Assembly: GCA_944326475.1 (NCBI GenBank)
Contig: CALVEC010000009.1
Span: 1-64,000, forward strand
Direction: 5' to 3'
DNA length: 64,000 nt
From: Candidatus Gastranaerophilales bacterium
GTDB taxonomy: Bacteria > Cyanobacteriota > Vampirovibrionia > Gastranaerophilales > Gastranaerophilaceae
The translations under genes were made by a program, and so were the position numbers. Numbering within the stretch: position 1 is the first letter of the stretch; each line of letters starts with the position of its first letter. The notes beneath the pieces are model-generated. The model did not search any database and was not told the DNA's origin. It saw only the letters and a program-made list of their open reading frames with translations. Below, in pieces: positions 1-64,000 of this stretch.

Positions 1-1479
1 GGTTATACAGTCATCAAAACCGCCCAAGACCTCGACAACATCCGCAATGATTTAGACGGCAAATACATCCTCATGAATGACATCGACCTGTCGTCCTACT
101 CCAATTGGGATCCGATAGGGGATTATGACTCAGGTGCAAGTTTTACGGGCTTGTTGGACGGAAACGGTTATACAATTTCAAACCTGACTATCAACCGACC
201 TGATGAAGATGGCGTCGGATTATTTGTCTTGATAGGAGTTCATACAGATTCTTATGTCGGCAGGGTTCAGAATTTGGGTTTTGAAAATGCGAATATAACG
301 GGAGCTAAAAGCGTTGGTCCGCTGGCAGGATTTAGCGCCGGAACTATCACCAACTGTTACGCTACGGGCAGTATTACCGGAAATAATCAAACCGGCGGAC
401 TTATTGGTGCTATGGGGAATGGTTTAGTTTCTGATTGTTACGCAAAAAGCGATGTTGATGGGTATGAGAAAACAGGCGGGCTTACGGGGATTGTTAACAT
501 GGGAACTGTTACAAACAGTTTTTCAACAGGAGATGTTAACGGCTATAATTACACAGGCGGATTAGTCGGACGTAATCTTTCGGGTACTATATCAAACAGC
601 TATGCAAAAGGTGATGTAGCAGGTGATCAAAATACCGGAGGTTTGATGGGTTGCAGTAGCAGTGGTTCTATATTAAACTGCTATGCAACAGGGGACGTCA
701 GAGGTAATCTTAATACAGGCGGGTTAGCTGGTGAGATTAATGGTGGTAGTTCAACCATATCAAACAGCTATGCACTTGGTCTTGTTCAGGGAGTTACCAA
801 TATTGGGGGATTACTCGGGCAGAATAGTTGGTCTACCATCAAAAACTCTATCTGGAATACCGAAACAACAGGACAAAGCGTTGCAAATGGTTATAGTGAC
901 CATGGAGTTGAAACCAATAATCAAGGTTTAACAACTGCAGAGATGCAAGACCCGAGTAATTGGTCAGGTTGGGATACGAGTGTCTGGGATTTTTCAGAAT
1001 ACCCGCCTAAACTCAAATGGCAGGATGACTTAAAAACACCGATTGACGCTCCTCCGGATCCGAGTCAGCCCGGTGATGAGCCGATTCCGGGTGCAGTTCG
1101 GCTGCAAATCGGCTCTGATTCGAGTTCGACATCTGCAATCTACGTTGACACCTCATTCGACCTCGGCGCGTTCGATGTTGACTTTTCGTCTGCCGACTCC
1201 TGCGCAGCGGCGATTGAGGACATTGACGAGGTATTGTCGCGCATAAACACAAAACGCTCGGAGTTTGGCGCTGTGATTAACCGCTTGTCCTCGATTCTCG
1301 AGTCGCAAACCACGACGATACAGAACTTTACATCGGCAAAATCGACAATCATGGACGCGGATATTGCGAATGAGTCGGCGGATTTTGTGAAGAATCAGAT
1401 TCTCCAGCAGACTTCCTCTGCGCTCCTTGCGCAGTCCCAAAACCTCCACGCGTCGATAGTCTTGTCACTGATAGGGTAG
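1..1479 (+). CDS. Flagellin with GLUG-repeat central domain (5' truncated)
   Basis: The frame is open from base 1, so the flagellin N-terminal D0/D1 part lies outside the window. The last ~90 residues match the flagellin C-terminal D1/D0 helix pair (IDEVLSRINTKRSEFGAVINRL, then MDADIANES..ILQQTSSALLAQSQN), and the LQIGS stretch before it is the usual entry to that domain. The middle is an array of GLUG-type units (GGLxG...NSYAxGDVxG). Unit starts fall at 313, 394, 475, 556, 637 and 718, exactly 81 nt (27 residues) apart, with a last one at 805. GLUG repeats are normally found in large surface adhesins. Here they occupy the surface-exposed variable domain of a filament subunit. Codon use is GC-rich at both ends and AT-richer in the repeats. 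An adhesin alone is unlikely given the clear flagellin C-terminus. Confidence 0.88.
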   Translation, partial: GYTVIKTAQDLDNIRNDLDGKYILMNDIDLSSYSNWDPIGDYDSGASFTGLLDGNGYTISNLTINRPDEDGVGLFVLIGVHTDSYVGRVQNLGFENANITGAKSVGPLAGFSAGTITNCYATGSITGNNQTGGLIGAMGNGLVSDCYAKSDVDGYEKTGGLTGIVNMGTVTNSFSTGDVNGYNYTGGLVGRNLSGTISNSYAKGDVAGDQNTGGLMGCSSSGSILNCYATGDVRGNLNTGGLAGEINGGSSTISNSYALGLVQGVTNIGGLLGQNSWSTIKNSIWNTETTGQSVANGYSDHGVETNNQGLTTAEMQDPSNWSGWDTSVWDFSEYPPKLKWQDDLKTPIDAPPDPSQPGDEPIPGAVRLQIGSDSSSTSAIYVDTSFDLGAFDVDFSSADSCAAAIEDIDEVLSRINTKRSEFGAVINRLSSILESQTTTIQNFTSAKSTIMDADIANESADFVKNQILQQTSSALLAQSQNLHASIVLSLIG

Positions 1480-1496
1480 CGCTTCCTTTCCCCGTC

Positions 1497-1590
1497 ATGC
1501 CGCCCCCCACCCTACCCCTCCCCGAGCTGGGGAGGGAGCTAAATAAGCTTGGCGCAACTCCTTCCCCGACTTGGGGAGCGAATTTTCGGA
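1497..1590. repeat. GC-rich palindromic repeat element
   Basis: There are two successive hairpins with C-tract/G-tract arms: CTCCCC-gagct-GGGGAG near 1517-1535, and TTCCCC-gactt-GGGGAG near 1562-1579. The same theme (ggttgggatggggag) returns inverted near 1679-1693. The pattern resembles short dispersed intergenic palindromes of many bacterial genomes. Copies elsewhere in this genome cannot be checked here. The first hairpin may act as a terminator for the flagellin gene, but it has no T-tract. Confidence 0.5.
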
Positions 1591-1770
1591 CGGGTGAAAC
1601 CCGGGGAGCGAAGCTCGAAGCGAGTACTGGCGAAGCCAAACGAGTGACAGAGCTGAGCGGGAAGGAAATTCAAGACAAGGTTGGGATGGGGAGTGATTAA
1701 ATGTCAATAATCGTATTTTTTAAATTTTAACTTAATTCCACATTTTGCACTACACATCACGTTGGTACAG

Positions 1771-1910
1771 ATCCTGAAACAAGTGTCTTGGATTTTCTTC
1801 TCGCTCGCTGCTGTCGCAGACTACGCTGCGCTGCCGTCTGCTTCGCGCTCGCTCCCCGGGCTGGGTTCACTTCGTTCACACGGCGCCCGTACGAAAATCC
1901 GCTTCAGGAT
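1771..1910. repeat. Imperfect inverted repeat, about 140 bp
   Basis: The outer arms ATCCTGAA (1771-1778) and TTCAGGAT (1903-1910) are perfect complements. The inner arms GGATTTTC (1790-1797) and GAAAATCC (1893-1900) are also perfect complements. The enclosed DNA is GC-rich and itself full of short palindromes (ctgcgctgccg, ccccgggc, ttcacttcgttcac). A further copy of the right end, in the opposite direction, lies at 2011-2025 (14 of 15 bases match the complement of 1900-1914). No transposase gene is present, so this looks like a non-autonomous or REP/MITE-like intergenic repeat. Confidence 0.6.
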
Positions 1911-2054
1911 GACGTATCATTTTATTTTTCCATTTCACGCATGTAGCAATCCCGCCGACCTTTGCAAAGTGAACAAAAAACTATAATCGTATTTTTGCGC
2001 AAAAAACTTCTGTCATCCTGAAGCGTTAAATTGGGAGCGCAGTGATAATCACTT

Positions 2055-3053
2055 CTAGTTAAAATAATTCTTCAAACTTTTACTGAGATTATGGTTTTTG
2101 CACAGTTTTTTAAGTTTGCTTATGGCGCGGTTTTCTATTTGGCGTATGCGTTCGCGCGACACACCGTATCTTGAGCCTATTTCTTCAAGCGTTTTTCTTG
2201 CGCCGTCGTCGTTTAAACCGTATCTCATAATCAAAACATCACGTTCTTTAGGGCTGAGCTGGTTCAGCATTTTCCTTATATCGTCGAAAAGATTTTCCTG
2301 TGTAACTTTTGTATCCGGCGAAAGTGTGTGTTCATCAACAATAAAGTCTCCGAGCTTTGAGGATTCGTCTTTAACTGTAGCCGGAGTTTCAATACTTATT
2401 GTGGATTGAGCCGATTTAATCAGCGCGGACAGCTTACTGACAGGGATACCGACCCTGTATGCAATTTCTTCTTTTGACGGTGCTTTTCCCGTTTCAGTGG
2501 TCAAATCCATTGTTACTTTTTTTATTTTGCCAAGAGTCTCAATCATGTGCACCGGCAATCGAATAATTCTGGATTTGTCCGCAATTGCTCTGGTTATAGA
2601 TTGCTGAATCCACCAGGTTGCGTATGTCGAAAATTTGTATCCTTTTGCATAATCAAACTTTTCTGCTGCCTTCATCAAGCCCATATTGCCTTCCTGAATC
2701 AAGTCAAGAAACGATAAACCGCGACCTATATATTTTTTTGCAATACTGACTACCAGCCTTAAGTTTGCATTAACCAGAATTTCTTTTGACCTGTCAGAGT
2801 TGTGTTCTTTTATGTCGCGGGCTACTGCAAGTTCTTCCTCCGGAGTCAGCAGCGGGATTTTCCCTATTTGCTGCAGATAAATTTTTACTGAATCATCAGA
2901 GTTGACTGTGCTTACGCTTTCAGCAGTTTTTGGCTCATCAACGGACATGATGAGATCTTCGTCATCAGGTTCTGACTCTATTGATTCCAGTGAAACTTCT
3001 TCTGTTTCATCCTGTGTGTCATCATGTGAATATTTATCGACATTATCAGCCAT
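2055..3053 (-). CDS. RNA polymerase sigma-70 factor (RpoD/SigA family, group 1 or 2)
   Basis: This 332-residue sigma factor directs core RNA polymerase to promoters. After an acidic ~50-residue head come region 1.2 ([22 protein letters not shown]), region 2 with the core-binding and -10 helix ([33 protein letters not shown]), region 3, and region 4 with the -35 helix ([20 protein letters not shown]). The long region 1.1 of E. coli RpoD is absent, as in many cyanobacterial and Gram-positive SigA proteins, so primary or group 2 cannot be settled from one window. The start is supported by AGAGG seven bases upstream. It lies 20 bp downstream of rlmB on the same strand, probably co-transcribed. 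Confidence 0.93.
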
Positions 3054-3073
3054 TACAACCTCTTTTATAAAAA

Positions 3074-3829
3074 TTATACACTATCTTTTTTTGTTTGTAA
3101 CTTTTGCCTTACACTTTCATAGATAATAGCAGAGGCAGCATTTGAAACATTAAGAGAGTTAAAATTTCTTAACATAGGTATTTTAACAATGAAATCCGAT
3201 TTGTTCAAATTATTTTTTGAAACTCCGGTCTCCTCTCCGCCCATAATGAGTGCAAAACTCATGTTGCAGTAATCTATGTCAAAGTAATTATCTTTTCCTT
3301 GTGCGTCAGCCGCAATTATCCAATAGTTGTGTTTTTTAAGCTTCTCGATGGTGCTCGAAAGACTATTAACCTGAATTATTGCTATATGGTTAATTGCTCC
3401 TGCTGATGATTTTTCGACCGTTGCGTTAACTTGTGCGTTTCGTCTGGAGGGCAGTATGACTGCATCATAGCCGGCGCAAACGGCTGTTCGTATGATTGCT
3501 CCGACATTATGCGGGTCTTCAACGCCATCTAAAATAACAACGCTTTTAAATTCGTTATTATCGTCCAAAAATTCGTCTAAATCTTTATATTTTACCGGTG
3601 AAATCTGAGCTATAACGCCCTGGTGCGGGTATTCTGAATATAATGTGAATTTTTCCTTCGGAACAAACTGGAAAATAATACCTTTTGAGCGGGCAAGGTT
3701 TATTATTTCCTGTGTTTTTGAATCACAATGGGTACTTTTAGAAATCAATATTTTGTTAATTTGTCTTTCACCTGACAAAATTGCTTCAATTATACTGTTT
3801 TTGCCGTATATTATGTTCTGTTTATCCAC
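3074..3829 (-). CDS. rlmB: 23S rRNA 2'-O-ribose methyltransferase, SpoU/TrmH family (RlmB-like)
   Basis: This 251-residue protein has an N-terminal SpoU substrate-binding domain (starting [12 protein letters not shown]) and the knotted SPOUT methyltransferase domain. The three family motifs are present: [17 protein letters not shown] with the key N and [13 protein letters not shown], and [22 protein letters not shown]. Members methylate the ribose of G2251 in the 23S rRNA P-loop using SAM, or are tRNA Gm18 methyltransferases. The length and N-terminal domain favour RlmB. It is divergent from the pilM-like gene and upstream of the sigma factor gene. The exact RNA target is inferred. Confidence 0.9.
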
Positions 3830-3944
3830 CGTTTATATTACTTTCTCTTTATTTATTGCCATAATCATTATACTATAATATAATTATAAGTAACTTACAG
3901 TTTTTGTAATGTGTTAGTAAAAGTTAAAAGTATGGAATTAGTAA

Positions 3945-5627
3945 ATGAGTAGTTTATTATCAAGTCTTGGAACAAAAACTAAAGCGACAGTCGGTATATC
4001 AGTTTCATTGAACGTTGGTTTGGAAATGATACAGGTTGACCCTGCTACGAAAACTATTGTTCAATACGCGAACCGACCGTTAGCTTATAACCCTTCGACC
4101 AGAGAAATTGAGGATTATAACCAATTTAAGACCAGTGTTATTGAACTTTTTTCAGAATTGGGTATCAGTCCCCAAAATTCTAACGTGGTTGTTAACCTGC
4201 CTAGTGTTCATTTTGCACATATATACCTTCCGACAACATTAGATGATGGTGATGTTACAACAGCTTTGACTTCGGAAGTCGAACAGAATTATCTTTTCAA
4301 AAAGAATACCCCTGTTGTCAGCTGGAGAGAAGTTTCCTCAAATAATAATACCGAAAACAGATACGTTTTGTATTCTGCAATACAAGAAGGCGTAGTTGAG
4401 GCAATTAAAACAATTTTTAGCGATATAGGCGCAACTCTTATAGCAATTGAAAATACTTATTCTTCATTGCTTAAAACTCTTGAGTATACCGAAATTGCAA
4501 AGAATTTTGCCCAGGGTTCAAAAAACTGGAATATTTTGCTTGTTTCTCAAAACAGTTATGCAATATTTGCAATGAATAAATATAATGTTATTGATTACTT
4601 TGAAGACCCGCTGGCTCTTAAATCTTTCAGTAACGATGAAGTTTATATAGCTGTCGGACAGGCTGCATCAGCCGCTTTGGCTAAATATCCTTCTGACAGA
4701 CTTATGATAATAAGCGAAACGAACTATATCAGTGCAGAGATTCTGGCCATCCAGATGAAACGTGCCGGTGAAGTTATCTTTTTGGAATGCAACAAATATG
4801 CGAAAAATTCCATAATGAATGTTAACCTGAATATTCTTCCGAACTATGTTCCGCTTATTACCCCGGAAGCAATCGGTGCTGCAATATATAAAGCCAAAGA
4901 CTTTAGTATTGCGTTTAACTTCCTTGCGACATCAGATTATGTGGCACCGGATACTGTTGAGTTCTTTGGGTATGAAGTAGAAAAAAGCAAAATAACATAT
5001 TTGCTTTTGTTCTGCATTGTTGTTATAGCAGGTATTTCTTATTTTGCTATGACCAGTTTGGATTCTTATACGGGTAAATTACAGGCTGAGAAGTCTCAAT
5101 TAGAAACTCAGCAGAAAACGCTTCAGCAAGAACTTGAAGACTTGAAACAAAATAAAGGTAAAGTAGACATATATACCGCGTCTAAGAGAATAATGGAAAA
5201 TATGACAAGCACTGTTTCTTACTATGGTGCAATTGGCGTCGATATTCCTCAAAAAGTCTGGCTTAACAAATTCTATGCCGATGATAAAGGTTCCTTTGCT
5301 ATAGAAGGTGAAACAGTTTCGGTAGACGATGTTTATCTTTTCTTTAGAGGTCTTAAAGAACAGGTTCCTAATTCTTCTTTAATTCTGTCAAAATTAGGAG
5401 TTAGAGATGATGATGTTTACGTTGACATAGAACAGGCAACAGATGTTGTATATAAATTTGAGTTAACAAACTCTAATTACGTTAAAGAAAAAGCTAAAGC
5501 GGCAGCACAAGCGGCTGCATTGGCGGGCGTTGATGAAAACGGCAATCCGATACCGGTAGATCCGAATGCTCCTGCAGCTCCTGCCGGAGATGTACAGCCG
5601 GTACAAGATTTGCCGACACTTCAGTAA
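3945..5627 (+). CDS. Type IV pilus assembly-like PilM-PilN fusion protein
   Basis: This 560-residue protein appears to join two proteins that are usually separate. Residues ~1-345 look like the actin-fold PilM (KATVGISVS at the start, SEVEQ..V.W.E, and a long ATPase-like core). A single membrane helix at ~350-370 is followed by a coiled coil (~371-405) and a PilN-like periplasmic domain, ending in an Ala/Pro-rich tail. PilM and PilN form the inner-membrane alignment complex of type IV pili and type II secretion. A PilO-like gene follows after 24 bp. The upstream ATG at 3932 hits a stop after six codons, so 3945 is the start. No PilB, PilC, PilQ or pilin gene is in the window. The assignment rests on layout and topology more than on strong motifs. 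Confidence 0.65.
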   Translation: MSSLLSSLGTKTKATVGISVSLNVGLEMIQVDPATKTIVQYANRPLAYNPSTREIEDYNQFKTSVIELFSELGISPQNSNVVVNLPSVHFAHIYLPTTLDDGDVTTALTSEVEQNYLFKKNTPVVSWREVSSNNNTENRYVLYSAIQEGVVEAIKTIFSDIGATLIAIENTYSSLLKTLEYTEIAKNFAQGSKNWNILLVSQNSYAIFAMNKYNVIDYFEDPLALKSFSNDEVYIAVGQAASAALAKYPSDRLMIISETNYISAEILAIQMKRAGEVIFLECNKYAKNSIMNVNLNILPNYVPLITPEAIGAAIYKAKDFSIAFNFLATSDYVAPDTVEFFGYEVEKSKITYLLLFCIVVIAGISYFAMTSLDSYTGKLQAEKSQLETQQKTLQQELEDLKQNKGKVDIYTASKRIMENMTSTVSYYGAIGVDIPQKVWLNKFYADDKGSFAIEGETVSVDDVYLFFRGLKEQVPNSSLILSKLGVRDDDVYVDIEQATDVVYKFELTNSNYVKEKAKAAAQAAALAGVDENGNPIPVDPNAPAAPAGDVQPVQDLPTLQ

Positions 5628-5651
5628 ATTTATATTGCGAAAGGATAAATC

Positions 5652-6206
5652 GTGAATAAGAACATATTTCTAGCAGTAATAGCACTGGCAATAGCCGCAG
5701 GAGTATTTTATATATACCCTAAAGCACAGAATGCATACGGGGCATATGAGGCTCTTAAAGCACAAAAAGCTGCTGTAGAATCTTTACAAAATGAATTAAA
5801 TGAACTCAAACAAAAACAGCAGCAAGAAGAAGTTCTCGCGCAGCAAGATTCAAAGCCGATTTACACAAATGAAGCGGAAACCGGCGGCGATGCTATATCT
5901 GTATTCGGCATAATGTTTGAGGATATAATCTCTGCCGCAAAAGAGAGCAAAATGAAGCTGCGTTCAATTGAATACAACACTGCACCTGCAGGTGATATGA
6001 TTTATGACAATATCAAAGATTACTATAATGTGTGTGTTGTTAAACTTGAACTCATTGGCACATACTCTCAATTTAAATCATACTTTGATACAATTTACAA
6101 TTATCCGTACCTTATAAATATTTCTAAGGCTGAATTAACTCCTTATGAAAGAAACAAAAAAATTCTTATAGGTAAAGTTGATATAGCATTATATTCAAAG
6201 AAGTAA
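5652..6206 (+). CDS. PilO-like inner-membrane protein
   Basis: This 184-residue protein has one N-terminal membrane helix (residues ~5-22, FLAVIALAIAAGVFYIYP). A coiled coil rich in Q/E/K follows (~35-65), then a small ferredoxin-like domain (~80-184, with YSQFKSYFDTIYNYPYLINISKAEL). That is the standard layout of PilO, which pairs with PilN in the pilus/T2SS alignment complex. The upstream neighbour is the PilM-PilN fusion, and the AAAGGA ribosome site lies 6-9 bases before the start. Sequence conservation in this family is low, so the call rests on topology and context. Confidence 0.65.
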   Translation: MNKNIFLAVIALAIAAGVFYIYPKAQNAYGAYEALKAQKAAVESLQNELNELKQKQQQEEVLAQQDSKPIYTNEAETGGDAISVFGIMFEDIISAAKESKMKLRSIEYNTAPAGDMIYDNIKDYYNVCVVKLELIGTYSQFKSYFDTIYNYPYLINISKAELTPYERNKKILIGKVDIALYSKK

Positions 6207-6216
6207 CGGTACGAGT

Positions 6217-7053
6217 ATGTTAAAAGGTCCTTTTTTGCCGCGCAACTGGCTGGGTTCTGTTGATGGTTACAACGATTCACAGATTGTAATGGTCGGTCTT
6301 CCGTTCGACGGTACGTGCTCATACAGACCCGGGAGCCGGTTTGCTCCGGAAAGACTCAGACCGGCAAGCTGGGGGCTTGAAGACTATTCCCCTATATTTA
6401 ATAAACATCTCGATGAAGCGCGGTTTTTTGACGCCGGAGAGTTGGAATTTCCTCTGGGGAATACTAAAGCAAGTCTTGATTTAATAGAAGAAAATGCACG
6501 TCAGGTATATCTTGATGGTAAAAAATTCCTTGGAATCGGCGGTGAACATCTTGTTACGTATCCTGCGGTGAAGGCATGCCTTGAAAAATATCCAGATTTA
6601 AAAATAGTGCATTTTGATGCTCATACGGACTTGCGTGAAGATTATCTCGGTGAAAAGCTGTCGCATGCTTCAGTTATGCGGCGCATAGGTGAGATGACGG
6701 GTTTTCATAATATTCGTCAAATAGGAATACGCTCCGGTTTAAAAGAAGAATTTGACCTTATGAAAGAGTACGGTACGCTCATTCATTCTCCGTCAGAATT
6801 AGATGTCTTTAAAAACGAAAAAATATTTTTAACTATAGATATAGATGTTTTGGATCCTTCTGTGATGCCGGGTACAGGAACGCCGGAGGCCGGCGGTTTG
6901 ACCTATTGTGAATTGAATAATTGGCTGCAGTATTTGAAAAATTTTGATATTGCGGGTGCTGATGTTGTAGAGCTTGCTCCTGACTATGACAGTAGCGGCG
7001 TATCTACTGCAGTGACGACAAAAGTTATACGTGATGTATTGATGATTATGTAA
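6217..7053 (+). CDS. speB: Agmatinase (arginase/agmatinase family)
   Basis: This 278-residue ureohydrolase probably converts agmatine to putrescine and urea. The binuclear manganese site is complete: GGEH (~108-111), HFDAHTD (~131-137) and TIDIDVLDP (~207-215), with the SHAS substrate loop between. The GTGTPEAGG stretch after the last metal motif is typical of SpeB rather than true arginase. The gene starts 10 bp after the PilO-like gene and is followed by dxr 68 bp on, after its own promoter-like sequence. Guanidinobutyrase or another ureohydrolase specificity remains possible. Confidence 0.88.
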   Translation: MLKGPFLPRNWLGSVDGYNDSQIVMVGLPFDGTCSYRPGSRFAPERLRPASWGLEDYSPIFNKHLDEARFFDAGELEFPLGNTKASLDLIEENARQVYLDGKKFLGIGGEHLVTYPAVKACLEKYPDLKIVHFDAHTDLREDYLGEKLSHASVMRRIGEMTGFHNIRQIGIRSGLKEEFDLMKEYGTLIHSPSELDVFKNEKIFLTIDIDVLDPSVMPGTGTPEAGGLTYCELNNWLQYLKNFDIAGADVVELAPDYDSSGVSTAVTTKVIRDVLMIM

Positions 7054-7082
7054 ATTATTTACAATCAGGTTAAAATCGGTTG

Positions 7083-7091
7083 TGCTATAAT
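7083..7091 (+). promoter_or_regulatory. Extended -10 promoter element before dxr
   Basis: TGCTATAAT is a perfect extended -10 box 30 bp before the GTG start of dxr. No well-spaced -35 box is visible, as expected for extended -10 promoters. Related TGnTAWAAT boxes precede several other genes in the window. Confidence 0.6.
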
Positions 7092-7121
7092 TAATTGGGA
7101 TAATTTTACGGATATAGGGAA

Positions 7122-8270
7122 GTGAAAAAGAAAAAAATATCAATCTTAGGTTCTACTGGCTCCATCGGCACACAGGCAGTTGAAGTGATTTCAAAATTAT
7201 CGGAAGATTTTGAGGTTGTTTCATTAAGCGCCGGAGATAATATAGAAAAAATAAGACAGCAAATACAACAGCTTGCGCCAAAAAATGTGTGTGTTAAATC
7301 TCAAACAAATGCTCAAATCTTACAAAAAGAGTTTAAAAATATAAACGTTTTATACGGTGATTTCGGACTGGAAGAAATTTGTGCAGACAAAGAAAATGAA
7401 ATGATTCTCGTTGCCGTATCCGGGAAAGTCGGATTAAAACCTACATTAAAAGCGATAGATAACGGTATAGATATTGCGCTTGCAAACAAAGAGACGCTTG
7501 TTATGGCGGGTGATATAGTAATAAAACGGGCAAAGGAAAAACAGGTTTTAATTTTACCGGTTGATAGTGAACATAGTGCAATCCATCAGTGTATAAGAAA
7601 CAGAGAGGATATAAAAAGGCTTATAATAACTGCATCCGGCGGTCCGTTCAGAACTAAAAGTATTGATGATATAAAGAATGCAACGGTTGAAGAAACACTG
7701 CATCATCCAAAATGGAATATGGGAAAGAAGATTACTATTGATTCCGCGACTTTGATGAATAAGGGGCTGGAGGTTATTGAAGCGCATCATCTTTTTGATA
7801 TGGATTACCAAAATATAAAAGTTGTTGTTCATCCGCAAAGTATCGTTCACAGTGCGGTTGAATGTTATGACGGCAGTGTTATTGCTCAATTGGGATTTCC
7901 GAGCATGCATATACCGATACAATATGCTCTTACATACCCGAAGCGTCTTGAGGGTATTAAAACAGACAGCTTTGATTTTGCAAAAGCTGCGAGACTTGAT
8001 TTTGAAGAACCTGATTTAGAAAAATTTCCGTGTTTAAATCTTGCATACGAAGCCGGAAAGGCGGGAGGCACCTATACTGTTTGTCTCAATGCTGCTAATG
8101 AAGAAGCGGTTTTTGCGTTTTTGGACGGAAAGATTTCACTCTGGCAGATATATGAAATTACCAGAAAGATGATTGATAGTCACGTCAATATTCCGTCTCC
8201 GGATATTGAAACAATTATTGAGCAAGATAAAACAACTAGAGAAAAAGTTAAAAAGCTTATAAATCAATAA
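7122..8270 (+). CDS. dxr: 1-deoxy-D-xylulose 5-phosphate reductoisomerase
   Basis: This 382-residue enzyme performs the committed step of the MEP isoprenoid pathway, converting DXP to MEP with NADPH. It has the N-terminal nucleotide motif (ILGSTGSIGTQ), the NKETLVMAG strand, the metal and substrate motifs LPVDSEHSAIHQ and TASGGPFR, and the HPKWNMGKKITIDSATLMNKG signature. The C-terminal domain is complete (NAANEEAV). The start is GTG at 7122, giving the normal KKKKISILGSTG beginning. The usual partner rseP/bamA genes do not follow here. Confidence 0.97.
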   Translation: MKKKKISILGSTGSIGTQAVEVISKLSEDFEVVSLSAGDNIEKIRQQIQQLAPKNVCVKSQTNAQILQKEFKNINVLYGDFGLEEICADKENEMILVAVSGKVGLKPTLKAIDNGIDIALANKETLVMAGDIVIKRAKEKQVLILPVDSEHSAIHQCIRNREDIKRLIITASGGPFRTKSIDDIKNATVEETLHHPKWNMGKKITIDSATLMNKGLEVIEAHHLFDMDYQNIKVVVHPQSIVHSAVECYDGSVIAQLGFPSMHIPIQYALTYPKRLEGIKTDSFDFAKAARLDFEEPDLEKFPCLNLAYEAGKAGGTYTVCLNAANEEAVFAFLDGKISLWQIYEITRKMIDSHVNIPSPDIETIIEQDKTTREKVKKLINQ

Positions 8271-8409
8271 TTTGTAAATTTTTTAGTAATTTTTTTAAAA
8301 TTTGTACATATTTCAAGACAATCTTGCATATTTCATGCTAGATTATACATAACTTGGAAATAGGAATGGGATTATTAAGTAATAGTTCGAGTCAAGGAGA
8401 TTTTGTTAT

Positions 8410-8955
8410 ATGCCAGAATATCTGAGCAAAGAGGAAATTAAGCAGTGGAGAAGTTCACTGGAGAGAATTACCTTGGAAGAATATGCACAAAGATTAGGAA
8501 AAGTTATATGTGAAGAAAAAGAGACTCATGATGTGATTGATGAAATGATAGAAAGTAATCATTACACCAATGGTGCTCAATCTTTTCATTCAAAAATAAA
8601 AAATGAAAAAATAAGTGAGTTGGCAAGACAATCTTTTGATATTGAAAAAAATCTTGATATAAAAGAAGTTATAAAAACATCTAAGAAAGATGGCAGTAAG
8701 GTCAAAAAAACACAGGAAAATCAGTCTGTTGAAGAAATACAGCTTACCTTTAAGAAAAATCTTACACCGAGAGAATCTGCCGTGCTGGATCATTTTTTGA
8801 ATCATAAAAATACCATTGTATATGCAAAGGATTTGGCTGATGTTCTGGATTTGCCAAGGGATTATGTATACAAATATATTAAAAACCTGAGAGCAAAGAT
8901 GAATGAAGATGCTCTGCAAAATGCGGAAAATGGCGGATTTATCTTAAAAGCATAG
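8410..8955 (+). CDS. Unknown protein with C-terminal winged-helix domain
   Basis: This 181-residue protein has a charged helical N-terminal half and a C-terminal region (~118-181: LTPRESAVLDHFLNHKN, DLADVLDLPRDYVYKYIKNLRAKM, GGFIL) that resembles a winged-helix DNA-binding domain of the OmpR type. There is no receiver domain. A strong ribosome site (AAGGAG) precedes the ATG. It is flanked by a leader rich in A/T and by a terminator at 8983-9020, so it is probably monocistronic. A role as a transcription regulator is an inference from the fold-like pattern only. Confidence 0.6.
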   Translation: MPEYLSKEEIKQWRSSLERITLEEYAQRLGKVICEEKETHDVIDEMIESNHYTNGAQSFHSKIKNEKISELARQSFDIEKNLDIKEVIKTSKKDGSKVKKTQENQSVEEIQLTFKKNLTPRESAVLDHFLNHKNTIVYAKDLADVLDLPRDYVYKYIKNLRAKMNEDALQNAENGGFILKA

Positions 8956-8982
8956 GTTTAATTAACATATTTTGGCACATGT

Positions 8983-9020
8983 AAGGTTGGGTAATTTCAA
9001 TTTCTCAACCTTTGTTTTTA
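8983..9020 (+). terminator. Rho-independent terminator
   Basis: The arms AAGGTTG (8983-8989) and CAACCTT (9006-9012) are perfect complements. They are followed by TGTTTTTA. This lies 27 bp after the winged-helix gene. Confidence 0.7.
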
Positions 9021-9065
9021 TACATTAGTGCAATAGATATTCTAATTTATTTTGATTTTTCTTCG

Positions 9066-9074
9066 TGTTAAAAT
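9066..9074 (+). promoter_or_regulatory. Extended -10 promoter element before the GH13-like gene
   Basis: TGTTAAAAT lies 37 bp before the ATG at 9112. It argues against any translation start upstream of that ATG. Confidence 0.5.
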
Positions 9075-9111
9075 TAATTTTGTTATTAGTATTACGCGGA
9101 GTAAGATTGTT

Positions 9112-11379
9112 ATGTTTTCTTTTTTACAAAAAAAAACGGAACCGGAATATATTGAATTGAATAAAATTTATAAAACACTAAAAAACATATACGATGATAC
9201 AATTTCTGATGAGAGAAAAAAATTTTTAACGGAAAAAATAAAAGAAAACGGCTATCTTCCTTATCCATTCATAAAAGCATTGGAAGAACTTACTCCGGCA
9301 GAGGTTTTATTCGGGCTTGAGATAAAATTTGAGCAGAATAACGTATTTAGTGACGGTGAGTTTAAATTTGAAAATGAACAAATCAGCCCTGTTGTGAGAG
9401 CCGGATTTTCTGATTCAAAATGGATTTGCGCTGAGCAGCATAACGTAAAACTAATTAATCTTGCGGGACTTGCTGATGGAAACAAGTCACAAAACCCTGC
9501 AAAACTTATAAACTGGTTAACACAGCTTTTGATACTGCCCTCCGGGCGACCTGACGACGGGGTTTTAAGTACAACTATCTACCTTATTCCCTTCCATCCG
9601 AGAGAATTTGGGTGTGCTTATCTGCCCTCAAGCTCTGAAGTAAGCTCGAAACTTGAGGATGAAACAGTTAAAGAAAAGCTTAAAATTGATGCTAAAGGGC
9701 AGGTGCAGCTATTTATAAAACTTGCTCAGCTTGCGGGTCATCCGGTGATTTATGATGTACTTCCCCAAACAGGCAGATTTTCAAAAATTGTTCTTGCTAA
9801 CCCTTCTATTGCACGCTGGTTTGATATCGGAGAGCTGATTGAGAAAATAAGCAAGTCTGTTGATGAAGTACTTGATACACTGGTGCAGGATTTTGGTGAA
9901 GAAGACGCAAAAATAACTGCGGATTTGTACAAATCTGCCTTAAAACAAGGCTCTTGCAATTTCAGTGAGCATTACAAATCTATCTATGAAAAGTTGGACG
10001 AACTGTTAAAAGATAAGAAAAAAGAGCTTTCTGAAAATATGCTTAAAAAGGAAGAACAAGAAAAAATTCAGAAAAAGGTAAGGAAAATTATTGCGGATGT
10101 TCTGGGGATTAATTCTTCAAAAAATCTTGAGGAAAAAGATATTACAAAACAGGGTGAAGTTATACGTGCACTGATAGATGCCGGTATGTGGTCTGCGCCG
10201 GGCGGGGCGTGGTGTTCGTCCGGTGTTCCTATCTTTGATAAAATGGCTGAACACGCTGAATATCCTATGTTTAAGCACTATGACTTCAAAGGTACGGATG
10301 TAACCCATTTTGCCAATTTAGACTGCCAGACTCCGTATTACTTTGTTTATCTGGAATCAGGTAAGTATAATAAAGACGGCATAAACGCATATATAGATTA
10401 TTTGAAAAAACTTCAAAAAGACTATAATTTTGACGGATTCAGGGTTGATCATATTGACCATATAGTTGATGAAGTATCGGAAAAAGACGGCATTCCGATA
10501 AGCTATAGAGCGCCGAGATGTGTTCTTGCGAAGGCTAATGAGACTCTGAAAAAGCAGGTGCCCCATTTTGCGGCAATGGCTGAATATATGCTTTGGGACA
10601 GGTTCTACAAGGAATATCATGAAGACATGCATTTTGATATTTTATGGGGTGATGATATTATTGCGCAGTGTTCAAAAACACCAGAAATGATTGTAAACAA
10701 CAACCATGAGCTAGCAGAATACAACATAAAAAATCAGGAAATTACTAATTTGTCTATTCTGAAGACTTATAACAATCAGGATGGTGAATTTAGGGATATA
10801 AACCAGTATCCCGGGCAATTGGGCAGAGAAGGCGCTCTGTTCAAGTGGTTTAAGTACAAATTCTTACCCGGCGGAAAGAATGCACAACGACCGGTTATGT
10901 ATGTGGATGGTGATGAATCCTACACTCAAAAAGGTATCGAGAGTGTAATCGGGGCGGAAATAGCAATGAAAAGGGCAAAAGACTACGACTTTTTTGACAA
11001 ATTTGACGCTATTTCAAGATTTGCGCTTAACTCGGAGCTTACCAGAGAAGGAGAAGCTGAAATCTTTGTACAGGATGAAGACGGCTTTTGCGCCTGGATG
11101 GTATCCAAAGACCCGCTTAAAGAGTCATTTTTGATTCTTGCGAATTATAATGCGCCTATCGAACATATTAAAAATGACTCCGGTTCGTATGTAAAAGAAG
11201 GGCAAGCTGTTTACAACAAAACGATAAAGCTTCCTTGCGACTATCAGATAGTTTCAGAGTTTATTTATGATGAAAAGCTAAAAGACTTTACTGAAATTAA
11301 ATTTACGGCACCTGAGACCGAGATGAATTTTGACAGGCTTGAGCCGTCGCAGTTTAAAATATTCAAACTGATACGATAA
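9112..11379 (+). CDS. Alpha-amylase-like glycoside hydrolase (GH13-like)
   Basis: This 755-residue protein lacks a signal peptide, so it is probably a cytoplasmic alpha-glucan enzyme. The central barrel shows the GH13 beta-4 motif GFRVDHIDHI (R444, nucleophile D446) and the beta-5 acid in AAMAEYML (E491). The usual NHD motif appears as NNNHELAEYN (H532-E533), so the third catalytic Asp would be Glu if this alignment holds. A charged coiled segment (~300-345) separates an N-terminal domain from the barrel. A C-terminal beta domain follows. The ATG at 9112 is preferred because GGAG sits 12-15 bases upstream and because a promoter box lies downstream of the earlier TTG at 9052. Exact substrate is unknown. 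Confidence 0.72.
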   Translation: MFSFLQKKTEPEYIELNKIYKTLKNIYDDTISDERKKFLTEKIKENGYLPYPFIKALEELTPAEVLFGLEIKFEQNNVFSDGEFKFENEQISPVVRAGFSDSKWICAEQHNVKLINLAGLADGNKSQNPAKLINWLTQLLILPSGRPDDGVLSTTIYLIPFHPREFGCAYLPSSSEVSSKLEDETVKEKLKIDAKGQVQLFIKLAQLAGHPVIYDVLPQTGRFSKIVLANPSIARWFDIGELIEKISKSVDEVLDTLVQDFGEEDAKITADLYKSALKQGSCNFSEHYKSIYEKLDELLKDKKKELSENMLKKEEQEKIQKKVRKIIADVLGINSSKNLEEKDITKQGEVIRALIDAGMWSAPGGAWCSSGVPIFDKMAEHAEYPMFKHYDFKGTDVTHFANLDCQTPYYFVYLESGKYNKDGINAYIDYLKKLQKDYNFDGFRVDHIDHIVDEVSEKDGIPISYRAPRCVLAKANETLKKQVPHFAAMAEYMLWDRFYKEYHEDMHFDILWGDDIIAQCSKTPEMIVNNNHELAEYNIKNQEITNLSILKTYNNQDGEFRDINQYPGQLGREGALFKWFKYKFLPGGKNAQRPVMYVDGDESYTQKGIESVIGAEIAMKRAKDYDFFDKFDAISRFALNSELTREGEAEIFVQDEDGFCAWMVSKDPLKESFLILANYNAPIEHIKNDSGSYVKEGQAVYNKTIKLPCDYQIVSEFIYDEKLKDFTEIKFTAPETEMNFDRLEPSQFKIFKLIR

Positions 11380-11491
11380 TGTTAAGTATTGTAAAATTAT
11401 GCTTAAAAATCTGACTTTTCTCTAAAGTTTATTAAAACATAAGCCGATATATAGTATGTAAGTAATAAACCGGTCAAACAGGAGAAAAGTT

Positions 11492-11869
11492 ATGACAAAC
11501 AATATTAACGGAATCGGAATCAACACAGGCTCTGTAAACGGATACCCGACAAAGCCTCAAAAAGAAGAAGTTAAATCAGAAGAAAAACAAGACACCCAGC
11601 AGCCCCAAGCTCAAAACCGGGCTTTAAATCCGGATGATGTCTTGACCTTTATGGCACAGCAGGCTGCATTTAAAAAACCGGCAAATCTGTATGCCGGAAA
11701 ATATGACATTGCTAAATACGTCACTCCTGAACAGGCACAACGTATAGCAGGTTTTGTAACAAGTTTTGAAGGTGAAGTTACAAAAGGGCTTGTTACACTG
11801 AACGAAGAATTTGGTGACAACATTTCAGAAGCAGCAAAATATGAAATTGCGGCAAAAATGGTTGTCTAA
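11492..11869 (+). CDS. Small protein of unknown function
   Basis: This 125-residue protein starts with a polar, disordered-looking Asn/Gly and Glu/Lys/Gln-rich part (1-45). The second half is predicted helical and better ordered (ALNPDDVLTFMAQQAAF, VTPEQAQRIAGFVTSFEGEV). There is no signal peptide or membrane helix. A clear AGGAG ribosome site sits 8 bases before the ATG. It is monocistronic, with a terminator following. I recognise no family. Confidence 0.7.
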   Translation: MTNNINGIGINTGSVNGYPTKPQKEEVKSEEKQDTQQPQAQNRALNPDDVLTFMAQQAAFKKPANLYAGKYDIAKYVTPEQAQRIAGFVTSFEGEVTKGLVTLNEEFGDNISEAAKYEIAAKMVV

Positions 11870-11922
11870 AACCTAAAATAAGCATCGTGTAGTACTATAT
11901 AAAACTAAATTGTTTGTCAATC

Positions 11923-11958
11923 AGGTCTTTTGATATACAAAAGACCTTTTTATTTTTG
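11923..11958. terminator. Bidirectional Rho-independent terminator
   Basis: The perfect 10-bp arms AGGTCTTTTG (11923-11932) and CAAAAGACCT (11938-11947) enclose ATATA. A T-tract follows on the plus strand. It serves the 125-residue gene, and the A/T arms could also act for the convergent gene ending at 11950. Confidence 0.8.
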
Positions 11959-12213
11959 TTCCATAGAAAGCTTTGATGAATATTCCGCAATTATTCTTGA
12001 AATATCATAACCGCCGACAACCATTTCCAATATTATCTGATGGTTAATAAGAACGGTCTCTGTGTATTCCATGGTGTCTGTATCAAGCACCTCAAACTCA
12101 ACAAAATCCATACCTACATACTTTATTTTTCCGTATTCGGCGGTGGAACCCCAATGCAGGAACACAATCTGCTTTTCATATTGTTTCAGCTTTTGTACAA
12201 GTGTGAGAGACAT
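11950..12213 (-). CDS. Small protein of unknown function (possible small beta-barrel)
   Basis: The 87-residue protein has a short N-terminal helix and then alternating hydrophobic strands (QIVFLHWG, YGKIKYVGMDFVEFEVLD, ETVLINHQIILEMVVGG). This looks like a small SH3/LSm-type beta-barrel, with a helical tail. There are no catalytic or metal motifs. A strong ribosome site (GGGGAAGGG) precedes the start. The function is unknown; RNA binding would be a guess. Confidence 0.65.
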   Translation of the reverse strand: MSLTLVQKLKQYEKQIVFLHWGSTAEYGKIKYVGMDFVEFEVLDTDTMEYTETVLINHQIILEMVVGGYDISRIIAEYSSKLSMEQK

Positions 12214-12289
12214 AAACCCTTCCCCATAATTCTATACTTTTATAATAACGTTATTGTACATAATGTCAATATTAATTTATTATAATTGT

Positions 12290-12493
12290 ATGTATATTAT
12301 TGAATTGATTGTAAAACTTCTTAACAAAAAAGAAAAAAAACAGGCTGCCATGCCGCAGACAGAGTATGAGAGATGTGAGCACGTATTTCTTCCGATAGAC
12401 AGTACTAATGAGATTCTTGCCTGTACAAAGTGCGGCTTTGTAATACACAAAAGCGATATAAAAGAGAACACAAACAATCCCTTTAAAAGTTAG
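12290..12493 (+). CDS. Small zinc-ribbon protein
   Basis: About 67 residues starting MYIIELIVKLLNKKEKK. It has an amphipathic N-terminal helix and a single zinc-ribbon-like motif (CEHVFLP ... ILACTKCGFVIHKSD: C/H plus CxxC). Alternative in-frame starts exist at 12263 (ATG) and 12254 (TTG); none has a good ribosome site, so the start is uncertain. It is convergent with the large ATPase gene, overlapping its end by 4 bp. A role is unknown, though zinc ribbons of this kind are common in small nucleic-acid-binding proteins. Confidence 0.55.
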   Translation: MYIIELIVKLLNKKEKKQAAMPQTEYERCEHVFLPIDSTNEILACTKCGFVIHKSDIKENTNNPFKS

Positions 12494-15400
12494 AGTTTTA
12501 TGTCGTTTAACTGACAGTATGCTTTAAATGATGAAAAATCGTTTTGGATTTCAGCTTCTATAGCGGGAATTTCCATATCTTTTATCATAACAAGAGCTTT
12601 TTTATAAGTTTCGACTATCTTTTGGGAGTAGTTATTTTTGTTCTGGGGTTTTTTATGTATCATTTCTTCAAGATATTTTGCATATAACTCATAAAGCATA
12701 ACTTTGTGAAGCTTCATGCCGTAAGTTTTCACGATTAACAGAGCTTTTTCAATATACATTCTTGCTGCTTCCATATCGCCTTTTATCATATATATTTCAG
12801 CTATGAGACGTTTGTAGAGCACCATGAAATAGTAGTTGTTTATTTTGGGGTTTTTCGCAACATCCAGTGCTTTCTGGGTAATATCCAGTGCTTTATCTGT
12901 ACCGTCTGTGACCAATGTTACTTTGGCTATATAATACCAGCACAGAAGTGCGCCGACTGCTATTTTTTCTCTGGCAAATATTGTCACCTGCTCATTAAAA
13001 ATATCAAGAGCTTTAGAGAGGTTATCTTCTTCCTGGAGTACTTTTCCGAGGAATGTTTTTAAAAGATTCTTGATTAGTACATCATTGTAATTGTTAGCAA
13101 AAGTGACGACAGAGAACAGTTCTTCTTTAATATTTGCCCAATCTTTTTTGAGTATTTTGTTCAGAATGTTAATAAAATTCCACTGTGAAATGATTTCCGG
13201 CTCGACAATTTCATTTGCTGTTTTTTGTGAAATTTCTATTAGTATTCCTTCTGATTTTTTGATAATACCAAGCATTGAATATGCTAATGCCTTGGAAAGA
13301 GCTACTCTTAACAGGTAATTTTTATTGGTAATATGGTTTTTAGCAACTATTTCATCAATAAAATTCAATACGTTCAAACATTTTTTATTGCCCTGAATTA
13401 TTAAAGCGTTAGCTACAATCAGATTGCACTCAAGCCACGTCTCATAAATAATACTCATCGGGATATCTTTTGTGGGGATAGATTGCGCTATAGCCTGCTC
13501 TATAATCGGGATTATTTCATTGTTTGCTGTGTTGTATATTTCTTCTGAATTTCCGATACTCAATATGGCGCGCAGTTTTTTGTATTTTATAAGAGCACTT
13601 TCGAGTTTATATTCAGGGTAATCAATGAGTTTTAAAACTGTGTCTACTGTTTCTATTACTCCGTGATAATTGCCTATTGCATCGCAGCTTTTTGATAAAT
13701 AGCCAGCAAGTTCAATGATTTTAGGTTTGTTTCCTAGTTTTACCGCTGTCGAGAGTGAATTTGACAGGTAGTTCATTGCTTCGGATGGTTTGGAGAGATA
13801 TAACAGCTTTCCGAGGCGTTCCTGAATATTTGTTATAACAAGGTTGTTTGTTTCGGGGTTGATTTCCTGTGCTATTTTGAGACACTGTTTCTGAGAAAGC
13901 GCCCAAAGATGTTCATCGCCGAGATAAGCACAGAGTTTAACATTGTCCGTCCATATATTCATTGCAAGAAGTTTTTGGTTCAAATTCTGTGCAACCAGCG
14001 CTTTAAGAGCATTACTGGATAATGTGTAATTGTTTATTACATCGAAAATTCTTTCATTTAACAATGTAAAATCTTCGCTCATTTTTGCTCGTTCGTATAC
14101 AAATTTCCACATCAGGGTATTTTTAAAGGCAAACATATTGTCGTTAAACTGGGTCAAATATGCTGAATTAACAAGCATTTGAATAACATTTCTGAAATCG
14201 TCAAAGCTTATTTTCATAACGTGCTCAAGAAGTTTTATGTTGAACTTGTTGCCCATAATTGCCGCAGTGCAGAGAGTTCTGTGTACTGTCGGAAATTTTT
14301 CTTTTAGTATATTTAGTCTTTGTGTTAAGATTTCAAAAAGATTTTTCGGCAGATTGAGAGCAATAGGGGTGGATTTATAAATGATTTCATCATCTTTTGT
14401 TTCAAATGCACCGTTTTCATTAAGAAGTACGAGAATCTGTTCTATAAAAGCACTGTTTCCTTTTGAATTTTCGTATATTTGTTTGAAAACATCTTCTGGT
14501 ATTGGATTTGCACCGTTCATAAACAGTCTTGTGAGGTTTATTGCGTGTTCATAGGTCAGGTTTGACAAAAATACATCCTGATACTCATTTTCTGCAATTT
14601 TCTCGGAGTAAAAATACCCTTGTGAAATTCTTTTGTCTTTGTATGCAACAATAAGTTTTATATTCTCTGAAAGATAGTCTTCGTTTATAAAATGCATTAA
14701 AAATTCATACGACGCCCCGTCTATCATATCAAAATCGTCTATAACTATAATCAGTTTTTGACGCTGGGATATTTCTAAAATTACTTTTTCAAGCAGCTTA
14801 AAGCTGTATTCTTTGTTCACAAGTATTTCTTCAAAATGAGCTGTCAGAGCTGGATATAAAAAATTGAATAAATCACCTGTTTCAGCGTCTGTTAAGGTTG
14901 GTACAACTTTTTGCAAAAGTTTTTTGGTTTCTTTTTGAAATTCTCCTGACATATTAGAATAATTAGGCAGATTGAAAAAGGTCAAAAACATTTCCTGAAA
15001 TATACCAAACGGGCTTATTTGCGAGTTTGCGCTGCATTCACCCCATAACCAGGCATATTTCAATGGAAGCAGTTCGTTAAACAAATATCTTAAAACAGTG
15101 GATTTTCCGTATCCTTCAACACTGCTCAATCCGATTATCTTTTTGTCGTTACTCTTGACTGCTGCAACCATAAGGTTTTTTGATTTTAGCTGGTCAATTT
15201 CCCTCATGGATTCATTAAGTACTTCCTGAACTGTATTTTCTTGAAGTTCGTTGTCTTCAGAAGTGAGTTCGCCGTTTTCTATTTCTTCCCTAACAGGCGG
15301 AACCACAGGTTCATTTTTTTTTTCTTCTGCTCCTACGGCAGATGCAGCTTGTGCAGGTTTTTGCACTTGCCCGACCTGTTTGGGGTGTGCAGGGGGCACT

Positions 15401-16173
15401 TGCGGAGCGGGTTCCGGCGGGGCCTGTTTTGCCGGCTGTGAAGATTGGTTTATATTGGTTTTTAAATCTGTTTCTCCGTGAAAATATTCGTCATCGTCTG
15501 CTAAGGTGCTTAAATCAAAAAAGTCCGTATCTTCTTCGTATGTTTGTTCCGGTTCTGTCTGGCTTTGAGCGTCTGTTTCAACAGATATATTATCAGAAAA
15601 TTCTTCTTCTTCCTGCTTTTTTATCAAAGCTTCGTAGTTATCGGAATAATTCTCAATTTCGTCTGCTGCTTTTTCTTCCTCGGATTTGTCTTGTGTTTCA
15701 TTGTCCAGCTCAATTTCAGGAAGTTCGTTAGTTATATGTTCAGCAGAATTTTCTATGGGTTCGTCAAAAGAGCCGGCAGATGCTTCAAGTTCAATTTTTT
15801 GTTCTTCAAACATTGAAAACGGTTTGACTTCTTGAATAGACGGCATAAAATCTTCGTTTTCCCGTATGGAGCTGTTTTCTTCAGGTGCTGCCGGAGCGGA
15901 TGTTTCTTCTTGTGCGGTGTTTTGCTGTTCAAAAGCAGCGGTTTTATCAGAAAATACAAAACCGCATTTTCTGCATTTTTCGGCTTTTGGCAAATTTGCG
16001 CTTTTGCATGACGGACAGTATTTAATTAACTGTGTATGACAATGCGTGCAGTACTCTGCTGTGAGCAAATTCAATGATTTACATTCCGGACAAACCGTCT
16101 GCACTTTTGCACCGCAAAATTTACATCTTAAACTATTTGCATCTATTTCTTTTTTGCATCGAATGCAATGCAT
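12490..16173 (-). CDS. Zinc-ribbon / STAND-type ATPase / TPR giant protein
   Basis: This 1227-residue protein has a mosaic build. Residues 1-75 carry six CxxC pairs (CIRC, CKFC, CPEC, CTHC, CPSC, CRKC), which form three zinc-ribbon units. Residues ~80-340 are an acidic, Pro/Gln-rich linker. The ATPase domain follows, with Walker A GLSSVEGYGKST (~345-355) and Walker B KLIIVIDDFDMID (~475-487). It is of the AAA/STAND type found in adenylate cyclase-linked ATPases. The remaining ~550 residues are helical repeats of TPR type (ALDIFNEQVTIFARE, ALDITQKALDVAKNP, ARMYIEKALLIVKTYG). No cyclase, kinase or DNA-binding effector domain is visible. It lies downstream of the ECF-like sigma factor operon. 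The likely role is signal-dependent scaffolding. Confidence 0.75.
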   Translation of the reverse strand: MHCIRCKKEIDANSLRCKFCGAKVQTVCPECKSLNLLTAEYCTHCHTQLIKYCPSCKSANLPKAEKCRKCGFVFSDKTAAFEQQNTAQEETSAPAAPEENSSIRENEDFMPSIQEVKPFSMFEEQKIELEASAGSFDEPIENSAEHITNELPEIELDNETQDKSEEEKAADEIENYSDNYEALIKKQEEEEFSDNISVETDAQSQTEPEQTYEEDTDFFDLSTLADDDEYFHGETDLKTNINQSSQPAKQAPPEPAPQVPPAHPKQVGQVQKPAQAASAVGAEEKKNEPVVPPVREEIENGELTSEDNELQENTVQEVLNESMREIDQLKSKNLMVAAVKSNDKKIIGLSSVEGYGKSTVLRYLFNELLPLKYAWLWGECSANSQISPFGIFQEMFLTFFNLPNYSNMSGEFQKETKKLLQKVVPTLTDAETGDLFNFLYPALTAHFEEILVNKEYSFKLLEKVILEISQRQKLIIVIDDFDMIDGASYEFLMHFINEDYLSENIKLIVAYKDKRISQGYFYSEKIAENEYQDVFLSNLTYEHAINLTRLFMNGANPIPEDVFKQIYENSKGNSAFIEQILVLLNENGAFETKDDEIIYKSTPIALNLPKNLFEILTQRLNILKEKFPTVHRTLCTAAIMGNKFNIKLLEHVMKISFDDFRNVIQMLVNSAYLTQFNDNMFAFKNTLMWKFVYERAKMSEDFTLLNERIFDVINNYTLSSNALKALVAQNLNQKLLAMNIWTDNVKLCAYLGDEHLWALSQKQCLKIAQEINPETNNLVITNIQERLGKLLYLSKPSEAMNYLSNSLSTAVKLGNKPKIIELAGYLSKSCDAIGNYHGVIETVDTVLKLIDYPEYKLESALIKYKKLRAILSIGNSEEIYNTANNEIIPIIEQAIAQSIPTKDIPMSIIYETWLECNLIVANALIIQGNKKCLNVLNFIDEIVAKNHITNKNYLLRVALSKALAYSMLGIIKKSEGILIEISQKTANEIVEPEIISQWNFINILNKILKKDWANIKEELFSVVTFANNYNDVLIKNLLKTFLGKVLQEEDNLSKALDIFNEQVTIFAREKIAVGALLCWYYIAKVTLVTDGTDKALDITQKALDVAKNPKINNYYFMVLYKRLIAEIYMIKGDMEAARMYIEKALLIVKTYGMKLHKVMLYELYAKYLEEMIHKKPQNKNNYSQKIVETYKKALVMIKDMEIPAIEAEIQNDFSSFKAYCQLNDIKL

Positions 16174-16234
16174 GATAATATACCAACTTATTACATTTAT
16201 AGAATTATTATATTATAAAAAATTTAAAACGTAT

Positions 16235-16846
16235 CTATTTATTAAAATGAGATTTTACGATTTCAGCTATTTCTAATAATCTTTTGCTTACTTCAGACTG
16301 CGAAAGCTGCGTTATTTCTGCAATTTCACGCTGTTTTTTTTCTTTAACGTATCTTAAGAAAAATATTCTTAAGTACTCTCTGTTCGGATTATTTTTGTGA
16401 GCAACCAGTACGATATCCACAACTTTTTGAAGTAAATCTTTTCTGACAATTCTTTCTTCAAAATTGTTTTTCGGATCCGGAACATTGTACAGAAAAACAG
16501 GTTGCGCTTCTGCAACAGGTGTTATCATTTGAACTTGAGGCACTGTTTCATGAACGAATTGCTGCGGCGCCGGTGTCGGATCCATAAGAACTTCATGAGT
16601 CGAAACATATCTGTTTGAATGCCGTCTGATACGTCCGGATGTTCTTAAAACAGTAAGAATTGATGTATTTACGACTTTTGCCAGATAGCTTTCAAAGTTC
16701 TTTATTTCGTTATTGTCAAACAACGTATAAGAACGTTTATATGCTTCGGAACAAAAATCCTCAAACAAATCTTCATTTCCGATATATTTATTATTTAATC
16801 TAACAAGTCTCTCTATAATTGTCCGTTGTTCTTGAATTGTATTCAA
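16235..16846 (-). CDS. ECF-like sigma factor
   Basis: This 203-residue protein resembles extracytoplasmic-function sigma factors. It has a region 2-like N-terminus (residues ~20-75: EDLFEDFCSEAYKRSYTLFD, FESYLAKVVNTSILTVLRTSGR) and a C-terminal region 4-like helix-turn-helix (~140-203: REYLRIFFLRYVKEKKQREIAEITQLSQSEVSKRL). A Pro/Gln-rich linker joins them. It lies 79 bp downstream of a membrane protein with an anti-sigma zinc motif, which is the normal ECF pairing. Region 2 is divergent, so a sigma-like regulator that is not a true sigma factor is possible. Confidence 0.7.
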   Translation of the reverse strand: MNTIQEQRTIIERLVRLNNKYIGNEDLFEDFCSEAYKRSYTLFDNNEIKNFESYLAKVVNTSILTVLRTSGRIRRHSNRYVSTHEVLMDPTPAPQQFVHETVPQVQMITPVAEAQPVFLYNVPDPKNNFEERIVRKDLLQKVVDIVLVAHKNNPNREYLRIFFLRYVKEKKQREIAEITQLSQSEVSKRLLEIAEIVKSHFNK

Positions 16847-16925
16847 TTTCCCTAACCCATCTGTTTATAACACAGGGACTACCTGTTTATTTTATAATAA
16901 CACAGATTTTAAAATTAGAAAAATT

Positions 16926-19856
16926 TTAAAAATTAATCATTAAAGAAAGGTTGTAATCGCCCTTAACATCTTTTATATTCGGGGCATTGATGTATTTTAA
17001 CGTTTCTTTAATACTTCGTAATACTACGTTATCAATCTGCTCCGAACCGCTGGAATCAAGAACCTGTAAATTCTTAATTTCATTGTTTTTAGTAACCTGG
17101 AAATTAAGATGAATCCTGTTGTTATAAGCAAATTCCGTTGTGTTTGCCAGGTCATTTTGCAGATTTATCTGGAGATTTTTGCCTGCAACCTGCAGATAGT
17201 TTTTGAATGCATCGTTTTGCGCCAGCTTGTCGCTTACATTCCACGATATTTTTGTAATCGTTAACGCTGTAGGTTGTTCGGAAAAGACGTTGGTCATTGA
17301 TTTGTTGATGTCCTGAGGCACAGGAGGTTCTTCTGCTGTTTCTTCCGATTTTGCACCAAAATCAAATAACGCACCGCCGTCTGTTGTGTTTTCATCGCCA
17401 TCAGAAACAGCCGGAGCCGATTTTCCGAATTTCATAAAATAAGTGGTTGCACCTCCTGCAAGCAAGATGAGAAAGACAAACAGTGATACGGCAAGTTTTT
17501 TTGTTGTGTTTACTGCTGATTTTACAACCGGAGGTTCTTCTATGGTAATTTGATTTTCGCTGTCTCCGGGTTGTTTGCTTTCATCGTAAAGTGTGTTAAT
17601 TGCGCCATTGTCAGACGGTTGTGAAAGTTTTTGGGCAATTTGTTTCGGAACAGAAACAGTTTCTTCTTCTGTGTTTTCTGTAGAAACAGGTGTGTCATTT
17701 TCCATAAGCATTGCCATCAAATCATCATCCATTAAATTTTGAATCTCGGGGTCAACTGCATCTGTTGCATCCGTGGTTTGATTCGATGTTTCTTCGTCTG
17801 CAATCTGCGCGGTTTGTTCTTCCTGAGTAATATTTTGTGTTTCTTTAATTACTGAACTGTCATCATCATCATCACTGGCGTCTAAAAGGTTTTTTAAATC
17901 TTCATCCCAAAAAGCTTGCATCTCAGGACTCATTTCTTCTTCCTGATTATTTTGCGTTTCTGCGATATCCGTTTTTATAGCGGTATTTTCTGTTTGATTA
18001 TCTTCTTCAGTGATATTTTCCTGATTGTCTTGAGGGGGTATTTCTGAATCCTGCGGCAGATTTTCCTGTTCTGTTATACTGCTAATCAGGTCTGATTCTG
18101 TTAAAGAATCAGATTCAACGGTTTTATTTTCCTGCTCATTCAACATTTCTGCGGGTGATACTTCTTCATTTATTAGTAAATCTTCTGATTTATCCAACTG
18201 TATTTCATCTATGCTTTCATCTTCTGTCAGCAGCTCCGGTTCATCGCCCAATAGAAGCAAATGTTCATTTACGGGTTCTTCTTCAAGAAGTTTTTCAGTA
18301 TCTGAAATGTTGGAATTTAGAGTATCATCCGTTGCTTCTAAAATTTCTTCACCTTCATTTGAGAGCAAATCAAGATTAATTTCTTCGTTTTCTTCCAATA
18401 TTTCAGGCTCTTTCTCATTTTCAACGTCAACGGACGAAGAAATTTCGGGCTCTATTTCCGCAGATTTGGAAATATTTTCATTCCTATTTTCTGTATCAAT
18501 GAGCTCGAAATCTTCGGCGTTGGGAATATCGCCGGGGTTATTGTCATTTTGCTGCGGAAAGGATTCGGCAGTATTGCCGGAATCCTCCAGTGATGAAGCT
18601 GTATTAAAATCAACTTTCTCGTCAGCCGCATCTTCTTCGTCAGCAAAATCAAGCAAAAAGTCGTCTCCTTTTGCTTCTGCTTCTTGCGAATTGTCTGTTA
18701 GCGGAGATATTTCTTCATCGAGACTTCCAATACCTGTCTCGTTTGAATCAATCTCTGTCAATACATTTTCCTGTTCTTTATCCGTCTCAACAATCGGTAA
18801 AGAATTGTCATTACCGTCTGTAGAGATTTCTTGCGTCTCCATTTCTGTTTCAGGTAATTCTACCCCGGCTGTTTCTTCTGAATTAAGTATATTTGCTGAA
18901 CCAAGTTCCAGTAAAGTTTCTTGTGTAATCGGGTCAACACCGCTTTCGTCATCGTCTTCATATTCAAGTAAAAACGGTTTTTCTTCATTATCGATATTGT
19001 TTGACTCAATCGGCAATTCTGTTGCTGTTTCTTCATTTTGTATTTCAAAATCCGCCGTAACCGTATTGCCAAGGATAAGTTCTTCTTCATCTTCATCCGG
19101 CAAAAATACAGGCTGTGCTTCGGGAAGACTGTATGCTCTTGCCAGTGCGCCCGTCAAAATATCAAGTGTTTGGTCATTTAGTAAATCAGGATATTTATTT
19201 AGCTGTTTTACTACATTGTCAAATTCATTCATCTCTGACAATTTTTCCCGGCAAAACGAACATTTCATTAAATGCTGTACAAAGAATACTTTTTCGCTGT
19301 CGGATATTTCTCCGTCAAGAAATGCGATAGCAAGTTCTTCAATTTTTGCGTGCATATCTTTTGAGAAAATAAGTTCTTTTTTCTCAATTTTACTTATGGC
19401 ATTTTTTAATTCGCTTACCGGTTTTAAGATGTTTATATCATATTCGTAATATTCAGTATTGCTATGAACTTCAGGCAGTTCAGAGGCTTCAATAAAACCG
19501 ACAGGTTCTATATTTTCTGCGTCTTGCGTCATTCTTACAACTAAATAAATTTCAGGATTTACAAAGAATTTCTCATGTGATTTTGGTACGAAAAAAGTGT
19601 TTCCGTCAAAAATAACACGTACGTCAACCCTGATATCATCTGAGTATAAATCGGCAATTTCTACAATTTCATCCAGAGACGATATTTTAAATAAACTGTT
19701 TTTATGCTTTAGCTTTAAATCCCCGTCATCCAGCAAATCACTGACAGACATAGCAGCGGCGCTTAATACTAAAACTCTTTTTCTGATTTCTTCAGAAGAA
19801 AGTTTTATTGCCAAATTTTTTGCGTTATCCAGTACAAGCTTATTCACTTTTTTCAT
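16926..19856 (-). CDS. Membrane anti-sigma-like protein with TonB-like C-terminal domain
   Basis: This 976-residue protein is made of unrelated parts. An N-terminal globular domain (~1-160) resembles the cyanobacterial DUF1822 type (tentative). An anti-sigma zinc motif follows, H195-x3-C199-x2-C202 (HLMKCSFC). Then come ~570 highly acidic, Ser/Thr/Asn-rich residues, probably disordered. One membrane helix lies at ~788-807 (AVSLFVFLILLAGGATTYF). The outer part ends in a ~100-residue TonB/TolA-like C-terminal domain (RIHLNFQVTKNNEIKNLQVLDSSG, IDNVVLRSIKETLKYI). The layout puts the sigma-binding head in the cytoplasm and the TonB-like tail in the periplasm. Its sigma partner gene lies 79 bp downstream. 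Confidence 0.7.
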   Translation of the reverse strand: MKKVNKLVLDNAKNLAIKLSSEEIRKRVLVLSAAAMSVSDLLDDGDLKLKHKNSLFKISSLDEIVEIADLYSDDIRVDVRVIFDGNTFFVPKSHEKFFVNPEIYLVVRMTQDAENIEPVGFIEASELPEVHSNTEYYEYDINILKPVSELKNAISKIEKKELIFSKDMHAKIEELAIAFLDGEISDSEKVFFVQHLMKCSFCREKLSEMNEFDNVVKQLNKYPDLLNDQTLDILTGALARAYSLPEAQPVFLPDEDEEELILGNTVTADFEIQNEETATELPIESNNIDNEEKPFLLEYEDDDESGVDPITQETLLELGSANILNSEETAGVELPETEMETQEISTDGNDNSLPIVETDKEQENVLTEIDSNETGIGSLDEEISPLTDNSQEAEAKGDDFLLDFADEEDAADEKVDFNTASSLEDSGNTAESFPQQNDNNPGDIPNAEDFELIDTENRNENISKSAEIEPEISSSVDVENEKEPEILEENEEINLDLLSNEGEEILEATDDTLNSNISDTEKLLEEEPVNEHLLLLGDEPELLTEDESIDEIQLDKSEDLLINEEVSPAEMLNEQENKTVESDSLTESDLISSITEQENLPQDSEIPPQDNQENITEEDNQTENTAIKTDIAETQNNQEEEMSPEMQAFWDEDLKNLLDASDDDDDSSVIKETQNITQEEQTAQIADEETSNQTTDATDAVDPEIQNLMDDDLMAMLMENDTPVSTENTEEETVSVPKQIAQKLSQPSDNGAINTLYDESKQPGDSENQITIEEPPVVKSAVNTTKKLAVSLFVFLILLAGGATTYFMKFGKSAPAVSDGDENTTDGGALFDFGAKSEETAEEPPVPQDINKSMTNVFSEQPTALTITKISWNVSDKLAQNDAFKNYLQVAGKNLQINLQNDLANTTEFAYNNRIHLNFQVTKNNEIKNLQVLDSSGSEQIDNVVLRSIKETLKYINAPNIKDVKGDYNLSLMINF

Positions 19857-19890
19857 TTCTTAATTCTCTCCTCTTTGATTTGAGAGCCGA

Positions 19891-20208
19891 TTAAACTTCT
19901 CTCCATTCCTTGACTTCAGGCGGTGTCGGAAATTCGGATTCCATTTTTTTCAGGATTAACCTGAAAAATGGTATTTTGCTTTCTCTGTAAATCTGCGAAT
20001 CCGTTTTCTCCTGGCGAGTTTCGGCTGTATTCTTTTTTTTGCTTACGTAAATTGTATCGTCTTTAAGACTTTTCTTTCTATCCTCCGGTTTTCCGGTCAC
20101 AGCGTTCAAAAACGGGTGCTTATTCTTAGGGGCTTCATTTATATTCCGCTCCAGGCAATACAGTTTTTCAAACGCTTCTAAAATTGCAAGTGATTTATCT
20201 AGTTCCAT
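19891..20208 (-). CDS. Small protein of unknown function, first gene of the anti-sigma operon
   Basis: The 105-residue, charged protein starts with a helix (ELDKSLAILEAFEKLYCLERNINEAP) and has a Lys-rich middle and a C-terminal PTPPEVKEW stretch. It has no signal peptide, membrane helix or known motif. It is 34 bp upstream of the anti-sigma/TonB-like gene on the same strand. Co-transcription with that gene and the ECF-like sigma gene is likely, so it may belong to the same signalling unit. I do not recognise a family. Confidence 0.6.
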   Translation of the reverse strand: MELDKSLAILEAFEKLYCLERNINEAPKNKHPFLNAVTGKPEDRKKSLKDDTIYVSKKKNTAETRQEKTDSQIYRESKIPFFRLILKKMESEFPTPPEVKEWREV

Positions 20209-20290
20209 ACTTTTTCCCTCATTTTTAAGCGAAGCACGGTTAATGTAAAAATCACTCTATTAACTTAGATAACATTTCTGAAAAAAATAT

Positions 20291-20318
20291 TCCAAAAATG
20301 AAAAAAAGGTGTTATAAT
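20291..20318 (+). promoter_or_regulatory. Promoter of the 132-residue membrane protein
   Basis: The extended -10 box TGTTATAAT lies at 20310-20318. A weak -35-like TTCCAA (20291-20296) sits 16 bp before TATAAT. The transcript would have a leader of about 125 nt before the ATG at 20451. That leader contains a small AAATCC/GGGTTT-type hairpin near 20379-20395. Confidence 0.55.
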
Positions 20319-20450
20319 GTAAAGAAATGTATCATATTAATGGTTAAAAAACGGTCTCTTAGCAATAAAAAATCCTTATAGGGTTTAATGCTATTGTAGT
20401 GAAAGTAACAAATTCATCATGTGTAAATATTAAGCAAAAGGAGTCTTATT

Positions 20451-20849
20451 ATGTCAGTCAACCTTTCATCGGGAATTGTACCTTTATCACCGGAAACAAT
20501 TTCAAGACCGCCTAAGTATACTCAAACAAATGCTCAGGCGCCTACTGCGAGTACACCAATAAACGAAGAAGCGCCAAAGAAGAAAAACAGCCACTGGTTT
20601 TTAAAAACCGTAGGCGCAATCGTTGTTGTCGCTGCTGCACTTGGTTTGGGCAGAAAATATATTCCTGCATTGAAAAATATTAATCTTTCAGAAGCAGCCG
20701 GCGAAGGTGCAAAATGGTACCAAAAAGGTCTTACATACATTGCTCAGGCAGGTGAATATATTAACACCAAAGCTGCCAACAGTTGGGAATGGTTAAAAGC
20801 ATTGCCTTCAAAAATTGGTATAGGCAAAAAAGGCGGAGCTGCGGAATAA
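20451..20849 (+). CDS. Small membrane protein of unknown function
   Basis: The 132-residue protein has a polar Pro/Thr-rich N-terminus (1-40) and a Lys-flanked membrane helix (~46-65: WFLKTVGAIVVVAAALGLG). The C-terminal half is amphipathic and rich in Ala, Lys and Trp. There is a strong AAAGGAG ribosome site, and the gene has its own promoter and terminator. No known domain is visible. It resembles other small lineage-specific hydrophobic proteins of this window (51923-52162, 26747-27184) in general style only. Confidence 0.65.
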   Translation: MSVNLSSGIVPLSPETISRPPKYTQTNAQAPTASTPINEEAPKKKNSHWFLKTVGAIVVVAAALGLGRKYIPALKNINLSEAAGEGAKWYQKGLTYIAQAGEYINTKAANSWEWLKALPSKIGIGKKGGAAE

Positions 20850-20876
20850 TTTTTCGCTATACTGACAATAAGAATA

Positions 20877-20908
20877 AAAACAGCCGTTTTACACGGCTGT
20901 TTTTTTGT
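20877..20908 (+). terminator. Rho-independent terminator
   Basis: The arms ACAGCCG (20880-20886) and CGGCTGT (20894-20900) are extended by AAA/TTT. A T7 run follows on the plus strand. Confidence 0.88.
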
Positions 20909-20952
20909 TTTCTACTTGCGTAAATATTAATATATATAGTAAAGTAATATGT

Positions 20953-21801
20953 ATGAGAAAATTTTTTTCAAATTTATTCTTTTTAACTATAGGGGCGTTT
21001 ATTGCTGCATTTGCAATTGAGAGTTTTCTTGTGCCCAACAAAATTATTGACGGCGGAGTTGTCGGTATATCGATTATGATGAACTACAAAACGCATTTGC
21101 CGTTGGGGCTTTATATTTTTGTATTGAATTTGCCTTTTATTTTTCTTGCGCTTCAAAAAATGGGAAAACTTTTTGTTCTTTCTACATTTTATGCAGTTGC
21201 GATGCTGTCGGTCGGTGTTTCGATGATACCGGTCTGGACAGGCGGCAGGCATGTAACAGACCCTTTTCTTGCCTGTATTTTCGGCGGGGTAATTCTCGGG
21301 CTTGGAGTCGGGCTTATATTAAGAAATAACGGTTCTCTTGACGGTACTGAGATTGTCGCTATACGAATCGCAAAAAAATGGGGCTTTTCCGTCGGTGAAA
21401 TTGTTATGTTTTTTAACCTTTTTATATTTACGGCTGCCGGTGTTGTATTTGAAAACTGGCAGAGCGCTATGTATTCGATAATCGCATATTTTATTACATA
21501 CAGAGTGATAGACATCGTGATTGACGGTCTTAATGAGTCAAAATCAATTAGGATAATAACAGATCTTTCGCAGGAAATCGGTTCCGCGATTATGGAACAG
21601 TTTGATGTAAGTGTTACATATATTGATGCAACCGGCGGTTTTTCCGGTCAAAAAAAGAGAATGATTTACTGTATTATAAGCAGGCTTGAGATAATGAAGC
21701 TTAAAGCTCTCGTTAAGACAATTGATCCCAGCGCATTTATTGCGGTTGAGAATGTTCATGAAGTTGACGGTGTTAGAATAAAAAGCCATAAGGGGATATA
21801 A
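20953..21801 (+). CDS. YitT family membrane protein (DUF161/DUF2179)
   Basis: About 282 residues. The first ~205 contain five to six membrane helices with family motifs (FLVPNKIIDGGVVGISIM, GGVILGLGVGLILRNNGSLDGTEIVA). The last ~80 form the cytoplasmic ferredoxin-like DUF2179 domain (YIDATGGFSGQKKRMIYCIISRLE, DPSAFIAVENVHEVDG). The start at 20953 gives MRKFF just before the first helix; an upstream in-frame start would add 16 unlikely residues. Members are often called uncharacterised transporters, and the substrate is unknown. It ends at a bidirectional terminator facing rpsO. Confidence 0.9.
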   Translation: MRKFFSNLFFLTIGAFIAAFAIESFLVPNKIIDGGVVGISIMMNYKTHLPLGLYIFVLNLPFIFLALQKMGKLFVLSTFYAVAMLSVGVSMIPVWTGGRHVTDPFLACIFGGVILGLGVGLILRNNGSLDGTEIVAIRIAKKWGFSVGEIVMFFNLFIFTAAGVVFENWQSAMYSIIAYFITYRVIDIVIDGLNESKSIRIITDLSQEIGSAIMEQFDVSVTYIDATGGFSGQKKRMIYCIISRLEIMKLKALVKTIDPSAFIAVENVHEVDGVRIKSHKGI

Positions 21802-21817
21802 TCTGTTTTTTCAAAAC

Positions 21818-21846
21818 AAAAAAGCTCCGACAAACGGAGCTTTTTT
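21818..21846. terminator. Bidirectional Rho-independent terminator
   Basis: AAAAAAGCTCCG (21818-21829) and CGGAGCTTTTTT (21835-21846) are perfect 12-bp arms around a 5-nt loop. It has T-tracts on both strands. It ends the YitT gene and rpsO. Confidence 0.92.
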
Positions 21847-21868
21847 GCTAAACTATCAAACTCAGAAA

Positions 21869-22144
21869 TTAACCTCTGAGACCTAATTTTTTAATCAGTT
21901 CTCTGTATTTTTCAAGATTTTTCGATTTCAGGTAAGCAAGAAGTCTTTTTCTGCGTCCAACCATCATCAGAAGACCGCGGCGACCTTGGAAATCTTTTTT
22001 GTTTAATTTCAAGTGCTCTGTAAGTTCGTTAATTTTTTCGCTGAGCATAGCTACCTGAACTTCTGTAGAGCCGCTGTCTTTAGCATCTTTACCGAATTTT
22101 TCGATTAATTCTTTTTTTTGTTCGTTTTTCAAATTTATTGCCAT
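21869..22144 (-). CDS. rpsO: 30S ribosomal protein S15
   Basis: The 91-residue S15 protein binds 16S rRNA at the h20-h22 junction early in small-subunit assembly. It has the family pattern [48 protein letters not shown] and a C-terminal [12 protein letters not shown]. The start [10 protein letters not shown] is chosen because an AAGGAAAA ribosome site lies just upstream; the in-frame ATG at 22243 lies upstream of the likely transcription start. A promoter and a leader hairpin precede it. The usual neighbour pnp is absent. Confidence 0.97.
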
Positions 22145-22160
22145 TGTTTTTTCCTTTTCT

Positions 22161-22190
22161 GTCAGCTTATGTTGGTGGCGTAAGCTCGAC
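22161..22190 (-). promoter_or_regulatory. Hairpin in the rpsO leader, possible S15 autoregulatory site
   Basis: Read on the minus strand, GTC-g-AGCTTA and TAAGCTGAC pair with one bulged G around an 11-nt loop (CGCCACCAACA). The stem ends three bases before the ribosome site. S15 represses its own translation through leader structures in several bacteria. The position fits, but the binding site is inferred. Confidence 0.45.
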
Positions 22191-22208
22191 AAAATACAGT
22201 ACTTTTTG

Positions 22209-22236
22209 ATAATAACATCTAAACCCTCTAAGTCAA
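22209..22236 (-). promoter_or_regulatory. rpsO: rpsO promoter
   Basis: On the minus strand the -35 box TTGACT (22236-22231) and the -10 box TATTAT (22214-22209) are 16 bp apart, with an extended TG before the -10. It is one of the best sigma-70 promoters in the window and places the transcript start near 22202. Confidence 0.7.
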
Positions 22237-22327
22237 TAGACACAGACGATTTTGTTAAAAAAAAGTAAAGTTGTGGTGTGATTTGCCGGTAAATGATAAT
22301 ATAAAAAAGAGTTAGGGAGAATAGTTT

Positions 22328-23032
22328 ATGGAAAATAATAAACCGATTGTAAATCTTATTTCAAAGCCGGAAAACATGCTAAGGACTATATATACAGCGT
22401 GCCGTACCTGTTACAGTGCGGATTTGCCGATTAATATATATGAAAATACCACTGATGAAGAAAAAATGCTGAAACTTGTTGAAAGAGTAATATCATCAGG
22501 TCATTATTCTACTATTGAACATATACAGGTAAGTTTTGCTATTTCAAATGTTTCAAGAGCCTGTACGCATCAGCTTGTCAGACACAGACACATGTCTTTT
22601 TCCCAAAAATCACAGCGTTATGTTAAAGAAAAAGGGCTGTTTGATTATATTACTCCGCCGACTATTGCGAGAAATGAACAGTTGGCTGAAAAATACAACA
22701 AATTTATGGAAAATGTTTCAGAGTTTTATCTTGAACTGACAGATATGGGAATACCGGCAGAAGATGCCAGATTTATCCTGCCTAATGCGGCTGCAAGCTC
22801 GCTTGTTGCTTCATTGAATTTAAGAGAAATGATTCATCTTGCCAACATTCGTCTGTGCACGCGTGCGCAGTATGAAATACGTACAATGGTTAAAATGATG
22901 TGCGATGAGCTGGTAAAATCAGAGCCGTGGCTTGAAAAATATCTTACTCCAAAATGTGAAAAACTCGGATATTGTGATGAAGACAAGTGCTGCGGGCGAA
23001 AAATTCCCAAAGCTGAATTTTTTAAAAAATAA
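22328..23032 (+). CDS. thyX: Flavin-dependent thymidylate synthase
   Basis: The 234-residue ThyX makes dTMP from dUMP using FAD, NADPH and methylene-tetrahydrofolate. The diagnostic motif [11 protein letters not shown] (RHRx7S) lies at residues ~90-100, and the substrate-binding C-terminal region ([17 protein letters not shown]) is present. A Cys-rich tail ([13 protein letters not shown]) is unusual but seen in some members. GGGAG precedes the start. It is followed by a terminator. folC (29058) and two thymidylate-kinase-like genes (42113-43449) in the same window touch the same pathway. Confidence 0.96.
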
Positions 23033-23033
23033 T

Positions 23034-23062
23034 CAAAAGCCGGGATTTTTCCCGGCTTTTGT
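23034..23062. terminator. Bidirectional Rho-independent terminator
   Basis: CAAAAGCCGGGA (23034-23045) pairs with TCCCGGCTTTTG (23050-23061). It lies between the convergent thyX and the 839-residue gene and has T runs on both strands. Confidence 0.9.
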
Positions 23063-23079
23063 ACATTATCAGCTAGTGA

Positions 23080-25599
23080 TTATTCAGTTTTTTTAGCATT
23101 TTCATCTTCTTCAACTTCTATCTGTTTTACAAGTCCTGCTTTGTCTTCGACTTTTGAGAGGAATGTATCTACCAGGTCACTTGTATTATATTCATACAAT
23201 ACGGTTTTTGCAAGAGGATTGCTGGGTATTCCCGCACCGAATATTTTTAACAGTGAACCGTTATTTATTCCTAATTCTGTGTCTGAACCCATTACTTCAT
23301 CAACAGTTTCAGCCATTGCATCATCAATTATTGTATCAATATCCGCAACACTTATGCCCTGTTGACTTAAGTTCGTTCTTAATGCGCTGCTTACTTCCGT
23401 AAGTACGGATTTTGCATTATTTATCAACTCTGTTGCATCAGGCGTTGTGTAATTTTTGTTTATATAGTAGTCATTGCCTACGCTGTTTGCAATAACATTT
23501 TCCTTGTCATAAGATTTTTGAGTCGGGTCTGTTGCTGTTGTAGAGCTGAGTTTTGATGTCTCATTGAATTTTTCCATAAATGTGTTGGTAAGAGCCTGAA
23601 CATTGTAAGACCAGCGACCTTTTTCGTTCTTATGTTTTTTGATGCTGCCTCTGTAGTTCCAGACAAATGCCTGTGAATCACTCGGAACATTGTAGTCTCC
23701 GCTGCAATCATGTTCATAATTGTTTTCCGTGAACATTGCAATAGTGTCATTTGTTGCATCGATAATCCATTGGGAAACCTTAGCTTCATCATAGTTGGAA
23801 CCAAGTTGTTCTTTTAAGTCTTCTTTTAATGAAGCAGCTACTGCTTCCAGGTCTGCACGAGCCATTGCCTGGACTTCTTCCATTCTGGACATTTTATCTT
23901 TGGTTGCTATTCTGCCGCCTAAGGAGCGTGAGACATTTGCAGAATAATCCGTACCTATGGTGCTGTTTTGGATGACTCTGTTTTTCTGCTCATCGCCAAT
24001 TTCTACGGGGCCAGTTGACTGAATTGCTTTGGCAATGTCTGAGCCTTCATAGTTGTTTAAGAATGCATCCATTGCTTCTGTAGCTTTGTCATACAGTTCT
24101 TGAATTTCATCCGGGTCAGTTGCTGCTTTCAACTGGTCTACCAGTGCTTTTGCGTTTTGGTAGTCTTCGTTTGTAGAATATCTGGAGCTAATATTTTTAA
24201 GCAAATCTGAGGCATCCGCATCATTGAGCATCTGATTAATCAGGAAATCAGAAGTTTTTGCCACCAGATCTTCTTTTTCCAAGCCGGATACAAACTTGTC
24301 GCTGAGTACTTCATCAGCCAGAGCCTGGAGTTCTTCAAATTTTCCTGTCGGGTCTGCTTTTAAGTCTTCCATCATAGCTGCGACTTCTTTTTGCTGCTCG
24401 ATTTTTCCGTCAAGGAATACCTGAAGTCTTGTTTTCAGTCTGCCTGCTTTTTCTTCGCCGTCGTATTCGCTTTCTATAAATTCATCAAGACTGTTCTTCA
24501 AGTATTCATAAACTTGATTTATTTCTTCTTCTGACAAATCCGGGTTCGCCTGTATATATTCTTCCATATATACATCAACCATTGGCAGAATGTCTTCTTT
24601 TAGCTGGGCTTTTTCTTCTGTTAATTGCTGGTTTTCTCTGTTGTCGATACCGCTAATTAACGTATTTTTAAGGTTATTTTGGTTTGTGCCGGTTTCCATA
24701 AATGCATTCAAATATTCCTTAGCCTCATTTAGATATTCAAGCTGAGTCTGGGAATCACCTGCATTTTTCATTTTATCTATTGCTATTTTGGCTTTTTGAT
24801 AGTTTGAATTTGTAGCATAGTTTTTACTGATGCCGCTCAATAATGAAGTATCCACGGCTCCGTTTAACATCGTGCTGATTATGTAATCACTTGCCATATC
24901 TTTTAGGGTTTCAGTTTCCTGGGTGCCTATACGATTGTTACCCTGCAGAGAATATTCTGTTTCATCCAGCAGTGCATTGTAAAGCTCTGTCGGATCAGCC
25001 GACATTAACGATTCTAACTGTGCACCGGCAACTTCGTTATTTGCTTTCCAGTTTTCAGCTTCAACCATAATGTATTCTTCAAACGCCGCTGTAGCATCCA
25101 TCATATCAATTGTGCCGCTGCGTTCGCTTAAGTAACTTTCGACAAAGTCGCCCGTTAGGCCTTTGATATAATCATCAAAAGCAGCAGCTTCTTCAATGGA
25201 AAGCCCTTCACTGGCAACTTCCATGTACTGGTCAATATACTCTGCTAAATCATTTTCTAACTGAGCTTTTTCTTCTGCAGTATATGCGGGTTCTGCAGGA
25301 ACTTCTTCAGCAGGTGTGTCTGTTACTGTTGTATCTGTTGTAGTGTCTGTATTTGTCGTGGTATTATTGTCCACTTCAGTCGATGTAGTGTCTTCTGTTT
25401 TATTATCTTCTTCGACTGCATCGGTATCATTTTCATCCAGGACAACTTCATCATCTACTGATGTGTCCTTACCGATATCAGAATCCGTATCTGTGTCGTC
25501 AACACCGTAACCGTATAACACTTTGTTAATAAGATCCGGTGTAACCGCATCTAATGCTTTGTTGGAAAACCAATTTAAACCTGAAATTTTGTCTGTCAT
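23080..25599 (-). CDS. Large acidic protein of internal duplications, unknown function
   Basis: This 839-residue protein has no signal peptide or membrane helix. A Thr/Asp-rich low-complexity spacer covers ~35-105. Two related ~195-residue units follow (108-303 and 328-518): EEKAQL..D........YME....LS.EE at their start, and ISKNYATNSNYQKAK / ISSRYSTNEDYQNAK plus EAKEYLNAF / KATEAMDAF at their end. A second duplicated module occurs twice in the C-terminal part (ARADLEAVAASLKEDL..., AKSVLTEVSSALRTNL...), each copy followed by YN...L..TF..K. The composition is mostly helical. AAGGAG precedes the start. A 76-residue gene lies just upstream. I recognise no family; a structural or secreted role is possible. 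Confidence 0.75.
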   Translation of the reverse strand: MTDKISGLNWFSNKALDAVTPDLINKVLYGYGVDDTDTDSDIGKDTSVDDEVVLDENDTDAVEEDNKTEDTTSTEVDNNTTTNTDTTTDTTVTDTPAEEVPAEPAYTAEEKAQLENDLAEYIDQYMEVASEGLSIEEAAAFDDYIKGLTGDFVESYLSERSGTIDMMDATAAFEEYIMVEAENWKANNEVAGAQLESLMSADPTELYNALLDETEYSLQGNNRIGTQETETLKDMASDYIISTMLNGAVDTSLLSGISKNYATNSNYQKAKIAIDKMKNAGDSQTQLEYLNEAKEYLNAFMETGTNQNNLKNTLISGIDNRENQQLTEEKAQLKEDILPMVDVYMEEYIQANPDLSEEEINQVYEYLKNSLDEFIESEYDGEEKAGRLKTRLQVFLDGKIEQQKEVAAMMEDLKADPTGKFEELQALADEVLSDKFVSGLEKEDLVAKTSDFLINQMLNDADASDLLKNISSRYSTNEDYQNAKALVDQLKAATDPDEIQELYDKATEAMDAFLNNYEGSDIAKAIQSTGPVEIGDEQKNRVIQNSTIGTDYSANVSRSLGGRIATKDKMSRMEEVQAMARADLEAVAASLKEDLKEQLGSNYDEAKVSQWIIDATNDTIAMFTENNYEHDCSGDYNVPSDSQAFVWNYRGSIKKHKNEKGRWSYNVQALTNTFMEKFNETSKLSSTTATDPTQKSYDKENVIANSVGNDYYINKNYTTPDATELINNAKSVLTEVSSALRTNLSQQGISVADIDTIIDDAMAETVDEVMGSDTELGINNGSLLKIFGAGIPSNPLAKTVLYEYNTSDLVDTFLSKVEDKAGLVKQIEVEEDENAKKTE

Positions 25600-25633
25600 A
25601 GTGACTCCTTTTCTTTATAACTTCCTAAATAAA

Positions 25634-25864
25634 TTACTCTTGTTGGAAACCTTTTTTCAGGTGTTCCAAATCTAACATAGGTTCTTCATCAACACCCATG
25701 TCCATGCTGATAGCCGGAGCCTGGTCTGATGGTGCCTGTGCCTGGGCTGAAGAAGCTTCAGAAGTTTCTTCGATTCCTTCTATCCCTTGTGAACCTTGAA
25801 GACTTTGCATATCTTCCGGGGGTTTTATGCCGTGCGTAAAAAAGTTTATGCCCTGTATAGTCAT
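25634..25864 (-). CDS. Small acidic protein of unknown function
   Basis: The 76-residue protein is mostly disordered (Gln/Gly/Ser/Ala/Glu-rich). It ends in a helix (EPMLDLEHLKKGFQQE) and starts MTIQGINFFTHGIKPPED. That start resembles the start of the unrelated protein at 51923 (MKITGIKNFYETQIKPPYK). AAGGAGT precedes the ATG. It is 34 bp upstream of the 839-residue gene and is probably co-transcribed with it. The function is unknown. Confidence 0.65.
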   Translation of the reverse strand: MTIQGINFFTHGIKPPEDMQSLQGSQGIEGIEETSEASSAQAQAPSDQAPAISMDMGVDEEPMLDLEHLKKGFQQE

Positions 25865-26028
25865 AGTCAGACTCCTTATGTTATTTTCCCTGTATTCGTC
25901 ATGTCGGCATTTTTTTTAAAAACTTAAGAGTTTTGATTCATATTGTTAAGTTTTTGTTACAAATCGAGAAAAAATAGCATTAAATCCTGAAATAATGTGT
26001 TTATTTATTTAGGAAAAGTAGGTGAATT

Positions 26029-26754
26029 ATGCAGAATATTCCTGTAGGTTATCAACCATACCAGAATAAAACCGTGGCAGTTCCGGCAACAGGCGGAAAT
26101 GTCAACATTATCATAAATAATCCGTCTGCTTCGCTGAACCCGAATGGCGCTAATATTAACAACAGTTGTTCAGGTTTACCCGGACAAGCTTATCCTCCGG
26201 AATACTATATCAATAACAACAATACCAATAATGCACCCCCCGCTGCGTCACAAACACCGTATCCGTCTGTTCCTATAGGACAGCAGCCTTTAAACGAAAC
26301 CGCTTCCGCGGATAAGTCTAAGGACAGCAAAAAGCCAATGAAAGATGTGGTACAGTTAACGGATGAATATATTCAGACACTTGAAAACTATTTGAGAAAT
26401 CCGAACCCGGAAATAAAACTGATGGGTGCAAAAGAACTGATGAAAAGATTCAGAGAAGATGATTCAAGAAAAAATGACGTTGCATTGACAAACCTTTTGA
26501 ATCTGACACTCCAGAGCAAATATTCACCTGTTAAAATGATAGGTTTGACTATCTTGAATAACGGATGGGCTCAGGGTGATAATTTCACAAGACAGCTCCT
26601 TGCTCAAATTCAGCAGTCTAAGTCAGGCTACGGTTTGGATGCGCTGGATGCGGCGGAAGCTGCACTTAAATCCGCAGGCAACACAGTAAAAATACCGGAC
26701 AATAATCCTGATAGTTCCAAAGACAAAAAATCAAAAGAGGTAACAAATGAATAA
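26029..26754 (+). CDS. Unknown protein with Asn/Pro-rich head and helical-repeat tail
   Basis: In this 241-residue protein, residues 1-105 are rich in Asn, Pro, Tyr and Gln and look disordered. Residues ~110-225 are helical with HEAT-like spacing (VQLTDEYIQTLENYLRNPNPEIKLMGAKELMKRF, YSPVKMIGLTILNNG, YGLDALDAAEAALKSAG). It has no membrane helix or signal peptide. It overlaps the next gene by 8 bp, so the two are translated together. It is divergent from the 76-residue gene, and the ~165 bp between them should hold both promoters. No family is recognised. Confidence 0.65.
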   Translation: MQNIPVGYQPYQNKTVAVPATGGNVNIIINNPSASLNPNGANINNSCSGLPGQAYPPEYYINNNNTNNAPPAASQTPYPSVPIGQQPLNETASADKSKDSKKPMKDVVQLTDEYIQTLENYLRNPNPEIKLMGAKELMKRFREDDSRKNDVALTNLLNLTLQSKYSPVKMIGLTILNNGWAQGDNFTRQLLAQIQQSKSGYGLDALDAAEAALKSAGNTVKIPDNNPDSSKDKKSKEVTNE

Positions 26755-27184
26755 GCTTACTATAATCTCTAAAGTTGCAGGTGCTATAGCTATAGCCGGA
26801 ATCGGCTTTGATGCACACAAATCTGCAGTAAGGCGGGCAAGAGAAAACGTAAAAATCGGAATTGCAGACAGGCTGCCGGATGCTTTTTTGCATTCAAGGA
26901 GATTGGATGAAACAAGTTATATAACAAGCAAGCTAAAAGACAGAGTCTTTCAGGAAGATGTCGATGGTGCGTTGTCTGACAAATTTAATGCTCTAACAGG
27001 CTATCTCGGCGGAATGTTTGATCAGGTTGTATCTAACATAATACCTCTCGGATGTGCTATAGGAGCACTTGTTACTAATAAAGCAAGCAAGTTCTTTGGT
27101 ATCGGTCTCGGGTTGTGCGGTATTAAATACCTGCTGAGCGATGTGTTTGACGTTGGGCGTGTAAAACATTTTGATATTGAGTAA
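26747..27184 (+). CDS. Small glycine-rich membrane-associated protein, unknown
   Basis: The 145-residue protein has two weakly hydrophobic Gly/Ala-rich stretches (~8-22 IISKVAGAIAIAGIGF, and ~100-130 NIIPLGCAIGALVTNKASKFFGIGLGLCGIKYLL) that could lie in a membrane. A charged middle part joins them. It is translationally coupled to the preceding HEAT-like gene by an 8-bp overlap and is followed by a terminator, so the two form a complete bicistronic unit. No family is recognised. Confidence 0.6.
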   Translation: MNKLTIISKVAGAIAIAGIGFDAHKSAVRRARENVKIGIADRLPDAFLHSRRLDETSYITSKLKDRVFQEDVDGALSDKFNALTGYLGGMFDQVVSNIIPLGCAIGALVTNKASKFFGIGLGLCGIKYLLSDVFDVGRVKHFDIE

Positions 27185-27190
27185 AAAATA

Positions 27191-27223
27191 AAAAAAGACT
27201 GTTTTAATAACAGTCTTTTTTTA
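27191..27223 (+). terminator. Rho-independent terminator
   Basis: The arms GACTGTT (27197-27203) and AACAGTC (27209-27215) are extended by A5/T7 runs. Confidence 0.88.
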
Positions 27224-27261
27224 TTCCCCTCTATTAGTCTAGTATTGCTTTTCCCGTAAAA

Positions 27262-27450
27262 TTAGTCTAGTAATGCCTCTAAGATTGTTGCGTTTTTAGC
27301 AGCCAGTGTGTTTTCTCTGACTTTCTGTTTGTGGATGTAAGTTCTGAGTGCTTCTCGAATAAGTTCGCTTCTCGTGCGGTTTTCGTTTTCTGCAACTGTG
27401 TCGATTTTGCTTAAGAAGTCTTCGGGCATTGAAATTAAAACTCTTGCCAT
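27262..27450 (-). CDS. Ribbon-helix-helix (CopG/Arc-type) DNA-binding protein
   Basis: The 62-residue protein has a typical RHH core: a beta strand (ARVLISMPEDFL), helix A (LSKIDTVAENE), and helix B after the turn (NRTRSELIREALRTYIHKQK). Such proteins bind DNA as dimers and often act as antitoxins or metabolic repressors. No toxin-sized gene (RelE/PIN/Doc) lies next to it on the minus strand: upstream is 209 bp without a gene. A role as a lone regulator is thus more likely than a toxin-antitoxin pair. A strong GGAGG ribosome site precedes the start. Confidence 0.85.
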   Translation of the reverse strand: MARVLISMPEDFLSKIDTVAENENRTRSELIREALRTYIHKQKVRENTLAAKNATILEALLD

Positions 27451-27659
27451 TGTAATTCCTCCGGTTATATTTTTCTCTCTTATTTTTGTTTATCTCTCGT
27501 ACTTATATAAAGGCAAATTAAAATAAAAAATTGCCTTTTTGATTTAATAAATATTTAAAAAATATATACATTAAGGCAAAGAAGTATATATTAACCGGAT
27601 TTACAGGTTTACAATTTGTAACATTGATGTTTAATGTTATCCTGCTTGCGCGATGAAAA

Positions 27660-29018
27660 TTATTTTTTACGGTTCAAAATATGCTGCATTTCAAGCAAAG
27701 CTGTATAGGTCGGCATAATTACAAGCTGCCCGTCAGATTTTTCAGGCAAGGTTTTAAGAGCATATTTAATAGCGCTTTTTATGTCATATACGGTTGTAAT
27801 TTGTTTGGGATTTACTCCTGCGTACTTCAAGCGAACTGCCATATCATCGGCTCGAATACCGCTTACTATGATTTCGTTATGATAATCAGCAAGCATTTCA
27901 AAGTCTGTATCCCAGAGCCAGGAAACATCTCTGCCGTCAGCATAGTTGTCGTTTATAATAATCAAAAGTTTTGCGGTTGTTTCCTGGTTTATTGTTCTTA
28001 AAACTTCAGAGGCGCCGGTCGGGTTTTTGATAAGCTGTACAAGAACATGTTTGTTTTCCAGCATAAATTTTTCAGCCCGACCAAATACGGACTGATATGA
28101 TTCCAGGGCGGATTGAATATCTTCCGGTGAAATTTTTTGTTCCAAGGCTGCGGCTATTGCTGCCAAAACGTTGTAGGCATTGTATAATCCGACAAGGTTT
28201 GTTTTAAATTCATTTGTTCTTTCATTATGCGAGACAATAATTTTTGTATAATCGGAAAAAATCACGGCTCGTCCGGTGTAATCAGGTTGAATCCTTTTAT
28301 TTCCGCAATTTGAACAAAAGTAATTTCCAATGTGTGCGTAGTATCTTTTTGTGTAAGACATGCAAGAACCGCATTTGCACATAACAGATTCCGGGGGGCT
28401 TTGAGATTCCGGAACTGCGCTGTCATAAATTATTTCATCAAATCCAAAATAAATTTTCTTACATCCTGTTCCAAGCCCGGCAACCATTGGGTCATCGGCG
28501 TTTAAAAGAACTTTTAAGTCTGGGTTTTTGGATATTGCATTCTGAATTTTTTTTGCCGTAGTGTGGAGTTCTCCGTATCTGTCAAGCTGGTCGCGAAAAA
28601 GGTTGGTCACAAGAAGGTAATCAGCCTTTAAATAGTCATACAGCTTTGTTAAATAAGCTTCATCCGATTCAAGAACCGCATAATCAAATTTTGAAAAGGG
28701 TTTATAGTTTACGGCAAGTGAACTGGCAATACCCGAAAGCATGTTGGCGCCTTTTTCGTTATGCAGCACCGAGCAGTTCGTTTTTTTTATAATATGCGCA
28801 ATAAGTCCTGCTGTTGTGGTTTTCCCGTTTGTACCGGTTACTGTAATTATGTCTTTTTTGCAATAGTCGGAGACAGAGGCAATAAAATTTTTTTGTATCT
28901 TTAATGCCAGTGCGCCCGGCAGTGATGTTCCGGCATGATGAAACAGGTGCAGCCCGAGGTTTGCGGACTTAGCTGTTAAAAGTGCTGTATAAAAATTCAT
29001 TTTGTTTATAAAGCTCAT
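27660..29018 (-). CDS. murT: MurT-like Mur ligase (lipid II isoglutaminyl synthase subunit)
   Basis: The 452-residue Mur-ligase-family protein has the ATP loop ITVTGTNGKTTTAGL (~57-72). A four-Cys zinc ribbon (CKCGSC ... YFCSNCG, ~205-235) sits within the central domain, and a C-terminal DUF1727 region follows (NYADGRDVSWLWDTDFEML, VIMPTYTALLEM). These are the hallmarks of MurT, which with the glutaminase GatD amidates the D-Glu of lipid II. gatD is normally adjacent but is not found next to it here. A TATAAT box seven bases before the ATG suggests a leaderless mRNA. It is divergent from folC. Confidence 0.88.
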   Translation of the reverse strand: MSFINKMNFYTALLTAKSANLGLHLFHHAGTSLPGALALKIQKNFIASVSDYCKKDIITVTGTNGKTTTAGLIAHIIKKTNCSVLHNEKGANMLSGIASSLAVNYKPFSKFDYAVLESDEAYLTKLYDYLKADYLLVTNLFRDQLDRYGELHTTAKKIQNAISKNPDLKVLLNADDPMVAGLGTGCKKIYFGFDEIIYDSAVPESQSPPESVMCKCGSCMSYTKRYYAHIGNYFCSNCGNKRIQPDYTGRAVIFSDYTKIIVSHNERTNEFKTNLVGLYNAYNVLAAIAAALEQKISPEDIQSALESYQSVFGRAEKFMLENKHVLVQLIKNPTGASEVLRTINQETTAKLLIIINDNYADGRDVSWLWDTDFEMLADYHNEIIVSGIRADDMAVRLKYAGVNPKQITTVYDIKSAIKYALKTLPEKSDGQLVIMPTYTALLEMQHILNRKK

Positions 29019-29025
29019 GTTATTG

Positions 29026-29031
29026 ATTATA
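29026..29031 (-). promoter_or_regulatory. -10 box of murT, leaderless type
   Basis: On the minus strand TATAAT (29031-29026) is followed by seven bases and then the murT ATG at 29018. Transcription would start at or next to the A of the start codon. No ribosome site is visible between them. Confidence 0.6.
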
Positions 29032-29045
29032 ACTCAAAATAAACA

Positions 29046-29051
29046 TATAAT
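29046..29051 (+). promoter_or_regulatory. -10 box of folC, leaderless type
   Basis: TATAAT is followed by six bases and then the folC ATG at 29058. The murT -10 box is only 14 bp away on the other strand, so the two promoters overlap and RNA polymerase could serve only one at a time. Confidence 0.6.
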
Positions 29052-29057
29052 TGAAGC

Positions 29058-30335
29058 ATGCAAACTAAAATAAGTTATGATGACGCTATACGAATATTAA
29101 CCTCCAGAGAAAAATTTCATATATGTCTTGGATTGGAGAGAATAACTGAAATATTAAATCTTTTGGGTAATCCGCAAGAGAAGCTTCAAATCATACATAT
29201 AGCCGGAACAAACGGCAAAGGCTCCGTTTCTAAATTATTGGCGGAAATATTAAAAGAGGCAGGTTACAAAATCGGGTTGTACACAAGCCCCCATATACTG
29301 GAATATACGGAAAGAATACAAATTAACGGTAATAAAATATCCCGCGATGATTTTGGCGGTTTAGTGTTTGATATATGTACTCTTGCGGAGAAAAACAATA
29401 TTTATCTTACTGAATTTGAAGTGCTTACTGCAGTAATGTTTAAATATTTTGAGCAGATGAAAGTTGATATTTGTGTTGTGGAGACCGGTTTGGGGGGAAG
29501 GCTTGATGCCACAAATGCAATTAAATCCAACCTCCTTTCCGTTATAACCTCTATATCCCTTGACCATACGGAGAGACTGGGAAATACGACAGAAAAAATT
29601 GCCGCTGAAAAAGCAGGAATAATAAAAGCAGGCTGTCCTATAGTTGTTTCCGTTTCTAACTGCGGGTATAAAACGATTAAAGACAGAGCCGCAGAATTGA
29701 ATGCGCCTGTGTTGGTGTCTGATTGCGCAGATATTGAGTTTTTAAACGGTAAAAATTATGCGGTTATTAACGGAAAAAAATATTTGTTCAATTTAATGGG
29801 ATTGTGGCAAAAAGAAAATCTCGGGCTTGTGTGCAGTGCGGTTGATTATTTACGTAAAAATGGGTATTTGATTAGTGAAAACGCCTTTTCCGAGGCATTA
29901 AAAAATGTTGTATGGAATTGCCGGTTTCAGTATATACCGAAAAAGAATACAATAATCGACGGTACGCACAATCCAGACGGAGCCAGAGTTCTGAGAGAAA
30001 GCCTTGATTTTTATTTTCCTGACGAAAAGAGAATCTGGATATACGGTTCTATGAAAAATAAAGACTACGGGAAAGTAATGAAAACTTTATTCAGACCCGG
30101 CGACAGTATTTATCTTTGCGGCTTTAGTCATACGGGAAGCGCCGGAATAGATGATTTAAAAGCTCTGATAACACAAAAGTGCAGACAGATTGAAATAACA
30201 TCTGTTGACGACCTTCTCTCACGGCGTGATAGCGGCTCTTTGTGTATAATCTCCGGCTCTTTTTATATGATTGGGGAGATTTTAAATTTAAATTCAGACT
30301 TAAAAAAATGTACCCGGTTGGATAATTCCTTATAA
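29058..30335 (+). CDS. folC: Folylpolyglutamate synthase / dihydrofolate synthase
   Basis: The 425-residue Mur-ligase-superfamily enzyme adds glutamate to folates, and often to dihydropteroate as well. It has the P-loop HIAGTNGKGSVSKLLAEIL (~46-64), the SPHILEYTERIQINGNKI segment, the metal/ATP motif ETGLGGRLDATN, the SLDHTERLGNT motif and the C-terminal DGTHNPDGARVL. The C-terminal domain is complete. It is divergent from murT and shares a 39-bp promoter region with it. Its product maintains the folate pool used by ThyX. Confidence 0.95.
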   Translation: MQTKISYDDAIRILTSREKFHICLGLERITEILNLLGNPQEKLQIIHIAGTNGKGSVSKLLAEILKEAGYKIGLYTSPHILEYTERIQINGNKISRDDFGGLVFDICTLAEKNNIYLTEFEVLTAVMFKYFEQMKVDICVVETGLGGRLDATNAIKSNLLSVITSISLDHTERLGNTTEKIAAEKAGIIKAGCPIVVSVSNCGYKTIKDRAAELNAPVLVSDCADIEFLNGKNYAVINGKKYLFNLMGLWQKENLGLVCSAVDYLRKNGYLISENAFSEALKNVVWNCRFQYIPKKNTIIDGTHNPDGARVLRESLDFYFPDEKRIWIYGSMKNKDYGKVMKTLFRPGDSIYLCGFSHTGSAGIDDLKALITQKCRQIEITSVDDLLSRRDSGSLCIISGSFYMIGEILNLNSDLKKCTRLDNSL

Positions 30336-30384
30336 TTTTTCACAAAGTAATAATAACATGACCTAACTAAAGAAGGAGTTTATC

Positions 30385-31086
30385 ATGTTAACCAGTACTA
30401 TGAAATCTGAGGAAGAAAAAACAACCAAAACAATCAGTGTTGTTATTGTAGAGGATTACAAACTTACACGAGTCGGATTGCGTTCAACAATCAATGAATT
30501 TGAAAATATACGTGTGGTTGGTGAAGCAGAAGACGCCGTATCAGGGCTGGAAGTAATAAAAAAAATGCAGCCGACAGTAATACTTATGGATTTGGGGCTG
30601 CCTGAGATGAACGGCATTGAGGCAACCCAAAAGGTCAGGGAAATAGCGCCTGATTCCAAAGTAATCATATTAACATCGCATGACCGTGATGAAGAAGTGC
30701 TTGCTGCACTGGGTTCAGGTGCATCCGCGTATTGTTTAAAAGATATTGATCCCAAGACACTTGCAGATGTAATAAGAAATGTAAGCAAAGGGGCTTGCTG
30801 GTTAGATCCGGCGGTTGCGCAGGTTGCTCTGAATTTGTTCCCCAAACCGGAAAGTACCGCACTCAAAGCGCCCGGAGATATTTCAGATGCACGTACACAA
30901 CTTACGGAAAGGGAGTTTGAAGTGTTAAGGCTTCTTGTTCAGGGAAAAAGCAATACGGAAATAGCTAAAGAATTGATAGTCAGTGTCCATACGGCAAAAG
31001 CACATGTTTGCAGTATTTTACAGAAATTATGTGTTGATGACCGTGTGCAGGCGGCTGTAAAAGCTATTAAAGAAAATATTATCTAA
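30385..31086 (+). CDS. NarL/FixJ-type response regulator
   Basis: This 233-residue regulator has a receiver domain (~17-135) with the acidic pair in IVEDYKL, phospho-acceptor D69 in VILMDLGLPEMNG, T/S in ILTSHD and K in CLKDID. A LuxR-type helix-turn-helix (~168-232: LTEREFEVLRLLVQGKSNTEIAKEL) follows. AAGGAG precedes the start. No histidine kinase lies next to it on its strand; the kinase at 33131-34726 belongs to a convergent operon. It is an orphan regulator in this window and ends at a strong terminator. Confidence 0.93.
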   Translation: MLTSTMKSEEEKTTKTISVVIVEDYKLTRVGLRSTINEFENIRVVGEAEDAVSGLEVIKKMQPTVILMDLGLPEMNGIEATQKVREIAPDSKVIILTSHDRDEEVLAALGSGASAYCLKDIDPKTLADVIRNVSKGACWLDPAVAQVALNLFPKPESTALKAPGDISDARTQLTEREFEVLRLLVQGKSNTEIAKELIVSVHTAKAHVCSILQKLCVDDRVQAAVKAIKENII

Positions 31087-31102
31087 TCGGTCTCTTTTTT
31101 AC

Positions 31103-31133
31103 TCAAAAGACCCGTCGCTGCGGGTCTTTTGAA
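31103..31133. terminator. Rho-independent terminator between convergent operons
   Basis: TCAAAAGACCCG (31103-31114) and CGGGTCTTTTGA (31121-31132) form a perfect 12-bp stem with a 6-nt loop. The TTTT within the 3' arm can act on both strands. It sits between the NarL-type gene and the convergent flhA operon. Confidence 0.85.
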
Positions 31134-31150
31134 ATTTATTGAGGTGAATT

Positions 31151-31789
31151 TTATTGTTTATTGCAATAGTCAAGAAGCGTGCTCTGCCAGTCTTCTACTT
31201 TTTCTATATAAAAATCTGCACCTTTTTTCATGCAAAGCTGTCTGTGTTCTTTTTTTGATGATGCTGTCATTACACCGATTTTTGAATGATATTTATTCAT
31301 CTTATACAGTTTGACCAGCTCATCCAGAAGCATAAAACCTTCTCTGTCGGTAGGAATGAACAAATCCATTATTACCAGTTCATAATCCTGTTTTTTATAT
31401 TTTTCTATAGCGTCGTAAATTTCTTTAGCGACTGTAACATCATATCCGATATTTTTAAAAAGGACAGAAAGCTGATAAGTAATCACGCCTAAATCATCTA
31501 TAATAAGAATTTGTTTAGCGGGATTTTTTTCTTTTTCTTCACTTTCAATTGAAGAATCACCGTCTTTGGTAACGATACGTCCGCTTCCGGTATTTTTTTC
31601 CTGCGAAGCAATGTCTCCCGCTCCGCTTTGCAGTCTGTCAATCTTTCTTTTTATATCAAGAAGCAAATCCTTTAATAAATCAACATTTATACCTTTTTCA
31701 CCCGGAGGCATTTTTCCTACAAGACCGTATAATTCATCAAGAAATTCATCATCTACTTCGATAGTTCGTCTTGCGCCGTCTTCACTCAT
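31151..31789 (-). CDS. Receiver-domain protein, last gene of the flhA operon
   Basis: This 212-residue protein has a helical N-terminal part (~1-90, with LYGLVGKMPPGEKGINVDLLKDLLLDIKRKIDRLQ). A receiver domain (~93-212) follows, with IIDDLG, phospho-acceptor Asp in ELVIMDLFIPTD, the T/S switch in VMTASSKK and a late E/D-rich end (YIEKVEDW) in place of the usual KP. There is no output domain. It may act as a stand-alone phosphate acceptor of the nearby histidine kinase. It closes the operon, 11 bp after the small gene at 31800-32045. Confidence 0.8.
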   Translation of the reverse strand: MSEDGARRTIEVDDEFLDELYGLVGKMPPGEKGINVDLLKDLLLDIKRKIDRLQSGAGDIASQEKNTGSGRIVTKDGDSSIESEEKEKNPAKQILIIDDLGVITYQLSVLFKNIGYDVTVAKEIYDAIEKYKKQDYELVIMDLFIPTDREGFMLLDELVKLYKMNKYHSKIGVMTASSKKEHRQLCMKKGADFYIEKVEDWQSTLLDYCNKQ

Positions 31790-31799
31790 ACAAAATCCT

Positions 31800-32045
31800 T
31801 TATTCCTTTTTGTTATTATAATTCATTGTAATATTTTTTTGAAATATTTGCCACCATTTTTTTTTCGATATTTTATGCAGCATTTTGTTTTTAATTTTAT
31901 ATTCAAGAATGCAATTATTTAAAATTTGTACAACCTGATTATCAGACAGAATCATGTGCTGCTGTAAATCAGATATGTATTTGTTTATGTATTTTTCCGC
32001 TATTTTGGAAGTGTCATTTTTTTTATTGAGCAGACCGTCATTCAT
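31800..32045 (-). CDS. Small basic helical protein of unknown function
   Basis: The 81-residue, Lys/Asn-rich helical protein (SKIAEKYINKYISDLQQHMILSD, then KKWWQIF) has no membrane helix or known motif. It lies between the REC-HD-GYP gene and the receiver gene on the same strand, with 63 bp and 10 bp gaps. This suggests a role in the same signalling unit, perhaps as a small partner protein. The function is unknown. Confidence 0.55.
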   Translation of the reverse strand: MNDGLLNKKNDTSKIAEKYINKYISDLQQHMILSDNQVVQILNNCILEYKIKNKMLHKISKKKWWQIFQKNITMNYNNKKE

Positions 32046-32108
32046 CAGAACTCCTTATTCTTATGAGTAATATACAAAAAATTCTGACGAAAAACATTGT
32101 CAATAAGT

Positions 32109-33119
32109 TTAATCATCATATTTAATTAAATCAAGCTGCTTTATTGTTGAAATAATTTCATCAAAGCAGTCCTCAAAAGCGGCAACAACTTTCGGATCAA
32201 ACTGTGAACCGGCGTTGTTTTTGATTTCCTGCAGTGCATCACTGTAGTCGAGCCTGTTTCTGTATATCCTGTTTGAAACAATACTGTCAAACGCATCAGC
32301 AAGAGCAATTATACGTGAGCCTACCGGAATTTCGTCTCCTTTAATGCCGGTAGGATACCCGGTACCATCGTATTTTTCGTGATGGTATTTAATAATTTCA
32401 ACAACATCCTTAAGCTGTTTTATATCTTCCAGGATTTTTACGCTGTAATTTATATGTTTTTTTATCTGATCATATTCTTCCTGATTTAGCGAGCCGATTT
32501 TGTATAAAATGTCATCTGAAACACCAATCATTCCTATATCGTGAAGCATTCCGGCAAGTTCAATTTTTCCTATGTCCACAGTCGGAAGGTTCATTTTATG
32601 GGCAATTTTTACGGAATAATATGTAATCCTTCTGCTTCTGCCCGAGGTAAAAGAGTCTCTGGCATCCAATGCGCCCATAATAGCTTTTATTGTACCCGAG
32701 AAAAGTTCTTTTAAGTCATCGATAAGTTTATCATTGTCATGTTTTAACTGATAATACTCAAGCGCTGATGATACAATAAGCTGCAGTTCATCAGGATTGT
32801 AGGGTTTTTTTATGTATCTGTATATTTTTGCATAGTTAATCGCATCAATAAGTATATTTGCATCAGAGTATGCCGTGAGAAGTATGCGCATTGTGTTCGG
32901 GCTTTTTTCAAGCACCTTTTTCAAAAATTCAACTCCGTCCATCTCCGGCATTTTGTGGTCTGAAATGACAAGATGATACTGTTTGTCATCAAGCATATCA
33001 AGAGCTTTTGTCGGAGAGGTTGACTTGTCAAGATTATATGAACCTCTGAGAGTTCTGTATAAAAGCGCCAAATTGTCTTCTTCATCATCAACGAGTAATA
33101 TATTATATTTTTCTGTCAT
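32109..33119 (-). CDS. Response regulator with HD-GYP phosphodiesterase domain
   Basis: The 336-residue protein has a receiver domain (~5-120: LLVDDEEDN, phospho-acceptor in HLVISDHKMPEMDG, LLTAYSD, IKKPYNPDEL). A linker helix and an HD-GYP domain follow (~140-330), with GMLHDIGMIGV and KYHHEKYDGTGYP plus the later LADAFDSI segment. HD-GYP enzymes break down c-di-GMP. It follows the histidine kinase gene by 11 bp, and a PilZ (c-di-GMP receptor) gene is in the same operon. So kinase input, c-di-GMP breakdown and readout are encoded together with the flagellar export gene flhA. Confidence 0.93.
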   Translation of the reverse strand: MTEKYNILLVDDEEDNLALLYRTLRGSYNLDKSTSPTKALDMLDDKQYHLVISDHKMPEMDGVEFLKKVLEKSPNTMRILLTAYSDANILIDAINYAKIYRYIKKPYNPDELQLIVSSALEYYQLKHDNDKLIDDLKELFSGTIKAIMGALDARDSFTSGRSRRITYYSVKIAHKMNLPTVDIGKIELAGMLHDIGMIGVSDDILYKIGSLNQEEYDQIKKHINYSVKILEDIKQLKDVVEIIKYHHEKYDGTGYPTGIKGDEIPVGSRIIALADAFDSIVSNRIYRNRLDYSDALQEIKNNAGSQFDPKVVAAFEDCFDEIISTIKQLDLIKYDD

Positions 33120-33130
33120 TTTTTCTTTTC

Positions 33131-34726
33131 CTATACTTGTTCTTCATTCTCAGTCATTTTGATGGGCAATGTTATGGTAAATTTTGTACCTTTTCCTTCT
33201 TCTGATGAAATAGTGATGTTACCCTTATGATTTTTTATAACTTTGTAACTTATTGCCATACCGAGACCGGTGCCCTGACCGACGGGTTTTGTTGTAAAGA
33301 ACGGATCAAATACCTTGTCGGCAACTTTTTGATCCATACCGCATCCGTTATCTTCAAATTCTAACTGTACATGATTGCCTTCATTTTTAATTCTTATCCA
33401 GACGTCGCCTTTTTCTTTTATAGCAAAGGCTGCATTGTCAAGAATATTCATAAATACCTGATTCAACTGACCGCCGTATCCTTCTATATTGGGAAGATTG
33501 TCTGCATATTCTTTATGTACGGTAATTTTGTTTTTAAATTTATTATGCAGTATATTCAGTGTTGTATCAATTTCCCGCGGCAGATCTACACTGTTAATTA
33601 CAGCTTCTTCAAGTCTTGAGAAGTTTTTCAAATCGAGAATAATATTTTTTGTCCTTTCCGTACCTTCCTGGCAGCTTCTGATTAAGTCAGGGAGGTCGCT
33701 TTTCAAGAACTCATAATCAATATTTTCTTTTAATGCTTCTACCTTTTGTTTGTGTTCGGGAGTCAAATCGCCTTCAAATTCACCGAACTTGTCTATAATC
33801 TCGATTAAATCTTTTGAATAGTTATTAAGGTGAATAAGGTTGCCGTATATAAAGTTGACGGGGTTGTTAATTTCGTGGGTAATACCCGCAACCAGCTCAC
33901 CGAGAGATTTCATCTTTTCACTGTGAACCATCATTGCCTGAGTATTTTTAAGCTCGGTGTATGCTTGTTCCAGTTCCGAAGTTCTTTCTTTTACAAGTTG
34001 TTCCATTGACTGATAAAGCTTTTCCAAAGAAGCAGCCATTTCGTTGTATGATTCGATAAGTCTGTTAATTTCTAAATAATTTGTGGCTTCGAGACGGTGA
34101 GAGAAGTCGCCTTTTGCTTTTTTCAAACTTAGAATAAGGGTATTTATCGGTTTTATGAGGATGTTGGCGATAAGGTTAGCAAGGAAGAATCCGATGAATA
34201 TAAAGATAACGACCATTGCGCCCATATTTTCCATTAATATGTCTAAATATATTTTTACAACAGGTTCTGAATAAAAACCTACACGGATAAGTTTTGTGCC
34301 GTCAACCGTTGCCGCAGTGACATAATATACGGTTGTTGCGTTTTTTCTGCTGGTTTTGTCCACTATTTTTTGTTCAATAGGTTTTGTGACAACAGCTTGT
34401 TCATTGGATTCATACAAAACATTGTGGGTTGCTTTATCTGTTATTCTCAAGTTTGCAATTAAATTGGTATTTATCATACTTTGAGTAACTTTTTTTATCT
34501 GGTTATAGTCTCCGCGTTCCAGATAATCGCCCATCAATTGCATAACTATTGCAGAAACAGCCGTATTTACATTTTTTGAATCGCTTGTGTATACCTTTGA
34601 AAAGTTATTCATAAAATTAATTGAATAACTGGCAAGAAACAGCACAATTATCGCAATTAACAAACTTGTCAATATAGCGAATTGTGAACTCAGTCTTGTT
34701 TGAAAATTTTTAAAAAATTTGAACAT
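33131..34726 (-). CDS. Membrane sensor histidine kinase
   Basis: The 531-residue kinase has an N-terminal membrane helix (~13-33). A ~120-residue periplasmic loop and a second helix (~160-190) follow, then HAMP (~190-240), a coiled linker, and a dimerisation/phospho-acceptor domain with H284 in LVAGITHEINNPVNF. The ATP-binding domain has the N-box FMNILDNAAFAIKE and the G1/G2 boxes EFEDNGCGMDQ and GTGLGMAISYKVI. It precedes the REC-HD-GYP gene by 11 bp, its likely phosphorylation target. The short periplasmic domain resembles no known ligand-binding domain to me. Confidence 0.93.
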   Translation of the reverse strand: MFKFFKNFQTRLSSQFAILTSLLIAIIVLFLASYSINFMNNFSKVYTSDSKNVNTAVSAIVMQLMGDYLERGDYNQIKKVTQSMINTNLIANLRITDKATHNVLYESNEQAVVTKPIEQKIVDKTSRKNATTVYYVTAATVDGTKLIRVGFYSEPVVKIYLDILMENMGAMVVIFIFIGFFLANLIANILIKPINTLILSLKKAKGDFSHRLEATNYLEINRLIESYNEMAASLEKLYQSMEQLVKERTSELEQAYTELKNTQAMMVHSEKMKSLGELVAGITHEINNPVNFIYGNLIHLNNYSKDLIEIIDKFGEFEGDLTPEHKQKVEALKENIDYEFLKSDLPDLIRSCQEGTERTKNIILDLKNFSRLEEAVINSVDLPREIDTTLNILHNKFKNKITVHKEYADNLPNIEGYGGQLNQVFMNILDNAAFAIKEKGDVWIRIKNEGNHVQLEFEDNGCGMDQKVADKVFDPFFTTKPVGQGTGLGMAISYKVIKNHKGNITISSEEGKGTKFTITLPIKMTENEEQV

Positions 34727-34736
34727 TCTGTTATCC

Positions 34737-34988
34737 TCATCGTTTTTTGTTCTTTAACATACTATTAAGTGACCGCTTTTTTCTGGGTAAATCAAAAATT
34801 TTTCCTATTTGAAAGCCGAGATATCCGACAACAATAGCTGCCGGTATTATTATGCTTAAGCCATGCAAGAGCAAATCCAAATCAAATACGGTTGAACGGG
34901 CAAAAATAAGCGCACCGCAAACAAATGCCGTCAAACTCGCCATCATTCCGCAAAATTTCTTTGAATATGTTATACCTGACTTAATCAT
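34737..34988 (-). CDS. Two-helix membrane protein of unknown function
   Basis: The 83-residue protein has two membrane helices (~12-29 FCGMMASLTAFVCGALIFA, and ~43-62 LSIIIPAAIVVGYLGFQIG) and a strongly basic tail (PRKKRSLNSMLKNKKR). It starts 1 bp after the PilZ gene's stop and is followed by the histidine kinase after 10 bp, so it belongs to the flhA operon. Size and topology would suit a small accessory protein of the export apparatus or of the kinase, but nothing in the sequence decides this. Confidence 0.65.
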   Translation of the reverse strand: MIKSGITYSKKFCGMMASLTAFVCGALIFARSTVFDLDLLLHGLSIIIPAAIVVGYLGFQIGKIFDLPRKKRSLNSMLKNKKR

Positions 34989-34989
34989 A

Positions 34990-35583
34990 CTATTTGTTTA
35001 CATTCTCTGTCTCTTTTTTGAAACAATATTGGACAATTGCAATCTTGTCTATATTTTTAAGCGCAATAAATTTTCCGGAAAGGATAGTTTTGCCTTTCTT
35101 TTCCACTGTGACTCTAATCGGGTGGAAAAATGCGGAAATCTCAATCTTCCCGTCAAGTGAAAATTTGATTTCATAATCGCATTTCGGTTCTATATCTTCG
35201 TAACAGAATAGTTTCATACCTCCTGCACTTATATCGGAACAGTCGCAGGTATAAACCTTTTCGCCTGATTTTAATTTCACCTGATTTGTAAAAGGAACCC
35301 TTGTATGTTCACGACGCTGTATTACTTCGTGAGCTTCCGGCATTTTTATTGTTACGATGTTATCCCCGACTGTTTCAATTTTTGATTTGAAATACATCAT
35401 TCCGTCATCAACTACCGTAAACAGTTCAACTTCTCCGTTCTCTTTGTAATACTTCATATCCGCGGTCGGGATTTCTACGTCAAAAAAAGATTTGTCTGTA
35501 TACAATACAGTACAAGACGCCGCTCCTTTTACGTTCTGCGGTATTATATTAAACTTCTGATTCTTTTTTACTGTCTTTTTCAT
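34990..35583 (-). CDS. PilZ-domain protein (YcgR-like)
   Basis: About 197 residues. The C-terminal PilZ domain has the c-di-GMP-binding motif RREHTRVPF followed by DCSDISAGGMKL (RxxxR ... D/NxSxxG). The N-terminal half looks like the PilZN/YcgR-N beta-barrel. Proteins of this type slow or steer flagellar motors in response to c-di-GMP. An in-frame ATG at 35619 directly abuts the flhA stop codon. The inner ATG at 35583 has AAGGA eight bases upstream and is preferred. flhA upstream and an HD-GYP gene downstream support a role in flagellar control. Confidence 0.88.
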   Translation of the reverse strand: MKKTVKKNQKFNIIPQNVKGAASCTVLYTDKSFFDVEIPTADMKYYKENGEVELFTVVDDGMMYFKSKIETVGDNIVTIKMPEAHEVIQRREHTRVPFTNQVKLKSGEKVYTCDCSDISAGGMKLFCYEDIEPKCDYEIKFSLDGKIEISAFFHPIRVTVEKKGKTILSGKFIALKNIDKIAIVQYCFKKETENVNK

Positions 35584-35619
35584 TGCTTCTATCCTTGAAT
35601 TACTTGTTGATACTGTCAT

Positions 35620-37731
35620 CTAGACTTTCATTGTTTCCACCCGGACAACACCTATTGATTTTGCTTTTACATTGTTGCTAATTTCATTATACGACATAAC
35701 CGCGATTTGTGGATACGTTCTTTCGATGAGTCTTCTGAAAGGCATTCTTATCGGGGACGAACAGAGGATTACCGGCTGGTTTCCGGAAGAAGAAATCGCT
35801 CTTTCAAGCTCGCTGTTTAGATTGTCGAGCATCTTTCTTGTAAAGTCAGGGTCTAATGTCAGACTTGTGCCGTCAGGGCTTAATCCCTGGGCTATTACAT
35901 TTTCAACATCCGGTGCAAGCGTTACTGCCAAAAGCTCTCCTGTATCTGCAAGATTTTGTTTGCAAATACTTCTTGCAAGAGCCTGTCTTACCTGTTCTGT
36001 CAGGTAGTCCGGATTTTTGCTGACACGTGATTGCAGGCTTATAACCTCTAATATCGTTCTCAAATCTCTTACCGAAACTCTTTCTTTAAGAAGGTTTTGA
36101 ACAATAAGCTGAACTTCGCTTACGGAAATATCTTTCATAAGGTCATTGACATATTCTTCGGACACTTCTTTTTTGAGATTGTCTATTAACTGCTGTATAT
36201 CGGCGCGGCTGACGATTTCAGCCGCATTTTTCTTAATGACCTCAGTTAAGTGTGTTGAAATAACGGCTGACGGGCTTACAACCGTGTAGCCGTATGTCTC
36301 TACAACTTCTTTATCTTTTTCTTCAATCCAGATGGCAGGAAGCCCGAAAGCCGGTTCTACTGCACTTATACCATTGATATTCAGGTCATTATCAGAACCC
36401 GATGCATTCATTGCAAGACTTCTGTCCGGATAGACTTCACCGTTTTCAATAGGCACGCCTTTAAGTTTTATTTGATACGAGTTTGGCGGAAGCTGTAAAT
36501 TGTCGCGTACTCTGATGGAGGGAAGAACAATACCTAAATCTAAAGCTGTTTGACGCCTTATTTGAGCTATTCTTTCCAGCAAATCCCCGCCTTGTTCCGC
36601 ATCCAGAAGCGGAACAAGTCTGTATCCTATCTCTATTTCTATAGTTTCTACGTTTAAAAGCTCCATAACGCTTTCTTTCGTAGCTTTTTTCCTTTTCTTT
36701 TTGATTTTTCCTTCGTTAATTTGTTCCTCGTCAGCTTTTTGTGCTTCTACTGCGGCTGCGGCTTCTTCTTTTTTCTTTTTATTTGTTTTGCTGTATGCAA
36801 ATCCGGCGAGAGTCAGCGATATGATGATAAAAGGCAGAGTCGGCATGCCGGGAACAATACCGAGACAGAAAAGCAGCACAGAAACAATTGCAAGTACTGT
36901 CGGATTTGAAAACATTTCACGTTTGATATCGTCGCTCAGTGAATCATCCTGACCGCTTGCCCTGCTGACGATTAAACCGGTTGCAAAAGAGATGAGCAGC
37001 GCCGGAAGCTGGGAAACAAGACCGTCACCTACTGTTAATATTGTAAATGTGCTCAGTGCGGTCATTATGTCCATTTTGAGCTGCCAGACGCCTATAACAA
37101 TACCGGCAAAAATGTTTACGACAGTGATAATAATACCTGCTGTTGCATCGCCTTTTACAAATTTTGAAGCACCGTCCATGGTACCGTAAAAATCAGCTTC
37201 TCTTTCCAGTTTACGTCTTCTTGCCTTTGCCTGTTCTTCATTAATCAGTCCGGAGTTTAAGTCCGCGTCTATACTTAATTGTTTACCGGGCATGCTGTCC
37301 AACGTAAACCTTGCGGATACTTCCGCAACCCTTGTCGCACCGCCTGTGATAACCATGAAGTTAATCAGGACAAGGATAATAAAGATAATGAATCCGACTA
37401 CGTAGTTGCCGCCTACAACGAATTGCCCGAAAGAATGGATAACTTCACCGGCAGAGCCGTAAAGCAGGATAAGTCTTGTTGAGCTTACGTTTAAGCCGAG
37501 TCTGAATATTGTCGAAACGAGAAGGATTATCGGGAAAGAAGAATATTCCAACGGTTCTTTAATAAACAGACAAACAAGCAGTATGATAACAGCAAGAGAT
37601 ATATTAAGGGTCAAGAGTATGTCCAGCAGCATTGGCGGCAAAGGTATAATCATCATGGTTACAATGATGACAAGACCTATTGCCATTATAATATCGTTAT
37701 TTCTTAGTATAGTTGATAAGCTTATCTGCAT
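35620..37731 (-). CDS. flhA: Flagellar biosynthesis protein FlhA
   Basis: The 703-residue export-gate protein of the flagellar type III system has full-length family size. The N-terminal half has about eight membrane helices (MAIGLVIIVTMMIIPLPPMLLD, ITGGATRVAEVSARFTLDSMPGKQLSIDADL with the FHIPEP signature, and EADFYGTMDGASKFVKGDA). After a Lys/Glu-rich linker (~310-350) comes the cytoplasmic ring domain that binds chaperone-substrate complexes. It heads a seven-gene minus-strand operon and is preceded by a structured ~140-bp intergenic element. flhB, fliP, fliQ and fliR are not in the window. Confidence 0.97.
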   Translation of the reverse strand: MQISLSTILRNNDIIMAIGLVIIVTMMIIPLPPMLLDILLTLNISLAVIILLVCLFIKEPLEYSSFPIILLVSTIFRLGLNVSSTRLILLYGSAGEVIHSFGQFVVGGNYVVGFIIFIILVLINFMVITGGATRVAEVSARFTLDSMPGKQLSIDADLNSGLINEEQAKARRRKLEREADFYGTMDGASKFVKGDATAGIIITVVNIFAGIVIGVWQLKMDIMTALSTFTILTVGDGLVSQLPALLISFATGLIVSRASGQDDSLSDDIKREMFSNPTVLAIVSVLLFCLGIVPGMPTLPFIIISLTLAGFAYSKTNKKKKEEAAAAVEAQKADEEQINEGKIKKKRKKATKESVMELLNVETIEIEIGYRLVPLLDAEQGGDLLERIAQIRRQTALDLGIVLPSIRVRDNLQLPPNSYQIKLKGVPIENGEVYPDRSLAMNASGSDNDLNINGISAVEPAFGLPAIWIEEKDKEVVETYGYTVVSPSAVISTHLTEVIKKNAAEIVSRADIQQLIDNLKKEVSEEYVNDLMKDISVSEVQLIVQNLLKERVSVRDLRTILEVISLQSRVSKNPDYLTEQVRQALARSICKQNLADTGELLAVTLAPDVENVIAQGLSPDGTSLTLDPDFTRKMLDNLNSELERAISSSGNQPVILCSSPIRMPFRRLIERTYPQIAVMSYNEISNNVKAKSIGVVRVETMKV

Positions 37732-37832
37732 GTGGTGTTATTTTTTATACTCTTTCCCAATATAAATATTACCTTATAAACAGATATTTTACGAATACTT
37801 AATCAAACTTTAGAAATTTTCATATAGTCAAC

Positions 37833-37970
37833 TGACCCCGATAACCAAGTACATGGGGTCACCCTCTCAGAAACAATACTTAATTGTTTCTTCGGCAGAG
37901 TGCAAAATGCCGGACAAGGTGACTCCCGCACTTAGTGTACCACTTTTGCAAGCGAGGTCACTCTCAGACA
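37833..37970 (-). ncRNA. Structured intergenic element upstream of flhA, candidate RNA or repeat
   Basis: This stretch is more GC-rich than its surroundings and folds extensively. TGACCCC (37833-37839) pairs with GGGGTCA (37855-37861). GAAACAAT (37870-37877) pairs with ATTGTTTC (37883-37890). CGGCA (37893-37897) pairs with TGCCG (37908-37912). GTCACC (37858-37863) pairs with GGTGAC (37918-37923), closing a two-hairpin junction. GTGAC (37919-37923) can pair instead with GTCAC (37957-37961), and hairpin 1 competes for 37858-37861, so at least two folds are mutually exclusive. The phrase GGTCAC-(C)-TCTCAGA occurs twice, ~100 bp apart. Strand and function are unknown: a switch-like flhA leader is possible, as is a dispersed palindromic repeat. 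Confidence 0.45.
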
Positions 37971-37971
37971 G

Positions 37972-38370
37972 TTATTCTGATATTGCTCTGTTAATATTTT
38001 CCGTCAGTTGATTCAGGAAAGATCCCTTTTTGTCAACAATATCATTCCCTGATTTTAGTAAAGTAAGCTGGTCTCCTGAAAATTTGTCCTCAAAAACAAA
38101 TTTTCTTTCGAGTTTTTTATTGTTTTCAACATGCGAACGTACAAAAATTGTTTTTGCTTTTACTTTTATCAGGTCTTCACCGATTTCAAGTATTTCCGCA
38201 AGTTTTCTCAAAATAGGTTTGTCATATATTTCAATAGAAATTTTTTGTGTTTCTTTAAACGGGGATGAGACAATTCCTTTATCGATTTGTCTGCAAAGTT
38301 CCGTTTGAAATTTTTTGCTCCCTACAGTTATAAGATTATTTTTGTTTCGTATCATATCAAATCTAATCAT
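37972..38370 (-). CDS. Small protein of unknown function
   Basis: The 132-residue protein has mixed alpha/beta character (KKISIEIYDKPILRKLAEILEIGEDLIKVKAKTIFVRSHV), with no membrane helix or signal peptide. The KFSGDQLTLL segment near residue 95 resembles RFSGEQIKLI in the preceding gene (38398-38784), so the two may share a domain. It sits between murE and flhA on the same strand, but the structured element separates it from flhA. The function is unknown. Confidence 0.6.
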   Translation of the reverse strand: MIRFDMIRNKNNLITVGSKKFQTELCRQIDKGIVSSPFKETQKISIEIYDKPILRKLAEILEIGEDLIKVKAKTIFVRSHVENNKKLERKFVFEDKFSGDQLTLLKSGNDIVDKKGSFLNQLTENINRAISE

Positions 38371-38397
38371 GAAAAAACCTTTCTTAACTTAACTATT

Positions 38398-38784
38398 TTA
38401 TTTTTTTATAAATAATCCTTTCGAGCCGACTGGTAATACAACAGTAAAACCGAAAATATTTTTCTTTACTTCGTATCCGAATGGCAAAATACAAGTGCCT
38501 GTACGAATATTCATCCAGTTTTTCACTATTTTATATCCGCCAAAGAGTTTTGGAATAAATTTAGCGCTGAGAGGCAGCTCCCCTTTTTCGTTTATCAATT
38601 TAATTTGTTCCCCGCTGAATCTTCCTGTTAAAAGCTGCCAATTACTTATTTCAAGTTTATTCTCCGCTCCTGCGTTTTTTATTTCAGGTTCCGTTTGTTT
38701 TTCCGGCGCCTTGGGAGCTTCAATATCGTTGAGCATACTGTCTAAAGTATCTTCAACATCAAATTCCGATATTCCTAAAACCAT
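38398..38784 (-). CDS. Small protein of unknown function
   Basis: The 128-residue protein has an acidic N-terminus (FDVEDTLDSMLNDIEAP) and a disordered Pro/Glu/Lys linker (~22-42). The C-terminal domain is probably all-beta (WQLLTGRFSGEQIKLINEKGELPLSAKF, TCILPFGYEVKKNIFGFTVVLP). It is 27 bp upstream of the next small gene, to which it is weakly similar, and 42 bp downstream of murE. No family is recognised. Confidence 0.6.
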   Translation of the reverse strand: MVLGISEFDVEDTLDSMLNDIEAPKAPEKQTEPEIKNAGAENKLEISNWQLLTGRFSGEQIKLINEKGELPLSAKFIPKLFGGYKIVKNWMNIRTGTCILPFGYEVKKNIFGFTVVLPVGSKGLFIKK

Positions 38785-38826
38785 TTTTACCTGCTCTTAT
38801 GTCTGTTTATAATGTGATAACAACTT

Positions 38827-40284
38827 TTAGCAAAAGACTTTTCTTGCTTCTTCTCTGTCGTCAAAGTGTATAGTTTTGTCTTTTAAAATCTGGTAGTCTT
38901 CATGACCTTTGCCGGCTAAAACGACTACGTCTCCGTCTTTTGCTATATTTTTCAGCATTGAAATCGCCGTTCTTCTGTCCGGTTCAACGTATATTCTCTG
39001 GGTATTTACGGATTTTATACCGGCAAGGATGTCTGAAATAATAAGCTGCGGATCTTCACTGCGGGGGTTGTCTGATGTGACAACTACTATATCTGCTAAT
39101 TCATCCGCAATTTTGCCCATTTTGGGACGTTTTGTTGCATCTCTGTCACCTCCGCAGCCAAAAAGACATATAAGATTGTTTTCTTTGGGTGTTAATTCTT
39201 TCGCTGCTTTTAATACATTTTGAAGCCCGTCAGGCGTATGTGCATAATCCACAATCACAAGCGGCTGTTTATTAACAATTTCAAAACGTCCGTCTACGCT
39301 TTTGGTTTCTTCAAGCGCCTTAACGCAGGTGTTTTCATCTATACCTGCCGCAATTCCTGCCGTCAACGCAGCAAGTGCATTGTAAACACTGAACATCCCG
39401 TTCATCTGAAGGTTAACAGCTCTTTTTTTGCCGTGAATGATGCAGTCAAATTTTGCACCGTGTATTGAAAACTCAATATTTTCCGCTGTTACATCCGCGT
39501 TTTTCTTTATTCCGTAAGTATACGTTTTCACACCTTCAGGAACGGCTGCGATAAACTTTTGCGCATATTCATCATCATTATTTATTATGGCAAAACAGCC
39601 GGGTTGAAGATTTTTAAACAATATTGCTTTTGCTTCAAAATAATTGTTCATAGTAATGTGATAATCAAGGTGGTCTTGCGTAAGGTTTGTAAATACGGCA
39701 CCGTCAAAGAAACATCCTCCGACTCTGTTTTGTTCAAGCGCGTGCGAGCTTACTTCCATTGCAACACAATCAATTTTTTCCCCTAGCATTTTTTTTAAGG
39801 TCTTTTGCAGTTCGGGAGCTTGCGGGGTTGTGTGTTTTGCATCGTGGTAGGAGTCTTTTCCGGACATTTTGTACCCTAGTGTTCCGATGATTGCACATTT
39901 TTTGCCGGCATCTTCTATAATCCTTTGTATAAGATGGGTGACTGTAGTTTTGCCGTTTGTTCCGGTTACGCCGATTAATTTTAAATTTTTTGACGGATAT
40001 TCATAAAATGCCGACGCGACATCTGCAATCCGGTGTCTTGTTGATTCTACAATAATTTGCGGGGCATCTATATCAAGTTCTTTCTCTGTTAAAAATGCGG
40101 CAGCACCGTTGTCAAAAGCCATTTTTGCATAATCATGCCCGTCTGAATACTCGCCCTTTAGGCATACAAACAGGTTGCCTTTTTCTACGGTCTTTGAGTT
40201 GTAAGATATTCCTGTTATTTCAACGTCATTAAAATTTAATAACTGTTTATATTTTGTATTTTCTATAATTTTTGAAAGTTTCAT
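38827..40284 (-). CDS. murE: UDP-MurNAc-L-Ala-D-Glu:meso-diaminopimelate ligase
   Basis: The 485-residue Mur ligase adds the third residue of the peptidoglycan stem peptide in the cytoplasm. It has the ATP loop GVTGTNGKTTVTHLIQRI (~108-126), the MEVSSHALEQNRV and VFTNLTQDHLDYH motifs, and VDYAHTPDGL. The substrate-choice motif DNPR (VVTSDNPRSEDP) selects meso-DAP rather than lysine, which fits a Gram-negative wall. The order ftsI-murE (21 bp apart) is that of the classical dcw cluster, although the rest of that cluster is not here. Confidence 0.97.
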   Translation of the reverse strand: MKLSKIIENTKYKQLLNFNDVEITGISYNSKTVEKGNLFVCLKGEYSDGHDYAKMAFDNGAAAFLTEKELDIDAPQIIVESTRHRIADVASAFYEYPSKNLKLIGVTGTNGKTTVTHLIQRIIEDAGKKCAIIGTLGYKMSGKDSYHDAKHTTPQAPELQKTLKKMLGEKIDCVAMEVSSHALEQNRVGGCFFDGAVFTNLTQDHLDYHITMNNYFEAKAILFKNLQPGCFAIINNDDEYAQKFIAAVPEGVKTYTYGIKKNADVTAENIEFSIHGAKFDCIIHGKKRAVNLQMNGMFSVYNALAALTAGIAAGIDENTCVKALEETKSVDGRFEIVNKQPLVIVDYAHTPDGLQNVLKAAKELTPKENNLICLFGCGGDRDATKRPKMGKIADELADIVVVTSDNPRSEDPQLIISDILAGIKSVNTQRIYVEPDRRTAISMLKNIAKDGDVVVLAGKGHEDYQILKDKTIHFDDREEARKVFC

Positions 40285-40305
40285 AGTTATACCTCTATTA
40301 TTATA

Positions 40306-42045
40306 TTAATCTAATTTAATTGGTTTGTTGCCTTTTGTTTTGTCGGGAACAATGTTCATTATTCTGGCAATTTGCAGTGCCACTTCTCTAAAGACCGGTG
40401 CGGCAACAGTACTTCCCCACAATGCACCTTTTGATGGTGAGTCTATTACTACATAAATAAGAACCTCAGGGTTTGTAGCCGGGAAAAATCCGATGATAGA
40501 CGTTACAAGTTTTGAAGAATAACCTTTGCCGCCTCTTACTACCTTCCTTGCTGTACCTGTTTTTGCGGCAACTGTATAATCTTCAAGGTTTACAGGTGAT
40601 TTAGAACGTCCGATACTTCCTGCCAGCAGTTTTGTCACCGTGTGTGCTGTCTGCGGTGTTAAAACCTGTTCTTGTTTTACTTTTTCCGGTAATAATTCAG
40701 GAGGGTATTTTATTACATGCGGTGTAACTTTGATACCGTTATTAGCAATGGCTGAAATAGCTGAAGCAAGTTGAATTGCTGTTACGGAAACGCCATAGCC
40801 GTATCCTATTGAGGCATGAGTCGATTTGTACCAGTCTTTATAATTTGTAATAAGCCCTCTTGATTCTCCCGGCAGATCAATGCCTGTTCGTTCTCCTATG
40901 CCGAATTTTTTCAGCATGTTGTAATGTTCTTGTTTTGTCATCATTAATGCTACTTTTGCACTGCCTACGTTGCTGGAGTGTTCAAACAGATAGTATAAAT
41001 CAATGGCGCCCGGGAATGGATGTACGTCATAATCATAATTTTTTATTACCCACTTATCTATTTCAAGCTTGCCCGAGTCAAGAATTTTTGAGTTTTCTTT
41101 AATTCGTCCTGTTTCAAGAGCTGAGGCTACAGTTAAAACCTTAAAGGTTGAGCCGGGTTCAAATACGTCAGTCAGAGTCCAGTTTGTAAGCTGGGTGAGA
41201 GTGGCTTTTTTGTAGTTGTTTGGATTGTACGAAGGCTGTACTGCATATCCTAAAATTTCTCCGTTTTTAGGATTCATTACAATTATTGTGCCTTGAACTG
41301 CTCCTTTTTCTTTCAAAACTTTTGACAGTTCCGTCTCACAGACATGCTGGATGGCTGAATCAATTGTTAATGTAATTGATTTACCCCTTAAAGGAGATGT
41401 TGTCGCTGCCGGGTCTGTTGAGACTTCATATATAATATCTCCGTCGGGCGTTTTTTCAAAGTCTACATTTTGTTCTACCTGCTCCAGAATATCTTTTGCT
41501 GTCAATTCAACACCTGCCGCAACATCGGCATCAGGGTTGTAATATCCAAGAATATGGGCAGCCATTGTACCTTGGGGGTAAACTCTTTCATTTTTTTTAG
41601 GGAAACTAATTTCTCTCAGTCCGAGTTTACTGATTTTTTTTGCAGTATCACGGGAAACATTTTTTTTGAGAATAATCACAGGCTCATCTTTTGCCAGTTG
41701 CTTTGCGAGTTTGCCTTTGTTAAGTTCGAGAATCGGCGCAAGTATGGCAGCAAGTTCATTGGGGGTGTGGTCATAGTATTCAGTGTGTGCATATACATCG
41801 TAAGAAGTTTTGTCCGATGCAAGCTTTATTCCGTTTCTGTCGTAAATAGAACCTCTCATAACAAAGGTTTTGGCGGTACGCTGTTTCTTTGCCTGGTTAC
41901 GGTATGTCTTAATATCAACAACCATTAACAAAAACAGATACACCACAATTACAAAGCCTACAAAATAGCACAGGCATTGCCACAGTATAAGTTTTTTATC
42001 AAATTCCTTAAATTTCTCTTTTTCGCTGTGATAACTTCTCCCCAT
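40306..42045 (-). CDS. ftsI: Penicillin-binding protein 2/3, division transpeptidase FtsI-like
   Basis: The 579-residue class B PBP crosslinks septal peptidoglycan. A short cytoplasmic head and one membrane helix (~24-45) lead to the pedestal domain (TFVMRGSIYDRNGIKLASDKTSYDVY). The transpeptidase domain has SxxK (S299 in EPGSTFKVL), SxN (SSN in YLFEHSSNVGSAK) and KTG (AAKTGTARKV). No PASTA domain follows. The start is fixed by the normal head length. It is directly upstream of murE, as in dcw clusters. Confidence 0.95.
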   Translation of the reverse strand: MGRSYHSEKEKFKEFDKKLILWQCLCYFVGFVIVVYLFLLMVVDIKTYRNQAKKQRTAKTFVMRGSIYDRNGIKLASDKTSYDVYAHTEYYDHTPNELAAILAPILELNKGKLAKQLAKDEPVIILKKNVSRDTAKKISKLGLREISFPKKNERVYPQGTMAAHILGYYNPDADVAAGVELTAKDILEQVEQNVDFEKTPDGDIIYEVSTDPAATTSPLRGKSITLTIDSAIQHVCETELSKVLKEKGAVQGTIIVMNPKNGEILGYAVQPSYNPNNYKKATLTQLTNWTLTDVFEPGSTFKVLTVASALETGRIKENSKILDSGKLEIDKWVIKNYDYDVHPFPGAIDLYYLFEHSSNVGSAKVALMMTKQEHYNMLKKFGIGERTGIDLPGESRGLITNYKDWYKSTHASIGYGYGVSVTAIQLASAISAIANNGIKVTPHVIKYPPELLPEKVKQEQVLTPQTAHTVTKLLAGSIGRSKSPVNLEDYTVAAKTGTARKVVRGGKGYSSKLVTSIIGFFPATNPEVLIYVVIDSPSKGALWGSTVAAPVFREVALQIARIMNIVPDKTKGNKPIKLD

Positions 42046-42112
42046 TCCTTAATCATAGCACAATAAAAAAGAGTTGGACGATTAATTTATGTAAAATTTT
42101 TCACATAAAAAA

Positions 42113-42778
42113 TTAATCCAATTTCCCTTCATCAAGCAGACTTTGAACCTTTTCAACAATGATTTTATGTATTTCATACACGCCTAAAGTTCCGTCTATA
42201 CTGACAAAGTTGTAATCCTTTTTCATTTGTTCATACTCGGTCAGGCATTTGTCCTGGTATATGGTGAAACTTTTATAAAAGTCCGAGCTTAAACCTATAT
42301 CCCTGCCCGATTCCCAGTAATCAAGCCCTGTTGTGCCGATAACTCTCTTTAGCAAAACATCAACCGGCATGTCAAGATAGAATACCAAATCCGGCTCCGG
42401 AGCAAAGTCATAAAGTTTTTCGACCCACTCAAAATCCAGCCCCCGCACGACGTCACGGGCGAATGCCGTGTATTTGTATCTGTCCATAAGTACAACGAAT
42501 CCGGCATTTAATGCGGGAATAATAGTGTTTTCAAGTCTGTCGGCAAAATCAGCCGCGTATAAAAGGCTGAAAGTTGTTGCGTTTAGCAAATTTCTGTCTT
42601 TTGCATCATCAATTACATTTGCAATAAGTCTCGATGTTTTCCATTCGCTGACCATTGCGCCGTAGCTCTTTTCTTCTATCCACTGCTTTAAAAGCTCTAT
42701 CTGGGTAGATTTTCCGGAGCCGTCGGTTCCTTCAATAACTATTAATAATCCGTTATGTTCATTATTTTTGTTTTTCAT
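42113..42778 (-). CDS. Thymidylate-kinase-like protein, second copy
   Basis: The 221-residue P-loop kinase has Walker A IEGTDGSGKSTQIELLKQW (~14-32) and the DRYKYTAFARD motif (~95-105) that binds the nucleotide in dTMP kinases. The normal REPGGT segment of Tmk is replaced by SEWKTS. It is a close relative of the gene just upstream (42778-43449), whose stop codon overlaps its start by 1 bp (TAATG). Tandem copies imply a heteromer or two specificities. dTMP kinase is the nearest family, but substrate is unproven. Confidence 0.75.
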   Translation of the reverse strand: MKNKNNEHNGLLIVIEGTDGSGKSTQIELLKQWIEEKSYGAMVSEWKTSRLIANVIDDAKDRNLLNATTFSLLYAADFADRLENTIIPALNAGFVVLMDRYKYTAFARDVVRGLDFEWVEKLYDFAPEPDLVFYLDMPVDVLLKRVIGTTGLDYWESGRDIGLSSDFYKSFTIYQDKCLTEYEQMKKDYNFVSIDGTLGVYEIHKIIVEKVQSLLDEGKLD

Positions 42779-43449
42779 TACAGAGTTATTCCTTTTTTGG
42801 CAAGAATATCAATAACAAGTTTTCTCATTTCAACCTGTTTTGCGTGAATGGATTGTTTGGCGTCAATAGAGACAAGTCCGTATTCTTCCACCATTTTTTC
42901 ATATTCGTTATTCACACGGTTTTGAAAAATCACGTAACTTTTATACGGGTTGTTGCTCAATTTTAAATCCATACCGGCTTCATAAAAACCGGGCGTTCTG
43001 TTTGAACATATGCGTTCAAGTGAAATTTCCGCAGATATTGAATAATACAAAGCCAAATCAGGCTTTATTGCAAATCCGTACATATTTCTTACCCAGTCTC
43101 TGTCAACACCGCGGGCGACATCTCTTGCAAAGGCGGTGTAAGCATATCTGTCTGCCAGAACAATAAATCCTGCTTTCATTGCCGGTATAATTACCTGTTC
43201 AAGTCTGTCTGCAAAATCTACCGCATGCAGCAGGCTGAATGTTCTCGGGCTTAAAAGATTTTTTTTCTTTGCACGTTTTGTTGTCTGGGATATCAAATCC
43301 GATGAATTCCATTCTGTATAAATGACATCAAGATTTTTTGATTTTAACCAGTCCTTTAATATGCCGATTTGTGTGGATTTTCCGGAACCGTCAATCCCTT
43401 CTACGCAAATCAATGTTCCCGGCAGTCCATGTTCTTTTAGAAATCTCAC
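42778..43449 (-). CDS. Thymidylate-kinase-like protein, first copy
   Basis: The 223-residue P-loop kinase has Walker A VEGIDGSGKSTQIGILKDW (~16-34), LHAVDFADRLEQVIIPAM, and DRYAYTAFARDVARG. As in its neighbour, the REPGGT segment of ordinary Tmk is replaced (TEWNSS). A GFIVLADRYAYTAF/GFVVLMDRYKYTAF comparison shows the two genes are tandem duplicates that have diverged. It is first in the pair, and a terminator lies upstream. ThyX in the window makes the dTMP such enzymes would phosphorylate. Confidence 0.75.
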   Translation of the reverse strand: MRFLKEHGLPGTLICVEGIDGSGKSTQIGILKDWLKSKNLDVIYTEWNSSDLISQTTKRAKKKNLLSPRTFSLLHAVDFADRLEQVIIPAMKAGFIVLADRYAYTAFARDVARGVDRDWVRNMYGFAIKPDLALYYSISAEISLERICSNRTPGFYEAGMDLKLSNNPYKSYVIFQNRVNNEYEKMVEEYGLVSIDAKQSIHAKQVEMRKLVIDILAKKGITL

Positions 43450-43512
43450 TTTTGCCTCACAAAATAAGTCTTACAGTATTCAAATATAATACCATATTTT
43501 TATACAAACAAA

Positions 43513-43545
43513 AACAGCCGGCTGAACACCAACCGGCTGTTAGTT
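43513..43545 (-). terminator. Rho-independent terminator
   Basis: AACAGCCGG (43513-43521) and CCGGCTGTT (43533-43541) pair. The T-tract is on the minus strand, so it ends the small gene at 43566-43868 before the tmk-like pair. Confidence 0.82.
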
Positions 43546-43565
43546 ATTTATAAAATGTCAATCAA

Positions 43566-43868
43566 TTAAGCTGTCAAACTCAATGAACCTGATTCGTTTC
43601 CGGAATTTCTGCCTCCGTCGACACGTGCATTGTCTCCGAAAAGATTTTCATTTTTGCCTTTTTCTTTCTGGATTCTTTCGTTATTTAATGTTGTCATTTC
43701 AGACTCAAGGCGGGTCATTCTGCTTACTATCTGAGAAAGCTGATCTTTGTAATTGTCTGCGCCTTTTGACTCAATATCTTTTTTCTGCTTTTCCAAATTC
43801 TGATATTCTGTTCTTTTTGACCAATCAGATACAGATACAAACTGAATAGCGTTAAGATTAAATGACAT
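43566..43868 (-). CDS. Small coiled-coil protein of unknown function
   Basis: The 100-residue protein has a short hydrophobic start (SFNLNAIQFVSVSDW). A coiled coil follows (~18-70: EYQNLEKQKKDIESKGADNYKDQLSQIVSRMTRLESEMTTLNNERIQKEK) and then a Gly/Asn/Ser-rich tail. It has no signal peptide. AAAGGAAAAGAG precedes the ATG, and the gene has its own terminator. It is divergent from the motA operon, so it may be linked to motility, but nothing in the sequence shows that. No family is recognised. Confidence 0.65.
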   Translation of the reverse strand: MSFNLNAIQFVSVSDWSKRTEYQNLEKQKKDIESKGADNYKDQLSQIVSRMTRLESEMTTLNNERIQKEKGKNENLFGDNARVDGGRNSGNESGSLSLTA

Positions 43869-44065
43869 AGCTCTTTTCCTTTCTTACTTACACAATATTT
43901 TCAAATTAAAAATCACTCTTTACATATATATAAAGTATTTAAAAAATATTGAATTTCAGAAAGGATGTTTTTTGTTACATTGCTTAATAAAATTGCACTA
44001 TAAATCATCTAAATGACCGATACTCTAACGTGTTTTCATGTGGAATGATAATAATAAGAAATAGT

Positions 44066-44872
44066 ATGGGGATGAGAGGTTCTAAATTGAATTTTCCGGC
44101 AATAATTGCTATTGTACTGGCTGTTTTTATAATCTTGTTCGGACATAATTCCGATTCTGCTGCAATGATTTCTCTCATTCAGCCGTCTGCTGTTTTGATA
44201 GTTTTGGGCGGGACATTTTGTGCTTCGTTACTGAATTTCAATATGTCGACGCTTAAAAATGCATTCAAAGCATCTCTGGATGTGTTTTCCAACAGGCATC
44301 CTTCTCATATAAAAGTTATTGATGAAATAATTTTTCTGTCTCATCAATCCAGAAAAAACGGGCTTTTGGCACTCAGTCAGTACATTGACAATATTCAGGA
44401 TCCTTTTTTAAAAAGAGGGGTTCAACTGTCTGTTGATTATAACAACCCTCAGATGATTTATGACATATTAAAGGCTGAGATTTCCTTTACAGAGGAAGAA
44501 GAATTGATAAATTCAAGGGTTTTTGAGGCATTGGGCGGTTACGCTCCTACGTTTGGAATAGTTGGTGCTGTTATGGGGTTGATTCAAATTATGAGTTATA
44601 TCCAGCAGCCTGAAATATTGGCACAAGGTATAGCAACGGCTTTTGTTTCAACTCTTTACGGAGTTGGTTTTGCAAATCTTCTTTTCCTGCCGATAGCGGG
44701 TAAGTTAAAGCTTAACCTCAGGGAAAAGGTATTGTTACAAGAAATTATTTTGCAGGGGATTGTTTCAATACAAATGCAGGAAGCGCCGATGGTTATTGAG
44801 GAAAAACTTCTTGCATATTTAAAATATCACGATAGAGAGCATAATCTAAAACAGATATACGGGCATAAATAA
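44066..44872 (+). CDS. motA: Flagellar motor stator protein MotA
   Basis: About 268 residues. MotA forms the ion-conducting stator ring with MotB in the inner membrane. Four membrane helices are visible (FPAIIAIVLAVFIILFG, SAVLIVLGGTFCASLLNF, APTFGIVGAVMGLIQIMSYI with the conserved P and G, and AFVSTLYGVGFANLLFLPI). The cytoplasmic torque loop lies between helices 2 and 3. In-frame starts at 44030 (GTG), 44045, 44066 and 44072 all lack a good ribosome site; 44066 brings helix 1 near the N-terminus as usual. motB begins right at the stop codon. Confidence 0.92.
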   Translation: MGMRGSKLNFPAIIAIVLAVFIILFGHNSDSAAMISLIQPSAVLIVLGGTFCASLLNFNMSTLKNAFKASLDVFSNRHPSHIKVIDEIIFLSHQSRKNGLLALSQYIDNIQDPFLKRGVQLSVDYNNPQMIYDILKAEISFTEEEELINSRVFEALGGYAPTFGIVGAVMGLIQIMSYIQQPEILAQGIATAFVSTLYGVGFANLLFLPIAGKLKLNLREKVLLQEIILQGIVSIQMQEAPMVIEEKLLAYLKYHDREHNLKQIYGHK

Positions 44873-45607
44873 ATGAGAAATGATTATTATTCAAATTCTA
44901 ATGACTATATAAACCGCTGGGTCATATCCTATGCGGATTTTGTGACTATGCTTTTGGCGCTGTTTATGGTAATGTTTGCGGTTAACGGTATGGATGCAAA
45001 ACATATAAAAGACGTTAATAAGTCTATTGAAAAAGTTTTTGCCCAGCCTCAGGCTGCTCAGACAGAAGAAAATGTTAAGAATTCTGAAATTTTGCAAAAT
45101 GATGATTCAATACTTGAGGATGACGGAAAGACAATTCTGGAAGGCAAAGACGGCATATTGGAATCAGAACAGATTCTGGAAAAGTTAAAAGACAATATTG
45201 ACATAAATAACAGTACAACTGTACTTAAAGAGCCTCGGGGCGTGGTTATCAGGCTTAATGACACCATGCTTTTTGATCAAGGTTCTGCTATAATAAAATC
45301 AGAGGCTTTATCTACATTGGAAAGTATATCTGAAAAGCTTAGAGAATTTGACAATCCCATACTGATAGAAGGACATACGGATTCCACTCCGATAAAGAAT
45401 GAAAAATATCCGTCAAACTGGGAATTGTCTACAGCAAGAGCAACAAATATAATTTCCTACCTTGTAGAAAAACAGAATTTTCCGCCAAACAGGCTTTCCG
45501 CCGTTGGCTATGGGGAATATATGCCGGTTGCAGATAATAATACACCGCAAAATAAAGCTAAAAACAGACGAGTTGATATAATAATTCTAAGTTCGGATAA
45601 GAAATAA
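44873..45607 (+). CDS. motB: Flagellar motor stator protein MotB
   Basis: The 244-residue protein has a short cytoplasmic head and one membrane helix (~19-40: ISYADFVTMLLALFMVMFAVN) whose Asp in YADF is the ion-carrying residue. The plug/linker is followed by an OmpA-like peptidoglycan-binding domain (~130-244: LIEGHTDSTPI, NWELSTARATNIISYL, NRRVDIII). It follows motA with no gap. Ion type (H+ or Na+) cannot be decided from this alone. Confidence 0.95.
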   Translation: MRNDYYSNSNDYINRWVISYADFVTMLLALFMVMFAVNGMDAKHIKDVNKSIEKVFAQPQAAQTEENVKNSEILQNDDSILEDDGKTILEGKDGILESEQILEKLKDNIDINNSTTVLKEPRGVVIRLNDTMLFDQGSAIIKSEALSTLESISEKLREFDNPILIEGHTDSTPIKNEKYPSNWELSTARATNIISYLVEKQNFPPNRLSAVGYGEYMPVADNNTPQNKAKNRRVDIIILSSDKK

Positions 45608-45621
45608 TTGGAGAACGGGAT

Positions 45622-46245
45622 ATGGCAAAACCTCAAAGAAAAGAAGATGTAAAACCAGATAAAGAAAAACAACAGCAGCAGGAAGGCGGCGGCTCGAGTT
45701 CCCTTATTATTAATATAGTTACAACAGCAATAATTTGTGTGATTTTTATAGGGGTAAATTACTTTTTGCAGTCAAATTTGCTTACAAATCACCTTAAAGC
45801 AGTGACAGCGGAGCAAACAGAAGACGATTCCGAAGAAAATCTGGACAAACCTCAAAAGGGTATTGTTGTGGAACTCGGTGATTTTACAATGAATCTTAGC
45901 GATATAGAACCGAGAAGATATTTAAAAGCAGAAGTTGCCATAGAAGTTACAAATCCGGAACCGTTGCCTGAGGAAGAACCGCAGAAAGCATCCGGCGGGC
46001 ATGGCGGTCATGGCGCATCTGCACCAAAAAGTCCGCAAGATGCTATTATAGAAGAAATGGAACAGTACAAACCCGCTATAAGGGATGCAGTAATTACAGT
46101 TCTTTCCAGCAAAACTTCTGATGAATTGTCGACAACAGCAGGCAAAGAGCTTGCAAAACAGCAGATTGCCGAATCTGTCAACGGTATATTTGACGGAGAA
46201 CGCGAAGTTATCAGAGTCAGCTTCGGTCAATTTATAATGCAGTAG
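45622..46245 (+). CDS. fliL: Flagellar basal body-associated protein FliL
   Basis: The 207-residue protein has a Lys/Gln-rich cytoplasmic head and one membrane helix (~30-50: LIINIVTTAIICVIFIGVNYFL). The periplasmic FliL domain follows (GDFTMNLSDIEPRRYLKAEVAIEV, IRDAVITVLSSKTSDELSTTAGKELAKQQIAESVN, IRVSFGQFIMQ). FliL rings surround and support MotAB stators. An insert rich in Gly and His (GGHGGHGAS, ~132-140) interrupts the domain, which is unusual. It lies between motB and fliM, and GGAG precedes its start. Confidence 0.9.
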   Translation: MAKPQRKEDVKPDKEKQQQQEGGGSSSLIINIVTTAIICVIFIGVNYFLQSNLLTNHLKAVTAEQTEDDSEENLDKPQKGIVVELGDFTMNLSDIEPRRYLKAEVAIEVTNPEPLPEEEPQKASGGHGGHGASAPKSPQDAIIEEMEQYKPAIRDAVITVLSSKTSDELSTTAGKELAKQQIAESVNGIFDGEREVIRVSFGQFIMQ

Positions 46246-46259
46246 AGGAGAGGTATAAA

Positions 46260-47306
46260 ATGTCTGATTCAGAAAATTCTCAATCAGAAAATTTCAAACA
46301 AAGCGCGATTCTTGGCGAGGATATGTCAGGAATGCCTTTTGACGCTGCTGATAAAGATATGTTTTTAAACCTCTATGATGCTGCAGAAGAATATAAAAAG
46401 GGTTATAAACTTTACAACTTCAGAAGACCTGACAAATTTTCAAAAGACCATTTAAGAGGGCTGCAGGATATTCACAGAGAATTTTCAAGACAGCTTGCGC
46501 TTGTTTTGACAGCATATCTTCGTATGCATCTTGAAGTTGATGTAGTTTCTGTTGACCAGCTTACTTACGATGAATTTATGCGCTCCATTCCAAATCCCTT
46601 ATCAATTGCGATTTTTGAACTTAATCCTCTGCCGGGTCAAATTCTGCTGGGTATAAGTTTTGAAGTTCTTTCCAGTATGGTTGACCGTATGCTGGGCGGC
46701 GTGGGGGCTGTGGAATCAAAAGTCAGAGAGCTTACGGATGTAGAAGAATCTCTTGTTAAAAAGATGATTGAAAGAACCATCCAAACCCTTGAAGAAGCCT
46801 GGTCTCACATTATTCCGGTCGAAAGCCATCTTATTGGCATGGACAACAACTATTCCGGTATTCAGGTTGCGACACCAGGTGAAATTGTTGCTCTGATTAC
46901 TCTTGAAGTGCACATTGCCGGAAGACATTACGGACTTATAAACCTTTGTTTCCCGTATCCTGTTTTGGAAAATATTCTCTCTCAGTTAACAACCCAGCAT
47001 ATTTTCCAGACAAAAGGTATTATTGCAACATCTGAAGAACGTCAAAAAATGATAGAAAAATTGAACACATCGCTGGTTGATATAAACGTTCTTTTCGGAC
47101 AAACCGATATAACAATGCGGGACTTTTTGGATTTAAAGGTTAACGATGTCATAAAGCTTGACAATTTTTCAAATGAAGATTTAATTGTGAAGGTAAACAA
47201 TGAACGTAAATTTTACGCAAGACCGGGAAGAATAAAAGATAAAATTTGTGTTAAAATAACCGATAGATACGATTACTATGTAAATGCTCTGAAACGCTAT
47301 TTTTAG
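46260..47306 (+). CDS. fliM: Flagellar motor switch protein FliM
   Basis: The 348-residue protein forms the C-ring middle domain that binds CheY-P and FliG. It shows the family pattern in the middle (YNFRRPDKFSKDHLRGLQDIHREFSRQL, MVDRMLGGVG, LTDVEESLVKKMI) and the C-terminal SpoA domain (LKVNDVIKLDNFSNEDLIVKVNN). The CheY-binding EIDALL-like motif is not obvious at its N-terminus. That is notable because no CheY gene is in the window. It sits between fliL and fliN with 14 and 12 bp gaps. Confidence 0.94.
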   Translation: MSDSENSQSENFKQSAILGEDMSGMPFDAADKDMFLNLYDAAEEYKKGYKLYNFRRPDKFSKDHLRGLQDIHREFSRQLALVLTAYLRMHLEVDVVSVDQLTYDEFMRSIPNPLSIAIFELNPLPGQILLGISFEVLSSMVDRMLGGVGAVESKVRELTDVEESLVKKMIERTIQTLEEAWSHIIPVESHLIGMDNNYSGIQVATPGEIVALITLEVHIAGRHYGLINLCFPYPVLENILSQLTTQHIFQTKGIIATSEERQKMIEKLNTSLVDINVLFGQTDITMRDFLDLKVNDVIKLDNFSNEDLIVKVNNERKFYARPGRIKDKICVKITDRYDYYVNALKRYF

Positions 47307-47318
47307 AAAGGATTTCCA

Positions 47319-47873
47319 ATGTCAGAAGATAAAATGCCAAACGATGATTTGAATAACGAATATAACCAGGATTTTTCTAATGATTTCAATACCGGACTTC
47401 CTGAAGATAATAGCCCGATATCTGATTCTGCGGATGTTCCGCCTGCGAAAGATAATGCGCCCGAACCTCAAAAATATGATTTTGAGGAGGTTTCTCACGA
47501 ATCTGAACCGAAAGAAGTCAGACTGGAGCAAGAATCAAATATTGATGAGCCGGTAACGGTAAGACCGGTTGAGTTTGCGCCTTTTGACAGCTATACTCCG
47601 ACAAATACCGATACAAACAGAAATCTTGAGCTTTTAATGGACATAAAGCTTGAGCTTACGGTAGAACTCGGAAGATGCCACCTTCCTGTCAAAAAAGTCC
47701 TTGAACTTACAAGAGGCTCTATTATTGAACTTGATAAGGTTGCAGGGGAGTCTGTTGAGCTTTATGCAAACGGAAAACATGTTGCAAACGGAGAAGTTGT
47801 TGTTATTGAAGACAACTTCGGGCTTAGAATCACAAGTATTACAGACCCTGAGGAAAGAATAAAAAGTATTTAA
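47319..47873 (+). CDS. fliN: Flagellar motor switch protein FliN
   Basis: The 184-residue protein has a C-terminal SpoA domain (~105-184: LLMDIKLELTVELGRCHLPVKKVLELTRGSIIELDK, VELYANGKHVANGEVVVIEDNFGLRIT), which is the whole of a minimal FliN. The first ~100 residues are an acidic, Pro/Asn/Asp-rich, disordered extension, longer than in E. coli FliN. It closes the motA-fliN operon. Its stop codon overlaps the stop of convergent murQ in the palindrome TTAA, with no terminator between them. Confidence 0.93.
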   Translation: MSEDKMPNDDLNNEYNQDFSNDFNTGLPEDNSPISDSADVPPAKDNAPEPQKYDFEEVSHESEPKEVRLEQESNIDEPVTVRPVEFAPFDSYTPTNTDTNRNLELLMDIKLELTVELGRCHLPVKKVLELTRGSIIELDKVAGESVELYANGKHVANGEVVVIEDNFGLRITSITDPEERIKSI

Positions 47874-48766
47874 TCTAAAGCAGCAAAGACTTTTCGTAAA
47901 ATGCCGTTATTTTGTTCAAGAAGTTCCGACGCTTTTTGGGAAGTTATATTGTATTTAATCTGCAAAATTGAGTTTTTTACGTCATAGTTGTTTAAGGTGA
48001 GGATTTTTTGCGCTTGTTCCCCGCTGCATTTTGTAATGGCTGAAACAATACGAACTGCACGGTTTTTCAGTTTGTCATTCGTCGCTTTAACATCTATCAT
48101 ATAGTTTTTGTACGTTTTTCCGATTTTTACCATGGAGGCGGTTGTCAGCATATTCAAAATCATTTTTTGTGCAGTGCCTGCTTTCATCCTCGTTGAACCG
48201 GAGATGGCTTCTGCGCCTGTATCAACAAAAATAAAGCAGTCGGAAAATTCTTTCATTTTTGCATTTTTATTGGATGATATGCTTATTGTTTTGCTGCCGT
48301 TTGTTTTTGCAAGCTCCAGTATTTTTACGACATAGTTGGCGTTTCCCGAGGCAGAAATACAAACTACTGTATCATTTTTAGTTATTTCTTTGTCAGAAAA
48401 ATCTTTTTTTGCTAGTTCAATCGAATCTTCGGCGCCTTCTGCCGCTGTTTTTATTGCAGCATCACCGCCTGCTATTATTCCCTGAACCATAGACGGGTCG
48501 GTGTTAAAGGTCGGCGGGCATTCCGATGCGTCCAGAATCCCGAGTCTTCCGCTGGTTCCTGCACCAAAATATAACAGACGTCCTCCGTTTTGAAAATTAT
48601 TGCTTATAATGTCAACTGCCTGTGCAATTTGAGGCAAAGCTTTTTGTACCGCAAGCGCTACTTTTAAATCTTCATTATTAATAAGTGTTACAATTCCGAG
48701 ACTATCGGCTAAATCAATGTTTTCTGTATTTTTATTCAAATTTTCAGTTGATATTGTATCTGTCAT
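47870..48766 (-). CDS. murQ: N-acetylmuramic acid 6-phosphate etherase
   Basis: The 298-residue SIS-domain enzyme cleaves the lactyl ether of MurNAc-6-P to give GlcNAc-6-P and lactate in peptidoglycan recycling. Signatures are GRLLYFGAGTSGRLGILDASECPPTF (~62-88, sugar-phosphate loop), IIAGGDAAI, ISASGNANYV and STRMKAGTAQKMILNMLTT, with the C-terminal helical domain (TKCSGEQAQKILTLNNYDVKNSIL). It follows anmK after 9 bp, and the two form a recycling operon. Confidence 0.96.
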   Translation of the reverse strand: MTDTISTENLNKNTENIDLADSLGIVTLINNEDLKVALAVQKALPQIAQAVDIISNNFQNGGRLLYFGAGTSGRLGILDASECPPTFNTDPSMVQGIIAGGDAAIKTAAEGAEDSIELAKKDFSDKEITKNDTVVCISASGNANYVVKILELAKTNGSKTISISSNKNAKMKEFSDCFIFVDTGAEAISGSTRMKAGTAQKMILNMLTTASMVKIGKTYKNYMIDVKATNDKLKNRAVRIVSAITKCSGEQAQKILTLNNYDVKNSILQIKYNITSQKASELLEQNNGILRKVFAALD

Positions 48767-48775
48767 AATTCATTC

Positions 48776-49906
48776 TCAATAAGCTATTTCACCCATTGCA
48801 ACCCGTTTAGCTGCACCGGTGCAGATGGGAAGGTTGTTTGGTATTTTGTTAATTGTGCAATATCCCAAAAGTGCAAAGGAAATTGCCTCTTTAAATTTGT
48901 CGTTTATATTAAAATCAGCATGGGTTTTTACGGGAATATGCCCGAAATATTTTTTAAGCAATCCTGTTAAAAACTTGTTGTAAGCTCCGCCACCGCCGAT
49001 TACTATTTCTTTTATTCCGGTTTTAGGAAGAACAAAACGGTTGTATGCGTCGAAAATGGTTTTTGCGCTCAATGCGCTTATCGTGGCAATAATATCACAC
49101 TTGTTAAGGGGTGCATTTTGCAGGATTCTTTCCGCATAAAGGTCGTTAAACAGTTCCCTTCCGGTTGTTTTGGGCGGGTTAAGTGCATAGTAAGGCTCTT
49201 TTAAGAGCATCTCCAGCCAATCTTCATCAATAACCCCGCTGCAGGCAATACGTCCGTCCTTGTCATAAGGAATGTCAAAATATTTTTTCATGCAATAATC
49301 AATCAGCATATTACCCGGACCTGTATCGAACGCAAAGGTTTTACATTCAGGTGATAAAACGGTTACATTTGCTATACCGCCTATATTCTGGATACATCTT
49401 GGAATTTTGCGTCCGAATATGAGTTCATCTGCAAACGGAACAAGCGGTGCGCCTTGTCCTCCTGCTGCAATATCTCTGGTTCTGAAATTTCCGACAGTTG
49501 TTACTCCTGTATTTTCTGCAATAACTGAAATATTTCCGATTTGCAGAGTAGAGCCTGTAGAAATCCCTGCACAGTTTACCGGAGTCGGATGGTGAAAGAC
49601 GGTTTGCCCGTGAGACGCTATAAAATCTACACCGGATTGACTTATTCCAGTTTTTTCAATCAGTTCGTTTGCGCATTTTGCGAACAGTTTTCCGACCGCA
49701 AAATCCATATAACAAATATCCTCTGTTTTTCCGTTATTGTTTGCTATATTTAAAAGCTTTTCTCTTATTTCCTCAGGATAGTCCAGTGCATGACCTGCAA
49801 TAAATTCAAATTTTAAATCATCATATATTTTTACAAGGCAGGCGTCTATGCCGTCCGCAGACGTTCCTGACATCATACCGATAGCTGTTTTGTAACCATT
49901 GTTCAT
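48776..49906 (-). CDS. anmK: Anhydro-N-acetylmuramic acid kinase
   Basis: The ~376-residue sugar kinase converts anhydroMurNAc to MurNAc-6-P, the substrate of MurQ. It has the N-terminal ATP motif AIGMMSGTSADGIDACLV, the catalytic region DFIASHGQTVFHHP and NIGGIANVTVL, DTGPGNMLID, and the C-terminal IKEIVIGGGGAYNKFL. The start MNNGYKTAIGMMSG at 49906 is chosen because a TATAAT box lies seven bases upstream. The in-frame start at 49933 would lie upstream of the transcription start. Paired with murQ, it allows turnover muropeptides to be reused. Confidence 0.94.
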   Translation of the reverse strand: MNNGYKTAIGMMSGTSADGIDACLVKIYDDLKFEFIAGHALDYPEEIREKLLNIANNNGKTEDICYMDFAVGKLFAKCANELIEKTGISQSGVDFIASHGQTVFHHPTPVNCAGISTGSTLQIGNISVIAENTGVTTVGNFRTRDIAAGGQGAPLVPFADELIFGRKIPRCIQNIGGIANVTVLSPECKTFAFDTGPGNMLIDYCMKKYFDIPYDKDGRIACSGVIDEDWLEMLLKEPYYALNPPKTTGRELFNDLYAERILQNAPLNKCDIIATISALSAKTIFDAYNRFVLPKTGIKEIVIGGGGAYNKFLTGLLKKYFGHIPVKTHADFNINDKFKEAISFALLGYCTINKIPNNLPICTGAAKRVAMGEIAY

Positions 49907-49913
49907 ACAATCG

Positions 49914-49919
49914 ATTATA
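49914..49919 (-). promoter_or_regulatory. -10 box of anmK, leaderless type
   Basis: On the minus strand TATAAT (49919-49914) is followed by seven bases and the ATG at 49906. The arrangement equals that of murT and is close to that of folC. Confidence 0.55.
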
Positions 49920-49986
49920 CTCTTTAATAACAAATTTTAACAAGCAGCTTCTCAAAAAAGTTTGCTTGCGTTAGAATAGTTACACT

Positions 49987-51069
49987 ATGAAAGATATGCT
50001 AGATAAAATTCTCGAAATTGAGAAAAAATATATTGAATTGGGTACAACATTGTCAGATCCTGACGTTATTCACGACTACGAAAAATTCAGAGATCTCTCC
50101 AAACAGAGAAAAGCTATGGAAGAAACCGTAGAAGTTTATCGTGAATGGAAAAAGAACGAAGAAGCAATTTCTGATGCAAAAGAACTCATAAAATCAGAAT
50201 CAGACGAAGAAATGAAAGAGTTCCTGAAAACAGAAATGGCTGAAAATGAAAAAAGGAATCAGGAACTTGAAGAAAGAATGAAAGTTCTTTTGCTGCCGAG
50301 AGACCCGATGGATGACAAGGATATTATGCTTGAGATTCGCGGAGGCGCCGGCGGAGACGAGGCAAATATATTTGCCGGAGACCTTATGCGTATGTACTTA
50401 AGATACGCTGACAAGCAGGGTTGGCAGACAAAAATTCTCAGCATGACGGAATGTGAAGCCGGCGGAGTTTCGGAAGTTATTATTTCAATGAAGGGTGACA
50501 GCCTGTATTCAAAACTGAAATACGAATCAGGCGTACACAGAGTTCAAAGAGTCCCCCAAACTGAATCTCAAGGGCGTGTACATACGTCTACCGCGACGGT
50601 TGCTGTTATGCCTGAGGTTGATGATGTGGAAATTGAGCTTAATCCTGCGGATTTGGAAATTTCAACAGCACGTTCCGGCGGTGCCGGCGGTCAAAACGTC
50701 AATAAAGTCGAGACTGCTGTCCGCGTGTTTCACAAACCGAGCGGCATAATGATTTTCTGCACTGAAGAACGTTCGCAGCTGCAGAACAAAGAACGTGCCC
50801 TCCAGATTTTGAAAGCAAAATTATACGATATTGAAACCCAGAAACAAATGCAGGAAATCACCGACCTTAGACGCTCTCAAGTCGGTACGGGCGATCGTTC
50901 GGAACGTATCAGAACATACAACTTTCCTCAGGGAAGGCTGACTGACCATAGAATCGGACAAAACCTTAACGTATGGACTGTTATTGACGGTGATTTGGAT
51001 GAATTGATTAATCTTCTGATAGAACACGACCAGAAGTTGAAATTAGAGAAATTGGCACAGATAGGATGA
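49987..51069 (+). CDS. prfA: Peptide chain release factor 1
   Basis: The 360-residue class I release factor recognises UAA and UAG. It has the catalytic GGQ in [24 protein letters not shown], the stop-codon-reading region with [18 protein letters not shown] (PxT-type, RF1 rather than RF2), and the C-terminal [16 protein letters not shown]. The usual partner prmC is not adjacent. It overlaps the next gene (ZIP transporter) by 4 bp (ATGA). Its ATG is 9 bp after a TAGAAT box, so the leader is very short. Confidence 0.97.
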
Positions 51070-51863
51070 TTATAGAACATCAACATATTATAGCGTTTTT
51101 GCTCACGCTTATTGCAGGGCTGGCAACAGTTCTTGGCGGTACTGTTTCCTTTTTTGTAAAGAGAAGCAATCTCAGAATGCTTGCGACGGGGCTTGGATTC
51201 TCAGCAGGTGTTATGATTTATATGGCATTGACGGAAATTCTAAAAGATTCCCGTTCTTTTACTGAAATATATTTTGGAAATAAAGCCGCGCTGATTACAT
51301 TCTTAGGGTTTTTCTGCGGTATTATAATTGCAGGTTTGATTGATTACTTTTTACCGGCGCATTTTGGCGACGAGCTTATTGATAAAAACCCGGAAAATAT
51401 CTCCGAGGAAGATGCAAAAATAAAAAAAGCCGGTTTGTTGACAGCAATTGCTATTTCACTGCATCGTTTTCCCGAGGGGCTTACAATGTTTCTTGTTGCA
51501 AGTACAAATGTAAAACTGGGTATTCCGCTTGCTATTGCAATAGCAATTCACAACCTGCCCGAGGGAATAGCCATAGGGCTTCCTATGTACCAGGCGACAG
51601 GTAAAAAGAGAATGGCAATGCTTTTTTCATTGATTGCAGGTATTTCCGGACCAATCGGTGCTATTATCGGGTTTGGATTGATAAAAATATTTATGCCGCA
51701 GATGGCTATAGGCATTCTGTTTTCAATAGTTGCGGGCATTATGGTTTATATCTCGCTTGATACTTTGTTGCCGACGGCTCGGGAATACGGAGAAAATCAC
51801 GATGTTATGGCGGGGATTTTTTCGGGCATGTTCTTTATCGGAGCAGGATTGCTTCTTGTTTAA
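51066..51863 (+). CDS. ZIP-family divalent metal transporter (ZupT-like)
   Basis: The 265-residue membrane protein has eight predicted helices. The metal-binding helices 4 and 5 carry [10 protein letters not shown] and [14 protein letters not shown], the family signature. A short charged cytoplasmic loop ([16 protein letters not shown]) lies between helices 3 and 4. ZIP proteins import zinc, iron or manganese. It is translationally coupled to prfA by an ATGA overlap. The metal specificity cannot be read from the sequence. Confidence 0.93.
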
Positions 51864-51922
51864 AAAATAGCTTACAATATTACTTTTCATAAATTTTCAC
51901 CCCCAAAATTTAAGGAGCTGAT

Positions 51923-52162
51923 ATGAAAATAACAGGGATAAAAAATTTTTATGAAACGCAAATAAAACCCCCTTACAAACAGATTAAATATACCGGTTAT
52001 GCGGCGCTGGCTGCGACTGCAGGGTGTCTTATAAAAACAAAACAGAGAAGTTTGCACAAAACTTTCGGTGTGCTTAGCGGAGTGTTTGGTTTGGCGCATT
52101 TGGGGCTGATAAAGTATTGCAGGTCGCGGTCGGTGAATGCCGCTCAAAAAAATAAAAAATAG
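51923..52162 (+). CDS. Small membrane-associated protein of unknown function
   Basis: The 79-residue basic protein has two short hydrophobic stretches (~27-42 YTGYAALAATAGCLI, and ~53-66 FGVLSGVFGLAHLGLI). Its start MKITGIKNFYETQIKPPYK resembles that of the protein at 25634-25864 (MTIQGINFFTHGIKPPED). AAGGAG precedes the ATG. No family is recognised. It probably belongs to a group of short lineage-specific proteins. Confidence 0.6.
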   Translation: MKITGIKNFYETQIKPPYKQIKYTGYAALAATAGCLIKTKQRSLHKTFGVLSGVFGLAHLGLIKYCRSRSVNAAQKNKK

Positions 52163-52203
52163 AATAAAAAGACAATTATTTTACCTTCTTTGTTTTTAAT
52201 AAA

Positions 52204-52232
52204 TTGTCAATTATAATAAAGATATATATTAA
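52204..52232 (+). promoter_or_regulatory. Promoter of the GNAT gene
   Basis: The -35 box TTGTCA (52204-52209) is followed, after exactly 17 bp, by the -10 box TATTAA (52227-52232). The start codon is 17 bp after it, so the leader is about 10 nt. Confidence 0.6.
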
Positions 52233-52249
52233 ATTTTGATAGATTTACC

Positions 52250-52702
52250 ATGCAAATAAAAGAAATAACAGACAATAAAAAACAGTATTTGGAGCTTTTG
52301 CTTGTCGGAGATGAGCAGGAGAGCATGATTGATAAATATTTGCAAAATGGTACTATGTTCGTGCTTTTTGACGACAATCCCAGAGCGGTATGTGTAGTTA
52401 TGCAAAAATATCCTACGGTTTTGGAGATTAAAAATCTGGCTGTTGCACCTGCATATCAGAAACGGGGATATGGCAGCTATATGCTTAACCATATTTTTAA
52501 AACTTACAAAAATACTATGAATACAATACTTGTCGGCACCGGGGAGAATGAAAACACTATCTCTTTTTATATAAAAAACGGGTTTGTGTATTCTCACAAA
52601 ATAGAAAACTTTTTTGTTGAAAATTATGATCGTCCGATTTTTGAAAACGGCAGGCAGCTTAAGGATATGATTTATTTTAAATTATCTTTTAAGCAGTTTT
52701 AG
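52250..52702 (+). CDS. GNAT-family N-acetyltransferase
   Basis: The 150-residue GNAT-fold enzyme has motif A VAPAYQKRGYGSYMLNHIF (~63-81; acetyl-CoA pyrophosphate loop QKRGYG), preceded by the beta-4 strand TVLEIKNLAV, and motif B NTISFYIKNGFVY (~103-116). The acceptor is unknown. It has its own promoter. Its last 21 bp overlap the end of the convergent AlkD-like gene. Confidence 0.88.
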   Translation: MQIKEITDNKKQYLELLLVGDEQESMIDKYLQNGTMFVLFDDNPRAVCVVMQKYPTVLEIKNLAVAPAYQKRGYGSYMLNHIFKTYKNTMNTILVGTGENENTISFYIKNGFVYSHKIENFFVENYDRPIFENGRQLKDMIYFKLSFKQF

Positions 52703-53368
52703 CTGTTGTTTTACGGCTTTATCCACCCGATAAGATTCGCAGATTTTCTGAATGGATTTGTTGTATGTAAAGTTGTCGATTTTTGTATTTTTTAGAAATT
52801 TAAGTGTTTCTTCGGGATATTTTATAAAACAAATCGAAAGAAGCCAGGCGGCACCCATTCTTGCATAATACTTATCGCATTTGAAAATCTCAGCCAGCGA
52901 GAATATATCGTTCAAGTATTTTTTTTCTATAAAATAATTCAACATCATAACGTGTGCAAATCGAATCTCATATTCTTTTTCAGAATGAGCATATTTGTTT
53001 ACGATATTCCAGACGGCGTCTTTGTGTGTTTTTGCGTATTTTAAGCTGCAGCAAAAACAGTCACACACAGACCAGTTGTCAATTTTGGGAATAAAATCAG
53101 TTATTTTTTCTAAAATATCTGCGTTATCAGATTCTTTTAAAAGACCGATAACCATTGCTTGAAGCAGTTTTTCCTCAAAATATACGGGACTGCCGGCAAT
53201 AAAACTTTGCCAATCGTCCTTGTATATTTCTTTTGCTATTTTTCTCAAAACAGGCAGCCGTACCCCGAGAATGCCTTTTACTCCCGGAAGCAATGATGAA
53301 GAAAACTTCTGATATTTTTTATCAGCTTCATTTTTTAGCCTTTTTTGTATTTTTGCGGATATATTCAT
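52682..53368 (-). CDS. DNA alkylation repair protein, AlkD-like HEAT family
   Basis: The 228-residue all-helical protein of HEAT-like repeats resembles the AlkC/AlkD glycosylase family. It shows KYQKFSSSLLPGVKGILGVRLPVLRKIAKEI, the IDNWSVCDCFCCSLK segment (family motif NWxxCD), YEIRFAHVMMLNYFI and YARMGAAWLLSICFIKYPEET. AlkD members remove alkylated bases such as 3- and 7-methylpurines. Members without glycosylase activity exist, so activity is inferred. It lies downstream of kdsB on the same strand after a 34-bp gap. Confidence 0.85.
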   Translation of the reverse strand: MNISAKIQKRLKNEADKKYQKFSSSLLPGVKGILGVRLPVLRKIAKEIYKDDWQSFIAGSPVYFEEKLLQAMVIGLLKESDNADILEKITDFIPKIDNWSVCDCFCCSLKYAKTHKDAVWNIVNKYAHSEKEYEIRFAHVMMLNYFIEKKYLNDIFSLAEIFKCDKYYARMGAAWLLSICFIKYPEETLKFLKNTKIDNFTYNKSIQKICESYRVDKAVKQQLKLLKR

Positions 53369-53402
53369 ATACTAATTCTGCATTTTTTGATACTGAATTT
53401 GT

Positions 53403-54131
53403 TTAATAAGAGCTTATCGCTTTTTTGAAGTTTTCTATGTCTTCTGCCGTGTCAATACCTATGGGGGCGCATGTCGCAATTGCCGTTATAATTCTCATTC
53501 CTGATTGAAGCGCTCTTAACTGCTCAAGGCTTTCTGCTTTCTCAAGCATTGTCTGGGCGTGAGATGTCATTTTAAAAAGAGCTTCTCTTTTGTATCCGTA
53601 TAATCCGATATGTCCGTAAAATACCGCTTCATCTTGATTTCTTTCAAACGGAATTTTTGAACGCGAGAAGTATAGAGCAAAACCGTTATCGTCTGTTACG
53701 CATTTTACAAGGTTCGGATTTTCTGCTTCTTGCGGTGTTATTTTCCTGATTAAAGTGGAAATATCAGCTTTTTCGCTGTTTTTGAGTACGGAAATTGCGC
53801 TGTCTATACTTTCTGGAGTAATCATAGGTTCATCACCCTGAAGATTTATTATATATTCAAATTCTGCATATTTTTTTGCAACTTCCGCTATTCTGTCAGA
53901 GCCGCTTTTGTGTTCAACGGAAGTCATTTCAGCTTTTCCGCCGAAAGATTTTGCACAGTTGTAAATTGCTTCATGGTCTGTTGCAATAATAACTTCATCC
54001 GCCAGTTTTGCCGCTGAAGCTTTTTCGTATACCCATTGTATTATCGGTTTTCCGCCGACTTCAATAAGCGGTTTTGCGTGCAATCTTGTTGAAGCATATC
54101 TTGATGGTATTATAATAGCTGTTTTACTCAT
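53403..54131 (-). CDS. kdsB: 3-deoxy-manno-octulosonate cytidylyltransferase (CMP-KDO synthetase)
   Basis: The 242-residue enzyme activates KDO with CTP for lipopolysaccharide core assembly. It has the nucleotide loop IIPSRYASTRLHAKPL (~6-21), the KPIIQWVYEKA helix, the metal-binding INLQGDEPMITPESID (~96-111), the ALYFSRSKIPFER segment and GIDTAEDIENFKKAI at the end. Length and motifs are standard. It is evidence for an outer membrane with KDO-containing lipid. No other LPS gene is nearby. Confidence 0.96.
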   Translation of the reverse strand: MSKTAIIIPSRYASTRLHAKPLIEVGGKPIIQWVYEKASAAKLADEVIIATDHEAIYNCAKSFGGKAEMTSVEHKSGSDRIAEVAKKYAEFEYIINLQGDEPMITPESIDSAISVLKNSEKADISTLIRKITPQEAENPNLVKCVTDDNGFALYFSRSKIPFERNQDEAVFYGHIGLYGYKREALFKMTSHAQTMLEKAESLEQLRALQSGMRIITAIATCAPIGIDTAEDIENFKKAISSY

Positions 54132-54201
54132 AATTTTTTACTCCGTGTTTTTTTACCCATTATCTCAAAAAAAGACAGTATTATCTACTAATTTTTTAAC
54201 A

Positions 54202-54210
54202 TGTTATAAT
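54202..54210 (+). promoter_or_regulatory. Extended -10 promoter element before ruvB
   Basis: TGTTATAAT lies 20 bp before the ruvB ATG at 54231. It is identical to the box before the gene at 20451. Confidence 0.6.
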
Positions 54211-54230
54211 TTTGTCAGGCGGGAAAAATA

Positions 54231-55316
54231 ATGACAATAATTTCAGACGACAATAATTTTTTTCAGGAAAAAGACACCCTAAAAACTCAGGAAAAAACCA
54301 GAGCAACTGAGGTAGTCGAGCCTGCTGTGTGTGACTTTGACAAGTCTTTTGAGTCTAATATCAGACCTAAAAAATTTGATGAGTATATCGGGCAAAGTGC
54401 TCTTAAAAATACGCTAAAAATTACGATAGAGGCAGCTAAAAAACGTAACCAGCCATTGGACCATCTGCTTTTTTACGGTCCGCCGGGGCTTGGGAAAACT
54501 ACTCTTGCCAGTGTTATAGCTAATGAACTCGGGACGAAAATAAAAATCACCTCCGCTCCAGCACTCGAGAGACCGCGAGATATAATAGGAATTTTGATGT
54601 CTTTAAAGGATGGTGAAATTCTTTTTATTGATGAAATTCACAGATTAAATAAAGTTGCGGAAGAAATACTTTATCCTGCGATGGAGGACTTTTTTCTCGA
54701 TATGACGACCGGAAAGGCTCAGACTGTAAAAACATTAAGGGTGCCTTTGCCTAAGTTTACACTAATCGGAGCCACGACGAAAGCCGGAGCGCTTTCGGGT
54801 CCTTTGCGTGACAGATTCGGTATAATTCACAGGCTCCAGTTTTATACAAAAGATGAGCTTGCCCGGGTTATTGTCAGAACCGCAAAACTTTTAAATATCG
54901 ATATAAAACCGGACGGTGCTCTGGCAATAGCGTCGCGTTCGAGAGGAACTCCGAGGATTGCGAACAGGCTGATTAAGAGAGTTTGCGATTATGCAATCGT
55001 TAAAAGCGATGGTGTTGTGGATGAAAAAACGGCGAATATTGCTCTCGATACGCTTCATATAGATAAATGCGGGCTTGATACAACAGACAGGGCTTTAATG
55101 AGTCTTATTATAGAAAAATATGACGGCGGTCCGGTCGGAATAGAAACGCTTGCTGCAGCGCTCGGAGAAGATGTTAAAACAATAGAAGATGTTTATGAAC
55201 CGTATTTGCTGCAGGAGGGCTTTTTGCAAAGAACTCCGCGTGGCAGAAAGGTCTCTCCGGAAGGCTACAGACATCTCGGATACAAAATGAATGTTGAACA
55301 AAAAAGTCTTTTTTAA
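54231..55316 (+). CDS. ruvB: Holliday junction branch migration ATPase RuvB
   Basis: The 361-residue hexameric AAA+ motor drives branch migration with RuvA. It shows [11 protein letters not shown], Walker [17 protein letters not shown] (~80-95), Walker [13 protein letters not shown], sensor [21 protein letters not shown] with the arginine finger, and the C-terminal winged helix ([40 protein letters not shown]). About 35 extra polar residues precede the core. ruvA and ruvC are not adjacent. Its stop shares TTAA with the convergent CheW gene. Confidence 0.97.
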
Positions 55317-56344
55317 TTGCTGTCTTTACCTATAAATATTCTTTCATCGTTTAATAAACGCTGCATATCAAGAATATTGTAGACTTTATTATCAATGTAT
55401 ATTTCTGATTTTATGAACATTTTGTTCAAATTCAGGTCATTTTGTGAATGGAATTTTTCAGGTGCAATATTGAGCAAATTGCCTATCTCATCCACAAGAA
55501 GTATGATTTTCATGTCGTTTGACGCTATAACAATCATTTTTTCTTCAACCGGTGTTTCTTTTGCTTCAATGCCTACAAAGTCTTTCAGGCTCAATACCGT
55601 ATAAAAATCACCTTTTAAGTTTATTACTCCTTTTATATAAGACGGTACATACGGGATTTTTGTTATGGCAAAATTCTTGGTGCTTATTACTTCTTTTACC
55701 ATTTCTGCATTCATGCAGTAAATATGTTTGTCCAGATTGAAGGTCAGGTATTTGTCTTTTGCAAGAAAAGTTTCCGATACATTCATAGCGGATTTTAGTG
55801 CGATATCGTTACTCCTTTTTTCAAGCACATGTTTTGCTTTTTCGTCATCCGGAAAAAGCTCTCTGTAGTTTATGTCATTTTCTTCTTCGTGAATATTTTT
55901 TACAAATTTTTCAAGCGTTATAATGTCTAAAATATTTATTATTGTGTCGCCTTCACGGCAGAAAGAATTAACCAGACTGTTAAAAGAGGTGTTTGCTATA
56001 GTCTGGATATTTTCAGGCAGTGCTGTATAAAAATCCGTGACTTTGTCCACTATTATTGCAATGAGAGATTCTTCCCCTTTTATTATAATGATTTGATTAT
56101 TCAGTTCAAATTTTTTTGTAGGGAAATTAAGAATTTTTCTGAGGTCGCAAACATTTATAATTATGTTGTTGTAATTCAATATCCCGGCAACAAATTTTGG
56201 AAGTTTTTGCGGGTAATTCAGTTGAGGAAGCATCAAAATTTCCATTACATTATCTGTTTTCAATGCATAAACTTTTTCGTCTATACAAAAGCACAGGTAC
56301 AAATTATTTTCTGTTTTTTGATTTAATAAGAGCTGTTCTGGCAT
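55313..56344 (-). CDS. Tandem CheW-domain coupling protein
   Basis: The 343-residue protein has two CheW-like domains (~10-150 and ~200-335): [43 protein letters not shown], and [46 protein letters not shown] ~45-residue linker joins them. CheW domains link receptors to CheA in chemosensory arrays. Double-CheW proteins are uncommon. It is divergent from the MCP-cheA-HD operon by 131 bp, so it almost certainly works in that system. GGAG precedes the start. Confidence 0.9.
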
Positions 56345-56475
56345 TTTTTCTCCGCATGGTTTTTCATTTTTTATACATATTATAGCGTATTTTTCATAAA
56401 ATTCGATTGGCTAAAAGCTTGAATTGTAATAAAATGATTATATTCATACGGATGGAAAATAACAAGGAGATTTTG

Positions 56476-57504
56476 ATGAATAACGATTTTAGCTTTAAAA
56501 GAAAATCTGATTTGAAGTTTATTTTGGATATATTTTTACTTCTTGTATTTTTGTTGTACGTGATTATTGTTATTTCAAAAGATGCAGTTAATACACGCAA
56601 TATAATAAGCATTTGTCTGTTTTTCTTTGTATATCTTGCGCAGTATATAGTTACACGCCAGCTTTTAATGAAAGAACTTAAAAAAGTTGTGAAACAGAAA
56701 ATAGGCGTGGCTCGTGAATCTGCTGACAAAATTTTTGGTCTTTCCGTTGAACAAAAAAATATTGCGGAAAACTATAAATATATGGCAGAAAATACAAATG
56801 AGCTTATAAGCAAAATAAAAACTTTGAGCGATTCATTGAATAAAGCGGCACAGATGACTGCCGCAGAGTCGAAAAAAACTTTTTCAAGCGGTGAAAAATC
56901 AGGCACGGTAAAAGCTAATATTGAAAAAATGATAGTTTTAAAACAAAGAATCCAAATTATTGCAGAGCTTATTCTTGAGCTTAGTGAATATATTCAGCAG
57001 ATAGGCTCTATTATCGGACTGGTGGAAGATATTGCAGAACAGACAAATATGCTTGCATTGAACGCGGCAGTTGAAGCAGCAAGAGCCGGTGAACACGGAA
57101 AAGGTTTTGCTGTTGTTGCCGGAGAAATCAGAAAGCTCGCTGATGAATCAAAACAGGCAACAACAAAAATTGCGTCCTTGATTAATGATATCCAGCACAC
57201 CACAAACTCTACCGTTATGGCAACGGAAGAAGGCACCAAAGAAATTGAATCAGGTGTTAAGTTGGCGGGTACTATTGAAGAAACGTATGTTGAACTTGGC
57301 AGTGCAATAAGAAAAATAGAAAGCTTCATTAATGAAACCATTCTCGAAACCTCAGAACAGTCAAAGCTTTCCTCGGAAGCGCTTGCTGAAATGCAAAAAT
57401 TGACAACAAATCTTCATCGTTCCATTACTTCTATCGATGCAAGTATTGAAAATATAAAAAGTTTAAAAGATTTTTCAGAACAGGCTGCAAATCCTGAAGA
57501 ATAA
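56476..57504 (+). CDS. Methyl-accepting chemotaxis-like protein without sensor domain
   Basis: About 342 residues. Two close membrane helices (~15-36 and ~42-60) with only a few residues between them leave no periplasmic sensor domain. The cytoplasmic signalling domain follows, with the hairpin tip [42 protein letters not shown] (~194-236). Adaptation helices lie on both sides. The start at 56476 is set by AAGGAG six bases upstream. No CheR or CheB is in the window, so methylation may be absent or encoded elsewhere. It is 8 bp upstream of cheA. Confidence 0.9.
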
Positions 57505-57512
57505 GGTGAAAT

Positions 57513-60500
57513 ATGGATTTTTCTCCGGAAGAATTTGATGAAATACTGAATATATTTAGAGAAGAAACTGATGAGATAATTGATAAACTCAATAATAATC
57601 TGCTCAGACTTGAAAATACGCCTAAAGACAAAGAAATTCTTGTTTATATGTTTCGCGACGCCCATTCTCTAAAAGGTGCCGCCAGAATGATAGGTTTTAA
57701 TAATATTCAGCGTCTTGCACATAAAATAGAAGATGTCCTGGGGCTTGCCAAAGAAAATAAGATTAGTATAAACCATACTATTTCTGATATTTTATATAAA
57801 TCGTTGGATTTTTTGTCTGATATTATACAAAAGTCCATAAGCATAAAAAAAGAGTACTATACGGACGATATTCAAAAATATATTGACGATATAGACGAGA
57901 CTATTAATTCAAATGAGGCAGAGGATGACCTTAAACAAAACAGCGGAATAAAAGAGCAGGATGAGAATTTTAATGCAGACCTGTTTAAGAAAGAAACCGC
58001 AAATATTGATGCATTGATTATTGAATCACTTTTGATTATGTCAAAAATGGAGATGGATGATGATATAAAGTATCTTGATACATTTTTGGACACAATACAA
58101 AAGCTCATTGATATATTCAAAGACCTGCCGTTTTATGAAATAAAAAGTCTGCTTGACGATATAAAAACAAAACTTGAATTTGTTTCCCGTAGTTCAAATA
58201 TTATTACCGGAGAGGAACAAATTGAATTGCACAAAAAGCTTGATGACATAGCAAACTTTTTGTCTGAAATTTATAAACAATATGAAATACCGTTAGTTGA
58301 TTATAAAACCCTTGTAAAAAACAAATTGACGACTCCTGTTTCGGATTATAAACACACGGAAGAAAATAAAGAGAGTGACAGGGTTGTTGTTTCAAAACTT
58401 GAAACAATAAAGTCGGAATTAAACAAAATGGAACATGACCTGTCCCAGATTCCTGTTATAAATGAAATGCTGGAGTATCTGATTTCTTTGAATATAAATC
58501 AGGAATCAAACCAGATTTTTGAAAAGATTATTGAAGTTTTGGGGCTTATCAAAAAGAGTAATACCCTTCCTGAGAAAGAAGTTATAACTATTTTGAAGCA
58601 GAGTGTTTACTCATCTGAAAAGATGCTTGTAAATCACAATAAAGAAGAAAAAGAAGATGTTACGCTTATTATCCAGCGTCTTGATATAATCCGTCAGATG
58701 CTTGATTTGACGGCTTCTGTTAATCCGCTTGCAAATTTAACCGAGAATATAAAAGAATCCGGCATTGCTCTGCAAAAACCCACTGACTTTTTTAACTCTT
58801 TTGAAGCTACTTCAATTAAAACTCTCAGGGTTGATTCAAAAAAGCTGGATAAACTGGTAAATCAGACCGGTGAACTTATTATCAGCCGCATTAAACACAA
58901 AAAACATCTTTCCGAGCTTGACAGTATTCTTGAAGAAATAAGCGAGTGGAAAAATTTTAATCACAAATCCCAGAGTTTTATCAAATATTATGACAAAAAA
59001 CTCCTGAATGCTATTAATATCGGTGATTTAAACAGCCTTTCCGTTTTTAGCAAACAGATTTATTCGTTATTTCAAGAAAATTCGGCACGTATTGTTAAGC
59101 TGAATAATCATATACTTAATTTGCAAAAATCTATTGATGAAGACGATACAAAACTGAATCTGATAGTCAATCAACTGGAAGGTATGGTTAAAAATATACG
59201 CGTATTGCCGCTTGCCACGATATTTCACATGTTTCCGCGTATGATTCGCGATATTTCAAACGACACAGGGAAACAGATAGAACTTCTTGTATCCGGCAGT
59301 GAAACCAGTGCTGACAAAAAGATAATCGAAGAAATAAAATCTCCGCTTATACACATAATAAGAAATTCTATTGACCATGGAATAGAATCTCCGGATGAGC
59401 GTGTTGCACAGGGAAAATCGCCTGTAGGAAAAATTCACCTGCATGCAAAAAATCTCGAAAACAAAATAGTTATAGAGATTACAGATGATGGCAGAGGTAT
59501 TGATCTTGAAAAAATTAAACAAAGAGCAATAGACAAAAAACTCATCACGCCTAAAGAATGCGCTTATCTGACAGACGAGCAGGTAATGAATATGATATTC
59601 TGGTCAGGATTTTCTACCGGAGATACGGTTACGGAAATTTCAGGACGCGGTGTCGGGCTTGATATTGTACAAACGAAGATTGCCCAGCTAAACGGAAAAG
59701 TCAAAGTTTTTTCGCTTGTCGGGCGCGGTACAAAAATCAGCATAGAGCTTCCGGTTTCAATGTCGACTTTAAAGGCATTTATTGTTGAATCCTCCAATCA
59801 ACTTTTTGCGTTGCCTATGACTGCAATAAAGACTGTTATGTGGGTAAATAATGAGGACATATATTCAAGAAATGATATAAAATCCATACTTATTGAAGGA
59901 AATTCGACTCCTGTTTATTATTTGTCGGAGCTTCTGGAACTTCCGCTGCCTGAAAAAATATCCAGCGCAAAACTTACTCTTGTTGTTATAGAGATAGAAA
60001 ACAGTTATATGGGATTGATTGTTGATTCAATACTCGGAGACCAGGAGATTTTGCACAAAAAACTTTCCGCACCTATTATTAAATTGAAAAATATTTCAGG
60101 TATAACAACACTTGTCACGGGAAAGGTCTGTCTTATTCTTAACCTTCCGGAATTGTACAAAAATACTTATATCGGAAAAGATAAAGCACTTGAAAACATC
60201 AAAAACAGACTTATCAGAAAAGATAACAAAGACTATCGCATACTGATAGTTGATGATTCAATAACAACAAGAGCGTTAATGAAAAGTATTTTTAACTCAC
60301 GCGGTTACAGCTACGAGATGGTAAAAAATCCCAAAGAAGCCTTTGATTTGTTAAGCGAGATGAAATTTGATATTATAATTTCAGACCTTGAAATGCCTGA
60401 AATGAACGGTATAGAATTTGTAAATCTTTTGAAAAGTAATGAAAAATTCTCTAAAATACCGGTTATCATACTTTCGTCTTACGAATCAGAAAAACTTGAT

Positions 60501-60590
60501 GCAATCGGTGCCCGTGCCGATGCATTTATTACAAAATCCGAGTTTAATCAGGACTACTTATTGCAAATTATTAGAAACTTCCTTGAATGA
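57513..60590 (+). CDS. Hybrid chemotaxis kinase CheA with C-terminal receiver
   Basis: The 1025-residue kinase has an N-terminal Hpt domain (phospho-acceptor H51 in FRDAHSLKGAARMIG). About 290 helical residues of no known domain follow. Then come the dimerisation domain (TLRVDSKKLDKLVNQTGELII, ~435) and the ATPase with the N-box HIIRNSIDHGIESPDERV, G1 DDGRGID, and G2 SGRGVGLDIVQ. A CheW-like domain precedes a receiver at ~905-1025, with phospho-acceptor D958 in ISDLEMPEMNG. CheA-REC hybrids occur in pilus-based (PilL/PixL) and Frz-like systems. A separate CheY is not seen in the window. The HD gene overlaps its end by 4 bp. Confidence 0.93.
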   Translation: MDFSPEEFDEILNIFREETDEIIDKLNNNLLRLENTPKDKEILVYMFRDAHSLKGAARMIGFNNIQRLAHKIEDVLGLAKENKISINHTISDILYKSLDFLSDIIQKSISIKKEYYTDDIQKYIDDIDETINSNEAEDDLKQNSGIKEQDENFNADLFKKETANIDALIIESLLIMSKMEMDDDIKYLDTFLDTIQKLIDIFKDLPFYEIKSLLDDIKTKLEFVSRSSNIITGEEQIELHKKLDDIANFLSEIYKQYEIPLVDYKTLVKNKLTTPVSDYKHTEENKESDRVVVSKLETIKSELNKMEHDLSQIPVINEMLEYLISLNINQESNQIFEKIIEVLGLIKKSNTLPEKEVITILKQSVYSSEKMLVNHNKEEKEDVTLIIQRLDIIRQMLDLTASVNPLANLTENIKESGIALQKPTDFFNSFEATSIKTLRVDSKKLDKLVNQTGELIISRIKHKKHLSELDSILEEISEWKNFNHKSQSFIKYYDKKLLNAINIGDLNSLSVFSKQIYSLFQENSARIVKLNNHILNLQKSIDEDDTKLNLIVNQLEGMVKNIRVLPLATIFHMFPRMIRDISNDTGKQIELLVSGSETSADKKIIEEIKSPLIHIIRNSIDHGIESPDERVAQGKSPVGKIHLHAKNLENKIVIEITDDGRGIDLEKIKQRAIDKKLITPKECAYLTDEQVMNMIFWSGFSTGDTVTEISGRGVGLDIVQTKIAQLNGKVKVFSLVGRGTKISIELPVSMSTLKAFIVESSNQLFALPMTAIKTVMWVNNEDIYSRNDIKSILIEGNSTPVYYLSELLELPLPEKISSAKLTLVVIEIENSYMGLIVDSILGDQEILHKKLSAPIIKLKNISGITTLVTGKVCLILNLPELYKNTYIGKDKALENIKNRLIRKDNKDYRILIVDDSITTRALMKSIFNSRGYSYEMVKNPKEAFDLLSEMKFDIIISDLEMPEMNGIEFVNLLKSNEKFSKIPVIILSSYESEKLDAIGARADAFITKSEFNQDYLLQIIRNFLE

Positions 60591-61150
60591 TAGAAAATAT
60601 TCTTGAAAAATATGATATAAATATCGATCATGCATTGCAGGTGAAAAGTTATGCAATGATGATTTTCGACGCAATTAACACAATTACAAATGAATTTTCA
60701 GAATCAGACAGAAATTATCTGAAGTCTGCCGCATTGCTTCATGATATCGGTTACAGTATAGACAAAAAGTCTCACCACAAGCATTCTCTTTCCGTTATAA
60801 AAAATCTTGATACGGAGGAATACAGCACTTACGAAAAACTGATTATCGGAAATATTGCGAGATACCATCGCTGTGCACTGCCAAATCCCGAAAAGCATGA
60901 AGATTTTGCGGCACTTAATGAATCGGACAGAATAAAAGTATCGAAACTTGCAGCAATGTTAAAAATTGCAGACGGGCTTGATAAACCGCATAAAAACCTT
61001 ATAACGGGCATATCTGCGGAATTAGATGATTTGAGTATTGTGTTTCATTTAAAGACTATGGGATTTGTGCCAAAAGTCGAGATGGCTGTTGAAAAATCAG
61101 ATTTAATGCAACAAATTTATAACAGAGATGTAAAATTTAGTTGTGAATAA
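60587..61150 (+). CDS. Ppx/GppA-type HD-domain protein
   Basis: The 187-residue protein matches the C-terminal HD domain of exopolyphosphatase/pppGpp phosphatase proteins, without their N-terminal ASKHA kinase-like domains. It shows LLHDIGYSIDKKSHHKHSL, IARYHRCALPNPEKHEDFAAL and DRIKVSKLAAMLKIADGLDKPH. The HD metal pair is present. It may hydrolyse a phosphorylated signal such as a nucleotide. It overlaps cheA by 4 bp (ATGA) and closes the chemosensory operon, so a link between chemosensing and stress-nucleotide signalling is plausible but unproven. Confidence 0.8.
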   Translation: MIENILEKYDINIDHALQVKSYAMMIFDAINTITNEFSESDRNYLKSAALLHDIGYSIDKKSHHKHSLSVIKNLDTEEYSTYEKLIIGNIARYHRCALPNPEKHEDFAALNESDRIKVSKLAAMLKIADGLDKPHKNLITGISAELDDLSIVFHLKTMGFVPKVEMAVEKSDLMQQIYNRDVKFSCE

Positions 61151-61158
61151 AATTTACG

Positions 61159-61167
61159 TGTTAAAAT
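61159..61167 (+). promoter_or_regulatory. Extended -10 promoter element before the PC4-like gene
   Basis: TGTTAAAAT lies 40 bp before the ATG at 61208. The same form occurs before the GH13-like gene. Confidence 0.5.
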
Positions 61168-61207
61168 ATTGCTTGAACAAATAAATTAGTATGGAAAGAG
61201 GAAAAAC

Positions 61208-61450
61208 ATGGCTACAGAACCAAAATTAATTGCAACTATCCCGAGAAGCGCAACAGAACAGCTTCAAATTTCAATAAATGAATACAAAGGCAAATGTTAT
61301 CTTGATTTAAGAATTTTTTACACAACAGATGACGGAATGAACTGGCTTCCGACGAAAAAGGGAGTTACTGTTGCTCCTGATAATCTTGAACTTTTGAGAG
61401 ATGCTGTTGATGAGGCAATGAAAGAATTAATGACAGTTGAAGAAGAATAG
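61208..61450 (+). CDS. PC4/YdbC-type single-stranded DNA-binding protein
   Basis: The 80-residue protein resembles the transcriptional coactivator PC4 (p15) C-terminal domain and bacterial YdbC. It shows EQLQISINEYKGKCYLDLRIFYTTDDG, a strongly curved beta sheet, then LPTKKGVTVAPDNLELLRDAVDEAM, the dimerising helix. PC4 folds bind single-stranded DNA as dimers. A good GAAAGAGGAA ribosome site is present. The priA gene starts 37 bp after its stop. That position suits a protein of replication-fork restart. Confidence 0.82.
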   Translation: MATEPKLIATIPRSATEQLQISINEYKGKCYLDLRIFYTTDDGMNWLPTKKGVTVAPDNLELLRDAVDEAMKELMTVEEE

Positions 61451-61487
61451 TACATTAGATAAAAATGAAAATATTCAGGAATTGGGC

Positions 61488-63902
61488 ATGTTTCATAAAT
61501 ATGCCCAAATTCTTACTTGCATAAGCGGAATAGGCGTGAAAACTTTCAGCTATGAAATACCTGAAATTTTAAAAGATGTTATAAAAATCGGGCAGCCCGT
61601 TCTTGTTCCGTTCGGGCGAATGGGGCTTATAAATGCTTTTGTTACAGGATTTTCAAACTATCTTCCGGAGGAAATCAAAGCAAAGCCTGTTGCTGAAATT
61701 TTGGATGAAAAACCGCTTTTCGATTTAAAATATCTGCAATTTCTCGAATGGGTTTCGTCGTATTATCTTGCTGATATCCAGAGCGTTCTTGAGTGTGCAA
61801 TTCCGATGAAGTTTTTAAAACAGTCAAAGAGACTTGTTCAAAAAGTCGGAAATGTTAATCCCGAAAATGATATAGAAGCCGGGATTCTAAGCAATATCGG
61901 CAATACCTCCGTTCCTGTATCTGTTTTATTAAAGCGCACAAAACTTCCTTCTTCAAAATTTTATACGGTGTTACGCAAGCTGAAAAATCGTGGCGCTGTT
62001 GATGTTCAAAATATTCTCGATGAGTCGTCGCAAAAACAACAGATTGAAAAATTTATAAAATTTAAAACTAAAGACGGTGCTGCCGCAAGACAGCTTGAAA
62101 TACTTAACAGTCTTGAAAAGGCGGGAGAAGTCAGGCTTATTGACTTTGAAAAAGAAGTAAAAACGACCAGAGCAACCATAAAAAAGCTTGCAGAAGCAGG
62201 ATTTGCGGAAATAATCGAGCGGGACGTATACAGAAACCCGCTGGATATTTTTAAAACCGCCTCACCGGAACCTTTTCCCGAACTTTCTGATGAACAAAAG
62301 CAGGCATACGAAAAAATTGTAGAGAAATTGGGCACATCCGAAACATTGCTTTTGCATGGAGTTACTTCTTCCGGTAAGACGGAGGTTTATTTTAATGTTA
62401 TTAAAAAAGTTATAGAGGCAGGCAAAAATGTTTTATTTCTTGCGCCTGAAATTGCACTTGCTTCTATGCTGACAAAAAGGATTGCGAAAAGATTCGGCAC
62501 GGAAAAAGTTGCAATCTGGCATTCTAATATTTCAGACGGTGAAAAATATGATGTATGGAATAAAATACAAAACAATGAAATCCGGATATTGGCGGGTGCT
62601 CGCTCGGCTGTGTTTGCACCATTAAAAAATATCGGCGCAATAATAATCGATGAAGAACATGAGAGTTCTTATAAACAAACAACCCCGTCTCCCCGGTATA
62701 ATGCAAAGGATGTTGCACAAAAACTTGCGCAGTTGAATGAATGTCCGATTATTCTCGGCAGTGCAACGCCGGATGTGAGTGTTTATTACCGTGCGAAAAA
62801 TACCGGAAATTTAGTAGAAATGAAAAACAGGTACAATAACTACGAACTTGCAAATGTCCATGTTATTGATATGCGCGAAGAAGCTTACAGAAAAAATCAT
62901 GGTATTTTTTCAAGACCGCTCGTTACTGCAATTGAAGAAAATTTGAAAGCAAAAAAACAAACTTTACTTTTGATGAACAGACGCGGATTTTCAAAATATA
63001 CACAATGTCTGGCTTGCGGAGAGGTAATTCAGTGCAGCAAATGCGCAATACCTCTTGTTTTCCATTCCCAAACACAAACGCTTAAATGTCACTATTGTAA
63101 TGAAGAAATTGCAATGCCGCAGGTTTGTCCTAAATGCGGAAGCGACGCACTTAGAAATTGCGGAACGGGTGTTCAAAAAGTTGAAATAATCGCGCAAAAA
63201 CTTTTCCCTGATGCAAAAATAGAGCGTCTGGACAGCGATTCTCTCGCAAAAAAGAACAGACACATAGAAATACTAAACGATTTTTCAAACGGAAATATTG
63301 ATATTTTAATCGGCACTCAAATGATAGCCAAAGGTCTTGACAACCCTAATGTTACTCTTGTCGGGGTTATAAATGCCGACGGCAGTTTTAATATTCCTGA
63401 TTTTCGTTCTTGTGAAAGGGGATTCCAGCTTTTGACACAGGTTGCAGGGCGTGCAGGACGCTCAGAGCTTAAAGGCAGCGTTTATTTCCAGACTTTTAAT
63501 CCTGAATTTTTTGCGCTTGAAACGGCAAAGGAACAGGATTACATCAGTTTTTATAAAACGGAAATAGAAGCCAGAGAGATGTTTGATTATCCGCCTTTCA
63601 GTAAAATAATAAGAGTTGTGCTCTCATCGGAGAATCAGTACAGAGCTGAAAGAAGTGCGGAAGAAATAGCTATGCGTTTAAGAGATGTAATAAGCAACAG
63701 AAACTGGACAGAGCCGATAGCTGTTCTTGGCGCAGGTCAGTGTGTTCTTGAACGCATACAGAACAATTACAGATACCAGATTATAATAAAAAATAAACTC
63801 GAAGATCGCGGACACAGATTCATCGCAGGTTTTTTACAGTCAATAAAACTTCCGCCGGACATAAAAATGGTGGTTGATGTTGACCCGTTGGATATATTGT
63901 AG
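61488..63902 (+). CDS. priA: Primosomal replication restart helicase PriA
   Basis: About 804 residues. PriA reloads the replisome at stalled forks. An N-terminal DNA-binding domain is followed by a superfamily 2 helicase core: Walker A GVTSSGKTEVYF, DEEH box IIIDEEHESSYKQ, LGSATPDVS, LLLMNRRGFS. The zinc-binding insert has eight Cys (CLACG, CSKC, CHYC, CPKCG), followed by IGTQMIAKGLDNPNV and QVAGRAGRS. The start at 61488 has AGGAA eight bases upstream and gives the usual length; an upstream TTG at 61437 lies within the PC4-like gene. Confidence 0.96.
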   Translation: MFHKYAQILTCISGIGVKTFSYEIPEILKDVIKIGQPVLVPFGRMGLINAFVTGFSNYLPEEIKAKPVAEILDEKPLFDLKYLQFLEWVSSYYLADIQSVLECAIPMKFLKQSKRLVQKVGNVNPENDIEAGILSNIGNTSVPVSVLLKRTKLPSSKFYTVLRKLKNRGAVDVQNILDESSQKQQIEKFIKFKTKDGAAARQLEILNSLEKAGEVRLIDFEKEVKTTRATIKKLAEAGFAEIIERDVYRNPLDIFKTASPEPFPELSDEQKQAYEKIVEKLGTSETLLLHGVTSSGKTEVYFNVIKKVIEAGKNVLFLAPEIALASMLTKRIAKRFGTEKVAIWHSNISDGEKYDVWNKIQNNEIRILAGARSAVFAPLKNIGAIIIDEEHESSYKQTTPSPRYNAKDVAQKLAQLNECPIILGSATPDVSVYYRAKNTGNLVEMKNRYNNYELANVHVIDMREEAYRKNHGIFSRPLVTAIEENLKAKKQTLLLMNRRGFSKYTQCLACGEVIQCSKCAIPLVFHSQTQTLKCHYCNEEIAMPQVCPKCGSDALRNCGTGVQKVEIIAQKLFPDAKIERLDSDSLAKKNRHIEILNDFSNGNIDILIGTQMIAKGLDNPNVTLVGVINADGSFNIPDFRSCERGFQLLTQVAGRAGRSELKGSVYFQTFNPEFFALETAKEQDYISFYKTEIEAREMFDYPPFSKIIRVVLSSENQYRAERSAEEIAMRLRDVISNRNWTEPIAVLGAGQCVLERIQNNYRYQIIIKNKLEDRGHRFIAGFLQSIKLPPDIKMVVDVDPLDIL

Positions 63903-63911
63903 GTCTTTTGG

Positions 63912-63920
63912 TGCTAAAAT
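63912..63920 (+). promoter_or_regulatory. Extended -10 element directly before the last gene
   Basis: TGCTAAAAT ends six bases before the ATG at 63927. This would make the transcript leaderless. Confidence 0.5.
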
Positions 63921-63926
63921 AACTAC

Positions 63927-64000
63927 ATGCTAAACTATATTAACAGCCAGAATTATATAAACATAGAAAAGACCCGGGCTTTTTTGAACAAGAACTGTTC
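63927..64000 (+). CDS. Start of an unidentified gene (3' truncated)
   Basis: Twenty-four codons are visible, running open to the window end and starting MLNYINSQNYINIEKTRAF. This is too short to place in a family. The extended -10 box just upstream supports the start. No ribosome site is present, in line with a leaderless transcript. Confidence 0.45.
   Translation, partial: MLNYINSQNYINIEKTRAFLNKNC

Follow-up and report, generated by a model that had tools for sequence, protein, structure and literature searches.

Homopolymeric tracts as candidate switches in a multi-copy family of giant flagellins from a Candidatus Gastranaerophilales bacterium

Giant flagellins form a multi-copy family in the genome of this Candidatus Gastranaerophilales bacterium, and 13 of them carry a run of 8 to 13 G or C nucleotides at the point where the N-domain meets the variable centre. 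Six of these tract-bearing genes are in frame and seven are frameshifted only at the tract. As judged from sequence comparison, the decoration of the filament by giant flagellins is very probably subject to phase variation that is driven by slippage and operates gene by gene. With somewhat less assurance, we also consider it probable that the genome (2.1 Mb) holds at least 13 independent slippage switches, so that one flagellar system could display up to 2^13 combinations of flagellin surfaces, and that this arrangement was arrived at twice in the family, by means of coding tracts in one genus and promoter tracts in others.

The locus from which the analysis started lies at the very beginning of the window, the whole stretch of 64,000 nucleotides under study, and corresponds to the 3' portion of a giant flagellin gene (positions 1 to 1479, + strand; 492 codons and a stop) whose 5' end is lost at the contig edge. 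ORF analysis identified a single open frame of 492 aa over 1-1479 (+) that extends past the window start. Pfam HMM searches with the GLUG repeat family (PF07581) and the flagellin families (PF00669/PF00700) revealed Glug in five stretches (E 4.7e-22; 77.3 bits against a gathering threshold of 20.5) and Flagellin_C at residues 406-487 (E 8.4e-17). The latter domain, comprising the D0/D1 C-terminal helices (1216 to 1461, +), displays a dN of 0.003 and a dS of 0.45 in comparison with paralogues. The C-terminus is thus flagellin, as an earlier note on this DNA had proposed, and the GLUG units are real and share its reading frame; a frameshift between the two, which that note had considered, was not found. 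Seven GLUG cores (313 to 885, +) start at positions 313, 391, 472, 553, 634, 715, and 802, with spacings of 78, 81, 81, 81, 81, and 87 nt. Of the five consecutive spacings of exactly 81 nt initially described, four are therefore retained, the first being 78 and the last 87; the fifth had been counted because two anchor letters were mixed for the first unit. Compared as DNA, the units share just 26-65% identity, the longest words common to neighbours measure 8-9 nt, and TRF detected no tandem array in the GLUG region, even at score 30. Since the units are this divergent and TRF finds none, the periodicity is that of a 27-residue protein fold and not of a DNA repeat array or a slippage substrate, and another proposal of the earlier note, that recombination among the 81-nt units would alter their number, is not supported. 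The visible part of the gene (1-1479) is devoid of any G or C run of 6 nt or more. The occurrence of GLUG within a flagellin is uncommon, yet it is not the main point of this locus.

AlphaFold2 models were generated for the window protein and for C4_141, a full in-frame paralogue, and Foldseek was used to search for structural matches. In the window protein, the modelling of the fusion, which the earlier note had called for, predicted a beta-solenoid for the GLUG part and long helices for the C-terminal end. The surface domain (positions 1 to 1020, +; residues 1-340) resembles a GLUG or M26-stem-like beta-solenoid, with most blocks at pLDDT 82-97 and a low-pLDDT stretch at residues 158-180, and is connected to D1 by a low-complexity Pro/Gly/Asp linker (1021 to 1100, +) mostly below pLDDT 52. 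In the C4_141 model, N-terminal helices (8-128) and a C-terminal helix (573-666) flank the solenoid, and the glycines encoded by the tract fall within a disordered linker (residues 139-194, pLDDT 22-31). Such a linker would tolerate a varying number of glycines without harm to D1, which fits a switch site. A surface-exposed position of the GLUG units in the flagellin, as previously suggested, is corroborated by the detection of Flagellin_N in all six of the paralogues and relatives scanned that keep their N-terminal end. The best Foldseek matches were with the beta-helix of the M26 IgA1 protease (3n6z, E 2.7e-9; also 6xja and 7uvk), so that the suggestion of a protease-like surface is upheld as regards the fold, which corresponds to the stem of that enzyme, but not as regards catalysis: a motif search detected no HExxH zinc site in the window protein or its paralogues. 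M26 protease or flagellinolysin activity was ruled out by this absence.

The truncation of the window gene is explained by the assembly. The window starts at the first base of contig C9, in a genome of 2.14 Mb and 35 contigs, and the first 77 nt (1 to 77, +) are an exact repeat common to paralogue C4_141, equal in length to the assembler k-mer inferred from other breaks, which accounts for the break at the start of C9. Contig C13 contains a flagellin N-domain and ends just 5' of the tract site, its last 77 nt being identical to paralogue C16_52; C34 likewise terminates in a 77-nt paralogue repeat, and the start of C4 and the end of C31 overlap by exactly 77 nt. Breaks of this kind are characteristic of a k-mer assembly graph that meets a multi-copy family, and they are the reason why the genome fragments inside flagellin genes. 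By elimination, the window gene probably begins on C13. The stretch absent between C13 and C9 corresponds to 148 nt in C4_141, where it includes the tract. Based on its C-domain, centre, 3' flank, and k-mer break, the window gene is assigned to the giant flagellin family, with its own tract site presumably situated in the assembly gap. The 3' flank (1480 to 1784, +) is duplicated with paralogues; a 314-nt match to C4_113 (99% identity) begins 9 nt within the gene. The region 1480-2050 is a mosaic of short repeats also found beside several paralogues, including palindromic elements of the CTGAAACAAG / CTTGTTTCAG type, and a promoter and terminator scan 3' of the gene found nothing.

Genome-wide, 23 Flagellin_N, 21 Flagellin_C, and 32 GLUG matches were detected, the flagellin counts taking in FlgL-like and ordinary genes. 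Once five ordinary flagellins (ca. 300 aa) and two FlgL-like genes are removed, about 16 giant flagellins remain, scattered in the genome. These have near-constant D0/D1 ends and divergent centres, mostly a GLUG beta-solenoid; the centre of C6_103 is a DUF3060 and not GLUG. The proteins also match Peptidase_M26_N weakly. Their ends are ca. 92% identical across scattered loci, and among ten close paralogues the N-domains exhibit a mean dN of 0.014 against a dS of 0.35, the C-domains a dN of 0.004 against a dS of 0.50. The constant core retains an LNRLRDLAVQ segment, which we take to be similar to the TLR5 recognition site. None of the five ordinary flagellins carries a tract; four of them (C4:116318, 121485, 128250, and 152718) lie within 37 kb (G000:C4:116318-153128, G000 being this genome). 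Close to C6_103, an open frame of 7277 aa (G000:C6, ca. 80000-97000; L054) contains several GLUG motifs and encodes a very large surface protein.

With one assembly per species, and homopolymer lengths in short-read assemblies that can err by one base, the tracts were recorded as G11, C11, and so on according to base and length. The in-frame genes are C4_141 and C21_25 (G11), C6_103 (G12), C14_52 and C16_6 (C11), and a gene joined from C4_0 and C31 through their 77-nt overlap (G11). The out-of-frame genes are C2_45, C2_83, C4_113, and C16_52 (G12), C7_6 (G13), C14_62 (G8), and C34_1 (G11). Two family members, C6_118 and C12, have no tract. In a set of genes with near-identical tract surroundings, a single G separates the two states, C4_141, C21_25, and C4_0 being in frame with G11 and C2_45 and C16_52 out of frame with G12. 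In the off-frame genes, the N-terminal frame ends at 165-173 aa and the remainder is open in a second frame: over 1500 nt past the tract, this C-frame contains 0-3 stops (non-zero where the counting window extends beyond the gene's own stop) against 23-50 in the other frames. Their C-domains exhibit a dN of 0.003 against a dS of 0.49. Because the C-frame is open and dN is far below dS, the off-frame copies are under purifying selection and are not decaying as pseudogenes.

Long homopolymers of this kind are rare elsewhere in the genome. G or C runs of at least 9 nt occur at 15 sites in 2.14 Mb, 12 of them in the giant flagellin family, for a chance expectation of 0.1. Outside the 12 family tracts, one run is found at C34:6705, and two long G runs occur at G000:C2:121136-121147 and G000:C14:25932-25942. 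One of these two lies in or just before an ORF adjoining an MBOAT-like acyltransferase gene and the other towards the 3' terminus of a gene that resembles an acyltransferase, these functions being read from sequence; a phase-variable surface modification is possible at both.

The same kind of coding tract is carried by three congeners (G001, G002, and G003), with one gene in frame (G002:C25, G13) and five out of frame (G003:C8, C7; G003:C1, C11; G001:C11, C9; G001:C41, G8; and G002:C12, C13). G002:C25 and the out-of-frame C4_113 (G12) have a common junction sequence and centres that are 44% identical, and are probable orthologues. The C12 gene of this genome (L046) has CCCCTCCTCCC, an interrupted tract, and reads in frame, apparently locked; its likely counterparts carry C9 (in G001) and C13 (in G002). 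Together with L091 and L092, it represents a second, more diverged type of giant flagellin, with a coding poly-C in two congeners. Tract length thus differs from one paralogue to another and also in related genes of two species. Other genera of the family have a G9-G13 tract ca. 80-120 nt upstream of the N-domain, directly followed by a TAnaaC or TATAAT-like (-10-like) hexamer. Across nine relatives, partly picked because giant flagellins had already been seen there, a run of at least 9 nt was found within 250 nt of 13 of 21 giant or split flagellins, which are thus not a random sample and include a split or short-frame class (<200 aa) that can itself result from the tract, versus 0 of 57 ordinary flagellins (Fisher p 9e-10). 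The G061 genome has three long runs, each of them next to giant flagellins and one lying on the opposite strand. At G061:C1:122648, a poly-C is found on the gene strand at -166, versus a poly-G at ca. -100 in sister genes, and might belong to another start site or to a gene in divergent orientation.

In the proposed switching, replication slippage would shift the length of the tract by one or two bases, so that tract lengths would change within a population. One length class in three would yield a full flagellin; the others would stop after ca. 165-173 aa, and the product, lacking the C-domain, would provide no subunit able to assemble, out-of-frame genes being presumably not expressed. Each giant flagellin gene would thereby toggle on and off independently and reversibly. 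Provided that the products enter the filament, each cell would build or decorate its own with a particular subset of surface domains, beside the five tract-free ordinary flagellins. In the other genera, a promoter-region tract before a -10-like box would instead alter transcription. The benefit may be evasion of secretory antibody or of flagellotropic phages, or altered adhesion.

Several other explanations were weighed against this one. Programmed frameshifting by the ribosome at the G run, or slippage of the polymerase there, would let out-of-frame genes constantly yield some full-length product, with tract length setting the dose rather than an on/off state. Slippage during expression is possible on homopolymers, as has been reported for Buchnera poly(A) (see the discussion in PMC2831843), yet upstream tracts such as those of the other genera cannot work in this manner, and we regard this explanation as unlikely. 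Slightly less credit is given to the idea that the off-frame genes serve as silent donor cassettes or are pseudogenes, in which case gene conversion would be the source of variation and the tracts incidental. The seven frameshifted genes fit such a state, and ends so similar over scattered loci are compatible with conversion; but the homopolymer is the only lesion in each gene, the rest being open and conserved at the protein level (dN far below dS), every copy has its own start codon, and donor cassettes would need neither a poly-C at the equivalent place in other members nor promoter-region tracts elsewhere.

It is very unlikely that the off-by-one lengths are artefacts of sequencing or assembly, all tracts being in frame in the cell. 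The 35-contig genome does break within these genes, and G runs of 11-13 are hard for short reads. However, such errors leave unexplained the near-confinement of long G/C runs to the family (12/15) and the upstream tracts of other genera, and assemblies of other species (e.g., BRZ_BN bin44 and BRZ_CA bin86) show the same mix of states. Least probable of all, and hardly to be expected, is the picture drawn in the earlier note, of one flagellin bearing an adhesive GLUG loop that gains or loses 81-nt units by recombination. The existence of GLUG units in the reading frame of Flagellin_C speaks for it, but these units have 26-65% DNA identity and, between neighbours, common words of at most 9 nt, and TRF detected nothing.

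Flagellar phase variation, in its textbook form, is a two-gene invertase switch. The slippage-driven switching proposed here is comparable to the Salmonella Hin / fliC-fljB system in that the filament surface is switched, reversibly there (PMC11868660) and presumably so here, but it differs in the number of genes (ca. 16 instead of two alternative ones) and in relying on independent switches with no need for a site-specific invertase. Phase variation by simple sequence repeats (SSR) at contingency loci is documented in Campylobacter, Helicobacter, and Neisseria, with surface structures as targets (PMC8355987, PMC5084427, PMC3786947). These loci also have G/C homopolymers in coding sequences or promoters; in the papers found, however, the switched genes linked to the flagellum are glycan-modification or motility genes, whereas those considered here encode the flagellin subunits themselves, in many copies, and belong to a gut bacterium that is related to cyanobacteria but non-photosynthetic. 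The giant flagellins of Bermanella and Oleibacter similarly contain large inserts between the D1 halves (PMC6248924), but with a single giant flagellin per genome, an unrelated insert, and no mention of homopolymer tracts.

Foreign domains in the hypervariable region are also known from flagellinolysins, and a survey of flagellins with inserted domains listed 17 with a 'Peptidase_M26' (PMC5595980). In contrast to flagellinolysins, the proteins described here have only a non-catalytic beta-solenoid stem without HExxH; they have the same fold as the N-terminal beta-helix of M26 IgA1 proteases and, unlike these enzymes, combine the lack of a metallopeptidase motif with flagellin helices on both sides. 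Because of their weak match to Peptidase_M26_N, some of the 17 flagellins of that survey may be of the same solenoid type, and domain insertion itself is therefore not new. There are precedents for phase variation by homopolymers, for giant flagellins, and for flagellins with added domains (PMC8355987, PMC6248924, PMC5595980, PMC11868660). A literature search, with most subscription titles outside its scope, retrieved no case of many flagellin genes each controlled by its own homopolymer, with both a coding and a promoter form in the same family, no paper linking Gastranaerophilales with phase variation, and none linking the GLUG motif with flagellin.

A widespread, almost uncultured gut lineage thus appears to hold more than 12 independently switched flagellins, combining swappable solenoid surfaces with a constant core. 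If this is true, single cells could wear different flagellar coats, and antigenic or phage-receptor variation of the filament would become testable straight from metagenome reads.

Follow-up and report, generated by a model that had tools for sequence, protein, structure and literature searches.

A predicted ECF sigma/anti-sigma operon of Gastranaerophilales whose membrane-anchored anti-sigma protein ends in a TonB/TolA-fold domain

Genes at the locus and their conservation

The window analysed here is a 64,000-nt stretch of contig CALVEC010000009.1 of Candidatus Gastranaerophilales bacterium (GCA_944326475.1), a genome of 2.14 Mb with an assembly completeness of 98.65%. At this locus the ORF listing gives, all on the minus strand, ORFs for a 105-aa, a 976-aa and a 203-aa protein in this order, with the following genes at and beside the operon:

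20451..20849, plus strand: divergent gene for a 132-aa protein with one hydrophobic segment (neighbourhood comparison of relatives)
19891..20208, minus strand: 105-aa protein, first operon gene in the window's genus (ORF present in all 4 members of the genus; no family)
16926..19856, minus strand: 976-aa membrane-anchored predicted anti-sigma protein (Pfam domains and homologues in relatives)
16235..16846, minus strand: 203-aa ECF sigma factor with a TTG start, limited to regions 2 and 4 (TIGR02937; SigW 5wuq_A)
12490..16173, minus strand: 1227-aa double-zinc-ribbon / AAA (STAND-like) / TPR protein (Pfam and NCBIfam searches)

The 203-aa protein passes the NCBIfam sigma70-ECF model TIGR02937 (54.8 bits, cut-off 42.9), in agreement with a preliminary description of this locus that had called it ECF-like, and matches Pfam Sigma70_r2 and r4_2 as well as SigW (5wuq_A, E 2e-5). 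Having sigma regions 2 and 4 only, together with a score above the family cut-off, it is assigned to the ECF factors (group 4). A 7-mer shared by the sigma and anti-sigma proteins, EAQPVFL, was considered as mimicry and rejected, the exact match being lost in the sister-species sigma factor.

The 105-residue gene had also been counted as part of the unit. Changes in this ORF are biased to the third codon position, which marks it as a real coding gene, but it is found only in the window's genus (4 of 4 members) and in none of the other relatives examined; Pfam and NCBIfam searches give its product no match. The third operon gene encodes the 1227-aa protein in most of the family, and a homologue of this protein is encoded directly 3' of sigma in about 20 relatives. 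Most members of the family also have, next to the gene for the anti-sigma protein, a gene similar to the divergent 132-aa one.

Of 39 Gastranaerophilales relatives, 37 encode a homologue of the anti-sigma protein, and the sigma gene lies directly downstream wherever this is testable, with two exceptions. Because the architecture is conserved across the order at one full-length homologue per genome, it is not a chance fusion. A single-protein scan of genome contigs returned six loci, of which four carry the title Candidatus Gastranaerophilales and two that of uncultured bacterium, and searches of plasmids and viral contigs returned nothing. The order-level profile A1 also matches shorter proteins, which are probably ordinary TonB-like proteins.

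Domains of the predicted anti-sigma protein

Much as the preliminary description had proposed, a single chain encoded beside the ECF sigma gene combines five parts: a DUF1822-type domain at the N-terminus, the anti-sigma domain, the acidic linker, one membrane helix and a TonB-like domain. On the minus strand these parts and the zinc motif are placed as follows:

19374..19853: DUF1822-type domain, residues 2-161, N-terminal half of PF08852, with D69-x8-D78-x-R80 (profile and AF2 model)
19173..19361: anti-sigma domain (zf-HC2, RsiW-like), residues 166-228 (sequence and structure match to RsiW)
19251..19274: zinc motif H195-x3-C199-x2-C202 (read in the window protein)
17496..19139: acidic low-complexity cytoplasmic linker, residues 240-787, about 550 residues (composition)
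17433..17495: single transmembrane helix, residues 788-808 (hydrophobicity; Lys on the N-terminal flank)
16929..17273: periplasmic TonB/TolA-fold domain, residues 862-976 (TonB_2 matches, AF2 model)

The assignment of residues 1-160 to DUF1822 is carried by the relatives, of which 33 of 37 sequences match (E <= 0.1; best 1.4e-14), whereas the profile search finds DUF1822 neither in the window's own copy nor elsewhere in its genome. Profile–profile comparison of the N-terminal domain with cyanobacterial DUF1822 gives 97% (E 1.1e-10), covering the N-terminal half only. The AF2 model of the domain (pLDDT 90) is closest to Eco15I, NhoI and DpnI (VIA Z 8.9, 8.2 and 8.1), and nearly all top structural matches belong to the PD-(D/E)XK superfamily, with Z <=8.9 and a Foldseek E of 0.05 at best. 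Residues D69, D78, R80, P91, K92 and H94 are conserved, and the catalytic lysine of (D/E)XK is replaced by arginine in 30 of 37 sequences, including R80 of the window. The model thus describes what is likely a catalytically dead nuclease-like fold.

DUF1822, present in many cyanobacterial genomes searched, has so far been without a function. Its genes are reported to adjoin ECF sigma genes in cyanobacteria (PMC8195603), and in photosynthetic cyanobacteria we find them usually immediately downstream of sigma-like genes, which makes DUF1822 a candidate sigma-partner domain, a role that we offer from gene neighbourhood. The linkage is frequent, not universal, since the genes upstream of some cyanobacterial DUF1822 loci have no sigma match (one such neighbour is RecN), and one locus showed no sigma-like gene on the same strand.

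The following domain resembles RsiW in both sequence (E 4.4e-5 to RsiW of PDB 5wuq) and model (VIA Z 6.5 to 5wuq_C, and 6.0 to RslA 3hug). In the whole window protein, zf-HC2 covers residues 172-203 with E 3.8e-4, slightly short of the Pfam cut-off, and in the excised N-terminal region it reaches 23 bits against a cut-off of 22.2; the zinc-finger anti-sigma region suggested earlier is thereby confirmed, with H195, C199 and C202 exactly where they had been placed. The helical RsiW/ChrR-like fold is that of class I (ASDI) anti-sigma domains. The domain is not at the N-terminus as in that class, being preceded by the DUF1822 domain of about 160 residues. The window protein has HxxxCxxC; many relatives lack its zinc ligands, and the system therefore does not depend on zinc. 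The motif is optional among class I (ASDI) domains, about 44% of which lack zinc ligands (PMC7406223). The internal position of the domain and the loss of ligands in many relatives were both counted against reading the operon as a switch.

Ligand loss, together with one relative (L037) that keeps the gene without an adjacent sigma gene and without the promoter described below, would also fit a 976-aa protein that is a scaffold, a degenerate anti-sigma factor no longer inhibiting sigma. This is highly improbable, since most relatives have the sigma gene closely linked and keep the promoter.

The linker contains 30% Asp+Glu and 3% Lys+Arg, and its length in relatives ranges from about 50 to 1300 residues. 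Residues 788-808 form the one hydrophobic segment of the protein, from which an N-in, C-out topology is predicted. Beyond it, the window protein matches TonB_C (residues 915-968, E 1.5e-3) and TonB_2 (E 7.7e-3), both slightly short of the Pfam cut-offs; among relatives, 32 of 33 sequences match TonB_2 (best E 2.5e-9), and 27 of the 33 match TonB_C. The AF2 model (pLDDT 92.6) has VIA Z-scores of 9.4 to TolA-III (1tol), 8.3 to TolA (2x9a) and 8.0 to H. pylori TonB. Judged by this model, the domain has the TonB/TolA superfamily fold, with TolA domain III and TonB equally close; the relationship to TonB that had been proposed, and the likeness to TonB energy transducers, thus hold at the superfamily level.

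A conserved histidine in the membrane helix couples TonB and TolA to ExbB and TolQ, respectively. No conserved histidine is present in the 788-808 helix. The preliminary description had the sensing of an outer-membrane receptor pass straight to sigma through a single polypeptide. In such a model the C-terminal domain would work like TonB in contacting TonB-dependent receptors of the outer membrane, with ExbBD as a possible source of energy. The fold and the ExbD genes found in all relatives agree with such a model. Against it, the window's genome contains neither a Plug domain nor a receptor barrel, and therefore no TonB-dependent receptor with a signalling domain as in FecR-type signalling; receptors are likewise missing from 31 of 39 genomes searched, being found in only 8 of 39 relatives against 37 of 39 for the anti-sigma gene. 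A separate TonB-like protein is, moreover, encoded in the window's genome in an operon with ExbB-ExbD-ExbD. Receptor sensing is accordingly rejected for the window's genome, and the model as a whole is very unlikely.

Alternatively, the domain could behave like TolA-III, spanning to Pal-like or other envelope proteins by means of ExbBD and reporting envelope constriction or integrity to sigma. TolA-III is the best structural match (Z 9.4), and OmpA-domain genes and ExbBD occur in nearly all relatives; yet the TolA and TonB scores are close (9.4 and 8.0), the coupling histidine is absent, no TolB/Pal partner was identified, and the periplasmic stretch from helix to domain is only about 50 residues, all of which leave this reading unlikely. 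We hold it to be distinctly doubtful, too, that sigma is controlled mainly from the cytoplasm, with DUF1822 sensing a nucleic acid or metabolite and the linker, helix and C-terminal domain serving only to anchor or position it. DUF1822, with its nuclease-like fold and conserved residues, is the part common to the cyanobacterial proteins encoded beside sigma-like genes, and the linker length is hugely variable, but the C-terminal domain is at least as conserved as the N-terminal one (mean column identity across the order 45% against 37%), which argues that it is more than an anchor.

A candidate autoregulatory promoter

Two elements precede the operon:

20318..20323, minus strand: TTTACA element a short way upstream of the -35 (enrichment against shuffles)
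20267..20293, minus strand: ECF-type promoter GGAATATTTTTTTCAGAAATGTTATCT, a candidate for autoregulation lying 58 nt before the first gene (motif search)

The pattern GGAATATTTTT-N8-TGTNATCT, a conserved motif also written GGAATA-15 nt-GTNATCT, lies upstream of the operon, when up to 3 mismatches are allowed, in 24 of 37 relatives but in only 0.3% of shuffles, and the dyad is found de novo in 10 of 32 upstream regions, against 3-4 at most in shuffles. The match at 20267..20293 is the only perfect one in the 2.14 Mb genome. The quality of the promoter tracks the similarity of sigma (Spearman -0.52, p 0.006), a correlation confounded by phylogeny. Because the promoter is conserved upstream of the operon and degraded in the relatives with the most divergent sigma, the operon is probably autoregulated through it. 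A GGAA-type promoter before the own operon is in keeping with an ECF (group 4) factor, and the 203-aa protein would be the sigma that recognizes it; since the genome has nine Sigma70_r2 matches, another sigma could read it.

In 16 of 24 genomes TTTACA lies no more than 40 nt upstream of the -35, compared with a mean of 1.3 and a maximum of 5 in shuffled sequence. In relatives it often takes the form TTTGTTACA-N4-TTTACA, and it is possibly the site of a second regulator or an UP-like element. Genome-wide, the promoter pattern with 3 mismatches yields 38 sites, only slightly in excess of the 20 for a reversed-pattern control. Nearly all other checked candidate sites in the genome are inside coding sequence and we claim no second target there; as the stringent matches elsewhere in the genomes also lie mostly within coding sequence, the regulon may be limited to the operon.

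Proposed switch and comparison with known systems

We consider it likely that the operon is an order-specific ECF sigma/anti-sigma switch of Gastranaerophilales with an envelope-sensing TonB/TolA-type domain and a promoter amplification loop, and thus, given sigma binding and inhibition, a new form of ECF sigma/anti-sigma module. The ECF family and SigW matches, the RsiW-like domain in sequence and model, and the near-constant adjacency of sigma argue for it, as do the order-wide gene, the N-in/C-out helix, the TonB/TolA fold, the conserved ECF-type promoter and the DUF1822 linkage. From these computed domains, fold models, gene order, order-wide conservation and promoter motif, we infer sigma binding, inhibition, the direction of the signal, its ligand, promoter recognition by the 203-aa sigma and any targets beyond the operon. 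The 976-aa protein would sit in the inner membrane with its N-terminus in the cytoplasm, where the RsiW-like domain, probably with help from the adjoining DUF1822 domain, would hold the 203-aa sigma inactive. The periplasmic domain would bind an envelope component other than a TonB-dependent receptor, which could be peptidoglycan, a lipoprotein or an outer-membrane protein. Once this contact is lost or altered, sigma would be released, either by proteolysis or by a change of conformation that travels along the chain, and would then read GGAATATTTTT-N8-TGTNATCT and amplify the operon and the third gene. The TonB iron-uptake receptor route is dropped because the window's genome has no such receptor, and the switch probably reports on the cell envelope by other means. 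More tentatively, DUF1822 might serve sigma control widely in cyanobacteria, as a domain with an inactivated PD-(D/E)XK nuclease fold, its fusion with anti-sigma and TolA/TonB-like domains in Gastranaerophilales carrying a mechanical or contact signal from the outer envelope to sigma in one chain.

If the switch is true, a gut-bacterial order with largely unstudied regulation would possess a near-universal envelope-to-transcription switch with a concrete candidate promoter. The literature searched contained no paper describing the unit, as the preliminary description had supposed, nor any account of an anti-sigma factor whose outward-facing part is a TonB/TolA-type domain.

As in SigW-RsiW and other class I pairs, an ECF sigma gene here adjoins the gene of a membrane protein that has a single span and an anti-sigma domain with HxxxCxxC; among solved structures RsiW matches best, and an autoregulatory GGAA-type promoter is a candidate here. 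Unlike the N-terminal domains of class I, the anti-sigma domain is internal, behind DUF1822, and the locus differs from SigW-RsiW in the very long acidic linker, the TonB/TolA-fold periplasmic domain and the anti-sigma gene coming first. FecI-FecR-FecA shares the ECF sigma, the membrane anti-sigma and a periplasmic signalling domain, but the window's genome has no TonB-dependent receptor, Pfam and NCBIfam give no FecR match, and the TonB-like fold is within the anti-sigma protein itself. TonB/TolA energy transducers have the same C-terminal fold, single N-in helix and periplasmic C-terminus, whereas here the coupling histidine is not conserved, the cytoplasmic part carries sigma-control domains, and a separate TonB is encoded with ExbBD. 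In the cyanobacterial sigma–DUF1822 pairs, a DUF1822 protein is likewise encoded beside a sigma factor, but as a separate protein of ~300-500 aa downstream of sigma, the reverse of the gene order here, and no anti-sigma, membrane or TonB-like part is noted as fused to it (PMC8195603).

Architecture of the predicted anti-sigma protein and its operon

The operon is encoded by the minus strand in a genome of 2.14 Mb from the gut order Candidatus Gastranaerophilales. The three open reading frames of the preliminary description (105, 976 and 203 residues) are present as described, and a further gene begins about 60 bases after the sigma gene:

19891–20208, minus strand: 105-residue ORF, first gene
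16926–19856, minus strand: 976-residue ORF, predicted anti-sigma protein
16235–16846, minus strand: 203-residue ORF, ECF sigma factor
12490–16173, minus strand: gene for a double zinc ribbon, an AAA/STAND-like region and TPRs

Single-sequence Pfam matches of the 976-residue protein fall slightly below the cut-offs, so relatives were used for the domain analysis, which resolves four folded parts. The anti-sigma domain (residues 166–228), for which RsiW is the closest solved structure (E 4.4e-5; structural Z 6.5), is joined to a single membrane helix (residues 788–808, with Lys flanking its N-terminal side) by a linker of 30% acidic and 3% basic residues, which ranges from about 50 to 1300 residues across relatives. 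The TonB/TolA-type domain (residues 862–976) matches TonB_2 in 32 of 33 sequences, and its AlphaFold2 model (pLDDT 92.6) scores highest against TolA domain III (Z of 9.4 and 8.3) and TonB of H. pylori (8.0), the first 23 rows of the structural search all being TolA, TonB or TonB homologues; Foldseek by itself is weak here (best E 0.038). The union of these elements in one chain, and the relation of its C-terminus to TonB, both proposed earlier from the sequence alone, are thus borne out.

The zinc motif proposed at the same time (H195/C199/C202) is complete in the window's protein but substituted in many family members. Its loss does not remove anti-sigma function, since in a large survey the motif is missing from some 44% of class I anti-sigma domains (PMC7406223), and argues against zinc as the sensor. 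The 7-mer EAQPVFL is common to the anti-sigma protein (residues 246–252) and sigma (residues 113–119) of the window's species; among sister species, only the anti-sigma protein retains it, or nearly so, and sigma does not.

Changes between species are concentrated at third codon positions in the 105-residue ORF, which is therefore a genuine coding gene. Its place in the unit holds only in part, because among the relatives examined it is confined to the genus; it is an accessory first gene, not a core part. Across most of the family the zinc-ribbon/AAA/TPR gene comes third in the operon, whereas in other parts of the order different genes occupy its place; its product has no obvious effector domain. 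Divergent to the operon and flanking the anti-sigma gene, a gene at 20451–20849 (plus strand) encodes a small 132-residue protein with one hydrophobic segment; most family members have a comparable gene (about 110–160 residues) in this position, and it is possibly part of the system. Elsewhere, the window holds a flagellin-like ORF with an unusual repeat region (73–1479, plus strand; GLUG repeats, then a flagellin C-terminal domain) and a tandem, almost abutting pair of thymidylate kinase family genes (42113–43449, minus strand).

The DUF1822 domain as a plausible sigma partner

Residues 2–161 are a DUF1822-type domain corresponding to its N-terminal half, as had been queried for residues 1–160: PF08852 is matched in 33 of 37 sequences (best E 1.4e-14), and the same residues align with a profile built from DUF1822 proteins of cyanobacteria (97% probability, E 1.1e-10). 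Structural matches of the model (pLDDT 90) are almost exclusively restriction endonucleases and Holliday-junction resolvases (Eco15I, Z 8.9; NhoI, 8.2; DpnI, 8.1), a strong hint of a nuclease-like fold in the predicted structure and not proof, because the Foldseek E-values are weak (0.05). The pattern D69-x8-D78-x-R80 occupies the position expected for the PD-(D/E)XK motif and is conserved among the 37 sequences (Asp69 in 36, Asp78 in 32, Arg80 in 30); among DUF1822 proteins of cyanobacteria, AD...ECR stands there in one group, and another is without the first Asp. As Arg replaces the catalytic Lys, nuclease activity would not be expected.

At most of 19 DUF1822 loci inspected in photosynthetic cyanobacteria, a same-strand gene of roughly 220–410 residues lies immediately upstream, and those tested often match sigma-70 region 2/4. 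The long group of these genes matches the window's sigma by profile (95%, E 2.9e-8), the short group much more weakly. Since an earlier survey also found ECF sigma genes adjoining DUF1822 genes, there termed TPR proteins (PMC8195603), DUF1822 is plausibly a sigma-partner domain.

Conservation of the unit and its candidate promoter

The fusion recurs in related genomes, with homologues of residues 1–249 in 37 of 39. A profile search of 289 genomes of the class finds the gene throughout nearly the whole order, just three family members being listed without it, and gives only weak matches outside the order. The fusion is thus order-wide, and hence more interesting than one odd fusion. The adjacent ECF sigma gene of the preliminary description is likewise the next same-strand gene in nearly all relatives whose contigs permit the test; it is clearly absent at one related locus, L037, and none was recovered at another, L063.

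Searched for pairs of short, spaced words without a preset motif, the regions upstream of the operon in 32 genomes gave GGAAT...ATCT in 10, against at most 3–4 in shuffled controls. Scored near the gene start as GGAATAWTTTT-N8-TGTNATCT with at most 3 mismatches, the site occurs in 24 of 37 genomes (13 of them perfect) and in 0.3% of shuffled regions. Two elements precede the window's operon:

20267–20293, minus strand: candidate ECF-type promoter, the sole perfect match in the whole 2.14 Mb genome
20318–20323, minus strand: TTTACA, found before the ECF −35 in 16 of 24 genomes

In relatives whose sigma has one third identity or more to the window's, the site is intact (0–3 mismatches) with one or two exceptions; with the most divergent sigmas it is degraded (Spearman −0.52, p 0.006 without sister species, a correlation confounded by phylogeny). 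At L037, where no sigma gene is adjacent, there is no site. The genome has nine Sigma70_r2 matches, so another sigma could read the promoter, but the simplest reading is that the linked sigma would regulate its own operon. No convincing second target was found, most other near-matches lying inside coding sequence. TTTACA, often paired in relatives as TTTGTTACA-N4-TTTACA, may be a second control site. Upstream of the anti-sigma genes of L042, L046 and L048, loci of one sister family with divergent sigma, the GGAAT promoter was not seen; common to these regions is an inverted repeat that resembles TCATTYATWTTAATGATA.

Signal reception and proposed mechanism

The preliminary description suggested that the TonB-like domain could sense an outer-membrane receptor, a mechanism that the genomes do not support. 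Neither a Plug domain nor a TonB-receptor barrel is found in the window's genome, nor in 31 of the 39 genomes searched, though the anti-sigma gene is retained in nearly all. ExbD occurs twice in the window's genome and at least twice in each relative; in the window's genome the ExbB-ExbD-ExbD genes follow a TonB-like gene of their own, whose hydrophobic segment contains a His:

L113, a locus of the same genome (G000:C10:52000-66000), 8682–11585: TonB-ExbB-ExbD-ExbD operon; the genome encodes no TonB-dependent receptor

The membrane helix of the anti-sigma protein has no conserved His. Despite its TonB/TolA-like build, the C-terminal domain gives no sign of being energised or of meeting TonB-dependent receptors.

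From the computed anatomy, conservation and promoter motif, we infer how sigma binding, signal and release most likely proceed. In the inactive state, the anti-sigma domain, perhaps together with DUF1822, would hold sigma at the membrane; an envelope contact gained or lost by the TonB/TolA-type domain would be the signal; and released sigma would amplify the operon, zinc-ribbon/AAA/TPR protein included. The original observation is right and its first mechanism is not supported; the Gastranaerophilales unit is best classed among the variants of the ECF sigma/anti-sigma module.
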